DNA from: Balneola sp. MJW-20
GTDB lineage: Bacteria > Bacteroidota > Rhodothermia > Balneolales > Balneolaceae
Direction: 5' to 3'
Assembly: GCF_040811775.1 (NCBI RefSeq)
Contig: NZ_JBFNXW010000001.1
Span: forward strand, 1,178,001-1,242,000
DNA length: 64,000 nucleotides
The notes under the pieces were generated by a model that worked only from the letters and a program-made list of their open reading frames with translations, had not been told where the DNA came from and did not search any database. Below are positions 1 through 64,000 of this stretch, piece by piece. The first letter of the stretch is position 1. Each line of letters starts with the position of its first letter. The translations under genes and the position numbers were made by a program.

Positions 1-767
1 GCAATGATATTCTTTTCAACGGCCTCCAGAATTTCCTTTGTAACTACAGGAGCGGGGGAATAAGCACCCATTCCGCCCGTATTCAGCCCGGTATCTCCTT
101 CCCCGGCTCTTTTATGATCCTGTGCATTTCCGATCACCTGGTAGCTTTCACCATCACAAACAGCAAACACTGAGGCTTCTTCCCCGGTCATAAATTCTTC
201 AATGACCAGCCTTGATGAGGCTTCCCGTAACGAAGAACTATTTTTCAATTCTTTCAGGAAGCTCATAGCCTCCTCTTCATTCTCAGGAATAAATACTCCT
301 TTACCTCCGGCCAGGCCATCGGCCTTCAGTACTATCGGATAAGAATTATTTTCTTTTATGTAATCAGCGGCAGCATCAAAATCTTCCTGGTCAAAGGCCT
401 TATAGGCAGCTGTAGGAATATTATGTCGCTGCATGAATTCCTTGGCAAACTCTTTGGAACCTTCCAGCATGGCTGCCTGCTGACGGGGGCCGAATACTTT
501 ATGTCCCTCTGCTTCCAGTTTGTCTACAAGTCCTTCAACAAGTGGTTGTTCGGGTCCCACTACTGTAAGATCAATATGGTGTTCTTCAATGAAATCTTTA
601 ACCGCGGAATGGTCCGATACATCAAGTACCGCATTTTCACCCAACTCAGCTGTACCTGGATTTCCGGGTGCGGTATAAAGCCGGTTCAGTTTCTCAGATG
701 AAGCGATACCCCACGCAAGAGCATGCTCTCGTCCCCCGCTGCCGATCAGAAGTACGTTATATGACAT
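1..767 (-). CDS. purD: Phosphoribosylamine-glycine ligase, 5' part only
   Basis: Cytosolic ATP-grasp enzyme joining 5-phosphoribosylamine and glycine in purine synthesis. The frame is open from ATG at 767 to the window edge, giving 255 codons of a family that is usually about 420-430 residues, so the C-terminal part lies outside. Visible motifs are the N-terminal GSGGREHAL turn, the LKADGLAGGKGV ATP-grasp segment and NTGGMGAYSPAP. The start lies one base beyond the tpiA stop, so it is the distal gene of the gatB-lipoprotein-tpiA-purD run. The truncation is only the window boundary. Confidence 0.97.
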   Translation of the reverse strand, partial: MSYNVLLIGSGGREHALAWGIASSEKLNRLYTAPGNPGTAELGENAVLDVSDHSAVKDFIEEHHIDLTVVGPEQPLVEGLVDKLEAEGHKVFGPRQQAAMLEGSKEFAKEFMQRHNIPTAAYKAFDQEDFDAAADYIKENNSYPIVLKADGLAGGKGVFIPENEEEAMSFLKELKNSSSLREASSRLVIEEFMTGEEASVFAVCDGESYQVIGNAQDHKRAGEGDTGLNTGGMGAYSPAPVVTKEILEAVEKNII

Positions 768-768
768 A

Positions 769-1536
769 TTAGGACAATTTTTCTGCTATCGTAATGATCT
801 CAGTGAAAGAGTCTGCATCCAGGCTCGCTCCTCCGATCAAACCACCATCTACATCCGGCTGAGATAATAATTCGTCTGCATTAGCCGGTTTCATACTTCC
901 GCCGTATAGTATTCTGAGTGATGTTGCAACATCCGAGTCGTATATCTCAGAGACCAGGTCTCTGATAAATTTGTGCATTTGCTGTGCCTGTTCAGGGGTT
1001 GCGGTTTCTCCGGTACCGATCGCCCATATGGGTTCGTAAGCGATTACGACGTTCAGAACCTGATCCGTATTGATCCCTTCAAGCGCTGCCCGGATCTGTT
1101 TTCCAACCACCATCTTTTGCTCTCCGGCTTTACGCTGTTCGAGGCTTTCACCCACACAAAGGATAGGGGCAAGATCATTACTGATAGCCTGACCGATCTT
1201 TTTGTTGATCAGTTCATCATCTTCATTGAAATACTCACGACGTTCTGAATGACCTAGGATCACATAATTACATCCGCTTTCAGCGATCATTGATGCGCTG
1301 ATCTCACCGGTATAAGCTCCGGAGCTTTCAAAATGCATATTCTGTGCCCCTACCTGAATATCTGTTTCATGAAGGTAGTTAACAGCCATGGACAGTGAAA
1401 CAAAAGGAGGACATACCAGCACATCTACTTCTTCAGATACTTCTCCTTTCTTTTCTTTTATGCCTTCCAGCAGCAGCGCTGCTTCAGAAGGAGTGCAATT
1501 CATTTTCCAGTTACCGGCTATCAGAAATTTTCTCAT
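769..1536 (-). CDS. tpiA: Triosephosphate isomerase
   Basis: Interconverts dihydroxyacetone phosphate and glyceraldehyde 3-phosphate in glycolysis and gluconeogenesis. The 255-residue length is normal for this TIM barrel. Catalytic residues are all visible: Lys11 in GNWKMN, His96 in ILGHSERR and Glu168 in AYEPIWAIGTG; the phosphate-binding YGGS loop is near residue 211. It sits 9 bp after the preceding lipoprotein gene and 1 bp before purD, so co-transcription is very likely. Confidence 0.98.
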   Translation of the reverse strand: MRKFLIAGNWKMNCTPSEAALLLEGIKEKKGEVSEEVDVLVCPPFVSLSMAVNYLHETDIQVGAQNMHFESSGAYTGEISASMIAESGCNYVILGHSERREYFNEDDELINKKIGQAISNDLAPILCVGESLEQRKAGEQKMVVGKQIRAALEGINTDQVLNVVIAYEPIWAIGTGETATPEQAQQMHKFIRDLVSEIYDSDVATSLRILYGGSMKPANADELLSQPDVDGGLIGGASLDADSFTEIITIAEKLS

Positions 1537-1545
1537 AATAGTTGT

Positions 1546-2913
1546 TTAGCTAGCGTCATTTGAATTTGAGAATACAGTTCCAAGTCCCTGAATAATATCC
1601 TTGATCTCACTGCGAACATATTTCTTGACCACTTCACCATTCTGGTCAACCAAAAGCCAGGTAGGAACCTGCTGAATATTAAACTCCTGAATCAGTTCCT
1701 GAACATCAAAGGTGCCAAGTTTCGCAGTTGGCCAGTGTTGACCACGGGTCTCATAAAATGCTTCCACCGTTACTTCACTCTCATCCAAAGGTACCGTAAT
1801 GATCTCAAGACCGTAATTTTTATACACTTCGTGAATTGCTATCATACGGTCATACTCGCGCTGATACTCGCCGGCTGCCAGTGGAGTGATCTCCAGTACA
1901 AAGGCCCGGCCGTTAAGTGACTCATTACTTAACGTATCACCATCCATGGTAATAAAATTGAACTCCGGGGCTCTTACACCCGGGGCAAGGTAATTCAGAT
2001 CATATCTGATATTCTTAACCCATTGCCTGGCTTCTTCACTGTTTGCATATTGTTTTTCATAGACATCAGTCAGCTCTTTAGCTCTTTTGACTTCTGCACT
2101 ATCGTATAACAGACTGATGCGTACCCGGCTGATCAGTTCTTTGGTCCGGTCGATCTGGGTCAGCTGTTCTAGAGAATCGAGATAAGAAACCGCCCCCTCC
2201 AGACCACGCACATTCGACACATATTCCGTTCCGTAATTCAGCGCTGATCCGATAGCGAATTCTTTAGGTAATTCTTCCTCGATCCGGCTGAACATTTTCT
2301 CCTTATTAATAATATTCAGGATCTTAACGGATTCCAGAAATGCCAGGTCTGCAGCAAATGAACCCGGGTAAGTCTCGTAAACCTCCCAGTAACTGTTAGC
2401 CCATTTATTCAGCTCTTCACCGATCAGGGAATCAGCAACAGCTCCACGACTGATCAGCGATACCACTCGGTTATACTGGTTGTCAACCCTGTTCAGTATA
2501 TCCAATGCTTCGTATTCCCCGGATTTCAGATCAATATTCTGAGCAAGACCCGGTATGCTTCCGGACATATTCAGCGTATCGTTATTAGCAAGCAGGATCT
2601 GTGATGCGACCAGCTCGTTGCTTCCGGAAAGGATCTTAAAATTATAGATCGCCCTCTTTGGAAAAGTAATGGTTTGCGCAAAACTGCCATCAGACCCAAT
2701 GCTGATATAAGAAAGGGTATCAGGAGCGGTACTCGCTGTATCCTGAGAAAATATCACCATGCTTAAAGGCCCAAAGAGTGAGTCTGAAGCCACTGAATCA
2801 GCAATACTGAATTCTCCCAGCAGCACCGCCTCATTTTCAGCTTCAGAATCTCCTGAACAGGAAACGGCGATCAGTGCAAATACTAATAATGATGTAAGTA
2901 TGATATTCTTCAT
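1546..2913 (-). CDS. Thioredoxin-fold (TlpA-like) lipoprotein lacking the CXXC motif
   Basis: The N-terminus is a lipoprotein signal with the lipobox cysteine at residue 19 (AVSC). The first half resembles the DUF4369-type region often found in front of TlpA-like domains in Bacteroidota, followed by a helical middle. The last ~140 residues look like an AhpC/TlpA thioredoxin fold: APEF.FITMDGD at the start, a cis-proline site in QQVPTWLLVDQNGE, and a GEVV hairpin. Where the redox CXXC should be (after GRAFVLEI) the sequence reads TPLAAGEY, and the lipobox cysteine is the only cysteine in the protein. It therefore cannot do thiol-disulfide chemistry and is probably an envelope binding or scaffold protein. 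It sits between gatB (23 bp) and tpiA (9 bp). Confidence 0.8.
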   Translation of the reverse strand: MKNIILTSLLVFALIAVSCSGDSEAENEAVLLGEFSIADSVASDSLFGPLSMVIFSQDTASTAPDTLSYISIGSDGSFAQTITFPKRAIYNFKILSGSNELVASQILLANNDTLNMSGSIPGLAQNIDLKSGEYEALDILNRVDNQYNRVVSLISRGAVADSLIGEELNKWANSYWEVYETYPGSFAADLAFLESVKILNIINKEKMFSRIEEELPKEFAIGSALNYGTEYVSNVRGLEGAVSYLDSLEQLTQIDRTKELISRVRISLLYDSAEVKRAKELTDVYEKQYANSEEARQWVKNIRYDLNYLAPGVRAPEFNFITMDGDTLSNESLNGRAFVLEITPLAAGEYQREYDRMIAIHEVYKNYGLEIITVPLDESEVTVEAFYETRGQHWPTAKLGTFDVQELIQEFNIQQVPTWLLVDQNGEVVKKYVRSEIKDIIQGLGTVFSNSNDAS

Positions 2914-2936
2914 ATAAGCTAAACTGAACCTAAAGA

Positions 2937-4385
2937 TCAGTTATCGAGTTTTTTTTGAATTAAATCTTTAACTAACTGAGGATTCGCCTTTCCTCTGGAG
3001 GCTTTCATAGCCTGTCCAACGAAAAATCCGAGCAATTGTTTTTTCCCGTCCTTATATCGCTTCACTTCATCCGGATTCTGATCAATGATCTCATCCACGA
3101 TAGGCTCCAGGAATCCGCTGTCAGATACCTGGATCAAATTTAGTTCTTTCGCCAGATCCTCTGCGCCGGTTCCGTTTTTGAGCATTTCATTAAAAATGGT
3201 CTGCATGGCGGAGGAATTGATCTTATCCTCTTCTTTAAGTCTGATAAGATCTGAAAGCCGCTGAGCATCGATACTGAATTCGCGGATATCCAGACTCTGT
3301 TCATTCAGAACTCTTAATACTTCACTTAAAACCAGGTTTGAAGCCGACTTAGGATTACCGGTATGTTCAACGACCTCTTCATAATAATCTGCCAGATAAC
3401 GGCTGTCGGTTAGCGTTGTCGCATCATCTTCCGACATTTTAAACTCACTGATAAATCGTTTTCTTCGTACATCGGCCAGTTCAGGAAGCTCCTCTCTGAT
3501 CTCTTCAAGCATTTCGTCGGTTACGACAACAGGCGGGAGATCCGGTTCGGGAAAATAACGATAATCATGAGCTTCCTCTTTGGAGCGCATCGGTCGGCTT
3601 TCCATTTTGGAAGTATCCCACAAACGAGTTTGCTGAACTACCGTACCACCATCTTCGATCAGTTCGATCTGTCGGTAGATCTCATACTCGATAGCCCGTT
3701 CCACATTACGGAATGAGTTCATGTTCTTTAGCTCTGTACGCGTACCGAATTCCTTCTGACCTCTCAGGCGAACGGAAACGTTTGCATCACATCGCAGACT
3801 ACCCTCTTCCATATTACCGTCACAGATCTCAAGATACTGTACGATCTGCTTGATCTTGGACAGGTATGCATAAGCTTCCTGTGGGGTCCTGAGATCCGGT
3901 TCCGAAACGATCTCTATCAGCGGGGTACCGGCACGATTCAGATCAACCAGGGTATTATAGGGATCTTGATCGTGTATGGATTTCCCTGCATCCTCTTCCA
4001 TATGGATACGGGTGATACCAATTCTCTTGTCGTAGTCATCCAGTTCTATATCCACGTAGCCGTCGTGGCAGATCGGGGTATCAAACTGTGAGATCTGATA
4101 ACCTTTAGGCAGATCAGGATAAAAATAGTTCTTTCTGGCAAAAATGGAACGTTCAGCGATCCCGCAATGGGTGGCCAGCCCCATTTTTATAATATATCTG
4201 ACCAGGTTTTCATTAATCACGGGTAAAGTTCCGGGATGTCCCAGACAGAGAGGGGTTACCTGAGTATTCGGAGCTCCGCCGTATTCGGGCTTAACGGCTG
4301 CGAATGCTTTCGATTCCGTAAGTAACTGTGCGTGTACTTCGAGGCCTATGACGGCCTCATATTTTTCATGCGCAATTGTGCTCAT
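2937..4385 (-). CDS. gatB: Aspartyl/glutamyl-tRNA amidotransferase subunit B
   Basis: Subunit of GatCAB, which converts misacylated Glu-tRNA(Gln) or Asp-tRNA(Asn) to the amidated form. The ATG at 4385 (MSTIAHEKYEAVIGLEVHAQL) gives 482 residues, matching the ~475-480 of the family; the frame is open for 35 more codons upstream, but that extension resembles nothing and ends far from the conserved start. Visible signatures are LEVHAQLLT, the ARKNYFYPDLPKGYQISQ block, MEEDAGKS and a C-terminal GatB/YqeY tail (NPQLVKDLIQKKL). gatA and gatC are not in the window. It is probably the first gene of the gatB-lipoprotein-tpiA-purD operon. Confidence 0.96.
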   Translation of the reverse strand: MSTIAHEKYEAVIGLEVHAQLLTESKAFAAVKPEYGGAPNTQVTPLCLGHPGTLPVINENLVRYIIKMGLATHCGIAERSIFARKNYFYPDLPKGYQISQFDTPICHDGYVDIELDDYDKRIGITRIHMEEDAGKSIHDQDPYNTLVDLNRAGTPLIEIVSEPDLRTPQEAYAYLSKIKQIVQYLEICDGNMEEGSLRCDANVSVRLRGQKEFGTRTELKNMNSFRNVERAIEYEIYRQIELIEDGGTVVQQTRLWDTSKMESRPMRSKEEAHDYRYFPEPDLPPVVVTDEMLEEIREELPELADVRRKRFISEFKMSEDDATTLTDSRYLADYYEEVVEHTGNPKSASNLVLSEVLRVLNEQSLDIREFSIDAQRLSDLIRLKEEDKINSSAMQTIFNEMLKNGTGAEDLAKELNLIQVSDSGFLEPIVDEIIDQNPDEVKRYKDGKKQLLGFFVGQAMKASRGKANPQLVKDLIQKKLDN

Positions 4386-4499
4386 CAGGCAATGTTTTGT
4401 ACAAAATTTCTTAAGGGCAAAAGATATTAAAGTTTGATCAATGTTTTGGAAATATCTTGAAGCTGAAATCGGGCTTAAACCCGTCTGCACTCAACCGGA

Positions 4500-5549
4500 T
4501 CACCTTACCGAATACCATTGCTGGGTAATGCAGTGCAGAGATCCCTGGCCCCATACCAGATCTTTTGCAGGTATCCCGATCACCTTCCGGTGTTTGAAGT
4601 ACTTTCGGAAGAGCTGCAGGATTTCTGCATCCAGTTTCGGGTCATATAATGGAACGAAGACCGCTCCGTTCGCCAGGTAAAAATTCGCATAACTGGCAGG
4701 TACATACTCTGATCCATCCACGGTCGGGTCTTCAACTCTGCAATCCGGCATAGGTAATGGTATAATATTCAGCTTATCACCTGACCCCGTTTGGTATGAT
4801 CTCAGTATATCCAGATTCTCCTGAAGTGCCTCATAATTCACATCATTCTTATCCTCGGTCATGCATGCAAAGACCGTATTCTCATTTACAAATCGCGCGA
4901 TGTCATCAATATGACCGTCCGTGTCGTCTCCTGCCAGTCCTCTTTTGAGCCATATCACCTCACGGATCCCAAGGTACTTTTTGAGCTGATCTTCGATCAT
5001 TGAACGGTTCAAGTCTGGATTGCGGTTTGGGTTCAGCAAAACTGACTCTGTGGTCATTAGTAATCCATCTCCATTCACTTCGATGGATCCTCCTTCCAGG
5101 ATCATACCGGGTTCCTCTAGCCGGATACCATATTTACTGGCTACATACTCCGGGATGTAATTATCGTCTTCCCAGGGAGGGTATTTCTCACCCCAGGCAT
5201 TATAACCCCAGTTGAGTATCACATATCCATCCTCATCCTTAACAAAGATCGGTCCGCAGTCTCTGGCCCATACATCATTAATGGGCTGAACATGTAAAGT
5301 TAGTCGGTCAAGATCTACTGCCCGCTTAGATAATCTCTGTACAGCCCGTTCTTTTACCTCTTTGTTCTCAAGGAAGATGTGAACCGGTTCATAAAAGTGT
5401 AATTCTTCAATAAATCGGCAATATACCTCTTCCACGCGTTCCAGCCTTTCGCCGGGCCAGGTTTCGTGGTTCGAAGGCCAGTGAATATGCGTAGCTGAGT
5501 GATGTGCCCATTCCGCAGGCATCTGATATTTCTTATTCGATGGGGTCAT
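4500..5549 (-). CDS. aguA: Agmatine deiminase
   Basis: Hydrolyses agmatine to N-carbamoylputrescine and ammonia; member of the peptidyl-arginine deiminase (guanidino-modifying) fold. At 349 residues it has normal length. Visible motifs are WARDCGP at 94-100, LEGGSIEVNG at 151-160, the general-base region GHIDDIARF with His213, and the nucleophile Cys340 in GSLHCITQQ near the C-terminus. It begins 13 bp after aguB, so the two steps from agmatine to putrescine are encoded together. The arginine decarboxylase that would supply agmatine is not in the window. Confidence 0.96.
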   Translation of the reverse strand: MTPSNKKYQMPAEWAHHSATHIHWPSNHETWPGERLERVEEVYCRFIEELHFYEPVHIFLENKEVKERAVQRLSKRAVDLDRLTLHVQPINDVWARDCGPIFVKDEDGYVILNWGYNAWGEKYPPWEDDNYIPEYVASKYGIRLEEPGMILEGGSIEVNGDGLLMTTESVLLNPNRNPDLNRSMIEDQLKKYLGIREVIWLKRGLAGDDTDGHIDDIARFVNENTVFACMTEDKNDVNYEALQENLDILRSYQTGSGDKLNIIPLPMPDCRVEDPTVDGSEYVPASYANFYLANGAVFVPLYDPKLDAEILQLFRKYFKHRKVIGIPAKDLVWGQGSLHCITQQWYSVR

Positions 5550-5562
5550 TTGAAAAATTAGC

Positions 5563-6441
5563 TCAGGAATTATCCAGGTATCGTTTCAGGATCGGGGAAT
5601 AGGAATCAATGCGGCGGTCTCTGAAAAAAGGCCAGGTCTTACGCTGCTTCTCAATAGCAGAAAGGTCACATTCAGCAACCAGAACCTCCTCTTTTTCTCC
5701 GGCTTTCTTAATGATCTCACCGAAAGGTCCGCTGATAAAGGATCCCCCCCAGAAACGGGTTCCCTCTTCTTTTCCCACCCGGTTTACTGAGGCCGCAAAA
5801 CACCCGTTAGCAATAGCATGGGACCGCTGAATAGTTTCCCAGGCATCGTGAAATGCCTTTTTTTCTTCCTTTGATTCGGATGATAAGACTCCGATGGCTG
5901 TCGGGTAAAAGATGATATCAGCACCCATCAAAGCGGTTATTCGGGCAGCCTCTGGAAACCATTGATCCCAGCATATGAGGGTCCCTATCCTGCCATAAGC
6001 GGTGTCAAAGATCTTATAACCCTGATTGTCATCGGCAGGAGTGAAATAATATTTTTCATAAAAACCGGGATCATCGGGTATGTGCATTTTCCGGTACACA
6101 CCTAAAAATGAACCATCTGCATCAATTACCATCAGAGAGTTATGATATATCCCTTTTGCCCTTCTCTCAAAAAAGGGTGCAACGATCACGATCTTGAGTT
6201 CAGAGGCAAGCTCAGAAAGACTATCCTGCATCTCTCCGCCAAGTGGTTCTGCCCAATCGAAATATTTCTCGTCGTAGTTAGTACAGAAATAAGGAGTGCT
6301 GAACAACTCCTGAAGACAGACGATCTGCGCCCCTTCTTCAGCTGCATCCCGGATAAGACCCATCTGGCGATATAAATTATCTTTTATAAGGGGACCGCAC
6401 TCTGTCTGAATGAGTCCTATCTTTACTTTTTGTTCACCCAT
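5563..6441 (-). CDS. aguB: N-carbamoylputrescine amidase
   Basis: Nitrilase-superfamily hydrolase that releases putrescine, CO2 and ammonia from N-carbamoylputrescine. The 292-residue protein carries the Glu-Lys-Cys triad: Glu45 in CLQELFSTPYF, Lys118 in YRKMHIPD, and Cys157 in LICWDQWFPE. FSTPYFC near residue 50 and the DPGFYEKYYFTP stretch are typical of the AguB group rather than of general amidases. It is the first gene of the aguB-aguA pair and starts at the divergent 6442-6797 region shared with pckA. Confidence 0.95.
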   Translation of the reverse strand: MGEQKVKIGLIQTECGPLIKDNLYRQMGLIRDAAEEGAQIVCLQELFSTPYFCTNYDEKYFDWAEPLGGEMQDSLSELASELKIVIVAPFFERRAKGIYHNSLMVIDADGSFLGVYRKMHIPDDPGFYEKYYFTPADDNQGYKIFDTAYGRIGTLICWDQWFPEAARITALMGADIIFYPTAIGVLSSESKEEKKAFHDAWETIQRSHAIANGCFAASVNRVGKEEGTRFWGGSFISGPFGEIIKKAGEKEEVLVAECDLSAIEKQRKTWPFFRDRRIDSYSPILKRYLDNS

Positions 6442-6558
6442 TATTTTGCCTGCTTGTTGAATAGCAAATGATAAGGTTTAGCAGACAAAAAGAATAGTTG
6501 TCATATTCCTTACTAAGCTGTGGTGAATACCCCTCGTGTCCCAACATCTTAATAACAT

Positions 6559-6599
6559 CTTCAAAATTTTTTAAAATACTTACATTTAAAATTTTGAAG
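6559..6599. repeat. Perfect 12-bp inverted repeat, candidate operator or hairpin
   Basis: CTTCAAAATTTT at 6559-6570 is the exact reverse complement of AAAATTTTGAAG at 6588-6599, with a 17-bp AT-rich spacer. It lies about 120 bp before aguB and 200 bp before pckA. There is no T-run typical of a terminator on either side and no gene ends here, so a regulator site or cruciform is more likely than termination. Confidence 0.6.
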
Positions 6600-6673
6600 C
6601 AGCTTTAGTTAATTCAAAATACAGCCTGATCAGCTATTCATATTTAGGCAAACAAGGGACTGCACGTAAGATA

Positions 6674-6687
6674 TAAAAGCGCTTCCA
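6674..6687. promoter_or_regulatory. LacI-type operator-like site upstream of pckA
   Basis: TAAAAGCGCTTCCA contains the AAGCGCTT core of LacI-family operators. The 12-mer AAGCGCTTCCAT (6677-6688) also occurs upstream of the first TonB receptor at 22248-22259. The left half here departs from the dyad. It lies 111 bp before the pckA start codon. Confidence 0.45.
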
Positions 6688-6797
6688 TGTTTTTCCAAAA
6701 AAGGGTTAAGAAAGGTTCTAATTCACAAGTAAAACTTAATATTCAGAGATCTATTCCTTAACTTTTAAGCTTTAAAAAGATCAACCAAACAAGCCTC

Positions 6798-8402
6798 ATG
6801 AGCGTAGATTACAATCTGCATCCAAAAAGCAAAGTGGGCCTCGAATATTTAGGGCTCGAAAACAATAAAAACGTTTTCTGGAACCTTACTCCTCCTGAAT
6901 TATACGAACAGGCGATCAGCCGTGGTGAAGCGATTCTTACCAAAGACCATGCACTGCGTGTACTTACCGGGAAATTCACCGGACGATCCCCCAAAGACAA
7001 ATTTATCGTAGATCAGCCATCGATACATGACGACATCGACTGGGGAGATGTGAACCAGCCTGTTTCTGAAGAGGTATTTGATCGTATGTACGACAAAGTG
7101 ATCAATTACCTCAGCGAAAAAGATCTTTTTGTTAAAGATCTGTTCTGTGGAGCAGATGAAAAGAACCGGTTGAACGTACGTGTGGTGAGTGAAGCTGCCT
7201 ATCACGGACTGTTCTCACACAATATGTTCATTCGACCTACGAAAGAAGAACTTGCGGTACACGAACCTGAATTTACAGTGGTAGCTGCTCCGCACCTGAA
7301 AGCTGACCCTGAAAAAGACGGCACACGTACCAGCACATTCATCCTGTGTAATTTTGATAAAAAGATCATTCTCATCGGCGGCACCCTCTATTCCGGTGAA
7401 GTGAAGAAGGGGATCTTCTCGGTAATGAATTACCTGCTTCCGAAAAAAGGTGTGATGGCTATGCACTGTTCAGCTAATCACGATGAAGATGGAAAGACTG
7501 CAGTATTTTTCGGTCTGTCCGGAACAGGAAAAACCACACTTTCTGCAGACCCTGATAAAACATTGATCGGTGACGACGAACACGGCTGGAGCGATGACGG
7601 TGTATTTAATTTTGAAGGCGGTTGCTATGCCAAGACCATAAACCTCTCCCCTGAAGGAGAACCAATGATCTATGCGACCACCAAAATGCCGGGTACTATC
7701 CTGGAAAATGTGGTACTGGATGAGAACCGTGAACCGGATTTTGATGATGTATCTCTGACCCAGAATACACGTTGTTCATATCCTATTAATTTTATTCCTA
7801 ATGCCAGCTCGACCGGGAAAGGAAACCATCCGGAGAATATCATTTTCCTGACCTGCGATGCATTCGGTGTATTGCCTCCGATTTCCAAACTGACTCCCGA
7901 GCAGGCTATGTACCACTTCATCAGTGGCTATACGGCTAAAGTAGCCGGAACTGAGCGTGGAATTACCGAACCACAGGCTACTTTCTCTGCCTGCTTTGGT
8001 GCTCCTTTCATGCCTTTGCATCCTACCCGGTACGCGGAGCTGCTTGCTGAGAAGATCAAAAAGCATGATTCTGATGTATGGCTGGTAAACACCGGCTGGA
8101 CAGGCGGTCCCGATGGTATAGGTCATCGAATGAAACTGAAGCATACGCGGCGCATGCTGAGTGAAGCATTAGCCGGCAATCTGGATAATGCAGAATTTGT
8201 CACAGACCCAATTTTTGGGATGGCCGTACCAACTTCGGTAAACGGAGTCCCCTCTGACGTACTGATCCCTCGTAATACCTGGGACGACAAAAATGCATAC
8301 GATGTTAAAGCGAAGAAGCTGGCTGATATGTTCATTCAGAACTTCAAACAGTTTGAAGACGAAGCAAGTGAAGAGCTCTTAGCTGCTGCGCCAAGCGTCT
8401 GA
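6798..8402 (+). CDS. pckA: Phosphoenolpyruvate carboxykinase (ATP)
   Basis: Converts oxaloacetate and ATP to phosphoenolpyruvate, ADP and CO2, the entry step of gluconeogenesis. The 534-residue length is standard for the ATP-dependent class. Visible features are TGRSPKDK at 61-68 (substrate-binding Arg63), the kinase P-loop GLSGTGKT at 239-246, the metal-binding LIGDDEHGW right after it, and [16 protein letters not shown] further on. It is monocistronic: a long leader with putative operators precedes it and a strong intrinsic terminator follows. A LacI-type site in front would fit carbon-source control, which is inference. Confidence 0.98.
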
Positions 8403-8423
8403 TTCCTTTTTAAGTAAATTTAT

Positions 8424-8455
8424 GGCCTGTATCCACCCGGATACAGGCCTTTTTT
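8424..8455 (+). terminator. Intrinsic terminator of pckA
   Basis: An 11-bp perfect stem (8424-8434 with 8439-8449, GGCCTGTATCC and its complement), an ACCC tetraloop and a run of six T at 8450-8455, starting 21 bp after the pckA stop. Confidence 0.92.
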
Positions 8456-8491
8456 ATTGCATACATCCATTGCTCTGCATTACCTTCTGCC

Positions 8492-9574
8492 ATGAAATTA
8501 TTTTTGATCGTACCCGTATTACTATTTACTTTTTCTTCCTGCACGGAAACAGAATTCAAACAACTGGATCTACCGCTTCCCCACCGATATGTGATCCACA
8601 AAACTTCCGAAACCATGCAGATCGACGGTCTTGCCAGTGAAGAAAGCTGGGCAAATACCGGGTGGACCTCAGATTTCATGGATATCGAAGGTCCTGACAA
8701 AGATGCTCCTTTTTCCCGCAGCAGGGCCAAAATGCTCTGGGATGAAGATTATCTCTATTTCTTTGCATCCATGGAGGAAGAGCATATCTGGGGCGATATT
8801 ACTCAACGGGATGCTGTAATATTCTACAATAATGATTTTGAGATCTTTATCCACCCGTCTGAATCTGAACCTCAGTATGCAGAATTTGAAGTTAATTCCC
8901 TGGGGACTTTATGGGAATTGATCCTGCTACAACCTTATCGAATCGGTGGCCCTGTAAGTAATTACTGGGATCTGAATGACACTCAGATAGGTATTAATAT
9001 TGTTGGCTCGATCAATGAACCCTCGGATATTGATTCGCTTTGGACTGTGGAAATGGCCATCCCCCTGAAAGCAGTAGCAGAATTAAACCGGGGAGCATCG
9101 GTGGGCGAAGGAACCCAATGGAGAATGAATTTTTCCCGGGTTCAATGGGAACATGAAATTATTGACGGGACTTATTCCAGGAAAAAAGACCCGGATACGG
9201 GAGAATTCCTACCGGAATATAACTGGGTCTGGTCTCCTCAGTTCGCTATTGATATGCACCGACCGGAACACTGGGGCTATGTCTGGTTTACTGAAAAACC
9301 ACCCGGAAGTATCGTCAATTTCCCAGAACCTGTCTGGGAAACCGAAAGACAGCTCTTGTTCTATTTGCACCGGCAACAGCTGAAGATTGCAAGGAAGGAC
9401 GGATACTTCGCCTCCGATATTAATCAACTTGGCGGACCAGTTTTCAACGTAAACGGCAAAATGATCCGGGTTGAAATGACCAATACACGCAGTGGCTATG
9501 AATTAACCATATCGGATCCTGCTAAAGGGAGTATTACTCTCAACCAGGACGAATACATCACCCTTACCGAATGA
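8492..9574 (+). CDS. Lipoprotein with a carbohydrate-binding family 9-like domain
   Basis: The signal peptide ends in FSSC with the lipidated cysteine at residue 17. The next ~200 residues follow the CBM9/DOMON-like pattern: MQIDGLASEESWANTGW, then AKMLWDEDYLYFFASMEEEHIWGDIT and NDFEIFIHP....YAEFEVNSLG. The rest has WRMNFSRVQWEH and W-rich segments often seen in CBM9-only proteins of Bacteroidota. This domain binds glycans or glycoside ends; no catalytic motif is visible. The last four bases (ATGA) overlap the next lipoprotein, so the two are translationally coupled and probably act on the same substrate. Confidence 0.82.
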   Translation: MKLFLIVPVLLFTFSSCTETEFKQLDLPLPHRYVIHKTSETMQIDGLASEESWANTGWTSDFMDIEGPDKDAPFSRSRAKMLWDEDYLYFFASMEEEHIWGDITQRDAVIFYNNDFEIFIHPSESEPQYAEFEVNSLGTLWELILLQPYRIGGPVSNYWDLNDTQIGINIVGSINEPSDIDSLWTVEMAIPLKAVAELNRGASVGEGTQWRMNFSRVQWEHEIIDGTYSRKKDPDTGEFLPEYNWVWSPQFAIDMHRPEHWGYVWFTEKPPGSIVNFPEPVWETERQLLFYLHRQQLKIARKDGYFASDINQLGGPVFNVNGKMIRVEMTNTRSGYELTISDPAKGSITLNQDEYITLTE

Positions 9575-10647
9575 TTATGCGATATACGATCACCCTGATC
9601 CTTACCACACTATTCTTGATTTCCTGCTCCGACGATCAGCCGCTTAACAAAAGAGAATTTTCCTTTGCTGCATGGACCGGAGGCGGAATAGCTCAATCTG
9701 AAACGGAATGGGATTCCCTTCTGTCCAGATTGTCAGATTCCGGGATCAGTGCGCTGTATGTGAGTGGTGGAAGAGAGAAGCTGGAAGAGGTCGTAGCTTA
9801 TGCACGTCCTTACAATATTGACATTCATGCATGGATCTGGACCCTTAACCGCCCCGGGGATACCACTGCTGCAAAACACCCAGATTGGTATGCCGTAAAC
9901 CGAAACGGTGAGAATTCTTATGACTATCGTGCATACGTAGACTATTATCAGTGGCTGAGTCCCTTCTCTGAAGGAGCAAGAGAACATATCAAAAATAATA
10001 TACGGGAAGTTGCTCAGGCTGAGGGAGTTAAGTCTGTTCACCTTGATTATGTCCGATATGTCGATGTAATACTCGGGGCTGACCTGCAGCCAAAGTATGA
10101 TATTGTGCAGGACCGGCAATACCCTGAATACGATTACGGATATCACCCCGAAGCCAGACGGCAATATGAGGAGATCTTTGGCGTGGACCCTATGGATATG
10201 GAGCACCCGGAACTAAGTACGGAATGGCTGCAATTTCGGTTAAATGCTGTTACTTCCCTGGTGAATGAACTGGGAGAGATCGCACGTGAAAATAACAAGA
10301 TTCTGACCGCCGCAGTTTTTCCTTTTCCGGAAATGTCGCGACAAATGGTACGCCAGGACTGGTCTAACTGGGAGCTCGATATTGCTCTTCCCATGCTCTA
10401 TCAAAATTTTTACCGGCAGAATCTGAACTGGATCCGGTTCGCCACCGAACAGGGTGTCAGAGAAGCTGATGGTAAATTTCATATCATAGCAGGCCTGTAT
10501 CTACCCGGATTAAGAGATGATCAGCTGGAGACAGCGATCCTTAACGCAAAAGAAGGTGGAGCAGTCGGAGTATCTCTTTTCAATGTGGGAGCCATGACGG
10601 AAGAGGATTACCAAACAGTGAAAAAGCTGTACAAAGAATTCAATTAG
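9571..10647 (+). CDS. Putative glycoside hydrolase (GHL10-like TIM barrel) lipoprotein
   Basis: Lipoprotein signal with LISC (Cys19 if the first ATG is used). The mature part matches the GHL10 family related to DUF187-type hydrolases: DSGISALYVSGGREK, AWIWTLNR, a HPDWYAVNRNGE strand, and the HLDYVRY motif at 157-163 whose Asp159 is a probable active-site acid, then a YQNFYRQ segment. Such enzymes are predicted to cleave extracellular or peptidoglycan-linked glycans; the substrate here is unknown. The ATG at 9571 overlaps the previous stop; an ATG at 9577 (MRYTI) is nearly as good. No terminator is obvious before the convergent prfA. Confidence 0.78.
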   Translation: MIMRYTITLILTTLFLISCSDDQPLNKREFSFAAWTGGGIAQSETEWDSLLSRLSDSGISALYVSGGREKLEEVVAYARPYNIDIHAWIWTLNRPGDTTAAKHPDWYAVNRNGENSYDYRAYVDYYQWLSPFSEGAREHIKNNIREVAQAEGVKSVHLDYVRYVDVILGADLQPKYDIVQDRQYPEYDYGYHPEARRQYEEIFGVDPMDMEHPELSTEWLQFRLNAVTSLVNELGEIARENNKILTAAVFPFPEMSRQMVRQDWSNWELDIALPMLYQNFYRQNLNWIRFATEQGVREADGKFHIIAGLYLPGLRDDQLETAILNAKEGGAVGVSLFNVGAMTEEDYQTVKKLYKEFN

Positions 10648-10713
10648 AAAAGGCAATTTCAATGCTGCGATTTATCCGGTGACCACGTTGCCTCAGTTTG
10701 AACAGGTTTCTAA

Positions 10714-11793
10714 TCAAGCTTCGGAAAGAGCATTTAATTTCTCCAGGTTCTCTTGCACTCTAAGCTCCTGAATCACTTCCTGAATATCCCCTTTCATGAT
10801 GCTGTCCAGGTTATACAAGGTGAGATTGATACGGTGATCAGTAAGTCTGCCCTGAGGAAAGTTATAGGTACGTATCTTAGCAGACCGGTCACCGGTTGAA
10901 ACCTGACTCTTTCGTTCCGCAGCTCGCTCTTTTTGCTTTTTCTCGAGTTCGATATCATACATCTTGGAACGGAGCATGGTCATGGCTTTTTCCTTGTTCT
11001 GATGCTGTGAACGCTCTTCCTGGCACTCTACAACAATTCCGGTTGGCTCGTGTGTGATCCGGATCGCAGAATCTGTTTTATTCACATGCTGACCCCCGGC
11101 ACCACTAGCCCTGAAAGTATCGATCCGAAGATCCGCTGTATTGATCTCAACATCCACTTCTTCCACTTCCGGTAATACGGCCACCGTTGCAGCGGAAGTA
11201 TGTACCCTGCCCTGGCTCTCCGTCTCCGGAACTCTCTGCACGCGGTGTACACCGCTTTCAAATTTCATGCGTCCGAATACTTCATCCCCCTCCAGTTCGA
11301 ATACGATCTCTTTGTATCCGCCTTTTTCAGAATGATTGATGCTCAGCAGGCTTTGTTTCCAGCCCATCTTATCTGCATATCTCCGGTACATTTCAAACAG
11401 ATCGCCAGCAAAGATAGCCGCTTCATCTCCTCCGGCTCCTGCTCTGATCTCAATGATGGCATTCTTGGAATCCTCCGGGTCTTTCGGAACCAGTTTGATC
11501 TTGATCTCTTCTTCCAGCTTTGCCAGCTGTTCTTTGATCTCCCTGTTCTCTGTTTCCGCCATTTCGGTGATCTCAGGATCTTCATCCATCTCGATCAGTT
11601 CTTTATTTCCTTCCTGCCGGTTGATCAGATCCTTCCAGGTATCGTAATCCTGCACAAGCTCCTCAAGATCACTCCGCTCTTTGGTCAGTGCGGTATATTT
11701 ATCGGGATCATCAAATACAGCGGGATCACTCATTGCTGCATTCACTTCCTCAAAACGTTGTTTGATCTTTTCCAGTTGTGATTGAATATCCAT
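10714..11793 (-). CDS. prfA: Peptide chain release factor 1
   Basis: Terminates translation at UAA and UAG. The 359-residue protein has the peptidyl-tRNA-hydrolysis GGQ motif at 233-235 (GAGGQHVNKTDSAIR). The stop-codon-reading PxT motif is Pro189-Glu190-Thr191 in HRVQRVPETESQGRVHTS; the PxT form assigns it to RF1 rather than RF2. It is divergent from purK and convergent with the glycoside-hydrolase lipoprotein gene. No prmC (the methyltransferase for the GGQ Gln) is adjacent. Confidence 0.97.
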   Translation of the reverse strand: MDIQSQLEKIKQRFEEVNAAMSDPAVFDDPDKYTALTKERSDLEELVQDYDTWKDLINRQEGNKELIEMDEDPEITEMAETENREIKEQLAKLEEEIKIKLVPKDPEDSKNAIIEIRAGAGGDEAAIFAGDLFEMYRRYADKMGWKQSLLSINHSEKGGYKEIVFELEGDEVFGRMKFESGVHRVQRVPETESQGRVHTSAATVAVLPEVEEVDVEINTADLRIDTFRASGAGGQHVNKTDSAIRITHEPTGIVVECQEERSQHQNKEKAMTMLRSKMYDIELEKKQKERAAERKSQVSTGDRSAKIRTYNFPQGRLTDHRINLTLYNLDSIMKGDIQEVIQELRVQENLEKLNALSEA

Positions 11794-11890
11794 AGTAGAG
11801 CTTTGAAATTCGAAGCCAACAAATTAATAATAATATCACCAAGAATTAGAAATTATATCCTTTTTGAACTATTCGTATCTTCCAAAGAAA

Positions 11891-13048
11891 ATGTCAGATT
11901 CTATTCCCTCCGCTACCCGTGTTGGTTTCCTCGGTGCAGGTCAGCTTGCCCGAATGAGCGCCATTGAAGCATTCCGACTGGGAATGCAGGTTTCTGTATT
12001 CTCAGACCGCACCGAAAACGAGCCTGTTCAGTTCATGACCCCTTATTCGGTATCAGGGTCTTATGATGATCTGGACGATATGATCAGCTTCGCAAAGCAA
12101 TGCGATGTGATCACTCTTGAAAACGAATTTATAAGCTCGGAGATCTTAAGAGAAGTACGCGATAAAAGCGGTACACCTATTTACCCATCCCCGGAATCCT
12201 TTGCACTGATCGAGAATAAACTGATCGAAAAACAAACCTTTGAGAATGCCGGTATTCCTGTCACTCCATATCGACTGGTATCCTCGGAAGACGAAATGGC
12301 CGGCTTTGGGGAGGATTATGGATGGCCCTATCTGCTGAAGTCATCTAAAGGAGGATACGATGGCTACGGTAATGAGACTGTAAACAACATGGAGGAAGCA
12401 GTTAAAGCCTATGAGAGCCTAGGCGGAGATAAAGGACGAGATATTCTTGCTGAAGCTTTTGTCGATTTCACCCATGAGCTTGCTGTTCAGGTCGCTCGCA
12501 ATGAGACCGGGCACGTGGTCTACCCTTGCTGCGAAACGGTTCAGGAAAATCATATCTGTGTAGCAGTAAGGTCTCCGGCACCGGTTTCGGAAGATATACA
12601 AGTAAAGGCACAGGAACTTGCTGTACGCGCAGCTGAAGCTATCGACGGGAAAGGCATCTTTGCTTTTGAATTCTTTCTGACCACCGGAGGAGAAGTCTTA
12701 CTGAATGAATCTGCTCCCAGACCCCATAATTCTGGACACTACACGATTGAAGGATGTTCCTCTTCCCAGTTCGAAAATCATATCAGAGCCGTAATGGGTC
12801 TCCCGCTGGGATCAGCTGAGATGACCAAACCTGCGGCCGTAATGATCAACCTGTTGGGTACCCATAACCGGGATGCTGTTGCTGAAAATATTGAAGACGC
12901 GATCAGCGCCCCCTTTGGCCACCTGCATGTGTATGGCAAGGTACAGAGTAAAGTAGGAAGAAAGATGGCTCATTATACACTGATTGGAGACGATCAGGAT
13001 GAGATCTACGATAAGGCAAGAAGAATAACCACCGATATTCAGATCTGA
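11891..13048 (+). CDS. purK: 5-(carboxyamino)imidazole ribonucleotide synthase
   Basis: ATP-grasp enzyme that carboxylates AIR to N5-CAIR in purine synthesis. The start chosen is ATG at 11891 (MSDSIPSATRVGFLGAGQLARM), giving 385 residues; the frame opens nine codons earlier, but these add nothing family-like. Motifs: GFLGAGQLARM, the LLKSSKGGYDGYGN ATP-binding loop, and FEFFLTTGGEVLLNESAPRPHNSGHYTIEGC. The next gene, purE, follows after 77 bp and performs the next step, so this is a purK-purE unit in the usual order for Bacteroidota but reversed from E. coli purEK. Confidence 0.97.
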   Translation: MSDSIPSATRVGFLGAGQLARMSAIEAFRLGMQVSVFSDRTENEPVQFMTPYSVSGSYDDLDDMISFAKQCDVITLENEFISSEILREVRDKSGTPIYPSPESFALIENKLIEKQTFENAGIPVTPYRLVSSEDEMAGFGEDYGWPYLLKSSKGGYDGYGNETVNNMEEAVKAYESLGGDKGRDILAEAFVDFTHELAVQVARNETGHVVYPCCETVQENHICVAVRSPAPVSEDIQVKAQELAVRAAEAIDGKGIFAFEFFLTTGGEVLLNESAPRPHNSGHYTIEGCSSSQFENHIRAVMGLPLGSAEMTKPAAVMINLLGTHNRDAVAENIEDAISAPFGHLHVYGKVQSKVGRKMAHYTLIGDDQDEIYDKARRITTDIQI

Positions 13049-13125
13049 TATACAGTACCTCTTTCATATTTGTCTGATTTGATGACTTTCACCATCTTAA
13101 AACAAATTCTAAAACAACATTTATT

Positions 13126-13614
13126 ATGAGCTCTAACCCGGAAGTCGGAGTAGTAATGGGCAGCGACAGTGACTGGCCTACAATGAAAGAAGCAACGGAG
13201 ATCCTGGATCATTTCGGAATTTCTTACGAAAAGAAAGTCGTATCCGCTCATCGGACTCCTGATGACATGGCAGAATACGGACGAACAGCCCGCGAGCGAG
13301 GTCTTAAGATCATCATAGCCGGTGCAGGTGGTGCAGCCCATCTTCCGGGAATGCTGGCAAGTCACACCACATTGCCGGTGATCGGGGTTCCCGTTAAAAC
13401 TACTGCTCTGGGAGGACTTGATTCTCTTTATTCCATCGTACAGATGCCAAATGGCATACCGGTAGCAACCGTTGCAATAGGAAAGGCTAAGAATGCGGGA
13501 TTGCTTGCTGTACGTATGCTCGGAATGAATGACAACGAACTTGCAGACACTCTTTCAGCATACCATCTGGAAATGGCAAAAGAATCCCGACTTAAGACCA
13601 ATAACCTCAAATAA
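13126..13614 (+). CDS. purE: N5-carboxyaminoimidazole ribonucleotide mutase
   Basis: Converts N5-CAIR made by PurK into CAIR. The 162-residue protein has the class I PurE signature: [10 protein letters not shown] near the N-terminus, SAHRTPDDM with the catalytic histidine, and [17 protein letters not shown] followed by PVIGVP and [12 protein letters not shown]. The presence of PurK next door confirms the N5-CAIR (class I) route. It ends 6 bp from the stop of the convergent sorting-tail protein. Confidence 0.98.
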
Positions 13615-13620
13615 AAGAGT

Positions 13621-15060
13621 TTACTTGATCAGTGTGATCCCACTTACCCGGTAGTAATTTGCGCCACGCATAACTACAAAATAGGTTCCGCTTGACAGGT
13701 TGCCTGCGTCAAACTGTAACGTATGTCTTCCTGCATTCTGGACTCCGTTATACAGATCGGCGACTTCTCTTCCCACAACATCAAATACGCTAATTGATAC
13801 CTTTCCGGTTTCAGCGATCCTATAGGTGATATTTGTAACCGGATTAAAGGGATTAGGATAAGCCGGTTCCAGTTCAAACCGGGTGATCACTTCTTCCGGT
13901 TCTTCCACTGAGGTACTGCTGCCTCCGTATCTCAATTCATGACGGATATAATTTTGAAATCCAGCTCCCGAATCGAAAGAGGTCAAAATTTCAGTCAGGT
14001 GCATACCCTCATCATAGGTATAGATATCGCGATAATACGGTACAAACTCAGATTCCATAAACATCTTAAACAATGATGAATCCGGAACTGATTTCTGATT
14101 ATAGTGTATCTCTTCGATTTCCTCTGTAACCCATGTGCCGTTCCAGACATCATAATCCTTCGAGATCAGTATAAGGGTTGATGGATCGGATGGGTTCGCA
14201 TAGACTTTAGAAGTTACCTGGGCTTCCTCATTATCCCATCCCCCATTTGAATAAACCTGAAGTATATAGTCCGGATAGTCAATTGAAATGAGTGAAACTG
14301 AGAACATCATGGTATATATCTCATCCAGTGTCTTCGTGAAATAGTCAAAAAGCTCGGCCGGTGTATAGCCCGGATAGATCTCTCTTTCTATAGGAACCCA
14401 TTCTCCTGCGTCACGGACATCAGTGGTTATATAGGTGGTGTCATTTGATACGGTTACCGTAAACCGATCCCTTTCTTCAGGAGTGCCATTTACATACTCA
14501 TAACTGATACCACTGGTGATTACTCCATTATCAAAGGTATAATTTTCCTGGTAAACCGGTACCCAGGTCTCATTCTGCCATTCCTCTTCAATGATCTGGC
14601 TTAGTAAAATATTACCTCCTGATTCTGTATATGAATTTAGGGTCCGAAAATTATTTTCCAACTCCATGGTGAAAAAATTCAGAACCTGCATCACATTTTC
14701 TGCAAGCCTCCCATTCGAATAAATAAAAATATTCCTCATTTGCAGTAAATACGATTGTCCGTCATGATAGGAGTTATCTATCGTTACAATCTGACCACTG
14801 TCATATTCATAATTAGTTAATGAGGAAGGTACCCAGACATCTCCATCCCATGAGAAAGTTTCTGCTTCCGTCAGGTCTTCATCTGCCACAGATTTTTCCA
14901 TTATATGATCGGCTCTGAGCCACCTGAATTCTTTCCAGAATGCAGTATTCTCGTCGGATCTGTCTGTTAATTTGTCTGGTAGTGGCCTGTTCTGTCCCAA
15001 TAGTAATACAGGACAAATCCCCATTGCTAGTATGAATACGGTTATTCGTAACTTATTCAT
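13621..15060 (-). CDS. Secreted protein of unknown function with type IX sorting tail
   Basis: A Sec signal (MNKLRITVFILAMGICPVLLLGQ) leads a 479-residue protein. The last ~80 residues are a T9SS type A sorting domain: AYPNPFNPVTNITYRIAE, FDVVGREVADLYNG, AGRHTLQFDAG, ending GITLIK. The middle (~60-380) has loosely repeated beta-type units such as WVPVYQENYTFDNGVITSGI and WVPSSLTNYEYDSGQIVT, i.e. W(V/T)P-x-NY-x-YDxG-x-I; I do not recognise a named domain. It should be exported through the outer membrane and attached or released. A purine-rich AGGGGGAT Shine-Dalgarno sits just before the ATG. Confidence 0.8.
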   Translation of the reverse strand: MNKLRITVFILAMGICPVLLLGQNRPLPDKLTDRSDENTAFWKEFRWLRADHIMEKSVADEDLTEAETFSWDGDVWVPSSLTNYEYDSGQIVTIDNSYHDGQSYLLQMRNIFIYSNGRLAENVMQVLNFFTMELENNFRTLNSYTESGGNILLSQIIEEEWQNETWVPVYQENYTFDNGVITSGISYEYVNGTPEERDRFTVTVSNDTTYITTDVRDAGEWVPIEREIYPGYTPAELFDYFTKTLDEIYTMMFSVSLISIDYPDYILQVYSNGGWDNEEAQVTSKVYANPSDPSTLILISKDYDVWNGTWVTEEIEEIHYNQKSVPDSSLFKMFMESEFVPYYRDIYTYDEGMHLTEILTSFDSGAGFQNYIRHELRYGGSSTSVEEPEEVITRFELEPAYPNPFNPVTNITYRIAETGKVSISVFDVVGREVADLYNGVQNAGRHTLQFDAGNLSSGTYFVVMRGANYYRVSGITLIK

Positions 15061-15196
15061 CTCTATCCCCCTTTTAATTTTGCTGAAATATCCTCTAAAA
15101 CACCCGTAATTATATAATTGAATGTATATAATTTTTATAATATTAATTGAATTATTTTTTACACGATCAATATAAGATTAATCATTCCTTGCAAGT

Positions 15197-15233
15197 AAAC
15201 ATAAGTTTATATGTAATTTATGTTTTAGCTTTG
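15197..15233 (+). promoter_or_regulatory. Candidate promoter with inverted repeat for the YbjQ-family gene
   Basis: TAGCTTTG at 15226-15233 fits the Bacteroidota -7 element TAnnTTTG exactly. Directly in front, AAACATAA (15197-15204) and TTATGTTT (15218-15225) form a perfect 8-bp dyad with a 13-bp spacer, occupying the place of the -33 element, as an operator would. The surrounding 15100-15240 stretch is very AT-rich. Confidence 0.5.
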
Positions 15234-15299
15234 CAACATCAGAGGGATGAGACCCGAATACGAACTCAAAATATACCTAAACAAATTACAGGAGCATTT

Positions 15300-15620
15300 A
15301 TGATAATGAGTACTACCCCCAAGCTGGAGCACAAGCAGATCAAACAGTACAAAGGAATTGTAACAGGAGAAGCTATCCTCGGAGCAAATATCTTTAAAGA
15401 CTTCTTTGCAGGAATAAGAGATATCGTAGGTGGGCGCTCTGGTGCTTATGAAAAAGAATTGCAGTCTGCACGGCGAATTGCATTCGAGGAAATGGAATTA
15501 AAAGCGAGTAGTGTGGGAGCCAACGCTATAGTAGGTATTGATATAGATTATGAAACCATCGGTGCCAATGGTTCTATGCTGATGGTATCTGTCAGCGGCA
15601 CAGCCGTAATTGCTGAATAG
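15300..15620 (+). CDS. YbjQ/UPF0145 family protein
   Basis: A 106-residue cytoplasmic protein of the YbjQ (UPF0145, 'heavy-metal-binding domain') family; its real function is not established. Conserved blocks are [36 protein letters not shown] and the [16 protein letters not shown] segment. The frame is open for 51 codons upstream, but the ATG at 15300 is preceded by an AGGAG at 15290-15294 with 5-bp spacing, and the family begins two residues before TTPKLE, so this start is preferred. Confidence 0.88.
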
Positions 15621-15649
15621 AAGATTAAAGCTGGGATGCTGTTCGGATC

Positions 15650-16831
15650 TTATCCGAACACATCCTTCATCTTTGAAAAGAATCCCTTTCCGTCATCTTT
15701 TGCATGTTTAGCTGAAAAGTTATCCTCGTCCTTCAGCGAGCCGATCATCTTTTTCTGCTCATCCGTAAGATCATCCGGCATATAAACATTGATACGGACA
15801 TATTGGTCACCCTGGCCTGAGTTATTCAGTCCCATAATGCCTTTACCGCGCATCCTCAGCATTTTACCCGGCTGGGTTCCTGCTTCAATTCTGAGTTTAG
15901 CTTTTCCTTTCAGAGTGGGTACTTCTACTTCTGTTCCCAGTAATGCATCCGGAATGGAGAGGGTCAGATTATAATAGATGTTGTTTCCTTCTCGTTCGAA
16001 ATGCTCGTGTTCTTTTTCCTCGATCAACACGATCAGGTTACCGGCAGACCCGCCACGTTTACCCGCATTACCTTGCCCGCGAAGCGTGATATAGTTTCCG
16101 CTGCTTACTCCGGACGGAATATGGATCTTGACGGTCTCTTCACCTTTAACCCGCCCTTCACCATTACATTTCTTACAGGCATTTTTTATGATGCGGCCAT
16201 CACCATGACATTTTGGACAGGTTTGAACATTCACCATCTGTCCGAGTATGGTCCGGGAAACCTGGCGAACTTCTCCCATTCCGTTACAGGTTGAACAGGT
16301 TTCATAATCATTATCGGTTTCAGCACCGGTACCGGTACACTCATCGCATTTAATGTACTTCTTGACCTTTAATTTCTTGTCGGTACCGAATGCGATCTCT
16401 TCGAGACTCAGGGAAATACGGAGTTTCATATCGGATCCTGGCTGGCCGGCTTCTCGTCGGCTTCTGGACCGGGCTCTTCCTGCTCCTCCGCCGCCAAAAA
16501 TATCATCCCCAAAGAAACCACTTCCAAAGATATCTCCGAAACGACTAAAGATATCTTCAAAGCCCATATCATCGAAGTTAACCCCACCGGCACCGGCACC
16601 ATGGCCGTTCACTCCGGCGTGTCCGAACTGATCATATCGGGATCGCTTCTGCGGATCCTTCAGGACCTCATAAGCCTCAGATGCTTCTTTAAATTTCTTT
16701 TCAGCATCAGCATCCCCTTTATTCCGGTCAGGATGGTATTTCATAGCCATCTTCCGGTAGGCCTTCTTGATCTCGGCTTCTGAAGCTTTTTTGTCTACCC
16801 CTAATATTTCGTAGTAATCTCTGTTGGTCAT
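15650..16831 (-). CDS. dnaJ: Chaperone protein DnaJ
   Basis: Hsp40 co-chaperone that stimulates the DnaK ATPase. In order: J domain with HPD at 33-35 ([10 protein letters not shown]), a Gly/Phe-rich linker around 75-120, four CXXCXGXG zinc repeats ([32 protein letters not shown]), and a C-terminal substrate-binding region with [15 protein letters not shown]. The length is 393 residues. It starts 4 bp after grpE, so the two are co-transcribed; dnaK is not in the window. Confidence 0.98.
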
Positions 16832-16835
16832 AAAA

Positions 16836-17405
16836 TTATTCGCTGACTATTACTTTTGCATGGCGGATCGTGCGGTCACCGATCTTGTATCCGCTTTCAA
16901 TTACCTGAAGTACCATATCGCTTTCCATATCTTCCGAAGGCTGCTTCATCATCGCATCGTGCAGATTCACATCAAATGGTACACCGGTCTCATCTATCCT
17001 CTTTACACCGTGTTTTTCTAAAACATCTGAAAATTTATCAGACACCAGCTTCAGACCTTCCATGAAACTTCCATCCAGATCAGACTCTTCCGCTGCCTGC
17101 ATCGTTCTGATCAGGTCATCATTAACTGGAAGAAAATCTTCTAAGGCACCCGCTTTTGCCTCTTCAAAAAGCTGAAGTCTTTCCCTCTGGACCCTCTTTC
17201 GAACGTTCTCCAGTTCGGCTGCCTTCCTTAACAGAGAGTCTTTGGTAGATGCCAGTTGCTCTTCAAGTTCCAGTATTCTGGACTCAGCCTCACTTAATTC
17301 ATTTTCTTCTTCGGTTCCGCTTTCCTCGGCTGTTGCCGCCTCTTCAGCCACTTCTTCCGACACCGTTTCTTCTTCTTTCAATGATTTATCTTTTTCTTCT
17401 GCCAT
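16836..17405 (-). CDS. grpE: Nucleotide exchange factor GrpE
   Basis: Releases ADP from DnaK. The chosen ATG at 17405 ([13 protein letters not shown]) gives 189 residues, and the frame also allows 17438. The acidic N-terminal ~55 residues are disordered-looking, then a long coiled coil ([12 protein letters not shown]....[17 protein letters not shown]) and the beta-domain signature [12 protein letters not shown], ending in [18 protein letters not shown]. It heads the grpE-dnaJ operon, behind a consensus -33/-7 promoter. No CIRCE element is visible, so HrcA control is not supported. Confidence 0.96.
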
Positions 17406-17475
17406 GGTTGAATTTTTTATTTTTACGGTATTAAGCAAACATTATGCCACCTATTACTGTAACAGGTATAAGTGA

Positions 17476-17508
17476 CAAACTTACTTCATCCTGCCATAAT
17501 TAAACAAA
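17476..17508 (-). promoter_or_regulatory. Bacteroidota-type -33/-7 promoter of grpE-dnaJ
   Basis: On the minus strand TTTG (17505-17508), 21 bp, then TAAGTTTG (17476-17483), exactly the -33 TTTG and -7 TAnnTTTG pattern. The -33 box lies in the T-run of the terminator of the upstream gene. It predicts a leader of roughly 60 nt before the ATG at 17405. Confidence 0.7.
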
Positions 17509-17533
17509 AAAAGCCACTCCGAAGAGTGGCTTT
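17505..17533 (-). terminator. Intrinsic terminator of the SGNH lipoprotein operon
   Basis: A 10-bp perfect stem (17510-17519 with 17524-17533, AAAGCCACTC and complement) and a CGAA loop, followed on the minus strand by a T-run, 24 bp after the stop at 17558. Confidence 0.9.
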
Positions 17534-17557
17534 GACATTTTAATAGTAAAAACTGGA

Positions 17558-19189
17558 TCACGATCCGCTTTGCTGCGAGACACAATCTCCGGCACAAAGC
17601 TCAACACTTTGAAGATTCAGAACATCAACTCTTGGCAGTGTTGCTCCAAAACTATTTTCTATTACCCGGATGAATTCATTCGTCAGAATTGCATTTCCTC
17701 TGGGGTTTGCATGTACTCCATCGGTGGAAAGAACTCCATTAGGACTGAAGTCCGGTGCCAGGTCAACTCCGTCCACAGAGATACCCGGCTGACCATCGGT
17801 AAGCCCAAAAATATCCCCGAAAACACTGTTTGCATCGTTGGTATTATAGTATGCGATCCTGTTGTTGCCTGCTATAGTATTTGCAATAATAGCATTAAAG
17901 GTCTGCCTGGCTGTTTCGATCTCCACCTGTTCAGCCTGGGTCAGATAATACCTGTCACCACTCAGTGACCCGTTTGCAATGTTGAAGCCTAAAGGAACTA
18001 CAACACCGATAGGGGTATCTGCTACACTTGCATCCCCGTCTGCTTCAGTACCCAGTACTGATCCGGCTCCGAGCAGCACCAGTTCGCCCTGAACCAGCGG
18101 TCTTGATTGCTCGTAGGGAACCAAAGCAGCACGCTGCTGTGCATCGATCTGACCAAAGGTCAGAAGATTATCGAAGCAGCCTCCCAGGTCATCCAGTTCT
18201 TCATCGATGGCAAGAATAGGGTTATCTCCGGCAGAATAACTGATCAGACGTCGATCTATATCAGCCTGATCCACACCAAAGTTTGCACACCCTTGAATAG
18301 CTCCGTTTACAGGAGCCAGGTTTTGATTCAAAAATGTAGCCGTAGCTTCATCTAATCCAATGTTATCCCAGGTAACAGCCTGGAAATAGGCCAGTCCCAG
18401 GAAGAAAGGAATATCTGCTACTATACCATCCGCGCTGGTATTATTCATAAGGGTACTGATAACAGCACCAAACCGGGTGGTGAAATCACCGGGTGAAGTC
18501 AGAATTGCTGGGTTTGATGCTCCCCCGACTGCATAACCCAGTACGTCATTATTTCCGATCCAGAGAGAAAAGAATGTTGGTTGACGTGCTACCACATCCC
18601 CCAGGATCGTAGAAGTTCCGGGATCAGTGGCGATCCTGGCATAAAAAGGACTGAATGCAGGATTATTGGGTATAGCTGTTTCAGGAATCAATAACTGTCC
18701 AACAGTGATACCGGGTATGCCGTAATTATTCAGTTCATTGACATTACCCGAGTAAGCCCCAATGGCATCACCATTGACAACTGGGCTAGGTCCAGGTATA
18801 TTAACATCTAGTTTAAATCGACCCAATGTGGTCTGACCTGCAAGATTCGACGGAATGCTGGTATTAAAACCATTAACCGAATTGATCTCCGGTTGATTAT
18901 AAGAAATTCCGCCCTCGACAGCCTGTGATAAGGATTGCGCCAGAAGGTTTCCGACAGAATTTGCCTGTCCCTCATTATATAAAGCAGCATCCATAAATCC
19001 GGCGGTCTGTGAATTACCAATACTAATAAAATTGGTGAAATCAGCCGAACCGGAACTGTATGTTGCTCCCGGCGGTAGCGGGTTTTCATCTTTCTGTTCA
19101 TCTACAAGAGAATCGTATTGCCCGTCACATCCGACAAACAACAATATTCCGCTTAAAACTAAAGCACTAAGTTTGAATAAATTCTTCAT
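17558..19189 (-). CDS. SGNH/GDSL-type lipoprotein paired with a TonB receptor
   Basis: The lipoprotein signal ends FVGC (Cys21). The hydrolase blocks are divergent but present: block I FISIGNSQTAG with Ser60 in place of GDS, block III SLWIGNNDVLGYA, and block V STDGVHANPRGNAI with the Asp/His pair near the C-terminus. At 543 residues it is about twice the size of a simple SGNH domain, with Gly/Asn/Pro-rich insertions. It lies 14 bp after a TonB-dependent receptor gene and ends in a terminator. This pair is widespread in Bacteroidota-like genomes; a role in outer-membrane handling of an acylated substrate is an inference. Confidence 0.83.
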   Translation of the reverse strand: MKNLFKLSALVLSGILLFVGCDGQYDSLVDEQKDENPLPPGATYSSGSADFTNFISIGNSQTAGFMDAALYNEGQANSVGNLLAQSLSQAVEGGISYNQPEINSVNGFNTSIPSNLAGQTTLGRFKLDVNIPGPSPVVNGDAIGAYSGNVNELNNYGIPGITVGQLLIPETAIPNNPAFSPFYARIATDPGTSTILGDVVARQPTFFSLWIGNNDVLGYAVGGASNPAILTSPGDFTTRFGAVISTLMNNTSADGIVADIPFFLGLAYFQAVTWDNIGLDEATATFLNQNLAPVNGAIQGCANFGVDQADIDRRLISYSAGDNPILAIDEELDDLGGCFDNLLTFGQIDAQQRAALVPYEQSRPLVQGELVLLGAGSVLGTEADGDASVADTPIGVVVPLGFNIANGSLSGDRYYLTQAEQVEIETARQTFNAIIANTIAGNNRIAYYNTNDANSVFGDIFGLTDGQPGISVDGVDLAPDFSPNGVLSTDGVHANPRGNAILTNEFIRVIENSFGATLPRVDVLNLQSVELCAGDCVSQQSGS

Positions 19190-19203
19190 TTTCAGATCCT
19201 TAA

Positions 19204-22110
19204 TTAGTTTAGGAATTGATCGAATGTGAAGGAGATATAATAGATAGCTCCAAGAGTTGGGTTTGCAAGAGAGGTCTCATATCGTTCATTCAGGATATTT
19301 GAACCGCCAAGCTTCATAATGGTATTGTACTTACTCAGCTTATAGCTGACCTGGGCATCCATGGTACCGAATGCAGGAATAACCCCTTTACCGATAGAAG
19401 ATTCCCATAGGAAGGCATCCTGCCACCTGTAATTGATCTTAAATCCGATATTATCAGTCAGTTTCCGGTTCTGGAAATTCAGGTTATATCTCCATTCAGG
19501 AGTATTGTAGCTGGCATTGAAGCCCTGCTCTAAAAGATCATCCTGATCCAGCAGTTTATTATAAGCTACGTTACCACCGACCGAAAATCCTTTTGGCAAA
19601 GAGTACTCAGCAGTTAAAGCCCAACCATTAGATCGAACATTACCGCCGGCATTCACATCAAAGCCATAAGACTGAGTGGGTACTGCACCTACACCGGGGT
19701 AAACACCGGTGAGAATAGCCACTTTCCATGCAGGTGAACCAACTGTGTATTGACTTCCCGGTTGTTCTCTTAATCCATTTGGAACACCTTGTGTAAAGGT
19801 TCTCTCTGCAATGAAATCGGTATAGTTACTGAAATAATAATAAGCATCAATAAAAAGCTTACCGCCGATCAGGGCTTTATAGCCTACTTCAAAAGTACTG
19901 ATCTTTTCAGGCTGAAAATCATCAAAAACAAACTCTTGCATTCCTTGTGCGGCATCGCTCACAGAAGCACCTCCTGCAATAGCAGCCTGTGCTTTAGCGA
20001 TCTCTTCAGCGGAATAAACCGGATTGCTTTCAAAACGATAACGGTCAATTAGCGCCGGGTTAGAACCAACCAGACGACGGGAGACCACATCCAGATCAAT
20101 GAACTGATCCTGTGTCGTAGGAATTCGAAAACCTCTCTGGAATGAAGCCCGGATATTATGGACGCCGCCAAGAGTTAATATAGCGGACAATCTTGGTGAG
20201 AACTGTCCGTCAAAATACTCATTCTTGTCATAACGAACTGAACCAGTCAGGTCAAGCACTTCATTAAAGTTTTTAGATACCTGTGTAAAAGCACCCCATT
20301 CATCAATATCAAACTCATCACCGTTATCCTGAAGGGCAAACAAGGTCCCGTCAGATTCAAGTGCGTAGCGGCGAACATTTGCACCTGCAATGACCTGTAC
20401 TACTTCGGGGTCAATGATATTAGAAAAATTGTACTGACCTTCCGCGTGGTACAGATCCGATTTATCCAGGAATCGTGCACCTCCTTCAGAGATCGGTATT
20501 GATCGGATCTCATCCTGTAAATCACGGAACGTTTCCGAGTTTGCAGCCGGCTGGTTAGCATCTGCAAAACTTCGTGCAGCAAGATGAGCCTCATCTACAG
20601 TAGCCCCAGTTGTTCGGGCCTGTACAAAGGCGCCTAAATAATTAGGGAAATAAACTCTCTGGTTGATCAGAGAGGCCAGAGTATTGGCTGCATAAGTGTC
20701 GCCGGCATCTTCCTGTGTCGTGTATGCTCTTAGTGTGTAATTTGGATTTCGCAGTTCAAGTTTACCGGTCCAGATACTGAAATCATCCAATACAAAACGG
20801 TCATTTGCAGTATACACGGTACTACCATAGCCGATATTATACTGAGCGACCAGTTCATTCACATCATTCACCCGGTAATGAAGAGCACCACCAAGCTTCA
20901 AACTCTCTGTGGTATTATCCACAAATGAATTTTCAGTATATCCTCTGGGAGTAAATGCTCCTGCTAGTCCATCAGGGATCAGCGTTCTGACCGCTTCCAG
21001 CTGTGCAGCAGTTGCCTGTGCTTCTGCAGACGCACCCGGAGCATTACCTGCCGCAATAGCAGCATCGGCAATCAGACCCACTGTTACCGTGGGATCTCCA
21101 TATACGCTCACCCCATTATAAAGTCTAGGCACGGCAGCTTCAGCACGTGAGGTAGCTCCTCGTTCCAGAAGACCGCTCTGATCACGATAATCCTGAGCCA
21201 CAAAATCCTGTGCTCTCAGATAAGATGCGTTTACTTTAAATGCGAATTTATTATTAAAAGACTTTGCAAATCGCATTGAATAACTCTGATACAGCTGCGG
21301 GTCATTTTCCACATTACTGTCAATATGATTCACACCAAGTTTAGTATTGAAAGTAAATCCTTCGAATTCAAATGGACTCTTTGAATTCAGAAGCAAAATA
21401 CCATTAATAGCGTTGGGACCGTATAGTGCGGAAGCAGCACCCGGCAATAATTCTGCAGTTGCAAGGTCAAGCTCTGAGATTCCTACAATATTACCAACTG
21501 AGAAGTTTAGTCCCGGAGCCTGATTATCTATACCATCGATCAGCTGAACGAATCGGGTGTTACCATTTGCATTGAAACCCCTGGTGTTCACAGAGCTGAA
21601 TGTTAAACTCTGAGTACTGAAGTCAACTCCTTTCAGGTTTGAAATCGCATCATAAAAATTTGTGGCAGCAGCAGTCTGAATATCAAGCACATCCAGCTTT
21701 TCGATCGAAACGGGCGATTTAAGAATGCTTTCCTCTACCCTTGATGCAGATACTACCACATCATCTCCGAAGATAGTCTGCTCTTCCATTTCCACCCTAA
21801 GGCCTTCGGTAACAGCATCAGTGATATCTACTGTGACCGATTTAAAGCCAACAATGGAAAAGATAAGTCTCAGGGGTGGATCCTGGTTTACGGTTAGAGA
21901 AAATTCTCCATTTACTCCGGAGACCGTTCCTATCAGCTTACCGTCTACCCTGACGTTCACCCCAGCGAGAGGTTCACCTGCAACATCGGTAATAGTACCT
22001 GATATTTCCGTTTGTATAATTGAAGTTTCAGAATTTGCGAGAGCAAAAGATGTACCTGTAAACATCACTGCCAGGCAAATAGTTATAATCCGCCGTATCG
22101 ATGTGCTCAT
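19204..22110 (-). CDS. TonB-dependent outer-membrane receptor
   Basis: Energised outer-membrane importer of unknown substrate. The ATG at 22110 (MSTSIRRIITICLAVMFTG) gives a signal peptide and 968 residues; the open frame extends 11 codons further. After the signal: a carboxypeptidase-regulatory-like domain (ISGTITDVAGEPLAGVNVRVDG, ~33-110), a plug (~125-250; IEKLDVLDIQ, TRGFNANGN, GPNAINGILLLNSK), and a long beta-barrel ending ISFTFDQFLN with an aromatic-rich final strand. It is the first gene of an operon with the SGNH lipoprotein. A LacI-type operator overlaps its probable promoter. Confidence 0.93.
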   Translation of the reverse strand: MSTSIRRIITICLAVMFTGTSFALANSETSIIQTEISGTITDVAGEPLAGVNVRVDGKLIGTVSGVNGEFSLTVNQDPPLRLIFSIVGFKSVTVDITDAVTEGLRVEMEEQTIFGDDVVVSASRVEESILKSPVSIEKLDVLDIQTAAATNFYDAISNLKGVDFSTQSLTFSSVNTRGFNANGNTRFVQLIDGIDNQAPGLNFSVGNIVGISELDLATAELLPGAASALYGPNAINGILLLNSKSPFEFEGFTFNTKLGVNHIDSNVENDPQLYQSYSMRFAKSFNNKFAFKVNASYLRAQDFVAQDYRDQSGLLERGATSRAEAAVPRLYNGVSVYGDPTVTVGLIADAAIAAGNAPGASAEAQATAAQLEAVRTLIPDGLAGAFTPRGYTENSFVDNTTESLKLGGALHYRVNDVNELVAQYNIGYGSTVYTANDRFVLDDFSIWTGKLELRNPNYTLRAYTTQEDAGDTYAANTLASLINQRVYFPNYLGAFVQARTTGATVDEAHLAARSFADANQPAANSETFRDLQDEIRSIPISEGGARFLDKSDLYHAEGQYNFSNIIDPEVVQVIAGANVRRYALESDGTLFALQDNGDEFDIDEWGAFTQVSKNFNEVLDLTGSVRYDKNEYFDGQFSPRLSAILTLGGVHNIRASFQRGFRIPTTQDQFIDLDVVSRRLVGSNPALIDRYRFESNPVYSAEEIAKAQAAIAGGASVSDAAQGMQEFVFDDFQPEKISTFEVGYKALIGGKLFIDAYYYFSNYTDFIAERTFTQGVPNGLREQPGSQYTVGSPAWKVAILTGVYPGVGAVPTQSYGFDVNAGGNVRSNGWALTAEYSLPKGFSVGGNVAYNKLLDQDDLLEQGFNASYNTPEWRYNLNFQNRKLTDNIGFKINYRWQDAFLWESSIGKGVIPAFGTMDAQVSYKLSKYNTIMKLGGSNILNERYETSLANPTLGAIYYISFTFDQFLN

Positions 22111-22218
22111 AATGTTAACCTGATTTATGATTATTAATGGCATGTTAGAATCCGGAGTTTGAAGATGATCTCAATTTAAAAGCTGATTAATGCACCGGAT
22201 TTCTACTAAACTATCCTG

Positions 22219-22249
22219 CAAATTAAACCCTGTTTGATGGATTATGCAA
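22219..22249 (-). promoter_or_regulatory. Candidate promoter of the TonB receptor-SGNH operon
   Basis: On the minus strand a -33-like TTG (22247-22249) is followed after 20 bp by TTAATTTG (22219-22226), one base from TAnnTTTG. The -33 element lies inside the LacI-type operator, an arrangement expected for repression. Confidence 0.45.
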
Positions 22250-22258
22250 GCGCTTCCA
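22245..22258. promoter_or_regulatory. LacI-type operator upstream of the TonB receptor
   Basis: TGCAAGCGCTTCCA is a 14-bp dyad with a single mismatched pair and the AAGCGCTT centre typical of LacI/CcpA-family operators (TGNAANCGNTTNCA). It is 135 bp before the receptor start and overlaps its probable -33 element. Confidence 0.6.
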
Positions 22259-22289
22259 TTATTTTTTGATTGTAGATGATTTATATTAA

Positions 22290-23048
22290 GTGCCAATTAT
22301 AAGGAACTTAAGTTTTCAATTCATTAAAAAAATTAGCGTACTCATCGTGAGATATACCCAATTATTTCTCTTACTGACCGGTCTATTTATTATATCCTGT
22401 AATAGTCAGGATCAGCCTGTATCCACCGAATCCATTTCGTTCCTGGCATTGGGCGATTCCTATACTATTGGAACGTCAGTTGATTCAGCAGGCAGATGGC
22501 CGGTACAGCTAACCGACTCCCTGACTAAACACGGATTCAATATTTCGGACCTGAAGATCGTGGCAACGAATGGCTGGACAACCGATGAACTGCACTCCGG
22601 TTTAGCCTCTGATGACCTTGCGCCTGCCTATGACCTCGTATCTTTACTGATAGGTGTAAATAATCAATATCGTGGATATGATATTGATATCTATCGGACT
22701 GAATTTCGTGAATTACTGGAACATGCTATTGATTACGCCGGCTCTGATACTTCCCGGGTTTTTGTATTATCTATACCGAACTATGGGGTGACACCATTTG
22801 CACGGAACCGCCAGCCAGATAAGATCAGGCAGGAACTTAACAATTACAATGAGATCGCCTCCGTGATAAGTGCTGAATACGGTATTCCTTTCATAGACAT
22901 TACTCCCATATCCGAATTAGCGGCATTTGACCCCTCATTGCTTGCATCAGATTCCCTCCACCCATCAGCCATCATGTACTCACAATGGGTCAGCGAAGCA
23001 TTACCTGTGGTAAAAAATATGATAGAAAACGAATCGGATGAGCAATAA
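22290..23048 (+). CDS. SGNH-hydrolase lipoprotein
   Basis: Predicted envelope esterase. The blocks are clear: ALGDSYTIGTS (nucleophile Ser), GVNNQYRGY (block III), and ASDSLHPSAI with the Asp-His pair. A hydrophobic stretch ends ISC, a lipobox. The start is uncertain because no ATG precedes the signal: the open frame begins at GTG 22290, and a second GTG at 22347 would give a standard 18-residue signal ending in the lipid-modified cysteine. It is the second SGNH protein in this part of the window, unlike the TonB-linked one in having a complete GDS block. Confidence 0.85.
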   Translation: MPIIRNLSFQFIKKISVLIVRYTQLFLLLTGLFIISCNSQDQPVSTESISFLALGDSYTIGTSVDSAGRWPVQLTDSLTKHGFNISDLKIVATNGWTTDELHSGLASDDLAPAYDLVSLLIGVNNQYRGYDIDIYRTEFRELLEHAIDYAGSDTSRVFVLSIPNYGVTPFARNRQPDKIRQELNNYNEIASVISAEYGIPFIDITPISELAAFDPSLLASDSLHPSAIMYSQWVSEALPVVKNMIENESDEQ

Positions 23049-23101
23049 TCGTTAACACTCCATGTTTCAAATACCATTAACAAGCAACTGGTGTAAACAT
23101 T

Positions 23102-23821
23102 ATGGATTTATCTAAAACAAGCCGCACCCTCTCCCTCATACTTCTCATCGTTCTGACCTTTTCCGGATGCAGTACTGCTCAGTCGCTGGAAATGGGAGCT
23201 GATCAGGACCGAAGCCTGCATATAAGTCTATCTGCTGATGAGGTTGTAAAAGCAGACCGGCTTATTTTCAGGATCAATATTAATTCTCAGGCTGATACAC
23301 CTGCCGATGCTTACTCAACCCATAAAGAAAGAGAAAGTTTTCTGGCCGGTCTGCTGCAAAAATATGATATAGAAGAAGAGGATATTGATTATCAGCTTAT
23401 GAGAATGAATCGCCAGTTTAACAGCCGGAATAACACAGAGACCATAAATACTTCACAATCGGTCAGCGTGACATTCTCGGACACCGACCTTTATGAAGAG
23501 ATCCAGCTGACTCTTATCGAAAACGGTTTTGACAACTTTAACGGCTCTTTTGCTTACTCAAAAGTAGAAGAAGCCAAGAAAGCGGCAATGAAAAGAGCGA
23601 TCTCCAAAGCCCTGGAGCAAGCCAAATTGATCACGGAAGCAGCCGGCACACAGCTCGGAAATATATCCAGGATCGTATATTCAGACTATAATGTCATGCC
23701 CGTACAGAACATGAGAATGGAATCGGCCTCAATCTCGATGGATACCTCCCCCGGCATGCTTGATTTTGAAAAAAGTATCGTGGTCAGAGCTTCGGTATCA
23801 GTGACCTACCTTATTCAATAG
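23102..23821 (+). CDS. SIMPL (DUF541) domain lipoprotein
   Basis: Lipoprotein signal with FSGC (Cys23). Residues ~35-235 form a SIMPL/DUF541 domain: HISLSADEVVKADRLIFRININSQ, THKERESFLAGLLQKYDI, EEAKKAAMKRAISKALEQAKLITEAAGTQLGNISRI. The family includes the periplasmic BP26/OMP28 antigens and the mouse SIMPL protein; its biochemical role is not known. It follows the SGNH lipoprotein by 53 bp and overlaps the convergent PIG-L gene by 11 bp at the 3' ends. Confidence 0.85.
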   Translation: MDLSKTSRTLSLILLIVLTFSGCSTAQSLEMGADQDRSLHISLSADEVVKADRLIFRININSQADTPADAYSTHKERESFLAGLLQKYDIEEEDIDYQLMRMNRQFNSRNNTETINTSQSVSVTFSDTDLYEEIQLTLIENGFDNFNGSFAYSKVEEAKKAAMKRAISKALEQAKLITEAAGTQLGNISRIVYSDYNVMPVQNMRMESASISMDTSPGMLDFEKSIVVRASVSVTYLIQ

Positions 23822-24719
23822 GTTCATATATATTTACCTTATTAATGGCATTAAAAAATCTGCGGGTCTTTTCAATATCCTGGTCTTTGTTGATGTCTAC
23901 ATACCAGTACTGCTCAATGACGCCGGTAGACATTAATAATTGCATGGTACCCTGAGACTTATGTTCTGCGATCACCCAGTTCGCAATGATGTTATAATTC
24001 AGACGATCATCAAAACCAAAGGTCTGATTCCGGTCAAATTCAAATGTTATTCCCGGCTTAACTTTGGTCAGCGGGAAACCTTCAAGCATGGTAAACGGCA
24101 CCCCGGGATCATCCGGTCCTCTTCGGATAAAGTTTTCAAGAGCAACCGGACGCTGATCCTCGGGAAGATTATTCAAAGCTCTTAATGCAAGTACCGCCGA
24201 TGCCTTATGGTGTCCGTGTGTTCCCTCAAAGGGTAGCATCAGAAACATAAAATCATAATCCCCTTCTGAGATGATCTTTTCCAGCCTCTGGATGATCCAT
24301 TCTGTGTCCCATTTATCCAGAGCTTCCCTTACATCCAGGGTATAGTAGAAATCTTCCTGATCAAAAAAGAAGTAATTCCGGATACCGACAATATCACCAC
24401 CTGCCATCAGCTCTTTCTTACGAATACCCGGAAGATATTCTCTTCCTGTTTTCTCCTTATCCAGATCTTTTCCGTAGATATAATTTCCCAGTGTGGAGTA
24501 TTTATATCCTCCTTCCCCGTTAGTCATCAATGCCAGATCTACGACGCCATCCATTAACCGGGTGATCTTGAACACACTGGCGGAGAACAGAGCATCATCA
24601 TCGGGGTGAGCAGTTACTAATAGTACCTTCGGCTTATAGGTAATAGTTGAATCCTGTGCATATAAGCTTCCGCTTAATAAAAGAAGAAACAGGGAGATGA
24701 ATGTTTTTTTCATTTTCAT
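23811..24719 (-). CDS. PIG-L (LmbE-like) family deacetylase, exported
   Basis: Zinc-dependent N-deacetylase family acting on GlcNAc-type substrates. A Sec signal (MKMKKTFISLFLLLLSGSLYAQ) is followed by the metal-binding AHPDDDALFS motif and, further on, GTHGHHKASAVLAL with the third ligand histidine. Starting at ATG 24719 gives 302 residues and a 4-bp ATGA overlap with the tesA-like stop; the frame is open for ten more codons inside tesA. It is coupled to that esterase, so both may trim periplasmic acyl or acetyl groups, which is inference. It overlaps the convergent SIMPL gene. Confidence 0.88.
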   Translation of the reverse strand: MKMKKTFISLFLLLLSGSLYAQDSTITYKPKVLLVTAHPDDDALFSASVFKITRLMDGVVDLALMTNGEGGYKYSTLGNYIYGKDLDKEKTGREYLPGIRKKELMAGGDIVGIRNYFFFDQEDFYYTLDVREALDKWDTEWIIQRLEKIISEGDYDFMFLMLPFEGTHGHHKASAVLALRALNNLPEDQRPVALENFIRRGPDDPGVPFTMLEGFPLTKVKPGITFEFDRNQTFGFDDRLNYNIIANWVIAEHKSQGTMQLLMSTGVIEQYWYVDINKDQDIEKTRRFFNAINKVNIYEPIE

Positions 24720-25342
24720 TTTGTGATCATTGGTTTTAAGGTATCCCATATAGTATCAGCCAGTAACCGGTGCCCCTGAGGAGTCGGATGGATACCGTCA
24801 CCCTGCATCAGTTCTTTACTCCCGGCCAGGTTATTCATGATCAATGGGATCAGTTTCAGATTATTTTTTTGTGCGAGTTCAGGATAGATGTCAGTGAACT
24901 CTGCCGTATACTCGGTACCCAGATTTGGTGGTACCTGCATTCCAACTACAACTACCTTCATATCAGGATTCTTATCGAGGGCCGCATCAATGATTCCCTG
25001 CAAGTTTGCCCGGGTCGAGCTCAGTTCTATCCCTCTTAATCCGTCATTCCCTCCCAGTTCCAGAAACATGATATCCACCGGTCGCTGCAAAACCCAGTTG
25101 ATCCGCCTTAGACCGCCGGCAGAGGTCTCTCCACTGAGTCCGCCATTGATTACGTCATAATTCAACTCCAGTGAATCGATCTTGTCCTGTATGATCGCAG
25201 GAAAAGCTTCCTGTTTATCTACACCTAACCCGGCTGTAATACTGTCACCAAAAAAGAGGATCGTTTGCTCAGAACCGCTTTGAGAATATGCATTACTGCT
25301 AAGCAGTATCAATAATAAAATAGGGTATTTGATTGCTTTCAT
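24716..25342 (-). CDS. tesA: TesA-like arylesterase / lysophospholipase
   Basis: Periplasmic SGNH hydrolase of the thioesterase I / protease I / lysophospholipase L1 group. From ATG 25342 (MKAIKYPILLLILLSSNAYSQ) it has 208 residues with a cleavable signal. Blocks: FFGDSITAGLG, GGLSGETSAGGLRR, LELGGNDGLRG, and DGIHPTPQGH. The frame opens 22 codons upstream, but that part is basic and lacks a signal. It is transcribed away from an ABC transporter of the YbbA/YbbP type, the same divergent arrangement as E. coli tesA/ybbAP. Confidence 0.92.
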   Translation of the reverse strand: MKAIKYPILLLILLSSNAYSQSGSEQTILFFGDSITAGLGVDKQEAFPAIIQDKIDSLELNYDVINGGLSGETSAGGLRRINWVLQRPVDIMFLELGGNDGLRGIELSSTRANLQGIIDAALDKNPDMKVVVVGMQVPPNLGTEYTAEFTDIYPELAQKNNLKLIPLIMNNLAGSKELMQGDGIHPTPQGHRLLADTIWDTLKPMITK

Positions 25343-25470
25343 TTTTTTACGCTTAAAAACATGAACCTTCTGTTCAGGATTCCGTAGTCTTAACACTTTA
25401 ACAGGCATTATATTTTGGAATGAATCAGTAGCCTAATATCGTTCATCAATTGAACAAATTAAGGGAAAAA

Positions 25471-26184
25471 GTGAAAAATATTTTAGAAGTAAGGTCCTTG
25501 ACCAAACAATTTAAGAGCGGTGACAAAACGCTGACTGTAGTTGACAACATTAATTTCCGGATAGATCCCGGTACATCCTGTGCCATTGTCGGACCTTCCG
25601 GTAGTGGCAAAACCACCCTATTAGGTTTATGTGCCGGTCTCGATCAACCTACTTCCGGGGAAGTTATACTTCATGATGCCGGCTTGTCTGCTCTTTCCGA
25701 AGATCAGCGTGCATCTGTACGGAATGAATTTGTTGGGTTTATATTCCAGTCTTTTCAGCTGATCCCAACCCTGACCGCACTGGAAAATGTAATGGTCCCT
25801 CTGGAACTTAGAGGAGAAGCTACCTCAACGGTCAGAGGCCGGGCTATTGAATTGCTGGATTCTGTTGGCTTGGGTGATCGCGTTCATCATTATCCTACAC
25901 AGTTGTCAGGCGGTGAACAGCAGAGAGTGGCCATCGCTAGAGCATTTATAAATCAACCTGAAGTTTTGTTTGCAGACGAACCAACCGGAAATCTGGATAC
26001 TGAGACCGGGGAACAGATCGAAGGACTCCTTTTTGACCTCAACAGGCAGCAAAATACAACCCTGGTATTAGTGACTCATGATCCCGAGCTGGCTAAAAAG
26101 TGTGATCGCACCATTCGCTTAAAGAATGGTAAGATCCTTGAAGATACAGCTGAAGAATTTAGCGGGGTTGCTGCAAATGAGTAA
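25471..26184 (+). CDS. ABC transporter ATP-binding protein, YbbA/LolD-like
   Basis: ATPase of a MacB/LolD-type (type VII) ABC system. The GTG at 25471 is preceded by AAGGGA at good spacing and gives 237 residues; TTG at 25450 is the other option. Motifs in order: Walker A GPSGSGKTT, Q-loop FIFQSFQLIPTLTALENV, signature LSGGEQQRVAIARA, Walker B EVLFADEPTGNLD, H-loop VTHD. The next gene (the permease) overlaps by 8 bp. By synteny with tesA this matches YbbA, whose natural substrate is not settled. Confidence 0.95.
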   Translation: MKNILEVRSLTKQFKSGDKTLTVVDNINFRIDPGTSCAIVGPSGSGKTTLLGLCAGLDQPTSGEVILHDAGLSALSEDQRASVRNEFVGFIFQSFQLIPTLTALENVMVPLELRGEATSTVRGRAIELLDSVGLGDRVHHYPTQLSGGEQQRVAIARAFINQPEVLFADEPTGNLDTETGEQIEGLLFDLNRQQNTTLVLVTHDPELAKKCDRTIRLKNGKILEDTAEEFSGVAANE

Positions 26185-28732
26185 ACAAAAAGGAATGGCA
26201 TGGCCGTGGATCTTCAAAATGGCTTTCAGAGATTCCCGGTCTAACCGGAAAAAATTATTCCTGTATATGTCTGCCATCATTGTGGGAGTGGCGGCTCAGG
26301 TTGCGATCACATCTTTTCGTGATAATCTCAATAACAGTGTAAATGAGCAGGCAAAAGAATTGCTCGGTGCTGATATTGAGATCGAGAAAAACAGTCCTTT
26401 CGACGGCCCGGTCAGAGCTTATATAGATTCCCTGGGTGCCGAAGAATCCACGGCTGTTGATTTCACTTCAATGGCTTACTTCCCTAAGACCGGAGCCACC
26501 AGATTATCGCAGATAAGCGCTTTTGAAGGTAACTTTCCTTTCTATGGAGATCTTATTACAGAACCCGAGGGTGCCGGTGCTGTGTACCAGGAACGCGGAG
26601 GTGCCCTGGTAGATAATGCAATTCTGGAACAATTTGGTCTTCAGCCGGGCGATTCGGTAAAAGTCGGCTATTTGACCTATGAGATCGTTGGAGGGATCAT
26701 AGAGATCCCCGGCCAGCCGGTAGCAACTTCATTTTTTGGACCCAGAGTCTTCATCCCTCAGGAAAATGTGGAAGAAACAGGTCTTCTGCAGAGAGGATCG
26801 CGCGTCGAATATGTGTCTTATCTCAAGTTTCCGGATAATATAAATGTGGATGACGTAGAAGACCGTTTGCGTGAAATAGATCGTGCAGGCACCGACATAC
26901 GCTTTGACACCGTTGAAGAACGTAAAGAAGAAGTCGGAGAGGCCATTACCTATCTCTCTAATTTTCTGAATCTTATTGGCTTCATTGCACTAATTCTTGG
27001 AGGAATAGGCGTTGCAAGTTCGATCTATGTGTATATACGCCAGAAAACAGATACAGTAGCGATCATGCGTTGTATAGGTGTTTCGTCCGATCAGGCTATG
27101 TACATTTATCTGGTGCAGGCCGGATTAATGGGACTTATCGGCTCATTGATCGGTGCAGCACTGGGAAGCTTTATACAATATTATTTTCCCTTACTGGTCG
27201 CAGACTTTATCCCGGTTGATGTACAGCTATCCTTGTCATGGACCTCAATTGGCATCGGTCTCTTAACAGGCCTCGTGGTTTCTTTATTATTCGCACTGTA
27301 CCCCTTACTCGCTGTAAAAAAGATCAGTCCCTTAAACGCACTGCGATCGGTCAGTAACGATCTCTTTTCACTGCTTGGAAAAAAAATTAAGATCATTCTG
27401 ACCTCAGCAATCCTGGCCGGCATATTTTTATATGCATGGCTGATGATAAGCGAGCCCTTACCTGCTTTTTTCTTTACCCTTGGCATGGTTGCTTGTGTTG
27501 GCCTGCTGGCCTTGTTTGCTCGGGGGGTGATGAAAGCCGCATCCGGACTGATCCGATCAACCTTTACCTATGAAGTTAGACAGGGACTGGCAAACCTTTA
27601 CCGTCCGAATAACCAGACCACTACACTGCTGCTTACTATAGGGCTCGGCGTTACTCTTATCAGTTCAATGTATCTGACTCAGGATATGCTGCTGGAAAGA
27701 CTGGATTTCTCAACAGATCAGGAATTACCGAATATTGCCTTGTATGATATTCAGTTTGACCAAAATGAGGGTGTAAATTCGATAATCAAGGAAAATGATC
27801 TTGGAATCATACAGAATGTTCCGATCGTAACTATGAGGATTCAGGGAATCAACGGAAGAACCGTAGAAGAGATCATGGCGGATACCTCAAGACGCGCCAG
27901 AAGGTGGGCATTTAACCGGGAGTACCGTTCAACTTACCGAGATAGCCTGCTAATGTCAGAAGAGCTCGTACAAGGAAAGTTTACAGGATTTGCCGATCCG
28001 TCTGAAGGCCCGGTCCCGGTTTCACTGGAACAGGACATAGTGGGTGATCTGAATGTCAGTATGGGTGATACCATAACATGGGATGTACAGGGTATTCCGA
28101 TACAAACGATTGTCGGGAGCTCCCGTACCGTTAAATGGGATCAGCCGATGCCAAATTTCTTCGCAGTCTTCCCTACCGGAGTACTTGAAGGTGCTCCGCA
28201 ATTCTTTGCAACTACGGTCAGATCTCCCAACCGTGAAAGTACTCTAAAACTACAACAGGAGATCGTACAGGCATATCCCAATGTTTCAGCTATTGACGTT
28301 GGGCAAGTACTGAATACCATACAGGTCTTTACGGACAAGATTACTTTCGTGATCCAGTTCATGGGGCTGTTCAGCATCATTACCGGTCTTATTGTATTGA
28401 TCGGTTCATCGGCAACCAGCAGGTTTCAAAGGATCCGTGAGGGAGTACTTTTAAGAACACTTGGTGCTCATAAGAAACAGGTAGTAAAAATTCAGATCTT
28501 TGAATACATATTAATAGGTCTGATGGCCAGCCTTACCGGGCTCATATTATCGGTAGGATCCAGTATGCTCATAGCGTACTTCTTCTTCGATATTAGTTTT
28601 GTCCCGGACTTCCTTGTGATCGGAGCAGAAGCGGTATTACTGATCCTTATTGTTGTGATGATCGGAGTTCTTAACACCCGGGGAATGCACTCAAAACCTC
28701 CCTTGGATGTATTGCGGGCTGAAGCAAATTAA
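26177..28732 (+). CDS. ABC transporter permease, YbbP-like FtsX family
   Basis: Membrane component of the type VII ABC system with the preceding ATPase. ATG 26177 (MSKQKGMAWPWIFKMAFRD) overlaps the ATPase stop by 8 bp; 851 residues. The layout is TM1, a ~200-residue periplasmic domain, three TMs (FLNLIGFIALILGGIGVASSIYVY..., an FtsX repeat), an intermediate TM pair, a second periplasmic domain and a second FtsX block near the C-terminus (LFSIITGLIVLIG...). The duplicated FtsX layout is that of YbbP. ybbA-ybbP and tesA together suggest envelope lipid or lipoprotein handling. Confidence 0.92.
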   Translation: MSKQKGMAWPWIFKMAFRDSRSNRKKLFLYMSAIIVGVAAQVAITSFRDNLNNSVNEQAKELLGADIEIEKNSPFDGPVRAYIDSLGAEESTAVDFTSMAYFPKTGATRLSQISAFEGNFPFYGDLITEPEGAGAVYQERGGALVDNAILEQFGLQPGDSVKVGYLTYEIVGGIIEIPGQPVATSFFGPRVFIPQENVEETGLLQRGSRVEYVSYLKFPDNINVDDVEDRLREIDRAGTDIRFDTVEERKEEVGEAITYLSNFLNLIGFIALILGGIGVASSIYVYIRQKTDTVAIMRCIGVSSDQAMYIYLVQAGLMGLIGSLIGAALGSFIQYYFPLLVADFIPVDVQLSLSWTSIGIGLLTGLVVSLLFALYPLLAVKKISPLNALRSVSNDLFSLLGKKIKIILTSAILAGIFLYAWLMISEPLPAFFFTLGMVACVGLLALFARGVMKAASGLIRSTFTYEVRQGLANLYRPNNQTTTLLLTIGLGVTLISSMYLTQDMLLERLDFSTDQELPNIALYDIQFDQNEGVNSIIKENDLGIIQNVPIVTMRIQGINGRTVEEIMADTSRRARRWAFNREYRSTYRDSLLMSEELVQGKFTGFADPSEGPVPVSLEQDIVGDLNVSMGDTITWDVQGIPIQTIVGSSRTVKWDQPMPNFFAVFPTGVLEGAPQFFATTVRSPNRESTLKLQQEIVQAYPNVSAIDVGQVLNTIQVFTDKITFVIQFMGLFSIITGLIVLIGSSATSRFQRIREGVLLRTLGAHKKQVVKIQIFEYILIGLMASLTGLILSVGSSMLIAYFFFDISFVPDFLVIGAEAVLLILIVVMIGVLNTRGMHSKPPLDVLRAEAN

Positions 28733-28846
28733 GCCTGCTTCTAATACCGGATTCATAGTAAAAAGTATTGAAACTTATTAGGAATAATGTAGTTTGAATA
28801 CTCACATTCACTCACAAATAACTTATTAATATTTCATAGGTACACC

Positions 28847-29524
28847 ATGAAGAATTCATCTTCCAGGTTATTATTTATACTAATCATCACCATCCTGCCG
28901 CTTAGTTCGTGCAGTAACTGGAGCAAAACGGCAAAAGGAACTACCATAGGTGCAGGAGCTGGTGCATTAGCAGGAGCCATCATTGGTAAAGCTGCTGGGA
29001 ATACCACAACAGGAGCAATTGTAGGTGCAGCAGTTGGAGGTGCAGCCGGAGCATCCATCGGATATTATATGGACAGGCAAGCCCGTGAGATCGAGGAAGA
29101 TCTGGAAGGAGCTAAAGTGGAGAGAGTAGGCGAAGGGATCAAGATCACTTTTGACTCGGGTATCCTCTTCGATGTCAATTCTTATACTCTTAAAGATGTT
29201 TCCAAAGCGAATATCGCTGACCTTTCCAAAATCTTACAAAAGTATGAGGACACTAACATTATGGTTGCTGGTCATACCGATGATACAGGAACTGAAGAAT
29301 ACAACCAGAAATTATCGGAGCAGCGTGCAATGTCGGTTGCTGAGTATACCGCATTTACAGGTGTTGAAGCGTCCAGAATGACCATAATTGGTTATGGTGA
29401 ATCTCAACCAGTTGCTGATAACAGCACCGTTGAAGGCAGACAGCTGAATCGCCGGGTCGAGATAGCGATCTGGGCCAATGATAAACTGAAAGAAGCCGCA
29501 CGTAAAGGAGAAATCGAAGAATAA
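28847..29524 (+). CDS. OmpA-family lipoprotein with glycine zipper
   Basis: Lipidated at Cys22 (PLSSC). Residues ~33-75 are a glycine-zipper region (GTTIGAGAGALAGAIIG...GAAVGGAAGASIG) that inserts in or oligomerises at membranes. The C-terminal OmpA/MotB domain (~110-212) has FDVNSYTL, VAGHTDDTGTEEYN, LSEQRAMSVAEY and NRRVEIAIW, the peptidoglycan-binding signature. Such YiaD-like proteins tether the outer membrane to the wall. A terminator follows. The -7-like GTAGTTTG before it (28789-28796) is one possible promoter. Confidence 0.93.
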   Translation: MKNSSSRLLFILIITILPLSSCSNWSKTAKGTTIGAGAGALAGAIIGKAAGNTTTGAIVGAAVGGAAGASIGYYMDRQAREIEEDLEGAKVERVGEGIKITFDSGILFDVNSYTLKDVSKANIADLSKILQKYEDTNIMVAGHTDDTGTEEYNQKLSEQRAMSVAEYTAFTGVEASRMTIIGYGESQPVADNSTVEGRQLNRRVEIAIWANDKLKEAARKGEIEE

Positions 29525-29554
29525 TTTCAACTGCTTCAATCACCTTTTAGATTT

Positions 29555-29588
29555 AAAGCCTGTCTTACCGGACAGGCTTTTTTGTTTT
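29555..29588 (+). terminator. Intrinsic terminator of the OmpA-family gene
   Basis: A 10-bp perfect stem (29555-29564 with 29571-29580, AAAGCCTGTC and complement), a 6-base loop, and a T-rich tail interrupted by one G. Confidence 0.9.
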
Positions 29589-29642
29589 GCTTACTCTGCT
29601 ATTTTAAGGATATTCTTCAAATGCTCATTGAAAGTTCTATTA

Positions 29643-30743
29643 ATGAATAAGCTCCGAAAAAAGATACGCATACCCTCCTTCATCAAACACCAGCATAAAG
29701 CGAGAAAAGCACCCGGCGAGGCTCCGGGAACCCTGAAATTTGTTGGTGATAAGAAGACCGAAGAGGTAACCATAGAACTGTATGATTATGACTCTGAGCA
29801 GTATAGTTTTCATGATCTGTCCAAAATAGATGACAGTAAACCATACCTTGATTCTCCCTCAAAAACGTGGATCAACATAAAGGGTTTGCATGATATTGAA
29901 GCACTAAAAAGAATCTGGACATATTTCGATCTGCACCCGCTGATTCAGGAAGATATTCTCAATACTTCACAAAGATCTAAGATTGAAAATTACCAGAATA
30001 ATATTTTCTTCGTGATAAGAATGTTCAACTATATAGACGAAGATGAAGATCTGAATGTAGAACAGGTCAGCATTGTGCTGGGAAGTAATTATGTGCTTTC
30101 TTTTCAGGAGTCTGATTATCCCGTATTTGTCCCGGTTGTTGAACGTATTAAAAAAGGTGCATTTCGCCTCAGGAATGAGGGGCCTGATTACTCTGCTTAT
30201 GCCCTGCTTGACACTATTGTTGATCACTACTTTCACGTACTTGAAAAATTAGGGGATGAAATTGAAGAGCTGGAGGAAAAGATCCTCGAAAATGACGACT
30301 CCAGCATTCCGCAGCAGATCCATGCTACCCGCAGAAAACTAATTTATTTTCGTAAATCGGTCTGGCCTATGCGCGACAGTCTGAATACACTTATTAGAGA
30401 CGAAAGCCCCTTTATTAACGAACAAAATAAAGTCTTTTATCGTGATGTCTATGACCACCTGGTTCAGATCATAGATGGGGTCGAAAACTACCGGGATATG
30501 GTCATGGGACTTCTGGATATGTATATGTCACATGTCAGTAATAAAATGAATGAAGTGATGAAGGTTCTTACGATCATTGCCACGATCTTCATACCCCTTA
30601 CTTTTGTTGCCGGTATTTACGGAATGAATTTTCAGTATATGCCAGAGCTGTCCTATACCTGGGCTTATCCCGCTGTTTGGGTCGTCATGATCACCATCAC
30701 AATTGTTATGATCTTATTTTTCCGTAGAAAAGACTGGCTCTGA
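29643..30743 (+). CDS. corA: Magnesium/cobalt transporter CorA
   Basis: Pentameric Mg2+/Co2+ channel. The ATG at 29643 (MNKLRKKIRIPSF) gives 366 residues; the frame could start five codons upstream at TTG. The N-terminal alpha/beta cytoplasmic domain is followed by the long helix (LEKLGDEIEELEEKILENDD) and two C-terminal TMs. TM1 is followed by the selectivity signature YGMNFQYMPEL. It is preceded by a terminator and followed by a convergent porin gene. Confidence 0.96.
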   Translation: MNKLRKKIRIPSFIKHQHKARKAPGEAPGTLKFVGDKKTEEVTIELYDYDSEQYSFHDLSKIDDSKPYLDSPSKTWINIKGLHDIEALKRIWTYFDLHPLIQEDILNTSQRSKIENYQNNIFFVIRMFNYIDEDEDLNVEQVSIVLGSNYVLSFQESDYPVFVPVVERIKKGAFRLRNEGPDYSAYALLDTIVDHYFHVLEKLGDEIEELEEKILENDDSSIPQQIHATRRKLIYFRKSVWPMRDSLNTLIRDESPFINEQNKVFYRDVYDHLVQIIDGVENYRDMVMGLLDMYMSHVSNKMNEVMKVLTIIATIFIPLTFVAGIYGMNFQYMPELSYTWAYPAVWVVMITITIVMILFFRRKDWL

Positions 30744-30747
30744 AACA

Positions 30748-30774
30748 GATAAGACCTCTTGCGGAGGCCTTATC
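30748..30774 (+). terminator. Weak hairpin after corA, possibly a convergent terminator
   Basis: GATAAG-A-CCTCT paired with its near complement to 30774 gives a 12-bp stem with one A-C mismatch and a 3-base loop. There is only a short T tail, so efficiency is doubtful. It lies between corA and the convergent porin gene. Confidence 0.5.
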
Positions 30775-30804
30775 TTTAACTAACTACGGAGATTCTGACA
30801 ACAA

Positions 30805-32340
30805 TTATCTGAATGTGTATCGGATCCCTGCTATCACATTGAATAGCTGAGACCTTAGCGAAGTCTGTTCGCTTATTACAGAAGTATTGTTGTCGAATTC
30901 ATACAATACAGAACGGTCATTCCATACGGTATATTGTCCTCCAAAAGTAAAGGACCACTCTGGGCTGAGATCATATTCAAAACCTGCCGATATCTGTGTT
31001 CTGATTACTTCAAATTCAGTTGACGGACTCGGTGAATAAGCGTACCCGCCATATAGCTCAGTGTTGTCATTCATAGAGTACTTAAGTCCCAAGCGATAAT
31101 CCATGGTGCTTTGATATAAATCTCTGATCTGCTCATTAACCCGTTGCTGATCTCTTGCAAGAGTAATTCTTTCCAGTCCGTCTCCATCCGAATCGGATAC
31201 AAAATCAACTTCCAGTTCTGTAAAATCCCGATAACGTGCGGATGCAGATATTTCAACTCCGGCAGCCGGACCAAGACTAAGCCCGAACTGATATTCAGTC
31301 GGTCTTCGTAGTCTGTATTTAAATATCCCGTAATCTTCTTCAAAGAAGAATGGTTCTGATCCGTCATCTAAATTATTCTGCAGGGAAGTGTAATAATCCT
31401 CTTCTATTCTCATCAGAAAAGGGAGATAGATAGAAGAACCTATTTTCAGGAAATTCATATCCAGGGCTACTCCTGCTCTGAGGTCAAATCCATAATGAAG
31501 TGATTCTAGATCTTCTGTGAATTCCAATGATTCCACGTCTGTAAACTGGCCGGCCCGGCTGGAAGGGATCAGCTCTCTGTTATAATTATTCTGCAGATCT
31601 ACTTCCAGAAAACTATTCTGAAAACGGTGATTTCCATATGAATATCCAAGTGATACTCCGGCGTAAAGACTCTTTGCTATCTCCGATGATATAAAAGCTG
31701 AATAATTGCCGATCCTTCCACTTTGCCTTCTTATAAAATCCTGGTCCAGACCTCTATAACCTGTGTCCAGTCTGAAGATAGAGGTTAGAGAGGTTGAGGT
31801 TTGAGTAACATAGTCTGCTGCAAAAGTTTCAAAAGCGAGGGTTTCAAATCCGCTGCCGGGTTCTGCAAAATAGTCTGTGATACTTGATCTTTGATTGAAA
31901 GCTGATGAATTATCAATTCGGTTGTAGATATCGGTTGTTGTATAGCCCGCACCGATAATAAAACTACCCTGATAGGTAGGAGCTTTATATACAAATCCGA
32001 ATTCTCCTAACCGGAAAGAATTATTCGATTCGGAGGTACTGTTTCCCAGAAAAGTACTCTGCTCATTGATATTATTATTGATCAGAGAAAAGGTAAAATC
32101 TGATTCTTTTGCCATACCCATTACAGCAGGGTTCTGCAGAAAAGAACTATATCCGTTATAACTGCTGACAGATGGAAGAACCCCACTTTTAGCTCCATTC
32201 GAATAATTTGAGGTGCCCATCTGGTAAGTAAGATAGGAATAATTATTCGGATCAAGACCCAGCTGAGCATTTACCTTTGTAACACTACCGGCAAAAAGGA
32301 TCAACATTAGCAGAACAAGGAATTTGTAGATTTTTGTCAT
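30805..32340 (-). CDS. FadL/OMPP1-like outer-membrane porin
   Basis: A Sec signal (MTKIYKFLVLLMLILFAGS, start 32340; the frame could open 15 codons earlier) leads a 511-residue outer-membrane beta-barrel. The FadL-family opening is present: SSFLQNPAVMGMAKESDFTFSLINNNINEQ resembles the plug-domain NPA motif, and the protein ends with an aromatic C-terminal residue pattern (GIRYTFR). FadL relatives import hydrophobic compounds such as long-chain fatty acids; the substrate here is unknown. No partner genes adjoin it. Confidence 0.72.
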   Translation of the reverse strand: MTKIYKFLVLLMLILFAGSVTKVNAQLGLDPNNYSYLTYQMGTSNYSNGAKSGVLPSVSSYNGYSSFLQNPAVMGMAKESDFTFSLINNNINEQSTFLGNSTSESNNSFRLGEFGFVYKAPTYQGSFIIGAGYTTTDIYNRIDNSSAFNQRSSITDYFAEPGSGFETLAFETFAADYVTQTSTSLTSIFRLDTGYRGLDQDFIRRQSGRIGNYSAFISSEIAKSLYAGVSLGYSYGNHRFQNSFLEVDLQNNYNRELIPSSRAGQFTDVESLEFTEDLESLHYGFDLRAGVALDMNFLKIGSSIYLPFLMRIEEDYYTSLQNNLDDGSEPFFFEEDYGIFKYRLRRPTEYQFGLSLGPAAGVEISASARYRDFTELEVDFVSDSDGDGLERITLARDQQRVNEQIRDLYQSTMDYRLGLKYSMNDNTELYGGYAYSPSPSTEFEVIRTQISAGFEYDLSPEWSFTFGGQYTVWNDRSVLYEFDNNTSVISEQTSLRSQLFNVIAGIRYTFR

Positions 32341-32421
32341 AACCGGCTCATTGTTTTGAATCATTTTTGATTGTCGAAAGGGCATACTTCTGGCAGGTTC
32401 ATGTTAAAAGTATAAGCCCCG

Positions 32422-32468
32422 AAAAAAGGCCAAAACCCGATGTATGTATTATTCCGGTATTTTGGCCT
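32422..32468 (-). terminator. Intrinsic terminator of the Ser/Arg-rich lipoprotein gene
   Basis: On the minus strand a 9-bp perfect stem (AGGCCAAAA at 32427-32435 with its complement at 32460-32468) encloses a partly paired 24-base loop and is followed by six T (32422-32427), about 26 bp after the stop at 32494. Confidence 0.75.
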
Positions 32469-32493
32469 GTATCAGATTTAAAAGATACTGTAA

Positions 32494-34269
32494 TTAGTTT
32501 CCGCCACGCTTGGATGAAGAACTTCGGCTGCTGCCTCTGCTTCTTGAAGAAGATGAACCTCTGCTTGAAGAGGACCGACTGCTGCTCCTTACCGAACTGC
32601 TTGAACGGCTGCTCGAAGAGCTTCTTCGGACTGATGAAGATCTGCTGCTGCCAGATCTTGTAGAACTGCGAACTCTGCTATTCGATGGAATAGTAGTTCT
32701 CACTCTGTTACGAGATGAAGCATTATTGCCAACGGTAGAACGGCTTCTGTTAACCGGAGAAGAAACTCTGCTTCGCTGAGAAACGGAAGAACGACTGCTT
32801 CTTTCCTGCTGTAAGAGTGAATTAATTCTACCTCTTAAACTTTGTGAACCATCGCTTACAGAACTTCTGCTTTTGGTTGCTTCACGGCTTCTGAGTGTGT
32901 TTCTGGAGGCGGTTGAAGTAGAATTTCTCTTCTTCAGCAGAGCATTAGTTCTGGCTATACGAGCTTGTGTACTCGGACGATATCCTGTACCGGTATCAGG
33001 ACTAATGGAACTGCTTAGGCTTCCGCCGCCACCTCGCTTACCGGATGATGAACCTGATGATCCGCCGCTTCTGCCGCTTGAACCTGAACTACCAGATGAT
33101 CCGCCACTTCTGCTTCTTCCCACTCCGGAGCTTCCGGAACTTCCGCTGCTTCTGCTCCTGCCAATTCCTGAACTTCCGGAGCTGCCGCTACCGGAACTTC
33201 TGCGACTAATGCTACTGCTTCTGCCTGAAGAGGAAGATCTGTTACGGGATATTCCTGCACGGTTCAGACCAGAGCGTGTTGCAGAGCCTGAGCGGTTTCT
33301 GAGAGTGGACGACCTGGATCTTAAATCAGAATTATTTCTTGCATAGATACCTGAGGTTCGTGGATTCTTTCTGTAAAGTTCAGCTCTTGTACGGCCATAC
33401 TTACGGTTATTATAATAGTTATTAACCACGATGTAGTTATTGTTGAATCCCCAGATCCCACCTCTGTGACCATAAAATCCGTACAGAGGACCATAACCCC
33501 ACCAGTCATTCAATTCCCAGCCGTAAGCGACTAAGGAATACTGACCGAAAGGTAAGCATGGACTATTACCTGCCCAGTTCACAAATGGAGAGTTTACCAT
33601 ACCCCAGTTATTAAATCCTACACATCCGTTTCCAAATGATGCAAACAGACCTAGTCTGGATGGATTCCGGTATCTGTAGAAAGAATAGATATTTCCGTAA
33701 TACGGGTAGATATTCCCATAGACTGCATAGGTTGAATGAGCCAGTGCATAATTAAAACGATACTGAAAAGCCCAACGGGTGCCCCAGTAGTTTTCAAATA
33801 AAGCCTGGTTATATCCAAAGTCAGCGGTAGTATAAACTCTTCCGGGTGCCCGGTTGCGGAAATCATCCTGGCCGTCAGCGTATCCATAATCATAGCCTTC
33901 ATCAAAACCATCATCATAACCTTCCCAGTAGACACCCTGAAGGTCATTATCTTCATACCACTGTCTGGTTTCCAAATCCTGATATTGAATACCGGACTGC
34001 ATGAGATCGGCTTCTGATTCTATAACCTCATTATCAAAATAATCATCCTGATACAGATAGGGTTTTTCTATGGTTGAAGCCTGATAAGCCTGGCCCTCAT
34101 TAGCTGCTTCATTACCTGACCAGTCATAATAACCGTTCACTTCCTGAGAGCTGGGATAAAACTGGTTATCATCAATACGATCCAGACTAGAAAATTGGGT
34201 ATAGCATCCGCTAAGTCCGATTCCAAGTATGATCAGTAAATATTGAGTAGCCTTACTTTGGTATTTCAT
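32494..34269 (-). CDS. Lipoprotein with Ser/Arg/Gly-rich low-complexity C-terminus
   Basis: Start at 34269 is supported by a GGAG sequence 6 bp upstream and yields 591 residues with the lipobox LSGC (Cys22). Residues ~25-280 are Tyr/Asn/Gly/Trp-rich and contain Asp/Gly tracts (YDDGFDEGYDYGYADGQDDF) suggesting calcium binding or aggregation. From ~290 to the end the sequence is largely Arg and Ser with SGSSGSSG and RSRSS runs. It resembles no domain I know; the layout is like an RS-type disordered protein anchored outside the membrane. It follows the response regulator by 82 bp, with a perfect palindrome in between. Confidence 0.8.
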   Translation of the reverse strand: MKYQSKATQYLLIILGIGLSGCYTQFSSLDRIDDNQFYPSSQEVNGYYDWSGNEAANEGQAYQASTIEKPYLYQDDYFDNEVIESEADLMQSGIQYQDLETRQWYEDNDLQGVYWEGYDDGFDEGYDYGYADGQDDFRNRAPGRVYTTADFGYNQALFENYWGTRWAFQYRFNYALAHSTYAVYGNIYPYYGNIYSFYRYRNPSRLGLFASFGNGCVGFNNWGMVNSPFVNWAGNSPCLPFGQYSLVAYGWELNDWWGYGPLYGFYGHRGGIWGFNNNYIVVNNYYNNRKYGRTRAELYRKNPRTSGIYARNNSDLRSRSSTLRNRSGSATRSGLNRAGISRNRSSSSGRSSSISRRSSGSGSSGSSGIGRSRSSGSSGSSGVGRSRSGGSSGSSGSSGRSGGSSGSSSGKRGGGGSLSSSISPDTGTGYRPSTQARIARTNALLKKRNSTSTASRNTLRSREATKSRSSVSDGSQSLRGRINSLLQQERSSRSSVSQRSRVSSPVNRSRSTVGNNASSRNRVRTTIPSNSRVRSSTRSGSSRSSSVRRSSSSSRSSSSVRSSSRSSSSRGSSSSRSRGSSRSSSSKRGGN

Positions 34270-34320
34270 AATATTCTCCGTTGCTTTTATCAGTCTACGG
34301 GCTAAAAATGTCATAATTAC

Positions 34321-34344
34321 TTAACATGAACTATAACATGTTAA
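34321..34344. promoter_or_regulatory. Perfect palindrome before the Ser/Arg-rich lipoprotein
   Basis: TTAACATG (34321-34328), an 8-bp spacer, then the exact complement CATGTTAA (34337-34344). It lies between the response-regulator gene and the lipoprotein start, 52-75 bp before that ATG. The half-site TTAACATGAAC also occurs on the minus strand (about 32397-32407) before the porin gene. Confidence 0.5.
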
Positions 34345-34351
34345 TGTTAGC

Positions 34352-34981
34352 TCAGATCTCGCCTCTTAGTGACTTGGCAATAACCTCTGCTTTGGAGTTA
34401 ACATGTAATTTCTTATAAATATTCCGGATATGAGCTCTTACTGTGTCAATTGAAATATCATACCGGTCCGCTATCATTTTATAGCTCAAACCATCTACAA
34501 GACCGTTTACGATGTCCTGCTCCCGATTTGTCAGCATTGAATCCGGGTTTTTCTTCGGTTCATCATTGAAATGAGAGATCACCTTCCGGGCGATCTGCGG
34601 AGACATCGGAGCTCCTCCTTTCATCAGATTCTCAATTGATTCTTTGATCTCTGGAAGAGAAGTGTGTTTGAGCAAATATCCGGAAGCACCGGCTTTGAGA
34701 GAGTCGAATATCTTATGTGAGTCGTGGTAAACGGTAAGCATGATGATCTCAACTTCAGGATACTTGGATTTAATAACTTCCATGCCTTTTATCCCTGACA
34801 TTCCGGGTAATTGAATATCCATCAAAATTACATCCGGATGCTGATGATCTTCCAGAAACTCCAGCATTTCCTCTACGGAATCCACCGCTACCGGACACTG
34901 CATTTGGTCCTGCATATCCAGATATCTCTGAATAAGGTCTCTGATCTTTTTATTGTCTTCGACTATTCCTACGATGGTCAT
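34352..34981 (-). CDS. NarL/FixJ-type response regulator
   Basis: Cytoplasmic transcription factor of 209 residues. The receiver domain has the acidic pair near Glu8/Asp9, phospho-acceptor Asp55 (VILMDIQLPG), Thr83 and Lys105. A LuxR-type HTH forms the last ~65 residues (LTNREQDIVNGLVDGLSYKMIADRYDIS with TVRAHIRNIYKKLHV). The gene starts 10 bp after the sensor kinase stop, so they form a two-component pair. The neighbouring lipoprotein and porin genes are plausible targets. Confidence 0.95.
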   Translation of the reverse strand: MTIVGIVEDNKKIRDLIQRYLDMQDQMQCPVAVDSVEEMLEFLEDHQHPDVILMDIQLPGMSGIKGMEVIKSKYPEVEIIMLTVYHDSHKIFDSLKAGASGYLLKHTSLPEIKESIENLMKGGAPMSPQIARKVISHFNDEPKKNPDSMLTNREQDIVNGLVDGLSYKMIADRYDISIDTVRAHIRNIYKKLHVNSKAEVIAKSLRGEI

Positions 34982-34991
34982 AACAACTCCG

Positions 34992-37865
34992 TTAGTTCAT
35001 ATTAGTATCACCGGTTACAGTGATCCTGAATCCATTATCAGGATCAATATGTATATCTGCACCTATACGTTTCGCTCGCATTTCCATGTTACGTAAGCCA
35101 TGCCCGGTCTTTTTAGCACTTTTCCCTTTTGATCCGTTATCATAGATCTCGAGTTCGTAACTACCGTTTTGGTTGTGCATGGTTATTTCAACTTTATCGC
35201 CATTTGAATATTTAGCCACATTGTTGACTGCTTCCTTAAAAATAAGATACAGATTCTCTTTGAGTTCAACAGGAAGCTTATTTTCCATCTTCAGATCATC
35301 AAAATCATAGGTTACTGCCATATTCTTTGATTCAAGAGTATTAAGCACATAATCCTGCATCCGGTCAGTGAGATCTCCAAGAGTATCATTTCTCGCATCA
35401 ATTGACCATACGATGTCATCCAGGCTGCTTACGATCCTGCGGCACTGCTTTCCTATCTGCTGAAGAGAGTGTCCGATCTCATCATCCACTTTCCCGGCCT
35501 GTAAAAAATCAGACTGCAATGCGATCTCGGTAAGACTGGCTCCTACATCATCATGCAGGTCACTGGCTATTCTTACTCTCATTCGTTCAATATCAATCAG
35601 CTTTCTGGCCTTGTAATAGTTATAAAACAGCAGGATAATACTGATCACGGCTATGGCTATGATCGTAAGGAACCACCAGCTTAACCAGAACGGATAAGCT
35701 ACGGAAAAACGGATCTTTTTAACTTCCTCGCTCCAGTCTCCCTCCGGATTACGGGCCCGGACCTCGAATAAATGTTCACCCGACGGCACCGAGGGATACT
35801 TCACAATACGGTTGGTCGTCTGTTGCCAGTCAGGGTCCACTCCACTCATTCTGTACTGATATATGACCTGATCAGGGGCGGTCATATTTATTCCAGAATA
35901 CTCTATCTCCACGTAATTTTGATCATATTCAAGCGTATTCCCGTTACGGAGCCGATAATTTCTACCGGAAGCGTTGAATGAAATTAAATGAACGATCGGC
36001 GGGACCTTTTTACTGAGATAAGAACGCGGATCAAACCTACTCACACCTTCAACAGTACCAAACCAAAGATACCCCTCCCGGTCTTCGAACACGGCCCCGG
36101 AATTCAGCTCATCACCGATCAGGCCCTGATCATTAGTTATGAGTTTAAAGGCCTGCTCATTCCCTGACTGAGAAAAATACAGGTTAGCATCAAAGCGGAT
36201 CACTCCTTTTGTACTTCCCAGCCAGTAATACCCATTCTCTCCTTCATGAATGAAATAAGCTTTTTTATCGGGCATTCCATCATCCTGAGTAATACTCTGA
36301 AATCTTTCTCCGTCAAACCAAACAAATCCCCCTGCAGTAGTTGCCCATAATCGGTTTTCGCTGTCTATGTAGATATCAGTTACCGAATTATTGGGTAGTC
36401 CCTCAGATATTGTGAAGTTGTCAAAGTTTTCACCATCCCACCTGCTTATGCCACCGTCGAAGGTTGCTATCCAAATATCTCCCGATTCATCTTCGATCAC
36501 TTTACGAATGCTTGAACTTTCCATACCGTGAGACTCATCATACCTGGTAAATTTACCCTCCTCATAATGCACCAGTCCTTCTTCTTCAAGGCTGATCCAG
36601 TAAGAATTATCTGATGCCTCCATGACATTACGCACTTTTCTGAATGGGAACTGATCATCAGCAAAGACCTTAAGAACTCCCTCTTCGTAGGTAGCCAGTC
36701 CATCACTCATAGAGATCCACAACACATTCTTTGAGTCAACAAACAGGTTGTAGATCTTGTTATCGGGAAGTGCCGAGTTAATATTCAGGTCGTTAAATTC
36801 ACCATCAATGAGAGCGGTAATTCCACCCCCGTACATTCCAAACCATATACGTCCCTCTTTATCACCGGTTATGGTCAAAACCACATTATTCGGCAGACCC
36901 ATATCTGTATCATAGTTACTGAAATAATTACCAAAGAATATGGAAGCCCCTCCGCCATTTGTTCCAAACCACATATTCCCTTCGCGGTCGGACATGACCG
37001 AGGTGACGATGTTATTCGAGAGCCCTTGTTCTGTGGTATAATTCTGCACCTTTCCATCCTGATAAAAGCTTACTCCACCTTCCGCACCCAACCATATACC
37101 CCCTTCCGAAGTCGTCTCAATAGCCCAAATATTAGCACTTAACAATCCCTCTGACTCATTAATAATTTCGGTGACTCCATCCTGAAAAATCACCAGGCCG
37201 TTCCTGCTCCCGATCAGTACTTTTCCATTACCGGCAAAGACCACATCCCTTAGACGATCTTCCGGAAGCCCGTCATTCATTGTATAGACTCTGAAACTTC
37301 CATCATTGAGACTGGTCAATCCTCCGCGGGTTGCAAAATAAAGAGTCCCTTTATCGTCTTCTGTAATAGCTCTTACCCGGTTATTGCTCAAACCATTTAC
37401 TGTTGTGTACTGTATGAGTCGACCATTGGAATAATTCCACACCCCATCACCGTCTGTACCAAACCATAATGCACCATTACTATCCTGAAAGATGCTTAGT
37501 ATCGTGCTACTCTGCAGTGCATCCAGGTCTGGTTCTTTTTGTATACTGTCTTCTTCCCAATAGTTCACACCCGATTCAGATCCTATCCATAGTCTCCCGA
37601 AATTATCTTCATATACTGAATGCAGAGTGTTGTTATTCAGGCCGTTCTCTTCAAAATAAGATGTGGTGACTACTCCATCATATCGGGTCAGACCAAAACT
37701 GGTAGCCAACCATATGTAACCGTCTGAATCCTGTTCAATATCGTACACCACTGATTCAGTGAGTCCCTGCTCTATAGAATAAGTTCTGAAGGGATACTTT
37801 TGAGCAAAGGAATTGCCCCATAATATCATTAGTAATACAGCACTAAGGGATAGTTTTATTTTCAT
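34992..37865 (-). CDS. Two-component sensor kinase with Reg_prop beta-propeller
   Basis: 957 residues from ATG 37865 (MKIKLSLSAVLLMILWGNSFAQ). A periplasmic propeller of about fourteen Reg_prop repeats (WFGTxxGVxxY and GLSNN-type units) and a Y_Y_Y domain (~655-720) precede a TM at ~726-748. The kinase is of the HisKA_3 class with phospho-acceptor His771 in DLHDDVGASL, then HATPase with KEAVNNVAKY and GHGLRNMEMR. Unlike many Bacteroidota Reg_prop proteins it is not a hybrid with its own regulator domain; it pairs with the downstream NarL-type gene. The ligand is unknown, commonly a glycan in this family. Confidence 0.93.
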   Translation of the reverse strand: MKIKLSLSAVLLMILWGNSFAQKYPFRTYSIEQGLTESVVYDIEQDSDGYIWLATSFGLTRYDGVVTTSYFEENGLNNNTLHSVYEDNFGRLWIGSESGVNYWEEDSIQKEPDLDALQSSTILSIFQDSNGALWFGTDGDGVWNYSNGRLIQYTTVNGLSNNRVRAITEDDKGTLYFATRGGLTSLNDGSFRVYTMNDGLPEDRLRDVVFAGNGKVLIGSRNGLVIFQDGVTEIINESEGLLSANIWAIETTSEGGIWLGAEGGVSFYQDGKVQNYTTEQGLSNNIVTSVMSDREGNMWFGTNGGGASIFFGNYFSNYDTDMGLPNNVVLTITGDKEGRIWFGMYGGGITALIDGEFNDLNINSALPDNKIYNLFVDSKNVLWISMSDGLATYEEGVLKVFADDQFPFRKVRNVMEASDNSYWISLEEEGLVHYEEGKFTRYDESHGMESSSIRKVIEDESGDIWIATFDGGISRWDGENFDNFTISEGLPNNSVTDIYIDSENRLWATTAGGFVWFDGERFQSITQDDGMPDKKAYFIHEGENGYYWLGSTKGVIRFDANLYFSQSGNEQAFKLITNDQGLIGDELNSGAVFEDREGYLWFGTVEGVSRFDPRSYLSKKVPPIVHLISFNASGRNYRLRNGNTLEYDQNYVEIEYSGINMTAPDQVIYQYRMSGVDPDWQQTTNRIVKYPSVPSGEHLFEVRARNPEGDWSEEVKKIRFSVAYPFWLSWWFLTIIAIAVISIILLFYNYYKARKLIDIERMRVRIASDLHDDVGASLTEIALQSDFLQAGKVDDEIGHSLQQIGKQCRRIVSSLDDIVWSIDARNDTLGDLTDRMQDYVLNTLESKNMAVTYDFDDLKMENKLPVELKENLYLIFKEAVNNVAKYSNGDKVEITMHNQNGSYELEIYDNGSKGKSAKKTGHGLRNMEMRAKRIGADIHIDPDNGFRITVTGDTNMN

Positions 37866-38021
37866 AGGCAGTCCGGAAGCAATTGTCATAATACCAGTGT
37901 ATGGTACAAAATTTCTGAAAAAAGCAGGTTTGCAGCCCTCTTTATTCAGTAATCAGTTCTCTCGTAACCTTAATTGGATAGTATCAGGCAATAATTACAT
38001 AATCAACAAATATCAGGGATA

Positions 38022-38048
38022 ATAAAAAAGCCCTCATTTGAGGGCTTT
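38022..38048 (-). terminator. Intrinsic terminator of the sigma-factor gene
   Basis: AAAGCCCTC paired with GAGGGCTTT around a short ATTT loop, followed on the minus strand by a T-run, just after the sigma-factor stop at 38054. Confidence 0.85.
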
Positions 38049-38053
38049 AAGTT

Positions 38054-38908
38054 CTATCCCAGATAAGCTCTGAGAGCTGCGCTGCGGTTATGATGCCGCA
38101 ACTTTCTGAGTGCTTTTTCCTTAATCTGCCGGACTCGTTCACGGGTAAGATCAAAGCGTTCACCAATTTCTTCAAGGGTCAGTGAATGTTCTCGACCTAT
38201 ACCGAAATACAATCTGATCACCTCAGCTTCACGGCTGGTCAGTTTTGATAATGCTCTTTCAATCTCGACTTTCAGGGATTCACCCATAAGGTCAAAATCA
38301 GGATTCGGGATCTCCTCGTTTTCAAGTACATCGAGCAGACGATTATCTTCACCCTGCGCAAAGGGAGCATCCATAGATAGGTGGCGACCGGAGATCTTTA
38401 ACGTGTCTGCAACCTCACCTACCGTCATCTCAAGGCTTTCTGCAAGTTCATGGGCAGAAGGAACTCTTTCATACTCCTGCTCAAGCTTTGAAAGTTCTTT
38501 ACCGATCTTGTTGAGAGCACCTACTCTGTTAAGGGGAAGCCTTACAATACGGCTTTGCTCAGCAAGAGCCTGAAGAATAGACTGGCGGATCCACCATACC
38601 GCGTAAGAAATAAATTTGAAACCACGGGTCTCATCAAAACGCTTGGCAGCTTTGATCAGACCGAGGTTACCTTCATTGATAAGATCTCCGAGAGATAAAC
38701 CCTGATTCTGGTACTGTTTTGCAACAGAAACAACGAATCTCAGGTTTGCTTTGGTGAGGTCTTCTAAAGCTCTCTGACTCCCTTTCTGAATTTCCTTAGC
38801 TAATCTAACCTCATCATCAGGTGTGATCAGTTTCTCTTTTCCTATTTCATGCAGATAGCGATCCAAAGATTCTGATTCACGAGTAGAAATGCCTGAACTT
38901 TTTGCCAC
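38054..38908 (-). CDS. rpoD: Primary RNA polymerase sigma factor (short Bacteroidota type)
   Basis: A 284-residue sigma70-family protein without region 1.1, as in Bacteroidota primary sigma factors. Visible parts: region 1.2 ([26 protein letters not shown]), region 2 ([52 protein letters not shown]), region 3, and region 4.2 ([27 protein letters not shown]). The start codon is GTG (38908) with no upstream ATG in frame. Its gene is followed by a terminator. A perfect 10-bp palindrome sits 33 bp before the start. Confidence 0.96.
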
Positions 38909-38941
38909 AATTACTAACTATTTGATTGAATATTTTTAATG

Positions 38942-38951
38942 CGCTCGAGCG
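38942..38951. promoter_or_regulatory. Perfect 10-bp palindrome in the sigma-factor leader
   Basis: CGCTCGAGCG is self-complementary and GC-rich within an AT-rich leader, 33 bp before the GTG start of the sigma gene. It could be a hairpin or an operator. Confidence 0.35.
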
Positions 38952-39074
38952 TAAATATGAACTTAATAATTCATGGATATCACTCCGATATAGCTACATC
39001 TACGCAGTATAGTAGAACAACTGATAAATATAAGCAATATTACTCAGAATGTTAAGTCACTATTATCCCGGAAA

Positions 39075-40244
39075 TCACTGCTTCTGCAGAAATGAGGTGC
39101 CCTTAAATTTATGTTCAGCTCCAAAGAACTCTGCAACCGATACAGCGATATCAGAAAAGCTTCCTCGGATACCCAGATCTTCTTTAGCGGCTGAATTTAC
39201 AGGATACACCAGCAAGGGAACAAATTCCCTTGAGTGGTCGGTGCTTTCCGAGCAAGGGTCATTGCCATGGTCCCCCGTAATCATCAGCAGATCTCCTTTT
39301 TTCATTTTTCCGAGTATTGCCGGCAGAGCCCGGTCAAATTCTTTCAGACTTTCTGCATAGCCTTCAGGATCAAGCCGGTGCCCGAAAAGCTGGTCGGTAT
39401 CAATCAGGTTTACAAATACTAAGGAGTTCTCAACAGCACTCATGGCACTGAGCAGCTGAGAAATTCCTTCCGCATTGCTTTTGGTCCGTCTGAATTGCGT
39501 AAAACCATCTCCCGCAAATAGATCGATCACCTTACCTATAGAATAGGTTTTTATTCCATTTTGCTGCAGCACGTTCATAAGATGATGAGTGGGCGGACTC
39601 ATTGAATAGTCGTGCCTCTTATCCGAGATCCTGTAATAATTTCCATGCTGCCCCGTAAACGGCCTGGCTATTACCCTGCCAACGCCATGTTCACCAATAC
39701 AGATCTCATTTCTGACATATTCACACCACTCATATAACTTCTTAACCGGGATCACATCCTCATGTGCGGCAATTTGAAAAACGCTGTCAGCTGAAGTATA
39801 AACAATAGGGTAGCCGGTTTTAATATGCTCATCGCCGTATTCTTTAATTACCTCTGTACCTGAATAAGGCTTGTTACACAATACTTTGTCTACTCCTGTC
39901 CCCTCACAAAACTTAGCGATCAGGTCATCCGGAAAGCCCTCCGGATATACCGGAAAAGGTTTTTCAAGTTGTATACCCGCAATTTCCCAGTGGCCGGTGG
40001 TGGAATCTTTACCTGCAGATACTTCCCTCATTTTAGCCCAGGCAGCCATTGGCTTCTGCTCTTGTTCTATTGATGAGAGCGGAATAATATTTCCCAGCCC
40101 CATTTTCTGCAGATTAGGGAGTCTGAGTCCGGTCTCTTTACTGACATGACCCAGTGTATTCATGTTTTCGTCGCCGTAAAGGTGTGCATCTTCCTGAGCG
40201 CCGACCCCGAGTCCGTCAATAATGATCAGATAGACATTACTCAT
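39075..40244 (-). CDS. deoB: Phosphopentomutase
   Basis: Interconverts (deoxy)ribose 1- and 5-phosphates in nucleoside salvage. The 389-residue protein belongs to the alkaline-phosphatase superfamily: metal-binding IIDGLGVGAQEDA near the N-terminus, TTGHWEIAG, and MITGDHGNDPCSESTDHSREFVPLLVY toward the C-terminus. The ATGA overlap with the upstream gene at 40241-40244 shows translational coupling to the GAF-like protein. The sigma-factor gene lies downstream after 166 bp. Confidence 0.96.
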   Translation of the reverse strand: MSNVYLIIIDGLGVGAQEDAHLYGDENMNTLGHVSKETGLRLPNLQKMGLGNIIPLSSIEQEQKPMAAWAKMREVSAGKDSTTGHWEIAGIQLEKPFPVYPEGFPDDLIAKFCEGTGVDKVLCNKPYSGTEVIKEYGDEHIKTGYPIVYTSADSVFQIAAHEDVIPVKKLYEWCEYVRNEICIGEHGVGRVIARPFTGQHGNYYRISDKRHDYSMSPPTHHLMNVLQQNGIKTYSIGKVIDLFAGDGFTQFRRTKSNAEGISQLLSAMSAVENSLVFVNLIDTDQLFGHRLDPEGYAESLKEFDRALPAILGKMKKGDLLMITGDHGNDPCSESTDHSREFVPLLVYPVNSAAKEDLGIRGSFSDIAVSVAEFFGAEHKFKGTSFLQKQ

Positions 40245-41707
40245 GATGCCTGATAAAGCTCCATTTCCTGGTCACTCAGAACTTTGGAAAGTGCTTTCTT
40301 GGCTTTTTCGAGTACCTGATAGCTGCTGCTATCATCACGGGTTATCATGGTGTAGCCGGCTTTGAAATTAACATTCAGATAACCACCGCCTGAAAGTTTT
40401 AAACCGGTATCTGTTTTACGCCGCACGCTATTCATCCAGTTTTCTACGGCATCCTCCGAATCACTTTGCACGATAAACGCATAAACATAATCAGAGTTAA
40501 AGCCCAGGTAGCCACATTCATTGTGCCTGGCCGGATTCAAGAACTCAACAAAGTCGCCCTGAATACGCTGTAATTCCTCAAGGCGGAATTTCGTTCTCAG
40601 CGTTGAACTATCGCCCGGGGTTACCAGTCCAAACCAGGTATAAATATTCTGGCCTTCTTTCACCCTGGCAATCTCAATTTCGAGTGCTTTTTCCCAAAGT
40701 TCCGGTAAGAAGCAATCAAAGTTATGGGTCAGAATATTCTCAGCCATATCATTCTTCCGGTAGGACGTTTGAATACTTAAGGCTGCAGTTCGGCCAAGAT
40801 TGATCAGCTTATGCTTGGTAGATTCTTTGAAAGAAAGCGGGTCGCTATCATAGCAAATTACTACTCCCTGCCGGCGATCATGGATCTTGATAGGTATTGC
40901 CAGTGTTGCCCCTTCCGTCCGCTTCTCTGATACAGATACTCTGCGGGGATTGTTATTAAAATGCATGGTAAATACCGGACTTCCTTTTTCAAGGGCATCA
41001 TATGCCACGCTCTTTTCCTGAAGCTGCATTCCCAGCTTGGGTGGTTGCTGATTGTTTGCTGCACTCAGCACTACTGACCAGGATTCCATGCCCGGACAAA
41101 CCAGAGCCGCACCCCCATTAGGAAGCAACCTTTGCATCTCATCCAGCATCGTCTGAAGAATATCAACACGGTGTTTCCGGAAATCAATACGATTCAGGGA
41201 TTCCTCATAATCTTCCCATTCGCTTTGCTGTTCATGAAGGTCAACCACTTCCAGGTAGGTATCGAGTACATTTACCATCGCATTATTGTAGGCCACGATC
41301 CGGTCATGTATCTCTTCCTGGATGATCGCTTCTTCACTTTCAAGTACAGTCAGAGCTACCGTTTCTCCTTTGTTTATAAATGGAATGATCAGGATCTCTT
41401 TGGCCTGTACAAATTCAAAATAATGGATCAGTTTTGCCTTGCTGACATCCTCACCCACCCTAAGATGTACGATCTCTTCAATATCTTTATACTTATCCAG
41501 AAAATGCTGCCCGAATGCAACACGATCTTTGAACATCACATTCGGTAAACCGGTACTATTTGCTTCCCATACAAATTGCTGGCGAGACCGGTTAACCCAG
41601 CACATATATGTCAGCTTACATTTAGTAGATGTTCGCAACAAGTGAACCAGATCCTGAATGATCTGTTTAAATTCACGTAAAGCTTTGTCTTGTCGGTCCA
41701 GTGCCAT
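40241..41707 (-). CDS. GAF-like protein with degenerate GGDEF-like C-terminus
   Basis: A 488-residue cytoplasmic protein with no signal peptide. The N-terminal ~150 residues and 180-330 each look like GAF-type sensor domains (AKEILIIPFINKGETVALTVLES; GATLAIPIKIHDRRQGVVICYDS). The C-terminal ~150 residues have the layout of a GGDEF domain: YTWFGLVTPG..STLRTK, then ECGYLGFNSDYVYAFIV where GGDEF should be, and NFKAGYTMI.....EKAKKAL as the closing helix. The catalytic signature is absent (GFNSD), so any nucleotide role is as a sensor or is lost. It is coupled to deoB by a 4-bp overlap. Domain calls are by pattern only. Confidence 0.5.
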   Translation of the reverse strand: MALDRQDKALREFKQIIQDLVHLLRTSTKCKLTYMCWVNRSRQQFVWEANSTGLPNVMFKDRVAFGQHFLDKYKDIEEIVHLRVGEDVSKAKLIHYFEFVQAKEILIIPFINKGETVALTVLESEEAIIQEEIHDRIVAYNNAMVNVLDTYLEVVDLHEQQSEWEDYEESLNRIDFRKHRVDILQTMLDEMQRLLPNGGAALVCPGMESWSVVLSAANNQQPPKLGMQLQEKSVAYDALEKGSPVFTMHFNNNPRRVSVSEKRTEGATLAIPIKIHDRRQGVVICYDSDPLSFKESTKHKLINLGRTAALSIQTSYRKNDMAENILTHNFDCFLPELWEKALEIEIARVKEGQNIYTWFGLVTPGDSSTLRTKFRLEELQRIQGDFVEFLNPARHNECGYLGFNSDYVYAFIVQSDSEDAVENWMNSVRRKTDTGLKLSGGGYLNVNFKAGYTMITRDDSSSYQVLEKAKKALSKVLSDQEMELYQAS

Positions 41708-41769
41708 TTATTCTGTTAGATTTACAATCGATTTAATGCAGTAAGGAAACGAATTTATATATACGGTTT

Positions 41770-43569
41770 TCAGCCGACCAATTCAGCCATTTTTTCAGCC
41801 TCATCCACCATGGCTTCGAAGGACCTGAGCCCCTGATCCCAGAAGTCCGGTTTGGTAATATCCAGTCCCATTCTACCTACCAGCTTATCAGGCCATTCAC
41901 TGCCCCCTGCGCTCAGAAGACCCATATACCGGTCAGCAAAACCTTCTGGGCGTGATTTATATTCTTCATACAGGGCCAGCACCAGTAACTCACCGAATGC
42001 ATAGGCATATACGTACCCGGGTGTATGAAGGAAATGCGGAATATAGCTCCACCAAATACCATATTCATCAGTCAGTTCAACTGAATCACCGTATAGTGCT
42101 CGTTGTTGCTCCATCCACAATTCGGAGAATCGTTCTTTTGTCAGCTCCCCCTCTTCCCTTCGGGCGGTATGCATAGCATGCTCGAACCGATTCATTGAGA
42201 TCTGACGGAATACCGTGGCGATCGTGTCATCGATCTTACCAACCAGCAACCCCAGTTTTTCCTTAGGGTCATCCAGTTCTTTGAGAAGTTTCTGGAATAC
42301 CAGCATCTCTCCGAAAACAGAAGCTGTTTCAGCGGTTGTCAAAGGAGTGGAGGCCTGCAGGACTCCTTGTTGTCTTGACAGGAACTGGTGGACTCCATGT
42401 CCAAGTTCATGAGCCAGAGTCTGCACATCCCTGATCTTTCCGTCAAAATTCATAAAAACGTACGGATGTACGGAAGGAACCGTACTAGCCGAGTAAGCTC
42501 CGCCCCTTTTACCGGTAGAAATCGCAGCATCGATCCAGTTCTCGTCAAAAAATTTCCTGGCAATGCTTCCCATTTCCGGATGAAAACCACTATAGGAGTC
42601 CAGCACCATATCACGTGCAGAATCCCATTTAATCGTAGCTTCATTTTCTATAAGCGGTGCATAACGGTCATAATCATACATTACATCGAGACCCAACAAT
42701 TCTTTCTTGAGCCTGTAATAGCGCTGTACCAGTTCATATTTACCGGTAACCGATTTGACCAGGGCATCGACCGTTTCATCAGACGTTTTGTTTGCCAGGT
42801 TTCTGGAACTGATCCATGTTGGATAATCCCTCAGTTTATCATTGGTTGATTTATCCGCCAGCAGCGTATTAAAGATAAAAGTAAGAGATCTGCTCAGGTC
42901 CTGAAAAGTCTGGGTCAGAGAAGCATGAGCTTTTTTCCGCAAACTCCGGTCACTCTCATGAAGTTTGCTCAATGTTTCCTGTTCTGTAAGTTCTTTACCG
43001 TCCAGTTCGAATTTCGCAGCACCCAGAGTCTCATCAAAAAACCGAACCCAGGCTGACCTTCCGGTCACAGATTTTGCGGAAAGAATCTGTTCCTGTTTTT
43101 CCTCCAGAATATGCTCTTTATAGCGCCGGGATGATTCGAGATAATGACGATAACCTGATAATGCATCACTATTAATAAGCTTTTCAGCGTCTTCCTCCGG
43201 AATATTCAGCCACTCTACATCTAGAAAAACCAGTTTCTGAGATACTTCGGATGACAGTTCATCCGATTCGGCTACCAGTTTTCCATAGTCGGTATTGGAA
43301 GTGTTTGTAGACCACTGTAAGTAGGCAAAAGACCCGATCTTCCCGGACAGATCCAAAATGGACTCATATTCCTGAAGCATTTCATTGAATGCTGAGGGCT
43401 TCAGATCCGATACCTTTCCCCGGTATGCGGATGCAAACTGATCGGCTTTTTTAAGGAGCAGTTCTTTGTCAGATTTCAGTGCCGGGTCGGCATTGGAGGA
43501 GTACAGATCGCTCAGATCCCAGCGTATATTTTCAGCGCCGTTCAATGCTTTTTCAGGGGTATTATTCAT
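41770..43569 (-). CDS. pepF: Oligoendopeptidase F (M3 family metallopeptidase)
   Basis: Cytoplasmic zinc peptidase for short peptides. The 599-residue length and HELGH at 387-391 (TLAHELGHGVHQF) with the downstream Glu (TTAETASVFGEM) are the M3 zinc site; QISMNRFEHAMHTARREEGELT follows. The typical PepF opening is the residues DLSDLYSS and LKSDKELL. It is transcribed divergently from the fused 2-oxoglutarate dehydrogenase gene. -33 TTTA and -7 TATATTTA around 43590-43620 are weak promoter candidates. Confidence 0.96.
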   Translation of the reverse strand: MNNTPEKALNGAENIRWDLSDLYSSNADPALKSDKELLLKKADQFASAYRGKVSDLKPSAFNEMLQEYESILDLSGKIGSFAYLQWSTNTSNTDYGKLVAESDELSSEVSQKLVFLDVEWLNIPEEDAEKLINSDALSGYRHYLESSRRYKEHILEEKQEQILSAKSVTGRSAWVRFFDETLGAAKFELDGKELTEQETLSKLHESDRSLRKKAHASLTQTFQDLSRSLTFIFNTLLADKSTNDKLRDYPTWISSRNLANKTSDETVDALVKSVTGKYELVQRYYRLKKELLGLDVMYDYDRYAPLIENEATIKWDSARDMVLDSYSGFHPEMGSIARKFFDENWIDAAISTGKRGGAYSASTVPSVHPYVFMNFDGKIRDVQTLAHELGHGVHQFLSRQQGVLQASTPLTTAETASVFGEMLVFQKLLKELDDPKEKLGLLVGKIDDTIATVFRQISMNRFEHAMHTARREEGELTKERFSELWMEQQRALYGDSVELTDEYGIWWSYIPHFLHTPGYVYAYAFGELLVLALYEEYKSRPEGFADRYMGLLSAGGSEWPDKLVGRMGLDITKPDFWDQGLRSFEAMVDEAEKMAELVG

Positions 43570-43651
43570 GAATAATTTTTTGGTTTAAATATAGGGTAAG
43601 ATTCCCGTGAATTAAAGGACTCAGATCGTTGTTTTGAATACTAATCACATT

Positions 43652-43670
43652 CCCGAAACGCTGTTCCGGG
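43652..43670. promoter_or_regulatory. Imperfect palindrome between pepF and the fused E2-E1 gene
   Basis: CCCGAAAC (43652-43659), GCT, GTTCCGGG (43663-43670): 8-bp arms with one mismatch, in the divergent promoter region. A candidate operator; which gene it controls is unclear. Confidence 0.4.
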
Positions 43671-43795
43671 TAACAGAAGAATTATCGTTTTTTTGTGTGT
43701 TAATGCTTAATTTCAGGGTTAATTGCTTTCGGAAAAAGGATCCGTAAGATAAATGCTCTATTAAAAAATCTATTTCGCCAGAGGTTCACGTTACA

Positions 43796-46700
43796 TTGAA
43801 ATCACTCGAAGCTGTTTTTGGCCCCAACTCCGCACTCGTAGAAGAACTATATGAACAATACAAAACCAGCCCGGAAACAGTCCCGGATCACTGGAAGCGT
43901 TACTTTGATGAACTCGAGGGTAAACCTGTTGAGAAACAAGTAACGGAAGATGTTGTTGATGAAGCGCCGGTTCAGACTAACGGTACTGCCGTTAAGGAAG
44001 CTCCTGCAAAAAGTCCGGAGAAAAAAACCGATACCGATGTAAAGATCCCGGAAGGTGCTGAACTGGAGAAGATCAAAGGGGTTGCCACGAAGATCGTCGA
44101 AAATATGGACCTGAGTCTTGAGGTTCCTACAGCGACTTCTCTGAGGGTACTTCCGGTTAAAATGATGATCGAAGACCGGACCATTGTAAACCGTCATTTA
44201 TTACAGCATAATGAACCTAAGGCATCCTTTACTCATTTTATAGCCTGGGCGGTTGTTCGTGCGCTTAAAGAATATCCGAATATCAATAATTACTACGCAC
44301 AAAAAGACGGCAATCATTTTAAAGTGAAGCCTGGGAGCGTAAATCTGGGTATTGCTGTTGATCTGCAGGCAAAAGACGGTTCCAGAAACCTGGTGGTCCC
44401 CAATATAAAAGGGGTTGATAAAATGAACTTTAAAGAGTTTCTGTATGCCTATGCAGAACTCATTGACAAGGCCCGTAACGGGAACCTGCAGATCGAAGAT
44501 TTTCAAAATACCACGATCAGTGTTACCAACCCCGGCACGATCGGAACTGTATCTTCTGTACCCCGTTTAATGCAGGGTCAGGGAGCTATCATTGCAACCG
44601 GAGCCATCGACTACCCTTCGGAGTACCGGGCTATGTCTAAAGAGGTGCTTAATGAACTGGGAGTCAGTAAGGTAATGACCATTACCTGTACTTATGATCA
44701 CAGAGTCATACAGGGTGCTGAATCAGGCTCATTCCTGAAGAAGGTCGATGACCTGCTCAGCGGAGAGGAAGACTTTTATGACGGTATATTCTCGGACCTG
44801 GATATTCCTTATGAGCCTATCCCTTATGGGAAAGATCAGTATACCGGAGCAGCAGGTGGAAAAGTTAACACGCTGGAACAGGATCGCCGGGCCGTTGGTG
44901 TGTGGAGACTGATCAATATGTACCGCATGCGGGGACATGTACTTGCAGATCTTGATCCGCTTGGAACGGAGCCGGGACATAATCCAGAACTAGATCTTGA
45001 ATATTACGGATTGTCCCTGTGGGATCTGGACCGTGAGTTTTATTGCAGCGGACTTGGCGGACAGGAGAAAGCTCCTCTTCGTGAGATCATCCGATTACTC
45101 AGAGACACCTATTGCGGTAATATTGGTGCTGAGCATATGCACCTGCTTGATCTTGATGAGAGAAAGTGGCTCCGGGAAACGATGGAGTCCAGCAGCAATC
45201 AGGCTGATCTCACCAAAGACGACAAGAGAGAGATACTGCACAAGCTGAATCAGGCCATGGCTTTTGAAGAATTTCTCCACAAGAAATATATAGGCCACAA
45301 ACGATTCTCTCTGGAAGGGAATGATACTCTCATCCCTATCATACACTTCATGCTTGAAAAAGCCGGAATGCACGATATTGATAAAGTATTCCTGGGTATG
45401 GCACACCGCGGCAGACTGAATATCCTGGTTAATATCATGAACAAGCCTTACCACAGGGTATTTGCTGAATTTGAAGGAAATATTGATCCTGATTCTATTC
45501 AGGGATCCGGTGATGTTAAATATCACCTGGGAGCCAAAGGAAAGCATAAGGCAAAAAATGATAAGGAGATCGAACTTCAGCTAATGCCGAACCCTTCACA
45601 TCTTGAAGCGGTGAATCCGGTTGTAGAAGGTGCAAGCCGCGCAATGCAGGATCATATGGAAGCTGAAGAGCCTCAAAAGAAAGTACTACCGGTATTGATG
45701 CATGGTGATGCCGCATTTGCAGGACAGGGTGTAGTGGCCGAGACATTAAATATGTCGCAGCTGGAAGGTTATAAAACCGGCGGAACCATTCACATCATTA
45801 TCAACAATCAGATCGGCTTTACTACCCTTCCTAAAGATGGCCGTTCCACCGAATATGCCTCCGATCTGGCTAAGATGATCCTGGCTCCGATCTTTCATGT
45901 AAACGGTGACCGACCGGAAGCTGCAGTCCATGCAATACAGATGGCAGTTGACTATCGTCAGAAGTTCGGTAAAGATGTGATCATTGACCTGATCGGCTAT
46001 CGAAAGCATGGCCACAACGAAGGTGACGAACCGGCATTCACTCAGCCGGGTATGTACAAGGAGATCAATGATCATGCACCTGTACGGGACATCTATACCG
46101 AATTCCTGGTTAAGAACGGTGAACTCACCAAAGAAGAGACTCAGCAGATCTTTGATGAATTTGATGAACTGCTTCAGGAAGCCTTTGAAGATGCCAAAAA
46201 AGCACCAAAACTTGAAGTGACCTCCAATCTGATAGACCGAACTGAAACTCCTCAGGAGAAATGGGATGAGTATCCTGATACCACTTACTCTGCTGACGGA
46301 CTGAAAGAGATCGCGGTTCAGATCAATACGGTACCAAAAGATTTTGATGCCAATCCTAAGTTGTTAAAACAGCTTGCAAAAAGAGCTGATATCGTTGATA
46401 AGAATGAGAAAAAGATCGACTGGGGATTTGCCGAGTTGCTCGCATTTGGCTCTGTTCTGAAAGACGGACAGACCATTCGACTGACCGGTCAGGATGTGGA
46501 AAGAGGCACCTTCTCTCACCGTCATGCCGTATTGCATGGTACTCAGACCAGTCAGAAATTTACCCCTTTGAATAACTTATCTGAGGATCAGGCAAAATTC
46601 CATGTACACAATTCACTGCTTAGTGAGTTTGCAGCTCTTGGTTTTGAGTTCGGTTACAGTGCTGAGCAGAGAGATGCCCTGGTGATTTGGGAGGCTCAGT

Positions 46701-47434
46701 TCGGTGATTTTGCTAACGGTGCACAGATCATTATAGATCAGTTTGTTTCCTCGAGTGAAGCTAAATGGGGTCAGAAGTCTAATATCCTGATGAACCTTCC
46801 ACACGGATATGAGGGGCAAGGACCTGAGCACTCCTCAGCAAGGCTTGAACGATTCCTTCAGCTTTGTGCCGAAGACAATATGCAGGTCATGAACCTTACC
46901 ACACCAGCTCAGTATTATCATATGCTGAGACGTCAGGCTAAGCAGGAGAATAAAAGGCCCGGTATACTCATGACACCGAAAAGCCTGTTGCGTCACCCGA
47001 TGGCAACTTCCAATACTGAGGAGCTGGCTAACGGTAGATTTATGCCATTTATCCCTGATAATGAGGTGACAGATCCTGAGCGTATAGTGATCTGTTCAGG
47101 AAAGGTCTACTATGATCTGCTTAAATACAGAGAAGAGAAAGAGATTAAGAACGTTGCTATTGCAAGGCTTGAGCAATTCTATCCATTCCCAAACAAAGAT
47201 GTAGCAGATTACCTGAAAGAGCATCAGAATGCCAAGGAAGTGATCTGGTGTCAGGAAGAACCTAAAAATATGGGTGCCTGGACCTTTATAGCTCCAAGAC
47301 TGATGAATACTCTGGCTAAAGGCCAAAACCTGAATTATGCAGGCCGTCAGGCATCTGCCTCACCAGCAGCAGGCCAGAAAAAGATCCACGAGGCTGAGCA
47401 GGATAAGCTTGTTTCAGATGCTATAGATATCTGA
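43796..47434 (+). CDS. kgd: Fused E2-E1 2-oxoglutarate dehydrogenase/decarboxylase (KGD-type)
   Basis: A 1212-residue multifunctional component of the TCA-cycle 2-oxoglutarate dehydrogenase complex. Residues 1-40 resemble the E1 N-terminal segment (FGPNSALVEELYEQY), 41-90 are a Pro/Lys-rich linker, and ~95-330 an acyltransferase (E2) catalytic domain with TCTYDHRVIQGAESG (His302), but no lipoyl domain. From ~360 the full E1 follows: HRGRLNILVNIMNKP, the ThDP motif GDAAFAGQGVVAETLNMS and GGTIHIIINNQIGFTT. This is the layout of actinobacterial KGD/OdhA. The frame begins at TTG 43796 after an AGAGG; no in-frame ATG is upstream. Confidence 0.93.
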   Translation: MKSLEAVFGPNSALVEELYEQYKTSPETVPDHWKRYFDELEGKPVEKQVTEDVVDEAPVQTNGTAVKEAPAKSPEKKTDTDVKIPEGAELEKIKGVATKIVENMDLSLEVPTATSLRVLPVKMMIEDRTIVNRHLLQHNEPKASFTHFIAWAVVRALKEYPNINNYYAQKDGNHFKVKPGSVNLGIAVDLQAKDGSRNLVVPNIKGVDKMNFKEFLYAYAELIDKARNGNLQIEDFQNTTISVTNPGTIGTVSSVPRLMQGQGAIIATGAIDYPSEYRAMSKEVLNELGVSKVMTITCTYDHRVIQGAESGSFLKKVDDLLSGEEDFYDGIFSDLDIPYEPIPYGKDQYTGAAGGKVNTLEQDRRAVGVWRLINMYRMRGHVLADLDPLGTEPGHNPELDLEYYGLSLWDLDREFYCSGLGGQEKAPLREIIRLLRDTYCGNIGAEHMHLLDLDERKWLRETMESSSNQADLTKDDKREILHKLNQAMAFEEFLHKKYIGHKRFSLEGNDTLIPIIHFMLEKAGMHDIDKVFLGMAHRGRLNILVNIMNKPYHRVFAEFEGNIDPDSIQGSGDVKYHLGAKGKHKAKNDKEIELQLMPNPSHLEAVNPVVEGASRAMQDHMEAEEPQKKVLPVLMHGDAAFAGQGVVAETLNMSQLEGYKTGGTIHIIINNQIGFTTLPKDGRSTEYASDLAKMILAPIFHVNGDRPEAAVHAIQMAVDYRQKFGKDVIIDLIGYRKHGHNEGDEPAFTQPGMYKEINDHAPVRDIYTEFLVKNGELTKEETQQIFDEFDELLQEAFEDAKKAPKLEVTSNLIDRTETPQEKWDEYPDTTYSADGLKEIAVQINTVPKDFDANPKLLKQLAKRADIVDKNEKKIDWGFAELLAFGSVLKDGQTIRLTGQDVERGTFSHRHAVLHGTQTSQKFTPLNNLSEDQAKFHVHNSLLSEFAALGFEFGYSAEQRDALVIWEAQFGDFANGAQIIIDQFVSSSEAKWGQKSNILMNLPHGYEGQGPEHSSARLERFLQLCAEDNMQVMNLTTPAQYYHMLRRQAKQENKRPGILMTPKSLLRHPMATSNTEELANGRFMPFIPDNEVTDPERIVICSGKVYYDLLKYREEKEIKNVAIARLEQFYPFPNKDVADYLKEHQNAKEVIWCQEEPKNMGAWTFIAPRLMNTLAKGQNLNYAGRQASASPAAGQKKIHEAEQDKLVSDAIDI

Positions 47435-47451
47435 TAATCTATTATTCAACC

Positions 47452-47488
47452 AAAAAGCCCTTAGGATATAATCCAAAGGGCTTTTTTT
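47452..47488 (+). terminator. Intrinsic terminator after the fused E2-E1 gene
   Basis: AAAAAGCCCTT (47452-47462) and its exact complement (47476-47486) with an inner GGAT/ATCC pair, followed by a T-run. The symmetric A/T runs let it serve the convergent DinB gene too. Confidence 0.9.
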
Positions 47489-47517
47489 ATGACCAATAAT
47501 CATATTTATCTGATGCT

Positions 47518-48000
47518 CTATGAGGGATAAACCTTCAGGAGTCGGGCGATAAGTAACAACTGTCCGGTATGGTAGGCGTTATGCTCCAGCACTAATAATG
47601 CTTCTCTTATCAGATTCTGTCCGGTACCGTGGTCAAACTTACGGGTAAGATAATTTTCCTTATCCAAGAGTATTTTTCTGAATTCCTTTCTGGTTTCGAA
47701 AAAATCCTCTTTAATTTCTTCCCACTCCTGTTGGTCGGTCGGAGCCTGCTCCATAGGCCAGTATCCGTCGGGCCAGTGTGGTGATTTGTAATCAGGATCC
47801 CTGGTGAATTCCACAATATCTTTTTGTGCAAGGTTTAGGTGCCAGAATTGCTCATAGAATGAGTAAGGAAGTCCTGATGGGCGTATTCCCAGTTTTTCAA
47901 AGGGAATAGCATCCAGAAGATCTTCAATTTTTGCATAAGCCTGACCACCATCCAGATGTTCTGCTAATTTCCGACGTATCTTCTTATTCTTCTTCGGCAT
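47518..48000 (-). CDS. DinB-like family protein
   Basis: A 160-residue helical protein of the DinB/YfiT metal-dependent hydrolase group. The metal-ligand histidines are visible in SFYEQFWHLNLAQ and HNAYHTGQLLLIARLL, and the four-helix bundle pattern is typical. The biochemical reaction is not established for most members, though some are thiol transferases. The ATG overlaps the stop of the nuclease gene by one base (TAATG), so the two are translationally linked despite unrelated functions. Confidence 0.85.
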   Translation of the reverse strand: MPKKNKKIRRKLAEHLDGGQAYAKIEDLLDAIPFEKLGIRPSGLPYSFYEQFWHLNLAQKDIVEFTRDPDYKSPHWPDGYWPMEQAPTDQQEWEEIKEDFFETRKEFRKILLDKENYLTRKFDHGTGQNLIREALLVLEHNAYHTGQLLLIARLLKVYPS

Positions 48001-50582
48001 TATTTGATAAGGGTCATTTTTCTTGTGAGAATAGCACCACCGGAAGTACTCAGACGATAAATATAAACTCCACTTGCCAGCCCTGAAGCATCAAACTGCA
48101 CCTGTTGCCGGCCGGCATTTTGTGGCTGGTCAACCAGTGTAGCAACTTTTCTGCCCATGACATCAAAAACTTCCAGGTTCACTTCAGCAGCCTGATCCAG
48201 ATTGTATCTGATCAGGGTTGTGGGATTAAAGGGATTAGGGTAGTTCTGCTCCAGATCGATTTTCTCCGGTATTCCCTCTTCCCCATCTTCATTGGACAAG
48301 ATCAATCCCAGATCGAAACGCACCCAGACCGGGAAGTGGTCGGAGGTAGTGCTTAAATAACTGCCTATATATGACGGATTCTCAACTCTTTCGGTTCCCT
48401 CGAAGTAATCACCCATCAACTCTGAGGTAACAGAGATATGATCTATAAATGAACCACTACTCTGGGATTCAAAGCCACTGCTTTCAAGACTTTCGGTCAG
48501 AATGGTATATTCCTGATCATCCAGAAAATTCTTATAGGGAGAATCCTGCCCTGCTGTAATGGAAGTGGTAACTTCATCATTATAGTCCCCTATGAAGAAA
48601 ACCTGGTCATCCGGATGCTGGTTATCAAGATATGTTTTCAGCTGAGCAGAAGCATTCAGTCGCTGATCATAGGAATCAAGGTCATCAAAAGCTTTTGCAT
48701 GGATATTGAAGCTGTAGATCTCTTCCTGTATGCCACTGATATTAGTTATGAAGCGGAACATCAGAGGATACCTTCCATTTGCCCAGTCACTTTGCTGCAT
48801 CCCTGTAGTGATTAGACCTGAATCCAAAGAATCAATGGTAGCTCTTTTAAACAAATAAGCTGTTTTCTGAGTCTGAGAAAAATTAGCCTGAAATCCCCCA
48901 TAACCATCCAGTTCTGAGATCAGTTGCTGGAACAGACTACTGTTGGAGATCTCCTGAAAAGCATAAATATCCGCATCTATGGTATTGATCACTGTTTTAA
49001 CGTTCTGCAGCTGAAGGTTGTCATCAGCCGGATCATTTGCAGCAGAGCCAAACCATTCAATATTCCAGGTAACCACTTCAAGTGTCTGGTCTTTGGAGAT
49101 CTCATCTCCCGGGTATGTAATTTCGCTTACTCCCAGATCATCCACAAAACGTGGTTTAAGCTGGTAATCACCGTTAAACTGATCAACAACACCGATCACA
49201 TTCACCGGCTCGGTCGGCGCTGCAGCACCCACAATATTAGTGCTGTTATCTATACGGATGAATCCGTTTCCGGAAGCATCTGCAATATCATAATTCGTGT
49301 TACCCTGAAATGAACCGGCATCCAGAAACTCTACGTTTTGTATAAGGACCAGCTGCCCTTCATAGTCTCCAGAGTTCATTTGCTGAAGAGTGATCACCTT
49401 TGGAGTAACTTCTTTTGGATTAGCCTGCACTATGGTATAAGAAACATCAGGATCTGAATCGGTAGCAGCGATCTGGGTAAGGAAGTCACCTTCAGGACCT
49501 GAAATCGGATTGAATTCGGTCAGTGGTCCGGATACGATCACTGAATCACCAATAAAAGCCGTTTCATGAAGTGCTGGAAAGAAGACCGCAATACCAGCGG
49601 TTTCATCCTGCATAAACAGCGGACCTTCAAATTCATTTCCAACTGTAACCCGCCCTGCTACCGTTACACGGGTACCAAAATCCTGCTGCCTGGCATCAGC
49701 TATGGGTATAATTGCGCCCTCAGCCACTCCTTCAGCGGAAAGATTGATATTGTATTCCGGAGCATTAACAGCATTACTGTTGATCGTCAGACTTCCCTGG
49801 TACTGATCCACAGCCTCCGGACTGAAGGTAAGCGTCAGTTCTGTAGATTCATTAAATGCCAGGGCGTCATTTTCCAGAGTACTGATACTAAATACCGAAC
49901 CTGCTACGCTTACATTATTAACAAAAAGGGTGTCTTCTCCGCGATTTCGGATCCGAATAGTCCGGTCGGTTACTGATCCTGCCTGAGTGGAAGGCATTGT
50001 CAGAGTACCGCCATCGGCCTGTAGTTCATTATCCGCAAATACATCTATAGTCGGATCAGCTTCAGGTACTATATAATCATAAAGGATAACGTCATCTATA
50101 TTTACCCGGTCACCGGCTTTCATTTCGAACCGAAGCCTTACTTTAGAATTCACATTGATATCGAGTTCTCCGGTCTGCAGTTGAGAAGTTGCAATAAATT
50201 CGTCCCCAACATTAATCCAGTTTGCTCCGCTATCGGTTGAATAACGTACCTGAATCCGGCCTCCGGCATCACTACCGTAATTGGCGTATTCAAAAGTGAC
50301 CTTACTAACCCCATCGGGTTTATCGAAAAGCATATATATCTGCCCTCTGTTTCCTGAACGCAGATCAAGCCGGGCTGCTTTCGAACCGTTCTTCTTATCA
50401 TTTCCCAGATCTCCCAGCAGAGCCCCATCGAAATACCAGGTACCGGTATTTAATTCAACACTGGCGCCGGAATAAGAGCTCTTTGTTCCACTCTCGAAAT
50501 TTTCGGCTAACTGAGCGTGAGTCAAGCTCGGCATTATCAATAATAACAATACAATAAAGGAAGAATAAACTGTTCGAATCAT
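48000..50582 (-). CDS. Secreted endonuclease/phosphatase with type IX sorting tail
   Basis: An 860-residue extracellular protein with a Sec signal (MIRTVYSSFIVLLLLIMPSLTHAQ). In order: a jelly-roll-like ligand domain (~25-175), a DUF1573-type Ig segment (NRGEDTLFVNNVSV, ~180-290), an OB-fold (DARQQDFGTRVTVAGRVTV, ~295-480), an endonuclease/exonuclease/phosphatase domain (VVTWNIEWFG, DADIYAFQEISN, FFIGDYNDE, TTSDHFPVWVRF, ~500-750) and a T9SS tail (LEQNYPNPFNPTTLIRYNL...TLIK). The catalytic pattern is that of Mg2+-dependent nucleases; extracellular DNA or nucleotide scavenging is an inference. It overlaps the DinB gene by one base. Confidence 0.88.
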   Translation of the reverse strand: MIRTVYSSFIVLLLLIMPSLTHAQLAENFESGTKSSYSGASVELNTGTWYFDGALLGDLGNDKKNGSKAARLDLRSGNRGQIYMLFDKPDGVSKVTFEYANYGSDAGGRIQVRYSTDSGANWINVGDEFIATSQLQTGELDINVNSKVRLRFEMKAGDRVNIDDVILYDYIVPEADPTIDVFADNELQADGGTLTMPSTQAGSVTDRTIRIRNRGEDTLFVNNVSVAGSVFSISTLENDALAFNESTELTLTFSPEAVDQYQGSLTINSNAVNAPEYNINLSAEGVAEGAIIPIADARQQDFGTRVTVAGRVTVGNEFEGPLFMQDETAGIAVFFPALHETAFIGDSVIVSGPLTEFNPISGPEGDFLTQIAATDSDPDVSYTIVQANPKEVTPKVITLQQMNSGDYEGQLVLIQNVEFLDAGSFQGNTNYDIADASGNGFIRIDNSTNIVGAAAPTEPVNVIGVVDQFNGDYQLKPRFVDDLGVSEITYPGDEISKDQTLEVVTWNIEWFGSAANDPADDNLQLQNVKTVINTIDADIYAFQEISNSSLFQQLISELDGYGGFQANFSQTQKTAYLFKRATIDSLDSGLITTGMQQSDWANGRYPLMFRFITNISGIQEEIYSFNIHAKAFDDLDSYDQRLNASAQLKTYLDNQHPDDQVFFIGDYNDEVTTSITAGQDSPYKNFLDDQEYTILTESLESSGFESQSSGSFIDHISVTSELMGDYFEGTERVENPSYIGSYLSTTSDHFPVWVRFDLGLILSNEDGEEGIPEKIDLEQNYPNPFNPTTLIRYNLDQAAEVNLEVFDVMGRKVATLVDQPQNAGRQQVQFDASGLASGVYIYRLSTSGGAILTRKMTLIK

Positions 50583-50672
50583 AAGTAAATCGCTTTGAAA
50601 TTAGTCTTATAATCTAATCAATTTCTTGGGGAAGTGCTTGGATGGTCAGCCTGGGTCGAAGCGTTAGTATAT

Positions 50673-50708
50673 AAAAAAAGCCCCGAAGCATTATGGGCTC
50701 CGGGGCTT
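50673..50708 (-). terminator. Intrinsic terminator after folE2
   Basis: AAGCCCCG (50678-50685) with its complement (50701-50708) and an inner AGC/GCT pair, followed on the minus strand by a run of T, 27 bp after the folE2 stop at 50736. Confidence 0.85.
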
Positions 50709-50735
50709 CATCCTAAAGTCACTGAGTGTGACAGA

Positions 50736-51635
50736 TCATCGTAGCCCGTTTGGCAGACCTTTGCAGATGCGGCTGACCGCGTCATGGCTGTGCAGGCTTT
50801 CCATATGAATACATTTAACAACGAAGTCGTGGATGCTGTTATAGCTATCTAGTTCATCATATAGCAATCTGGCTGCATCTTCCACGAATTTTTGATAGGC
50901 ACCATTGAGTTCAGCAAACGCCTGCTCGTCCTCTCTTTTGACCATAACCTGAGTTTCGGTCTTAAGGGAATTTCTGCAGATCTGAACCAGGTCTTCCACG
51001 AAAAACTCGTCTTTTAATGCTACCGTAACATTTGCTACTGATCTCTGACTGTGCGGGATCGCAGCTACTCCCCTGTCTTCTCTTGCGTGTTCTGCCAGCT
51101 CATAGGAGCAAGGACAAGCGCTTGAATATTCAAAATCAAGATGCATGAACTTCTGGAAGCGGTCGTAATTATCCAGACTTCCTTCCAGAGATACCCGGTA
51201 ATACTGATATCCTTTCATATCTGACCGAAGGCTGTCCATCATCATCGGGTAATTAAAGCTCACACGAAGAAAAGATTCCTGAGACTCCAGATCTTCCTTG
51301 TACGCTTTCAGAATCTCTTCCAGAATATCGAGATGGAATACCTCATCCTTAAACTTGTAGAAGGTCCGCATGATACGGCTCATATTGATTCCCTTCTTAT
51401 CCATATCAAGGCTTACATACCCGTCTACAGAAGCTTCAAGAGTAAGCGGTTCCCCATCTCTTCGTCTAAATTTCAGTGGTAATTTAAAATCTGATATACC
51501 CACCTGCTGTATAGGTACATTAGCACCTTCAATCAAAGATGCTGGACCATTCTGCAGATCCGGCAGTGAATCTTTGTAGTCAGGAGTTACTGTAAATGTT
51601 GGATCATAGACTCTTTTAACTTGATCAGATATCAT
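50736..51635 (-). CDS. folE2: GTP cyclohydrolase IB
   Basis: Converts GTP to 7,8-dihydroneopterin triphosphate, feeding folate, pterin or deazapurine pathways. At 299 residues it has the FolE2 (DUF198) signature: SSACPCSYELAEHAREDRG with Cys174/Cys176 and His183, and AAIPHSQRSVANVTVAL with His195. FolE2 is used instead of or next to FolE, often under low zinc. It lies 24 bp after the pterin-synthase gene whose substrate it makes. A terminator follows. No zinc-regulator site is obvious. Confidence 0.95.
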   Translation of the reverse strand: MISDQVKRVYDPTFTVTPDYKDSLPDLQNGPASLIEGANVPIQQVGISDFKLPLKFRRRDGEPLTLEASVDGYVSLDMDKKGINMSRIMRTFYKFKDEVFHLDILEEILKAYKEDLESQESFLRVSFNYPMMMDSLRSDMKGYQYYRVSLEGSLDNYDRFQKFMHLDFEYSSACPCSYELAEHAREDRGVAAIPHSQRSVANVTVALKDEFFVEDLVQICRNSLKTETQVMVKREDEQAFAELNGAYQKFVEDAARLLYDELDSYNSIHDFVVKCIHMESLHSHDAVSRICKGLPNGLR

Positions 51636-51659
51636 ATTCTCTCGTGTCTTTAAATAATT

Positions 51660-52091
51660 CTATACTCCCAGATAGGGACAATATTCTGCAATATTTCGTT
51701 CGGTCTCATAAAGCTTTACAGACCATAATTTCGCGCCTTTAGAAGAAGCAGCTTCCACTTCTTCCCTCAGCTGATCATAAAATGCCCTGACCAGATTTTC
51801 ACTGGTTGGGATGATTCCCGCCAGAAAAGGCACATCCAGGTTCAGGTTTTTATGATCACAGGGATCATGGATCTTATCTTTTATGATCTGTTTCAGATCA
51901 CCCAGATCTATAAGATATCCTGTTTCGGGATCTGGTTCTCCTGCAACCGTTACTTCCAGAACATAATTATGGCCATGCCAGTTAGGATGGTTACACTTAC
52001 CGTAGGTATCTTCATTCCACTGATCCGATTTATTCGGATTATGGAGACGATGGGCAGCGTTAAAATGGGTTTTTCGGGTTACAAAAATCAA
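51660..52091 (-). CDS. 6-pyruvoyltetrahydropterin synthase (PTPS-II type)
   Basis: Uses the dihydroneopterin triphosphate made by FolE2. The 143-residue enzyme has zinc ligands His14, His39 and His41, catalytic Cys33 and the CDHKNLNLDVP block. The spacing is C-x5-HGH (CNHPNWHGH), as in mammalian PTPS and the PTPS-II class, whereas QueD has C-x3-HGH. This favours 6-pyruvoyltetrahydropterin (biopterin-type) chemistry over queuosine synthesis; the class rule is known, the assignment here is inference. The start codon is TTG (52091), with no in-frame ATG upstream and an AGG seven bases before. Confidence 0.88.
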   Translation of the reverse strand: MIFVTRKTHFNAAHRLHNPNKSDQWNEDTYGKCNHPNWHGHNYVLEVTVAGEPDPETGYLIDLGDLKQIIKDKIHDPCDHKNLNLDVPFLAGIIPTSENLVRAFYDQLREEVEAASSKGAKLWSVKLYETERNIAEYCPYLGV

Positions 52092-52104
52092 TGGAGACCT
52101 GTGT

Positions 52105-52128
52105 TTAATTTTTATGTAAAACCATCAT
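52105..52128 (-). CDS. Possible 7-codon leader peptide upstream of the PTPS gene
   Basis: On the minus strand ATGATGGTTTTACATAAAAA-T followed by TAA encodes MMVLHKN. A strong GGAGG lies just before it, much better than the signal before the TTG-started PTPS gene, which begins 13 bp later in another frame. It may be a translational coupling device or chance; expression is not shown. Confidence 0.3.
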   Translation of the reverse strand: MMVLHKN

Positions 52129-52183
52129 GACCTCCGATCGGTTCCCTTCATACGATTTTTGATCCAAGCTTTTCAATTCAAAT

Positions 52184-52216
52184 AAAAAAAGAGACCCTTG
52201 CTTCCGCCCGGGTCTC
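52184..52216 (-). terminator. Intrinsic terminator of the TonB receptor-surface protein operon
   Basis: GAGACCC (52191-52197) with GGGTCTC (52210-52216) and a 12-base loop, followed on the minus strand by a run of seven T, 56 bp after the stop at 52272. Confidence 0.8.
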
Positions 52217-52271
52217 CTGTGATCAGCACACCTCACATTACGTGAGACGTATTCTTTAAGAGTTGATTGAA

Positions 52272-53981
52272 TTACTTGATCAGCGTCATTTTACGCGTGA
52301 TCGTGGTATTATTACTTACAAGCCGGTAGATATAGACACCACTTGAGAAATCAGCTGCATCAAATACAACCTGATTGCTGCCCGCTCCGAATCGCTGCTG
52401 ATTTGCCAGTGTGGCTACTTCCTGTCCCAGCATATTGTATACCTTGATCGTTACTTTCTGGGCCTGTGGTAATGAGAAGCTGATATTGGTCGTAGGATTG
52501 AAAGGGTTAGGGTAATTCTGTTGAAGAGTGATGGATGATGGGACGTCGCTACCTACTTCGTCTTCATTAGAAACGCTAACCTGACTTACATATCCCAATT
52601 CGTCCAGCGCGGTCCAGCCCGTTATCCATAAGTTATTGGGGGCAAATGCACCCACATAATCATTATTATCGAAAAAAGGGTCTGTCAGATCTTTAACAGC
52701 AGATGCATCCAGTGCCGGAGATCCTGCAGATGGACGGGGATCCAGGCCATTTGAACCTGCTGTTCTGCTAATGCCTTCAAATGCGGGATCCGCAACACGA
52801 TTACCGTTTACAGCATTACTGAGATAGTCACGGGTATGGGTCTGGTCGTCATCACCGTCATCTGCGGCAAAGTCTGTGATCGTATTACCAGCACCAAAGC
52901 CCCACCATAGGTTATTCTGAAGGATGAGGTCTCCTTCTTCTAACCGGGTTTTGGAATCGAAATCAGCCACTGAACCCTGGCTCTCTATTGAAATACCCAG
53001 TCCGGCGTGGTCACCGAATATGGAGTTGTAATACTCACCGCCGGTATTATCACGAAATATGAGCAACTGCTCTCCGTCGCCAGCATTGTTAGTAGCATCA
53101 ATACCTGCTCCCAGGTAAGTTGCGTTATTTATGACCGGGCGTGCAATAGGTGAAGTGTTCTCATCTCCGGTTGCTCCATCCATTTCAGCTGCACGGCCAT
53201 AACCGTCATCCGGATTTCCGGGGCTTTGTATTGCAAACCAATACTGATGCTTACCGCGGAATCCTTCATCCCAGTCGAAAGCATCGTCGGTATTAAAAGC
53301 CGAGACCAGGTATCTTGTATTTACGGTTCCGCCAAAGAATTCAAATCCATCGTCATTAGACGCAATAGATTCAACATACTCTATAACTGTACCCGAACCG
53401 ACACCACCAAGGGTCAACCCTTGAATTTCATTTCCGGCAGCATCTCCAACATTAATACCTGTGTGACGAATCGAAACATAACGGAGTACACCGGAGGTAT
53501 CGTTATCAACCGTTCCGCCATATCGTGCATACGCTTCCGGGTTTGCGATCTCATTAACCCCTTCAACTAATTTCGTGCCATCTGCTGTCGGGTTGTTTGT
53601 AGAGGCATATCCCAAAATAACCACCCCTCCCCAAAGTCCGCGGTCTAATTCAGTGAGCGTACCATCATCAAATTCAGAAGTAAAGATAATGGGGTCTTCT
53701 GCAGTTCCTTCAGCATATATCTTTGCCCCCTGAGTTACTACAAGTCCTGTTGCACTGTTACCTGAACCAAACACTCCCTGTATCACCGTACCGGGTTCTA
53801 TGTTCAGAACAGATCCGGGTTTAACAAAAATCATCTCCGTTAAGAGATAAACATTATCGCTTGTCCAGGTGTATTCCTGATTTTCCTGAAGATCTGCATC
53901 AGCTATCTGTACCACAGTTTGTGCATATGCACCGGCTGAGAATATTAAAACAGCCAATAATAATGTGTATCGTTTCAACAT
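52272..53981 (-). CDS. T9SS-exported repeat surface protein
   Basis: A Sec signal (MLKRYTLLLAVLIFSAGAYAQ) and a T9SS tail (LQQNYPNPFNPTTNISFSL, VYNMLGQEVATLANQ, ending RKMTLIK) frame a 569-residue protein. The body looks like a beta-helix-type fold: FVKPGSVLNIEPGTVIQG, YVSIRHTGI, and the strongly patterned NDDGFEFFGGTVNTRYLVSA with DDAFDWDEGFRGKHQYWFAIQ, rich in Asp and Trp. Such proteins are usually annotated only as surface or 'multidrug transporter' by habit; I cannot assign a function. It lies 26 bp after a TonB receptor, so both act on the same ligand or structure. Confidence 0.82.
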   Translation of the reverse strand: MLKRYTLLLAVLIFSAGAYAQTVVQIADADLQENQEYTWTSDNVYLLTEMIFVKPGSVLNIEPGTVIQGVFGSGNSATGLVVTQGAKIYAEGTAEDPIIFTSEFDDGTLTELDRGLWGGVVILGYASTNNPTADGTKLVEGVNEIANPEAYARYGGTVDNDTSGVLRYVSIRHTGINVGDAAGNEIQGLTLGGVGSGTVIEYVESIASNDDGFEFFGGTVNTRYLVSAFNTDDAFDWDEGFRGKHQYWFAIQSPGNPDDGYGRAAEMDGATGDENTSPIARPVINNATYLGAGIDATNNAGDGEQLLIFRDNTGGEYYNSIFGDHAGLGISIESQGSVADFDSKTRLEEGDLILQNNLWWGFGAGNTITDFAADDGDDDQTHTRDYLSNAVNGNRVADPAFEGISRTAGSNGLDPRPSAGSPALDASAVKDLTDPFFDNNDYVGAFAPNNLWITGWTALDELGYVSQVSVSNEDEVGSDVPSSITLQQNYPNPFNPTTNISFSLPQAQKVTIKVYNMLGQEVATLANQQRFGAGSNQVVFDAADFSSGVYIYRLVSNNTTITRKMTLIK

Positions 53982-54007
53982 GGTTGATTAGGTTTGATTA
54001 GGGTTAT

Positions 54008-56920
54008 TTAGAAGATATATGAGACACCTAAAGAGATGGTTCTGCCCAGTCGGTAGGACTGATAAATAAACTCTTCATCATCTAATTCGTGAGACAGCCT
54101 GATATCGGGATCAAGCAGATTCTGACCAGATAACTTTACAGAAAGTCCGTTCCGCAAACTCTTACTTGCAACCAAGCCAAGTGTAGAATACCCTCTCTCA
54201 AATACATCAGGTATCGCGCCTAAAGCCACGGAGTTGAGGCGATCGCCAAAATGATTAAAGCTTGAATTGATACTCAGTCCGGAATTGGGGTTAAAGTACT
54301 CCAGATCAAGATTGATCAGGTAGGGAGACTGCCCTGTAAGCTGTCTGTATTTATCAGCATCCGGGTCGTTTATTCGGATATTAAACAGCTCAGCATCGGG
54401 TATTCTGACCCTTGATTCAACGAATGTCAGATTACTTGAAAAGGAAATGTTTCTGAACATATCAGCCATAAAACCCAGGTTCTTCCTTAATTCAAATTCA
54501 ACCCCGTAAACCTGAGCATCCGGGACATTTCTAACAGTTTGGGCCCGGTTTATGTCTACCCTTACAACCCGTTCAATCGGGTTTGTTAGGTCTTTATAGA
54601 ATGCAGACACTGCAACTATCTCATTTACATTCGGGAACCATTCCCATCGGATATCAGCATTTTTAATAAGGGTTTGTTCCAATCCGGCATTACCGGAGAA
54701 AATAAAGTCACCAACAAAGTCGAAGGTTGTATATGGAGCAAGTTCTCTGAAGGTTGGGCGAGCAATTGTATTCGTATAAGATGCACGAATATTCATCGAC
54801 TCGGTGACCGAAAATACTGTACTGATCGAAGGCAAGAGATCAATATTATCCAATGATCCTATTTCAAGAGTACTATCAGCTGAAATAGTATTTATCTCCG
54901 CTCTCTCCTGACGTAGCCCGCCGACTACCTTCAGCCATGAAGTTACTGGCAATTCAAACATACCATACAATGCAAAGATCTCTTTATCTGCTTTATATGT
55001 ATTCTTTATGTTTGATGCATCACGAAGCGTATTACCAAATATCGGACGACCTGAACTTTCTGTTTCAACGATACCGGTATAACCGAAATACCCATTTACA
55101 TTGTCCATGAAATCTGTGAATGATAACGGAGCTCTAGTACCGCTTAGATACTCAAATCTGCTTTCGGTGAAATTCCTGTCGACCTGCTGATAATAAACAC
55201 CGGTCTTAAAAATCGCTGTGTTTCCGCTAAGGAATCGAAATGGAAGTGAGTAATCAGCAAAGTAGTTAACACTTTCTTCATCCAGATCGCGGAAGAATCT
55301 TGCCGGCCGCTGTATCAATGCAGTGGATAGTGATAAGAACTCATCTCCGGTTGCGGGGTCTGTTCTTCTGAGGAAGGTAAGGAATCTCAGATCTGGCTCT
55401 TCCTGTGTATTATTGGCAAGGGACACGTTCCAGTCTATTTGTGAGTTACCTAGCCCTGGAAATACATGCTTTCCCTGCAACTGATATGATCTTAATGACC
55501 TTTCAGTATAACTTATTACAGATGATTCATAAATATCATTTGGCACTTCATCAGTCCAGATACCAGAGAGATTCCTGCCATAATGGGTCGCATTCTGAGT
55601 GATCAGCACATTAGAAGACAGCCTATTATTATTGTCGAGCTTATAGGATAGACCAAAAAGTCCCCCCAAGTCTACACTTATCGATCCTTTAGAATCATCG
55701 AGATCAAAAAGATTTGTTAGTCCGTTAGATTCATCGAGCCCACCAATCAACTGCCATCTTCCGGTCTTACCATCAGTGTAATTGGTGGCAGATCTACCAT
55801 AGCTCAGACTGGCGGAGTATCCTAAAGCATTTCCAAACAGTCGGGCCTGATTGCCATAGGAAATACTGGTACTGGTGTTGATCGGGAGTGTCCTCATCAT
55901 CGGAGCCATTTCGCTGTTAAAAGCGGTGGTGAACTGGTCTAGTGTCTGCGCAAGTGCAGGATCAAATCGCGCTGCTGTTTCAGAAGGAACAGTAAAACCC
56001 GGCTCCGACTTTAGGTCCTGAACCGCTTTTGGGATATCCCTTAGTCCATTGTCAAATGCTAAAAGATCACTGCTGCTGGTCTGTGAAAGAAAACCCTGCT
56101 GACCTGTAGATAGCGTATTATAGGATGATGAAAAGGAAACGGAAAATGTCTCTGATTCCGGGAAGGACTTTGTATTTACATTAACGAGTCCACCCGAGAA
56201 ATTTCCCGGCTTATCCGGAGTAAATGATTTAAGGGTCACGATATTTTCCAACAGATTTGACGGAAAGATGTCAAACTGGAATGATTTTCGATCAGGGTCA
56301 GCAGAAGGCAATTCCACACCATTGAGATGTGAGCTGGAGTAGCGGTCTCCGAGTCCCCTTACATATACATATTTCCCGTCTATTACAGAGGCTCCTACTA
56401 CTTTCTTCATGACGCCTGTGGCATCACCCACACCGGTTTTGGATATGGTTTCTGCTGAGATGGCATCACTGAATGCAATGGACTTTTGTCTTTCGCGCAG
56501 CAGGCCGGCTTCATTATTCAGGATAGCAGCTGCAGAAACTACTACCTCATCCAGCATTTCAGTTTCTTCCTGAAGAGTGATGTCAAGTTGTAGCGTTTCT
56601 CCGTCCCCTACCTTTACTCCCTCAATAAGCTGGGTTGCATAAGAAATATAGGTCACTCTCAGGGTATAGGTACCCGGTGCTACATTAGAAATAGTATACC
56701 GACCATCCAGGTCAGTTGCCGTTCCTTTGGTGGTGGTGTTTATAACTACATTAACACCAATAAGGGTTTCACCAGTCTCGGCATCAACTACTACACCGGT
56801 TATTTTACCGGCATTCTGTGCATCTACTGTAGATGAGAAGAGCAGTGCAGAAAAAAGAGTTAATATGACCTTTTTGAAATTCACTTGTGTGCAGATTTGT
56901 TTGGGTTCACGCTTTATCAT
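54008..56920 (-). CDS. TonB-dependent receptor with carboxypeptidase-like N-terminus
   Basis: Outer-membrane importer of 970 residues from ATG 56920. After the signal (LTLFSALLFSSTVDAQ) comes a CarboxypepD_reg-like domain (GKITGVVVDAETGETLIGVNV, ~38-110), then a plug of the Oar/TIGR01782-like type: AISAETISKTGVGDAT, VRGLGDRYSSSHLNGVELP, SFTPDKPGNFSGGLVNVNTKSF. The barrel ends LGVSYIF. A GTG at 56884 (VNFKKVILTLF) is a credible alternative start, favoured if transcription begins near 56920 as the -7-like TTAGTTTG at about 56926-56933 suggests. The upstream gap is filled with 11-bp-phased repeats. It is co-transcribed with the T9SS surface protein. Confidence 0.93.
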   Translation of the reverse strand: MIKREPKQICTQVNFKKVILTLFSALLFSSTVDAQNAGKITGVVVDAETGETLIGVNVVINTTTKGTATDLDGRYTISNVAPGTYTLRVTYISYATQLIEGVKVGDGETLQLDITLQEETEMLDEVVVSAAAILNNEAGLLRERQKSIAFSDAISAETISKTGVGDATGVMKKVVGASVIDGKYVYVRGLGDRYSSSHLNGVELPSADPDRKSFQFDIFPSNLLENIVTLKSFTPDKPGNFSGGLVNVNTKSFPESETFSVSFSSSYNTLSTGQQGFLSQTSSSDLLAFDNGLRDIPKAVQDLKSEPGFTVPSETAARFDPALAQTLDQFTTAFNSEMAPMMRTLPINTSTSISYGNQARLFGNALGYSASLSYGRSATNYTDGKTGRWQLIGGLDESNGLTNLFDLDDSKGSISVDLGGLFGLSYKLDNNNRLSSNVLITQNATHYGRNLSGIWTDEVPNDIYESSVISYTERSLRSYQLQGKHVFPGLGNSQIDWNVSLANNTQEEPDLRFLTFLRRTDPATGDEFLSLSTALIQRPARFFRDLDEESVNYFADYSLPFRFLSGNTAIFKTGVYYQQVDRNFTESRFEYLSGTRAPLSFTDFMDNVNGYFGYTGIVETESSGRPIFGNTLRDASNIKNTYKADKEIFALYGMFELPVTSWLKVVGGLRQERAEINTISADSTLEIGSLDNIDLLPSISTVFSVTESMNIRASYTNTIARPTFRELAPYTTFDFVGDFIFSGNAGLEQTLIKNADIRWEWFPNVNEIVAVSAFYKDLTNPIERVVRVDINRAQTVRNVPDAQVYGVEFELRKNLGFMADMFRNISFSSNLTFVESRVRIPDAELFNIRINDPDADKYRQLTGQSPYLINLDLEYFNPNSGLSINSSFNHFGDRLNSVALGAIPDVFERGYSTLGLVASKSLRNGLSVKLSGQNLLDPDIRLSHELDDEEFIYQSYRLGRTISLGVSYIF

Positions 56921-56955
56921 TACGCGAATCAAACTAATACACACACTTTGTGTAA

Positions 56956-57028
56956 CTGTTAACGGCCCGTTATCCTTCTGTTATGTACCCGTTACCTATA
57001 TGTAATCAGCCTGTTAACTGAATATTAA
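56956..57028. promoter_or_regulatory. Seven 11-bp-phased repeats, PhoB/PhoP-box-like array
   Basis: Units start at 56956, 56967, 56978, 56989, 57000, 57011 and 57022 and read CTGTTAA, CCGTTAT, CTGTTAT, CCGTTAC, ATGTAAT, CTGTTAA, ATATTAA, each followed by a 4-bp spacer. On the receptor-coding strand they read TTAACAG, ATTACAT, ATAACAG and so on. The 11-bp phase and 7+4 layout are those of PhoB/PhoP-type boxes. The array fills the gap between ftsH and the TonB receptor start. Confidence 0.6.
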
Positions 57029-57037
57029 CAACCTGAC

Positions 57038-59149
57038 TCAGGATTCAGAATCGGATCTTTCAGTATTTTTTTCGGATTCTGCTGATTCTTCTTCAGCTTT
57101 TTCTTCAGGTGTTGTTTTTTCGGGCGTAGTTTCGCTTTTAACCGATTCGTCAGCTTCTTTTTTCTCGGATTTCACTCCGTTTGTAACTGGTCGGGCATCG
57201 TCATCAAATATCCCTTCCGGGTATTTACCATGAGGGCGGTCGCCCAGAAGATCTCTGAGGTCGTGATGATTCAGCACTTCTTTCTCAAGAAGGGTCTTGG
57301 CCAGTTTCTCGAGCTCATCACGATGTTTATTGAGCAGTTTGAGTGTTCGATCGTGATTCACTTTTATGATGCTTCGTACCGCTTCATCAATCTCTTCAGC
57401 CGTTGCCTGTGAATACTTTCGGTTAAATCCGTAGCTGTTGTCGGGATTCTGAGAATCCTTCAGTGAGATATAACCCAGCTCATCACTCATACCATATTCA
57501 GCTACCATAGCATAAGCCATGGTGGTGATCCGCTCCAGGTCATTCTGAGCACCGGTTGAGATTCGTCCGAAAATGATCTCCTCAGCTACCCTTCCTCCAA
57601 GTAGGGCACAGATCTTTTCATTGAGTTCTTCTGTGGTCATAAGGAAGCGATCTTCCAGCGGAGTCTGAAGTGTATATCCCAGGGCAGCAAGTCCACGCGG
57701 CACTATACTTACCTTCAGAACCGGATCGGTATGCTCCAGGAACCATCCTACAACAGCATGGCCGGCTTCATGATAGGCCACGATCTTCCTTTCATCAGGA
57801 CTAATGAGCTTATTTTTCCGCTCCAGTCCGGCAATTACTTTCTCAATGGAATCCTGGAAGTCCACCATTTCAATGGCCTTTTTATTCCTTCTGGCTGCCA
57901 GCAGAGCGGCTTCATTACAAAGGTTCGCCAGTTCAGCACCTGCAAAACCGGGCGTTTGTGATGCAAGTACCTTTAGATCGATACGCTCTGACATCTTCAG
58001 GTTCTTGGTATGAACTTTAAGGACTTCCACCCTTCCGTTCAGATCCGGTTTGTCGATCATGATCTGACGGTCAAATCGGCCGGGACGTAAAAGCGCATTA
58101 TCGAGTATATCCGGGCGGTTGGTAGCCGCCATCAGTATAACTCCTTTGTCTGAGTTAAAACCGTCCATCTCACTCAGGAGCTGGTTAAGGGTATTTTCTC
58201 TCTCATCATTTGATCCCATGGCCATTCCCCGTCCTCTGGTTCTGCCAATTGAATCGATCTCATCAATAAATATGATACATGGTGCATTTTCTTTGGCCTG
58301 TTTGAAGAGATCACGTACTCTTGCAGCACCTACCCCTACGAACATTTCAACAAAGTCGGAACCACTCAGGCTGAAGAAAGGAACACTTGCTTCACCGGCG
58401 GTAGCTTTTGCAAGCAGCGTTTTACCGGTTCCCGGAGGGCCTACTAATAACACACCTTTTGGCAGTACTCCGCCCAGTTTAGTGAATTTTTTTGGATTGC
58501 GGAGAAACTCAACGACTTCTTCCACTTCTGCTTTGGCTTCGTCCAGTCCGGCTACATCATTAAAGGTGACTTTGGTCTCCTTCTGTTTATCATACAGTGA
58601 GGCTTTATTCTTACCAATATTCAGTACCTGTTGTCCGGGATTCATTCTTCTGAAAATGAAGATCCACAGAGCGATGGCAAGTCCAATCGGTATCAGCCAA
58701 ATAAATACACCACTGAACCAGTCCTCTTCAATTCGAACATCATAGACTACCTCATTGGCATCAAGGATCGGGCGAATATCATCTCCGCGCAGCATCGTGG
58801 TATTAAACCTCGGTCCTTCATTCACTTCACTGGAGAACGGAAGTGAATTGGAATCTTCGGAAGGAGGCGCAACAATTCCATCCTGGATAGCTTTATCACT
58901 GAATACTCCGTTGATCTTTACCCCGTTGGTGATGCGGATCTCATCAACATATCCCTGTTCCACATATTCGAGGAACTGACTATACTTTAAGGTATTTCCG
59001 GTATCCGGGTTAAAGAACAGGATCTGTGCAGCCAGCAAAGCAAAGAAAACAAGGAATATACCCCATGCAGGAAACTTCGGAGTGTTCCCCGGTTTATTAC
59101 TACCGGGAGGCTTAATAGTCTTTTTCTTATTTGAGTTATTTTGCGCCAT
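57038..59149 (-). CDS. ftsH: ATP-dependent zinc metalloprotease FtsH
   Basis: Membrane-anchored AAA protease for quality control. The ATG at 59149 gives 703 residues. TMs at ~28-46 and ~147-167 flank a periplasmic domain. Walker A GPPGTGKT is at 237-244, Walker B FIDEID near 294, the second region of homology [18 protein letters not shown] follows, and the zinc-binding HEAGH is at 460-464 with the third ligand further on. The last ~60 residues are a Glu/Lys/Ser-rich tail, longer than in E. coli. The gene ends just before the phased repeats of the TonB receptor promoter. Confidence 0.98.
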
Positions 59150-59274
59150 CAAAAATCGATTGAAAATATTTATTTAAATATAACGAAGATACAGCTTAAT
59201 TGACTTCCTGTTTTAGCAAGTCTTGCATCCGTTAATGTAACCCAGGTTTGGCAAAAAACGTGCCATCTGATTTA

Positions 59275-60300
59275 TTATGACAAATCATCAAATGACAGTA
59301 CGTCGCCTTCTGCTGTCTGCATTTTCATACCCTCTTCCAAAGGTACCATACGACCAACTACGACAAAGTCATTAAATTGTGTTGCGAATTCTTCGACCTC
59401 TTTTTCGGGCAGAGTAAAGAGCAGTTCCAGGTCCTCCCCTCCAAATAAAGCATATCGGTCTACATCCTCTTCCATTTCATCGGCAACCTGCCGGGTTTCG
59501 ATCGCGATCGGTAGCGCTGCCTGATACAGGTAAGCTCCGGTAGCGGATGCATCACATAGAGCACTTACTTCATTAACCAGACCCTTGGTAATATCGATCA
59601 TGGATGAAGGTACCAGTCCGTTGGTATCCAGTGAATCAATCAGGTCTTTTCTGGCTTCCGGTACCAGCTGTCTTTTTACGACATACTGGTAATCTGCTAG
59701 ATCCGGCTGAATATTCTCATCTTCATGCTCATTCCAGTAGTTCTTTTCTCTCATCAAGATTCTCAAGCCTGCCAGTGCTCCGCCAAGGTCACCGGTCACA
59801 CATAATGCGTGACCTTCTTTTGCACCTTTACGATAACAAATCTTTTCTTCCTCAACGGTTCCCTGTACCGATATAGAAACGATCATATGAGATGGATTAG
59901 CCGTCAGGTCTCCTCCCACAATTTCTACTTCATGCTTCATTCCAGCCGAATAGATCCCCTCATAGAGTTGTTCCATCATCTGAACCGACATACGGTTAGG
60001 AACCGCAATATTTATGAGTGCTGTCTGCGGCCTGCCATTCATTGCATAAATATCACTGATCGCAGCAGAAAGCATTTTATATCCCAGGTGATTCAAAGGC
60101 GTATAGGTAAGGTCAAAATCTACGCCTTCCACAAACATATCAGAGGTACTGAGTTGCAAACCCTTTCCCGGCTTAATAACTGCCGAATCGTCTCCAACAG
60201 ATCTTATGACCTCGTCTCTTTTAAAAGAATCAAAGGAGGTTAATTTATTCAGAAGGCCATCACGGCCGATGGACTGTATAGTTTGAAATTGATCTTCCAT
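59275..60300 (-). CDS. thiL: Thiamine-monophosphate kinase
   Basis: Phosphorylates thiamine monophosphate to thiamine pyrophosphate. At 341 residues it is a normal ThiL: GDDSAVIKPGKGLQLSTSDMFVEGVDF, HLGYKMLSAAISDIYAMNGRPQ, EIVGGDLTANPS, and VTGDLGGALAGLRIL, with the closing GGEDLELLFTLP. No thiamine (THI-box) riboswitch precedes it; the 15 bases upstream lead straight into the terminator of the exbD operon, so a promoter must be within that stretch or read-through occurs. Confidence 0.95.
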   Translation of the reverse strand: MEDQFQTIQSIGRDGLLNKLTSFDSFKRDEVIRSVGDDSAVIKPGKGLQLSTSDMFVEGVDFDLTYTPLNHLGYKMLSAAISDIYAMNGRPQTALINIAVPNRMSVQMMEQLYEGIYSAGMKHEVEIVGGDLTANPSHMIVSISVQGTVEEEKICYRKGAKEGHALCVTGDLGGALAGLRILMREKNYWNEHEDENIQPDLADYQYVVKRQLVPEARKDLIDSLDTNGLVPSSMIDITKGLVNEVSALCDASATGAYLYQAALPIAIETRQVADEMEEDVDRYALFGGEDLELLFTLPEKEVEEFATQFNDFVVVGRMVPLEEGMKMQTAEGDVLSFDDLS

Positions 60301-60315
60301 ATGGTCTTTTATAAA

Positions 60316-60350
60316 TAAAAAAAGGCAACCGCGTGATCGCGGATGCCTTT
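60316..60350 (-). terminator. Intrinsic terminator of the exbB-exbD operon
   Basis: AAAGGCAACCGCG (60321-60333) pairs with CGCGGATGCCTTT (60338-60350) with one mismatch around a TGAT loop; on the minus strand a T-run follows. It lies 20 bp after the stop at 60370. Confidence 0.85.
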
Positions 60351-60369
60351 TAAACTATTTGAAGCAGTT

Positions 60370-60816
60370 TTAGTTCTCGCGGCGGGTAGAGTAATTGACC
60401 CGGAATGCACTCGCCTGCTTCAGTTCTTCCTGAACATCGGTAAGCAAACCGAATTCTGATTCCTCATCAACGCGTAGAGATACGATCATTCTCTGCTCTT
60501 CGAGTAATTTGTCATACATGATAGTACGGATAGCACCAATATCTTCGATAATTGAATCGTCGATCTGTACCTTATCTTCACCCAGCTGACCGTTAGGCAG
60601 TCGTTCGGGCCCTATATATATGTAGGATACCAGACGTTTCTGCTCGATCTTTTCGATATTCTCAGCCTGAGTAAGCTGTACTTTTACCTTCAATGTCACT
60701 TCCCGGAGTACGGTGGTTACCATGAAGAAGAACAGCAGCATGAATACAACATCAGGCATAGCTGATGTAGGTATTTCCTGTTTACTACCTGCTTGTTTTT
60801 TCTGAAAATGTGCCAT
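60370..60816 (-). CDS. exbD: ExbD/TolR-family protein (second copy)
   Basis: A 148-residue inner-membrane protein with a short cytoplasmic N-terminus, one TM carrying the essential aspartate (Asp22 in AMPDVVFMLLFFFMVTT), and a periplasmic C-terminal domain. It couples the proton gradient to TonB or Tol systems together with ExbB. It begins 2 bp after the first exbD copy. Paired ExbD copies with different C-terminal parts are common in Bacteroidota. Confidence 0.93.
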   Translation of the reverse strand: MAHFQKKQAGSKQEIPTSAMPDVVFMLLFFFMVTTVLREVTLKVKVQLTQAENIEKIEQKRLVSYIYIGPERLPNGQLGEDKVQIDDSIIEDIGAIRTIMYDKLLEEQRMIVSLRVDEESEFGLLTDVQEELKQASAFRVNYSTRREN

Positions 60817-60818
60817 GG

Positions 60819-61364
60819 TTATTCCTGATCCGGTTCAGCGATTGAAATTTTCTTCGGGTAGAGATCCTGAACCTGCTGTTGCTGCTCTGACTCATCCTCC
60901 AGTGAACCGTAAGGTACACCGTAATTTGCCAAAGATGCTTCATCTCTCAATTCGCGATAAGCACCCATTACCTCATCGAGCATATCTATATAAATTCGAT
61001 AAGGGGTTTGTCGAACCGTTTTAATAGAAACGATAGCCAATTGTGGGGTTTCAGCAAGATTTGGGTCAGCAGTTGGATTCTTAATGAATTCTACCAGCTT
61101 GTCTTTTACCTCTGTAAGTGATGCAGGCTGGTCGTCCATCAGAACGAGCCCCTCTGCATTCACTAGGATCTTCATCAGGTTTCTCTCCTTGATGGGTGGT
61201 GGTTCTACCTCCGGATCAAGAGGAGGTGGCAACACCAGACCTATCCCGGTGTCCACATTGATCGTGGTGGTAACCAGGAAGAAGATCAGCAGAAGAAAAG
61301 CGATATCGGCCATTGAAGAACCGTTTATCTCTCCGCTTTCTCTTTGTCTTTTCTTTAACAGCAT
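60819..61364 (-). CDS. exbD: ExbD/TolR-family protein (first copy)
   Basis: A 181-residue ExbD homologue with Asp20 in SSMADIAFLLLIFFLVTT at the start of its single TM. The periplasmic part is longer than in the second copy and contains a proline-rich segment (LPPPLDPEVEPPPIKER) that may span the periplasm. An AGAGGG sequence precedes the ATG. It lies 12 bp after the small membrane-protein gene and 2 bp before the second exbD. Confidence 0.92.
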   Translation of the reverse strand: MLLKKRQRESGEINGSSMADIAFLLLIFFLVTTTINVDTGIGLVLPPPLDPEVEPPPIKERNLMKILVNAEGLVLMDDQPASLTEVKDKLVEFIKNPTADPNLAETPQLAIVSIKTVRQTPYRIYIDMLDEVMGAYRELRDEASLANYGVPYGSLEDESEQQQQVQDLYPKKISIAEPDQE

Positions 61365-61376
61365 GAGTTATCCCTC

Positions 61377-61643
61377 TTAAAACTTAAATGTACCGCGCAG
61401 ACCGGTAAATGCGATTGACCCAATCATGAGCGCCATAAGCACTCCGGCGGTCAGTACACCCGCTTTAGCGAATTCGCCAAGCACAGCGTAGGACACTCCA
61501 AACACTACGAATGGAATAGCCATCATGCCAATTTTACGATAATCTTGTTTTCCTTGCATTAAGCTTCTGACGCCTGCAAAAACAATTGCCAGGACTCCCA
61601 GAACTATTAGACCTAATCCAATTCCGACACTAATAGCAGCCAT
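61377..61643 (-). CDS. Small hydrophobic membrane protein of unknown function
   Basis: An 88-residue protein with three likely TMs (GIGLGLIVLGVLAIVFAGV, IGMMAIPFVVFGVSYAVLG, VLTAGVLMALMIGSIAFTG) and a cytoplasmic KQDYRK loop. It has a strong AGGAG Shine-Dalgarno. It sits between exbB and the two exbD genes with short spacers (33 and 12 bp), so it is probably part of the motor complex, which is inference. It matches no family that I recognise. Confidence 0.75.
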   Translation of the reverse strand: MAAISVGIGLGLIVLGVLAIVFAGVRSLMQGKQDYRKIGMMAIPFVVFGVSYAVLGEFAKAGVLTAGVLMALMIGSIAFTGLRGTFKF

Positions 61644-61676
61644 AGTTGTCTCCTTTTTTGTTGGTTTGGATTAAGA

Positions 61677-62390
61677 TTATGCTTCAGTATCGCCAGTGTT
61701 GATCAGCGGCTTACCTTCTTTAAGAAGAATAATTGAATCGATAAGAGTGATTGAACTCTCTTCCATTTCAGCGATCAGACGGTCGATCTTAGAAACACAA
61801 TAGTTGTAACCGATCTGCAGAATAATACCTGCAATAAGTCCACCGGCTGTGGTCAGAAGGGCTGTTTTAATACCACCCGCTACAATACTTGGGGAAATAT
61901 CAGCAGCTGCTTCAATATCATCGAATGCCGCGATCATACCTACTACGGTTCCAAGGAATCCGAAGAGAGGTGCAATAGCGATAAAGAGTGACAGCCATAC
62001 CAGACCTCTTTCGAGGAAGCTCATTTCAATAGAGCCATAAGCAGAGATCGCTTTTTCGGCGGCTTCAATACCTTCGTGAGATCGCATCAGGCCAGCCTGA
62101 AATACGGAAGCAACAGGACCACGTGTTTGAGCACAAAGTTCTTCAGCGGCTTCAACACCACCATCCTGAAGAGCTTCTTGTACGTTAACAATGAATTTCC
62201 GGGTATTGATGTCGGCAAGGTTCAGGGTGATGATTCTTTCGAGGAAGATAGCCAAACCCAGGATCAGAGTAACCAGTACTGGCCACATCCATCCGCCGTC
62301 ATTACCTTCGTTAAATTTTTGAACAATGAGGTTGAAAAAACCTTCTTCAGCTTGTGCCTGAAGAAGAAAAAGAGCAATCGACGATATCAT
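61677..62390 (-). CDS. exbB: MotA/TolQ/ExbB proton channel protein
   Basis: A 237-residue inner-membrane channel subunit with three TMs. The conserved cores are visible: WMWPVLVTLILGLAIFLERI (TM1), and LERGLVWLSLFIAIAPLFGFLGTVVGMIAAF with the proton-channel loop IVAGGIKTALLTTAGGLIAGI. It heads the operon with a GGAG Shine-Dalgarno and an E. coli-like promoter (62443-62471). The operon could power the TonB receptors in the window or Tol-like functions; no tonB or tolA is adjacent. Confidence 0.95.
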   Translation of the reverse strand: MISSIALFLLQAQAEEGFFNLIVQKFNEGNDGGWMWPVLVTLILGLAIFLERIITLNLADINTRKFIVNVQEALQDGGVEAAEELCAQTRGPVASVFQAGLMRSHEGIEAAEKAISAYGSIEMSFLERGLVWLSLFIAIAPLFGFLGTVVGMIAAFDDIEAAADISPSIVAGGIKTALLTTAGGLIAGIILQIGYNYCVSKIDRLIAEMEESSITLIDSIILLKEGKPLINTGDTEA

Positions 62391-62442
62391 GTCAACTCCG
62401 CTAAATAGTTTAAGTGTTAAAAGCTTAGATTAGTGAAGCGAA

Positions 62443-62471
62443 AGAATAGGCGATTTTGTGCTAAATGTCAA
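62443..62471 (-). promoter_or_regulatory. E. coli-like sigma70 promoter of exbB
   Basis: On the minus strand TTGACA (62466-62471), 17 bp, then TATTCT (62443-62448): a perfect -35 with a 4/6 -10 at ideal spacing. It predicts a leader of about 45 nt. Confidence 0.55.
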
Positions 62472-62514
62472 AGTAACTGACCTATCAAAAACCTTTTTTA
62501 CACTCTTATAAACC

Positions 62515-62536
62515 TTAGCTCTCAATTATGAGCTAA
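62515..62536 (-). terminator. Hairpin after the partial outer-membrane protein gene
   Basis: TTAGCTC (62515-62521) pairs perfectly with GAGCTAA (62530-62536) around an 8-base loop, 25 bp past the stop at 62561. It lacks a proper T-run, so a terminator role is uncertain. Confidence 0.4.
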
Positions 62537-62560
62537 AGCACTGCGAATCAGCTAACTAAA

Positions 62561-64000
62561 TCAAAAAACAGCGCTTACTACTAATTTAATCGTATGTACT
62601 GAAGGCCTGTTTTTTACCGTTCTTCCATCATAATTAAAACTCAGGCGTACCAGACTACTCAGCCTATAATTTGCATTCACAGACCAAAGCAGGTTCGTTC
62701 CCTCACCGGTTCCCTCTGTTAGTTCAAAAATTCCGAAGCTCGATGAATTACCATCTACGATCGTATTTCTTATCTCCACCCTGCTGTTCGTCTGTATTCT
62801 TTCCCACAGATAAGCCCGCTGACTTGTAGTCCATTTAAGGATCCTTGCTCTGACCTCTTCAGCCGGGAAACGATCTCTTTTATCGATATAGCTGAATCCC
62901 AGATCTGCCTGCCACGAACGGTTGATCACTGCACTTAGTCCCGGGCTAAGGTCCCAGGTCTCGATGTTAAAATTACGACTGCTCAGCCGGTCACTGATAC
63001 TTCGGTTACGCCCATTTAACAGACTCAGAGAAAAATTAAACGTGCTGCCCGGCCTTAGTGACGCATTCAGGAAATAATTATCATTGTAGTTTCTTAGCGA
63101 CTCACTGGACCTGCGGTTAAAAGAACGGTTCTGATTAAAACCAATTCTAAGATCCCCTTCATCAATACCTCCCAGGAGATCCAGCTCTTTTTCCCAGAAC
63201 AATCTTCCCTGAAGAGTGGTGCTGTCTTCCCGAAATGTGTTTAACCTGAGGAAATACACATCCGCAAGATCATCTGTTCTGGAATTTTCCCTGATATCGA
63301 CTCTGGATATAAGCTCCACTCCTTTGAGCAGATCGGATTCGCCCAAAAACAATAAAGGATGTATTCGATGAATGGTTCTTAAATTCAGGTCTACAACCGG
63401 GAGCAGATCATCTGAAGGCAGGAACTGCCTTACATAAAGGCCTTCGTTAGGACTCAGTTCAGGAAAAAATTCGTCGATCTGCTGAACACCGTCCTGATTA
63501 ATGTCCCGCCAGACATATTGCCCCAGCTCAGGTCCAACCTCAATATAAGATTCCTGCAGGAGCGACTGACGCTGGGTATTCACCCGATAAGTCAGTTCAC
63601 CGTCCAGCAGATCGGAGGCCGTCCTGTATTCGGTTTGTGACCGTAGAAATAACCCTTCCCTGTTCTGCTGACCCTGTAGTTCAAACGCTTCCGTAAAATC
63701 TTTTTCCCTTAGCTTGATCTCATTTCGGGTTCGAAAATAATCCGAACCTTCATAGGAAAAAGCGTATCGCTGTTCTATTGCTGATGACTGATCCCGGAAG
63801 GTGTTATCGATCACATCTTTTTCATTTCTACTGACAACCGATCCGTCGATCGTAAATCCTGCATAGCTGATATTAAGTCCCGGCCCAAGCTCATAAAACC
63901 GCTGAGATAATGAGGTGAGACTATCGGAAGCTATTGACCTTTGCCTGCGATCTTCCTGCCAGAAGGATAGGTATGGCCGCATGATTAATTCTCCCGCATT
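62561..64000 (-). CDS. Outer-membrane protein of unknown function, C-terminal part
   Basis: The frame stays open upstream of the internal ATG at 63982 to the window edge, so this is the C-terminal ~480 residues of a larger protein. Alternating hydrophobic/polar strands and repeated motifs such as LNLRTIHRIHP and ELGPGLNISYAGF read as beta-barrel. A typical calcium-like segment VWRDINQDGVQQIDEFFPELSP is present, and the end KLVVSAVF has the aromatic last residue of outer-membrane barrels. The start and any signal lie beyond the window. I recognise no named family. Confidence 0.72.
   Translation of the reverse strand, partial: NAGELIMRPYLSFWQEDRRQRSIASDSLTSLSQRFYELGPGLNISYAGFTIDGSVVSRNEKDVIDNTFRDQSSAIEQRYAFSYEGSDYFRTRNEIKLREKDFTEAFELQGQQNREGLFLRSQTEYRTASDLLDGELTYRVNTQRQSLLQESYIEVGPELGQYVWRDINQDGVQQIDEFFPELSPNEGLYVRQFLPSDDLLPVVDLNLRTIHRIHPLLFLGESDLLKGVELISRVDIRENSRTDDLADVYFLRLNTFREDSTTLQGRLFWEKELDLLGGIDEGDLRIGFNQNRSFNRRSSESLRNYNDNYFLNASLRPGSTFNFSLSLLNGRNRSISDRLSSRNFNIETWDLSPGLSAVINRSWQADLGFSYIDKRDRFPAEEVRARILKWTTSQRAYLWERIQTNSRVEIRNTIVDGNSSSFGIFELTEGTGEGTNLLWSVNANYRLSSLVRLSFNYDGRTVKNRPSVHTIKLVVSAVF

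Follow-up and report, generated by a model that had tools for sequence, protein, structure and literature searches.

The gap between ftsH and a TonB-dependent receptor gene of Balneola sp. MJW-20 contains seven direct-repeat units at exact 11-bp steps (positions 56952–57028, minus strand, which is the gene strand). This array is likely a PhoB operator, i.e. a tandem Pho box that would switch on the operon of the TonB receptor and its beta-helix partner at low phosphate. The Pho-box reading, already proposed in a first-pass annotation of the DNA, is supported by conservation of the array before orthologous receptors, by arrays at pstS, and by a PhoB orthologue linked to pst in three relatives. 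From these comparisons, we infer that PhoB binds the array and that the operon responds to phosphate. The parts of the system are of known kinds; what would be new is a defined operator and its preferred geometry in the Balneolota group. The window refers here to the whole 64-kb stretch of DNA that was analysed.

Organization of the array

On the gene strand the seven units read TTAATATTCAG, TTAACAGGCTG, ATTACATATAG, GTAACGGGTAC, ATAACAGAAGG, ATAACGGGCCG and TTAACAGTTAC, and they start at positions 57028, 57017, 57006, 56995, 56984, 56973 and 56962, respectively. The unit consensus is (A/G/T)TAAC(A/G)-N4-(G/C), that is, a TAAC core followed mostly by a purine. Unit 1 (TAAT) and unit 3 (TTAC) are the weaker ones. 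The first-pass annotation had counted seven units at exactly 11-bp steps, and this count and period are borne out. It had written the units as CTGTTAA/CCGTTAT; the repeats are real, but that spelling belongs to the complementary strand, and they are best read as TTAACA-type units on the gene strand.

The regularity of the array was scored in an unbiased test that allows any 4-base core and periods of 8–14 over six units. The window array scores 23, whereas 300 shuffles have a mean of 16.2 and a maximum of 20, so that none of them is as regular. All four three-unit TAAC matches of at least 11/12 in the 64-kb window lie inside the array. A Pho box consists of at least two direct-repeat units with an 11-bp period, and seven such units are present here. 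The assignment of 56952–57028 as a predicted PhoB operator is based on the shuffles and on a unit consensus common to this array and the pst arrays.

The receptor operon

The receptor (54008–56884, minus strand) is a TonB-dependent outer-membrane protein with CarboxypepD_reg, plug and barrel domains. Its start is most likely the GTG codon at 56884, chosen because orthologues keep that start, as judged by eye. The upstream neighbour, ftsH (57038–59152, minus strand), has its stop codon 9 bp before the array. With the receptor start at 56884, the gap between the two genes is therefore 153 bp. The array does not fill almost the entire gap, as had been claimed earlier; it occupies only the upstream half, and a -7-like element and the leader follow downstream.

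The second gene (52272–53981, minus strand) begins 26 bp after the receptor gene and encodes a secreted protein, predicted to be a right-handed beta-helix, with a T9SS sorting tail. The receptor gene thus adjoins a gene for a secreted pectin-lyase-fold protein, as in the ElpS/FII–TonB pairs described below. A terminator-like hairpin (GAGACCC...GGGTCTC with a T run; 52184–52216, minus strand) lies 3' of the second gene and ends the two-gene unit; it was spotted by eye, and a terminator scan of the window did not list it. The 26-bp spacing and the hairpin support the earlier proposal that the receptor and the T9SS surface protein form one transcription unit. In an alignment of 16 partner sequences including that of the window, the beta-helix has invariant acidic motifs, DDG.E.FGG and DD..D.D, which look like a metal or active site. 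Near the operon, positions 48000–50582 encode a protein with T9SS sorting that combines DUF5689 with an endonuclease/exonuclease/phosphatase domain; the scan of the 64-kb window finds no Pho-like array upstream of this gene.

Conservation before orthologous receptors

The receptor was searched for in 97 related genomes, all of which have some match, and DNA upstream of the best 30 loci was scored with a simple pattern of four TAAC units at an 11-bp period (maximum 16). A score of at least 13/16 is reached at 26 of these 30 loci in the last 300 bases, and at 27 of the 30 with somewhat longer upstream DNA. With the longer DNA, three loci stay under 13/16: L004 (score 12), L029 (where the match begins inside the gene) and L030. 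By comparison, shuffles average 8.8–10.1 and six other periods give 8–12. Thus, the presence of the array before orthologous receptors, which the first-pass annotation had made a test of its reading, holds for the large majority of the best loci. Among the orthologues the phase of the array is kept and the spacer sequences vary between genomes; the number of units is 3–7 before receptors and 4–6 before pst. The T9SS partner is found in 26/30 and ftsH in 20/30 of the fetched loci (flanks of up to 1.5 kb).

In far relatives, a set that contains at least one Balneolaceae record (L206), the 11-bp array occurs in 36 of 130 upstream regions (33 of 72 loci), compared with 0–3 of 130 at any other period tested. 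Two Latescibacterota loci (L159, L160) have receptor and beta-helix genes followed directly by pstC-pstA-pstB-phoU. At a Gemmatimonadales locus (L165), PhoB-like and PhoR-like genes directly precede the receptor/beta-helix pair.

Arrays at pst and other genes

The Balneola genome was searched for three TAAC units at 11-bp steps with at most one mismatch. The matches are the window array, a dense array upstream of pstS, a third array, a 16S rRNA match, and scattered single matches. The second array places the operator also before the pst operon of the same genome: it lies ahead of pstS-pstC-pstA-pstB-phoU and a Porin_O_P porin gene, and TAGTTTTG follows the last unit at a distance of 14 nt. Receptor and pst arrays agree outside the scoring core as well, with a purine at unit position 6 and G/C at position 11.

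Among 30 PF12849 (pstS) loci of relatives, 28 of which are above the family cut-off, a four-unit array lies upstream of 14, the Balneola locus included (13 of the 29 others), and three further loci have two units. The four-unit array is absent from 16 of the 30 upstream regions, where L061 offers only 83 bases and two further loci, L075 and L076, do not reach the family cut-off. In a phylum-wide draw, 27 of the 30 top pstS loci lack it; of the three that have it, one is the Balneola locus and one belongs to its family. No PF12849 match is found in 29 of 58 relatives, and nine relatives without one keep the receptor array (L003, L012, L014, L016, L017, L019–L022). These nine, together with the phylum-wide result, mean that operator and pst do not always go together and that long arrays are lineage-dependent. 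The expectation that similar arrays would be found near known pho genes is borne out in the Balneola genome and in nearly half of the relatives' pstS loci; in the phylum-wide draw, long arrays before pstS are rare.

Within the family, 58 genomes contain 96 four-unit matches (40 genomes have at least one) versus 12 for a reversed control pattern. By a reading of the list, matches of the 16S rRNA type account for 19 of the 96, and Rfam confirms three of these. Besides those at the receptor, at pst and at the third gene described below, arrays precede the gene of a phosphate-selective porin that is divergent from pstS (L128, L269), a pair of Metallophos and glycosyltransferase genes (L125), and a GDPD gene (L127). 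At 16 viewed sites, out of about 19 remaining four-unit sites in relatives, no phosphate gene is clearly downstream.

The third array of the Balneola genome (G000:C2:47188-47226; L041/L114), with TTAAC/TTTAC units at 11-bp steps, is recurrent and occurs also at L080, L092, L093, L094, L097, L099 and L262. In L262 and in five of six other relatives viewed, the gene downstream of it encodes a small exported protein, and in those five a small protein of a ~50-aa type follows the exported one. In the Balneola genome and L092 the array fronts only the ~50-aa-type protein. One protein of each kind was run against Pfam, with no match. At L080 no -7 element is seen by eye at the usual spacing.

The candidate regulator

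The Balneola genome encodes four OmpR-family regulators. For one of them (contig C3:61948-62622; L110:1045-1722), the best NCBIfam model is PhoB, with scores below the cut-offs (234 of 296 bits for TIGR02154 and 217 of 270 for NF053854). The gene of a kinase adjoins it, and the best NCBIfam models of this kinase are PnpS and PhoR, also below the curated cut-offs. Orthologues of the PhoB candidate with at least 59% identity are present in 55 of 58 relatives, where other matches do not exceed 45%. At E 1e-40 the orthologue is absent from G022 and G026, and G078 has only a distant match; G022, a genome that is 93% complete, carries the array.

Three gene neighbourhoods of the orthologue were examined. 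In G001 and G011, pstS-pstC-pstA-pstB-phoU continues on the same strand into the phoB orthologue and the gene of its kinase; in G059 these two lie beside pst on the other strand. All three pst operons have the array. In the Balneola genome itself the phoB candidate is not beside pst. With orthologues in all but three of the relatives and pst nearby in each of the three neighbourhoods examined, this protein is likely the Pho regulator of the group, and the PhoB homologue that the first-pass annotation took for granted does exist.

Operators with direct repeats of about 10–11 bp are common among OmpR-family regulators. The array could accordingly be the operator of one of the three regulators other than PhoB, for example one that responds to redox or envelope conditions, with pst merely one of its targets. 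In Riemerella anatipestifer, the OmpR-family regulator PhoP recognizes the same core (DAP-seq motif TTTAACA), and the discussion of that study concerns adaptation to redox conditions, not phosphate (PMC9603813). It differs from the case here in that the excerpted text mentions neither an 11-bp array nor a phosphate role (PMC9603813). The viewed sites that lack a clear phosphate gene and the third recurrent array also point in this direction. However, all co-targets that could be given a name, the receptor aside, are phosphate genes (pst, Porin_O_P, Metallophos with glycosyltransferase, GDPD), and nearly every relative has an orthologue of the PhoB candidate, which is linked to pst in the three neighbourhoods examined. 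We regard a different OmpR-family regulator as unlikely, while it is the strongest of the alternatives.

Promoter geometry

In Bacteroidota the -7 consensus is TAnnTTTG. Matches of at least 5/6 to this consensus were recorded downstream of the arrays, and distances were taken from the start of the last TAAC. The matches fall in one phase in 20 of 25 receptor, 8 of 9 pst and 24 of 29 far-relative cases, compared with 10.8% in shuffled DNA. Exactly 14 or 25 nt separate the last TAAC from the -7 element in 50 of 63 matches (receptor 20/25, pst 7/9, far relatives 23/29), related sequences not being independent events and the three sets being in agreement. Expressed by arrays, the same distances are found for 20/27 receptor, 7/14 pst and 22/36 far-relative arrays.

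In the window, the predicted -7 region is TTAGTTTGA (56929–56937, minus strand). The best match to TAnnTTTG, TTAGTTTG (5/6), lies 24 nt after the last TAAC, one base off the preferred distance, whereas TAGTTTGA (4/6) lies at 25 nt, the distance conserved in orthologues. In known PhoB promoters such as those of E. coli, the operator stands in for the -35 element, just upstream of the -10, and the placement of the arrays in relatives resembles this. The 14/25-nt spacing fits activation and leaves the -7 element open.

In the window promoter, an inverted repeat (56899–56934, minus strand) shares bases with both the -7 region and the predicted start of transcription; its fold z is -3.2 with the -7 element placed by hand at 25 nt. 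A fold z of -2.7 or lower is found in 11 of 24 receptor promoters examined versus 1 of 12 pst promoters. The inverted repeat occupies the same place in L005–L010, L013, L014, L016 and L023, several of the eleven being close relatives. Its arms vary between genomes and, as judged by eye, stay largely complementary.

A TCAGCAC motif is present in 13/30 receptor and 6/30 pstS upstream regions versus 2.3% of shuffles. It lies just before the receptor start codon in L002, L003, L005–L011, L013, L014, L016 and L023, and in the pstS leaders of L048, L049, L053, L056, L059 and L067. The window receptor leader has CTGCACAC in its place, and TCAGCACA is about as frequent across the window as expected (2 occurrences versus 1.9).

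It could be argued that PhoB does bind the array but represses the operon, or that the array acts mainly as a high-occupancy decoy that buffers PhoB; in favour are the inverted repeat across the -7, a hint of additional control at this promoter, and a number of units greater than activation needs. The open -7 element at 14/25-nt spacing, which resembles activator promoters, and the reported induction of ElpS and FII by low phosphate (PMC2996285, PMC8115612) make either role very unlikely. That the periodic repeats arose by chance or by a decayed tandem duplication, with no regulatory role, is extremely improbable: the core is AT-rich and the 16S rRNA genes show that unrelated 11-bp TAAC matches exist, but this explanation is contradicted by the shuffles, by the phase (and not the spacer) kept in 27/30 orthologues, and by the promoter phasing.

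Relation to known systems

The B. subtilis Pho unit is TTAACA. With the Pho boxes of E. coli, Bacillus and Streptomyces, the arrays described here have in common tandem 11-nt units upstream of pst or other phosphate genes and the presence of PhoB/PhoR. A Pho box is made of 11-nt direct repeats whose consensus varies by species, and the unit core is CTGTCAT in E. coli and GTTCACC in S. coelicolor (PMC4415409), in contrast to TTAACA here. By our own comparison, the complement of the E. coli unit resembles the TTAACA unit of the gene strand. A second difference from the E. coli Pho box is the downstream element, which is of the Bacteroidota type TAnnTTTG. Streptomyces operators have varying unit numbers and are classed as simple or complex (PMC4415409). 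Seven units do exceed the two to four that the first-pass annotation considered usual, but because unit number varies in Streptomyces they are not unheard of. A Bacteroides fragilis Pho box is mentioned without its sequence in the excerpted text of one report (PMC3547664), and no published definition of a Pho box for Balneolota or the wider Bacteroidota was found in the excerpts of the literature searched.

The receptor and its partner resemble two systems described in other bacteria. In Caulobacter crescentus, ElpS (CC_0170) is made specifically under phosphate starvation and is encoded next to the TonB receptor CC_0171, whose gene is expressed in rich and poor media (PMC2996285). The arrangement in the window is similar in that the gene for a surface or secreted protein adjoins a TonB receptor gene. 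ElpS has a lipoprotein anchor, whereas the window partner has a T9SS tail; several partners in Balneolota relatives have lipoprotein-like starts, as judged by eye. In Flavobacterium johnsoniae, the phoBR cluster includes the TonB-dependent transporter Fjoh_0545 and the pectin-lyase-fold exoprotein FII (Fjoh_0546), both of which show large increases at low phosphate (PMC8115612). FI and FII are related to ElpS, and FII is called a lipoprotein (PMC8115612). The term "Pho box" is absent from the main text of that report. Here, too, a TonB receptor adjoins a pectin-lyase-fold exoprotein. A PF04101 glycosyltransferase is part of the F. johnsoniae phoBR cluster and is also found near the receptor pair in L140. 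The F. johnsoniae pair lies in the phoBR cluster, whereas the Balneola pair adjoins ftsH. Based on fold, gene order and the statements of these papers, the window pair may be described as resembling ElpS/FII.

A model for the array and its implications

We propose that phosphorylated PhoB would bind the array head to tail, with each 11-bp unit taking one protomer and all protomers lying on the same face of the helix. The downstream-most units would occupy the -33/-35 position, from which PhoB would recruit RNA polymerase with the Bacteroidota-type primary sigma factor to the -7 TAnnTTTG. The receptor and its surface-sorted beta-helix partner may then bind a phosphorus source or set it free, so that it can be taken up through the outer membrane, a role already proposed for Caulobacter ElpS/CC_0171 and the Flavobacterium FII cluster. 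Our confidence that the array is a PhoB operator is slightly lowered because the window -7 element departs from the spacing rule and because of the 16 viewed sites with no clear phosphate gene.

A more tentative and rather doubtful extension is that a TTAACA 11-bp Pho operator, locked at 14/25 nt to TAnnTTTG, is common to Bacteroidota and neighbouring phyla, with the longest arrays on the ElpS-like/TonB pair. The inverted repeat over the -7 might then add a second layer, by which outer-membrane phosphorus capture forms a sharper and separately tuned branch of the Pho response relative to pst uptake.

If the PhoB reading is true, it would provide a usable definition of the phosphate-starvation operator for Balneolota, and probably for a wider Bacteroidota group: TTAACA units at an 11-bp period, with TAnnTTTG at a spacing of 14 or 25 nt. 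An orphan TonB receptor and its T9SS partner would become a testable phosphorus-scavenging module, and phosphate regulons would become predictable for these bacteria, which are known from the sea and from saline environments.
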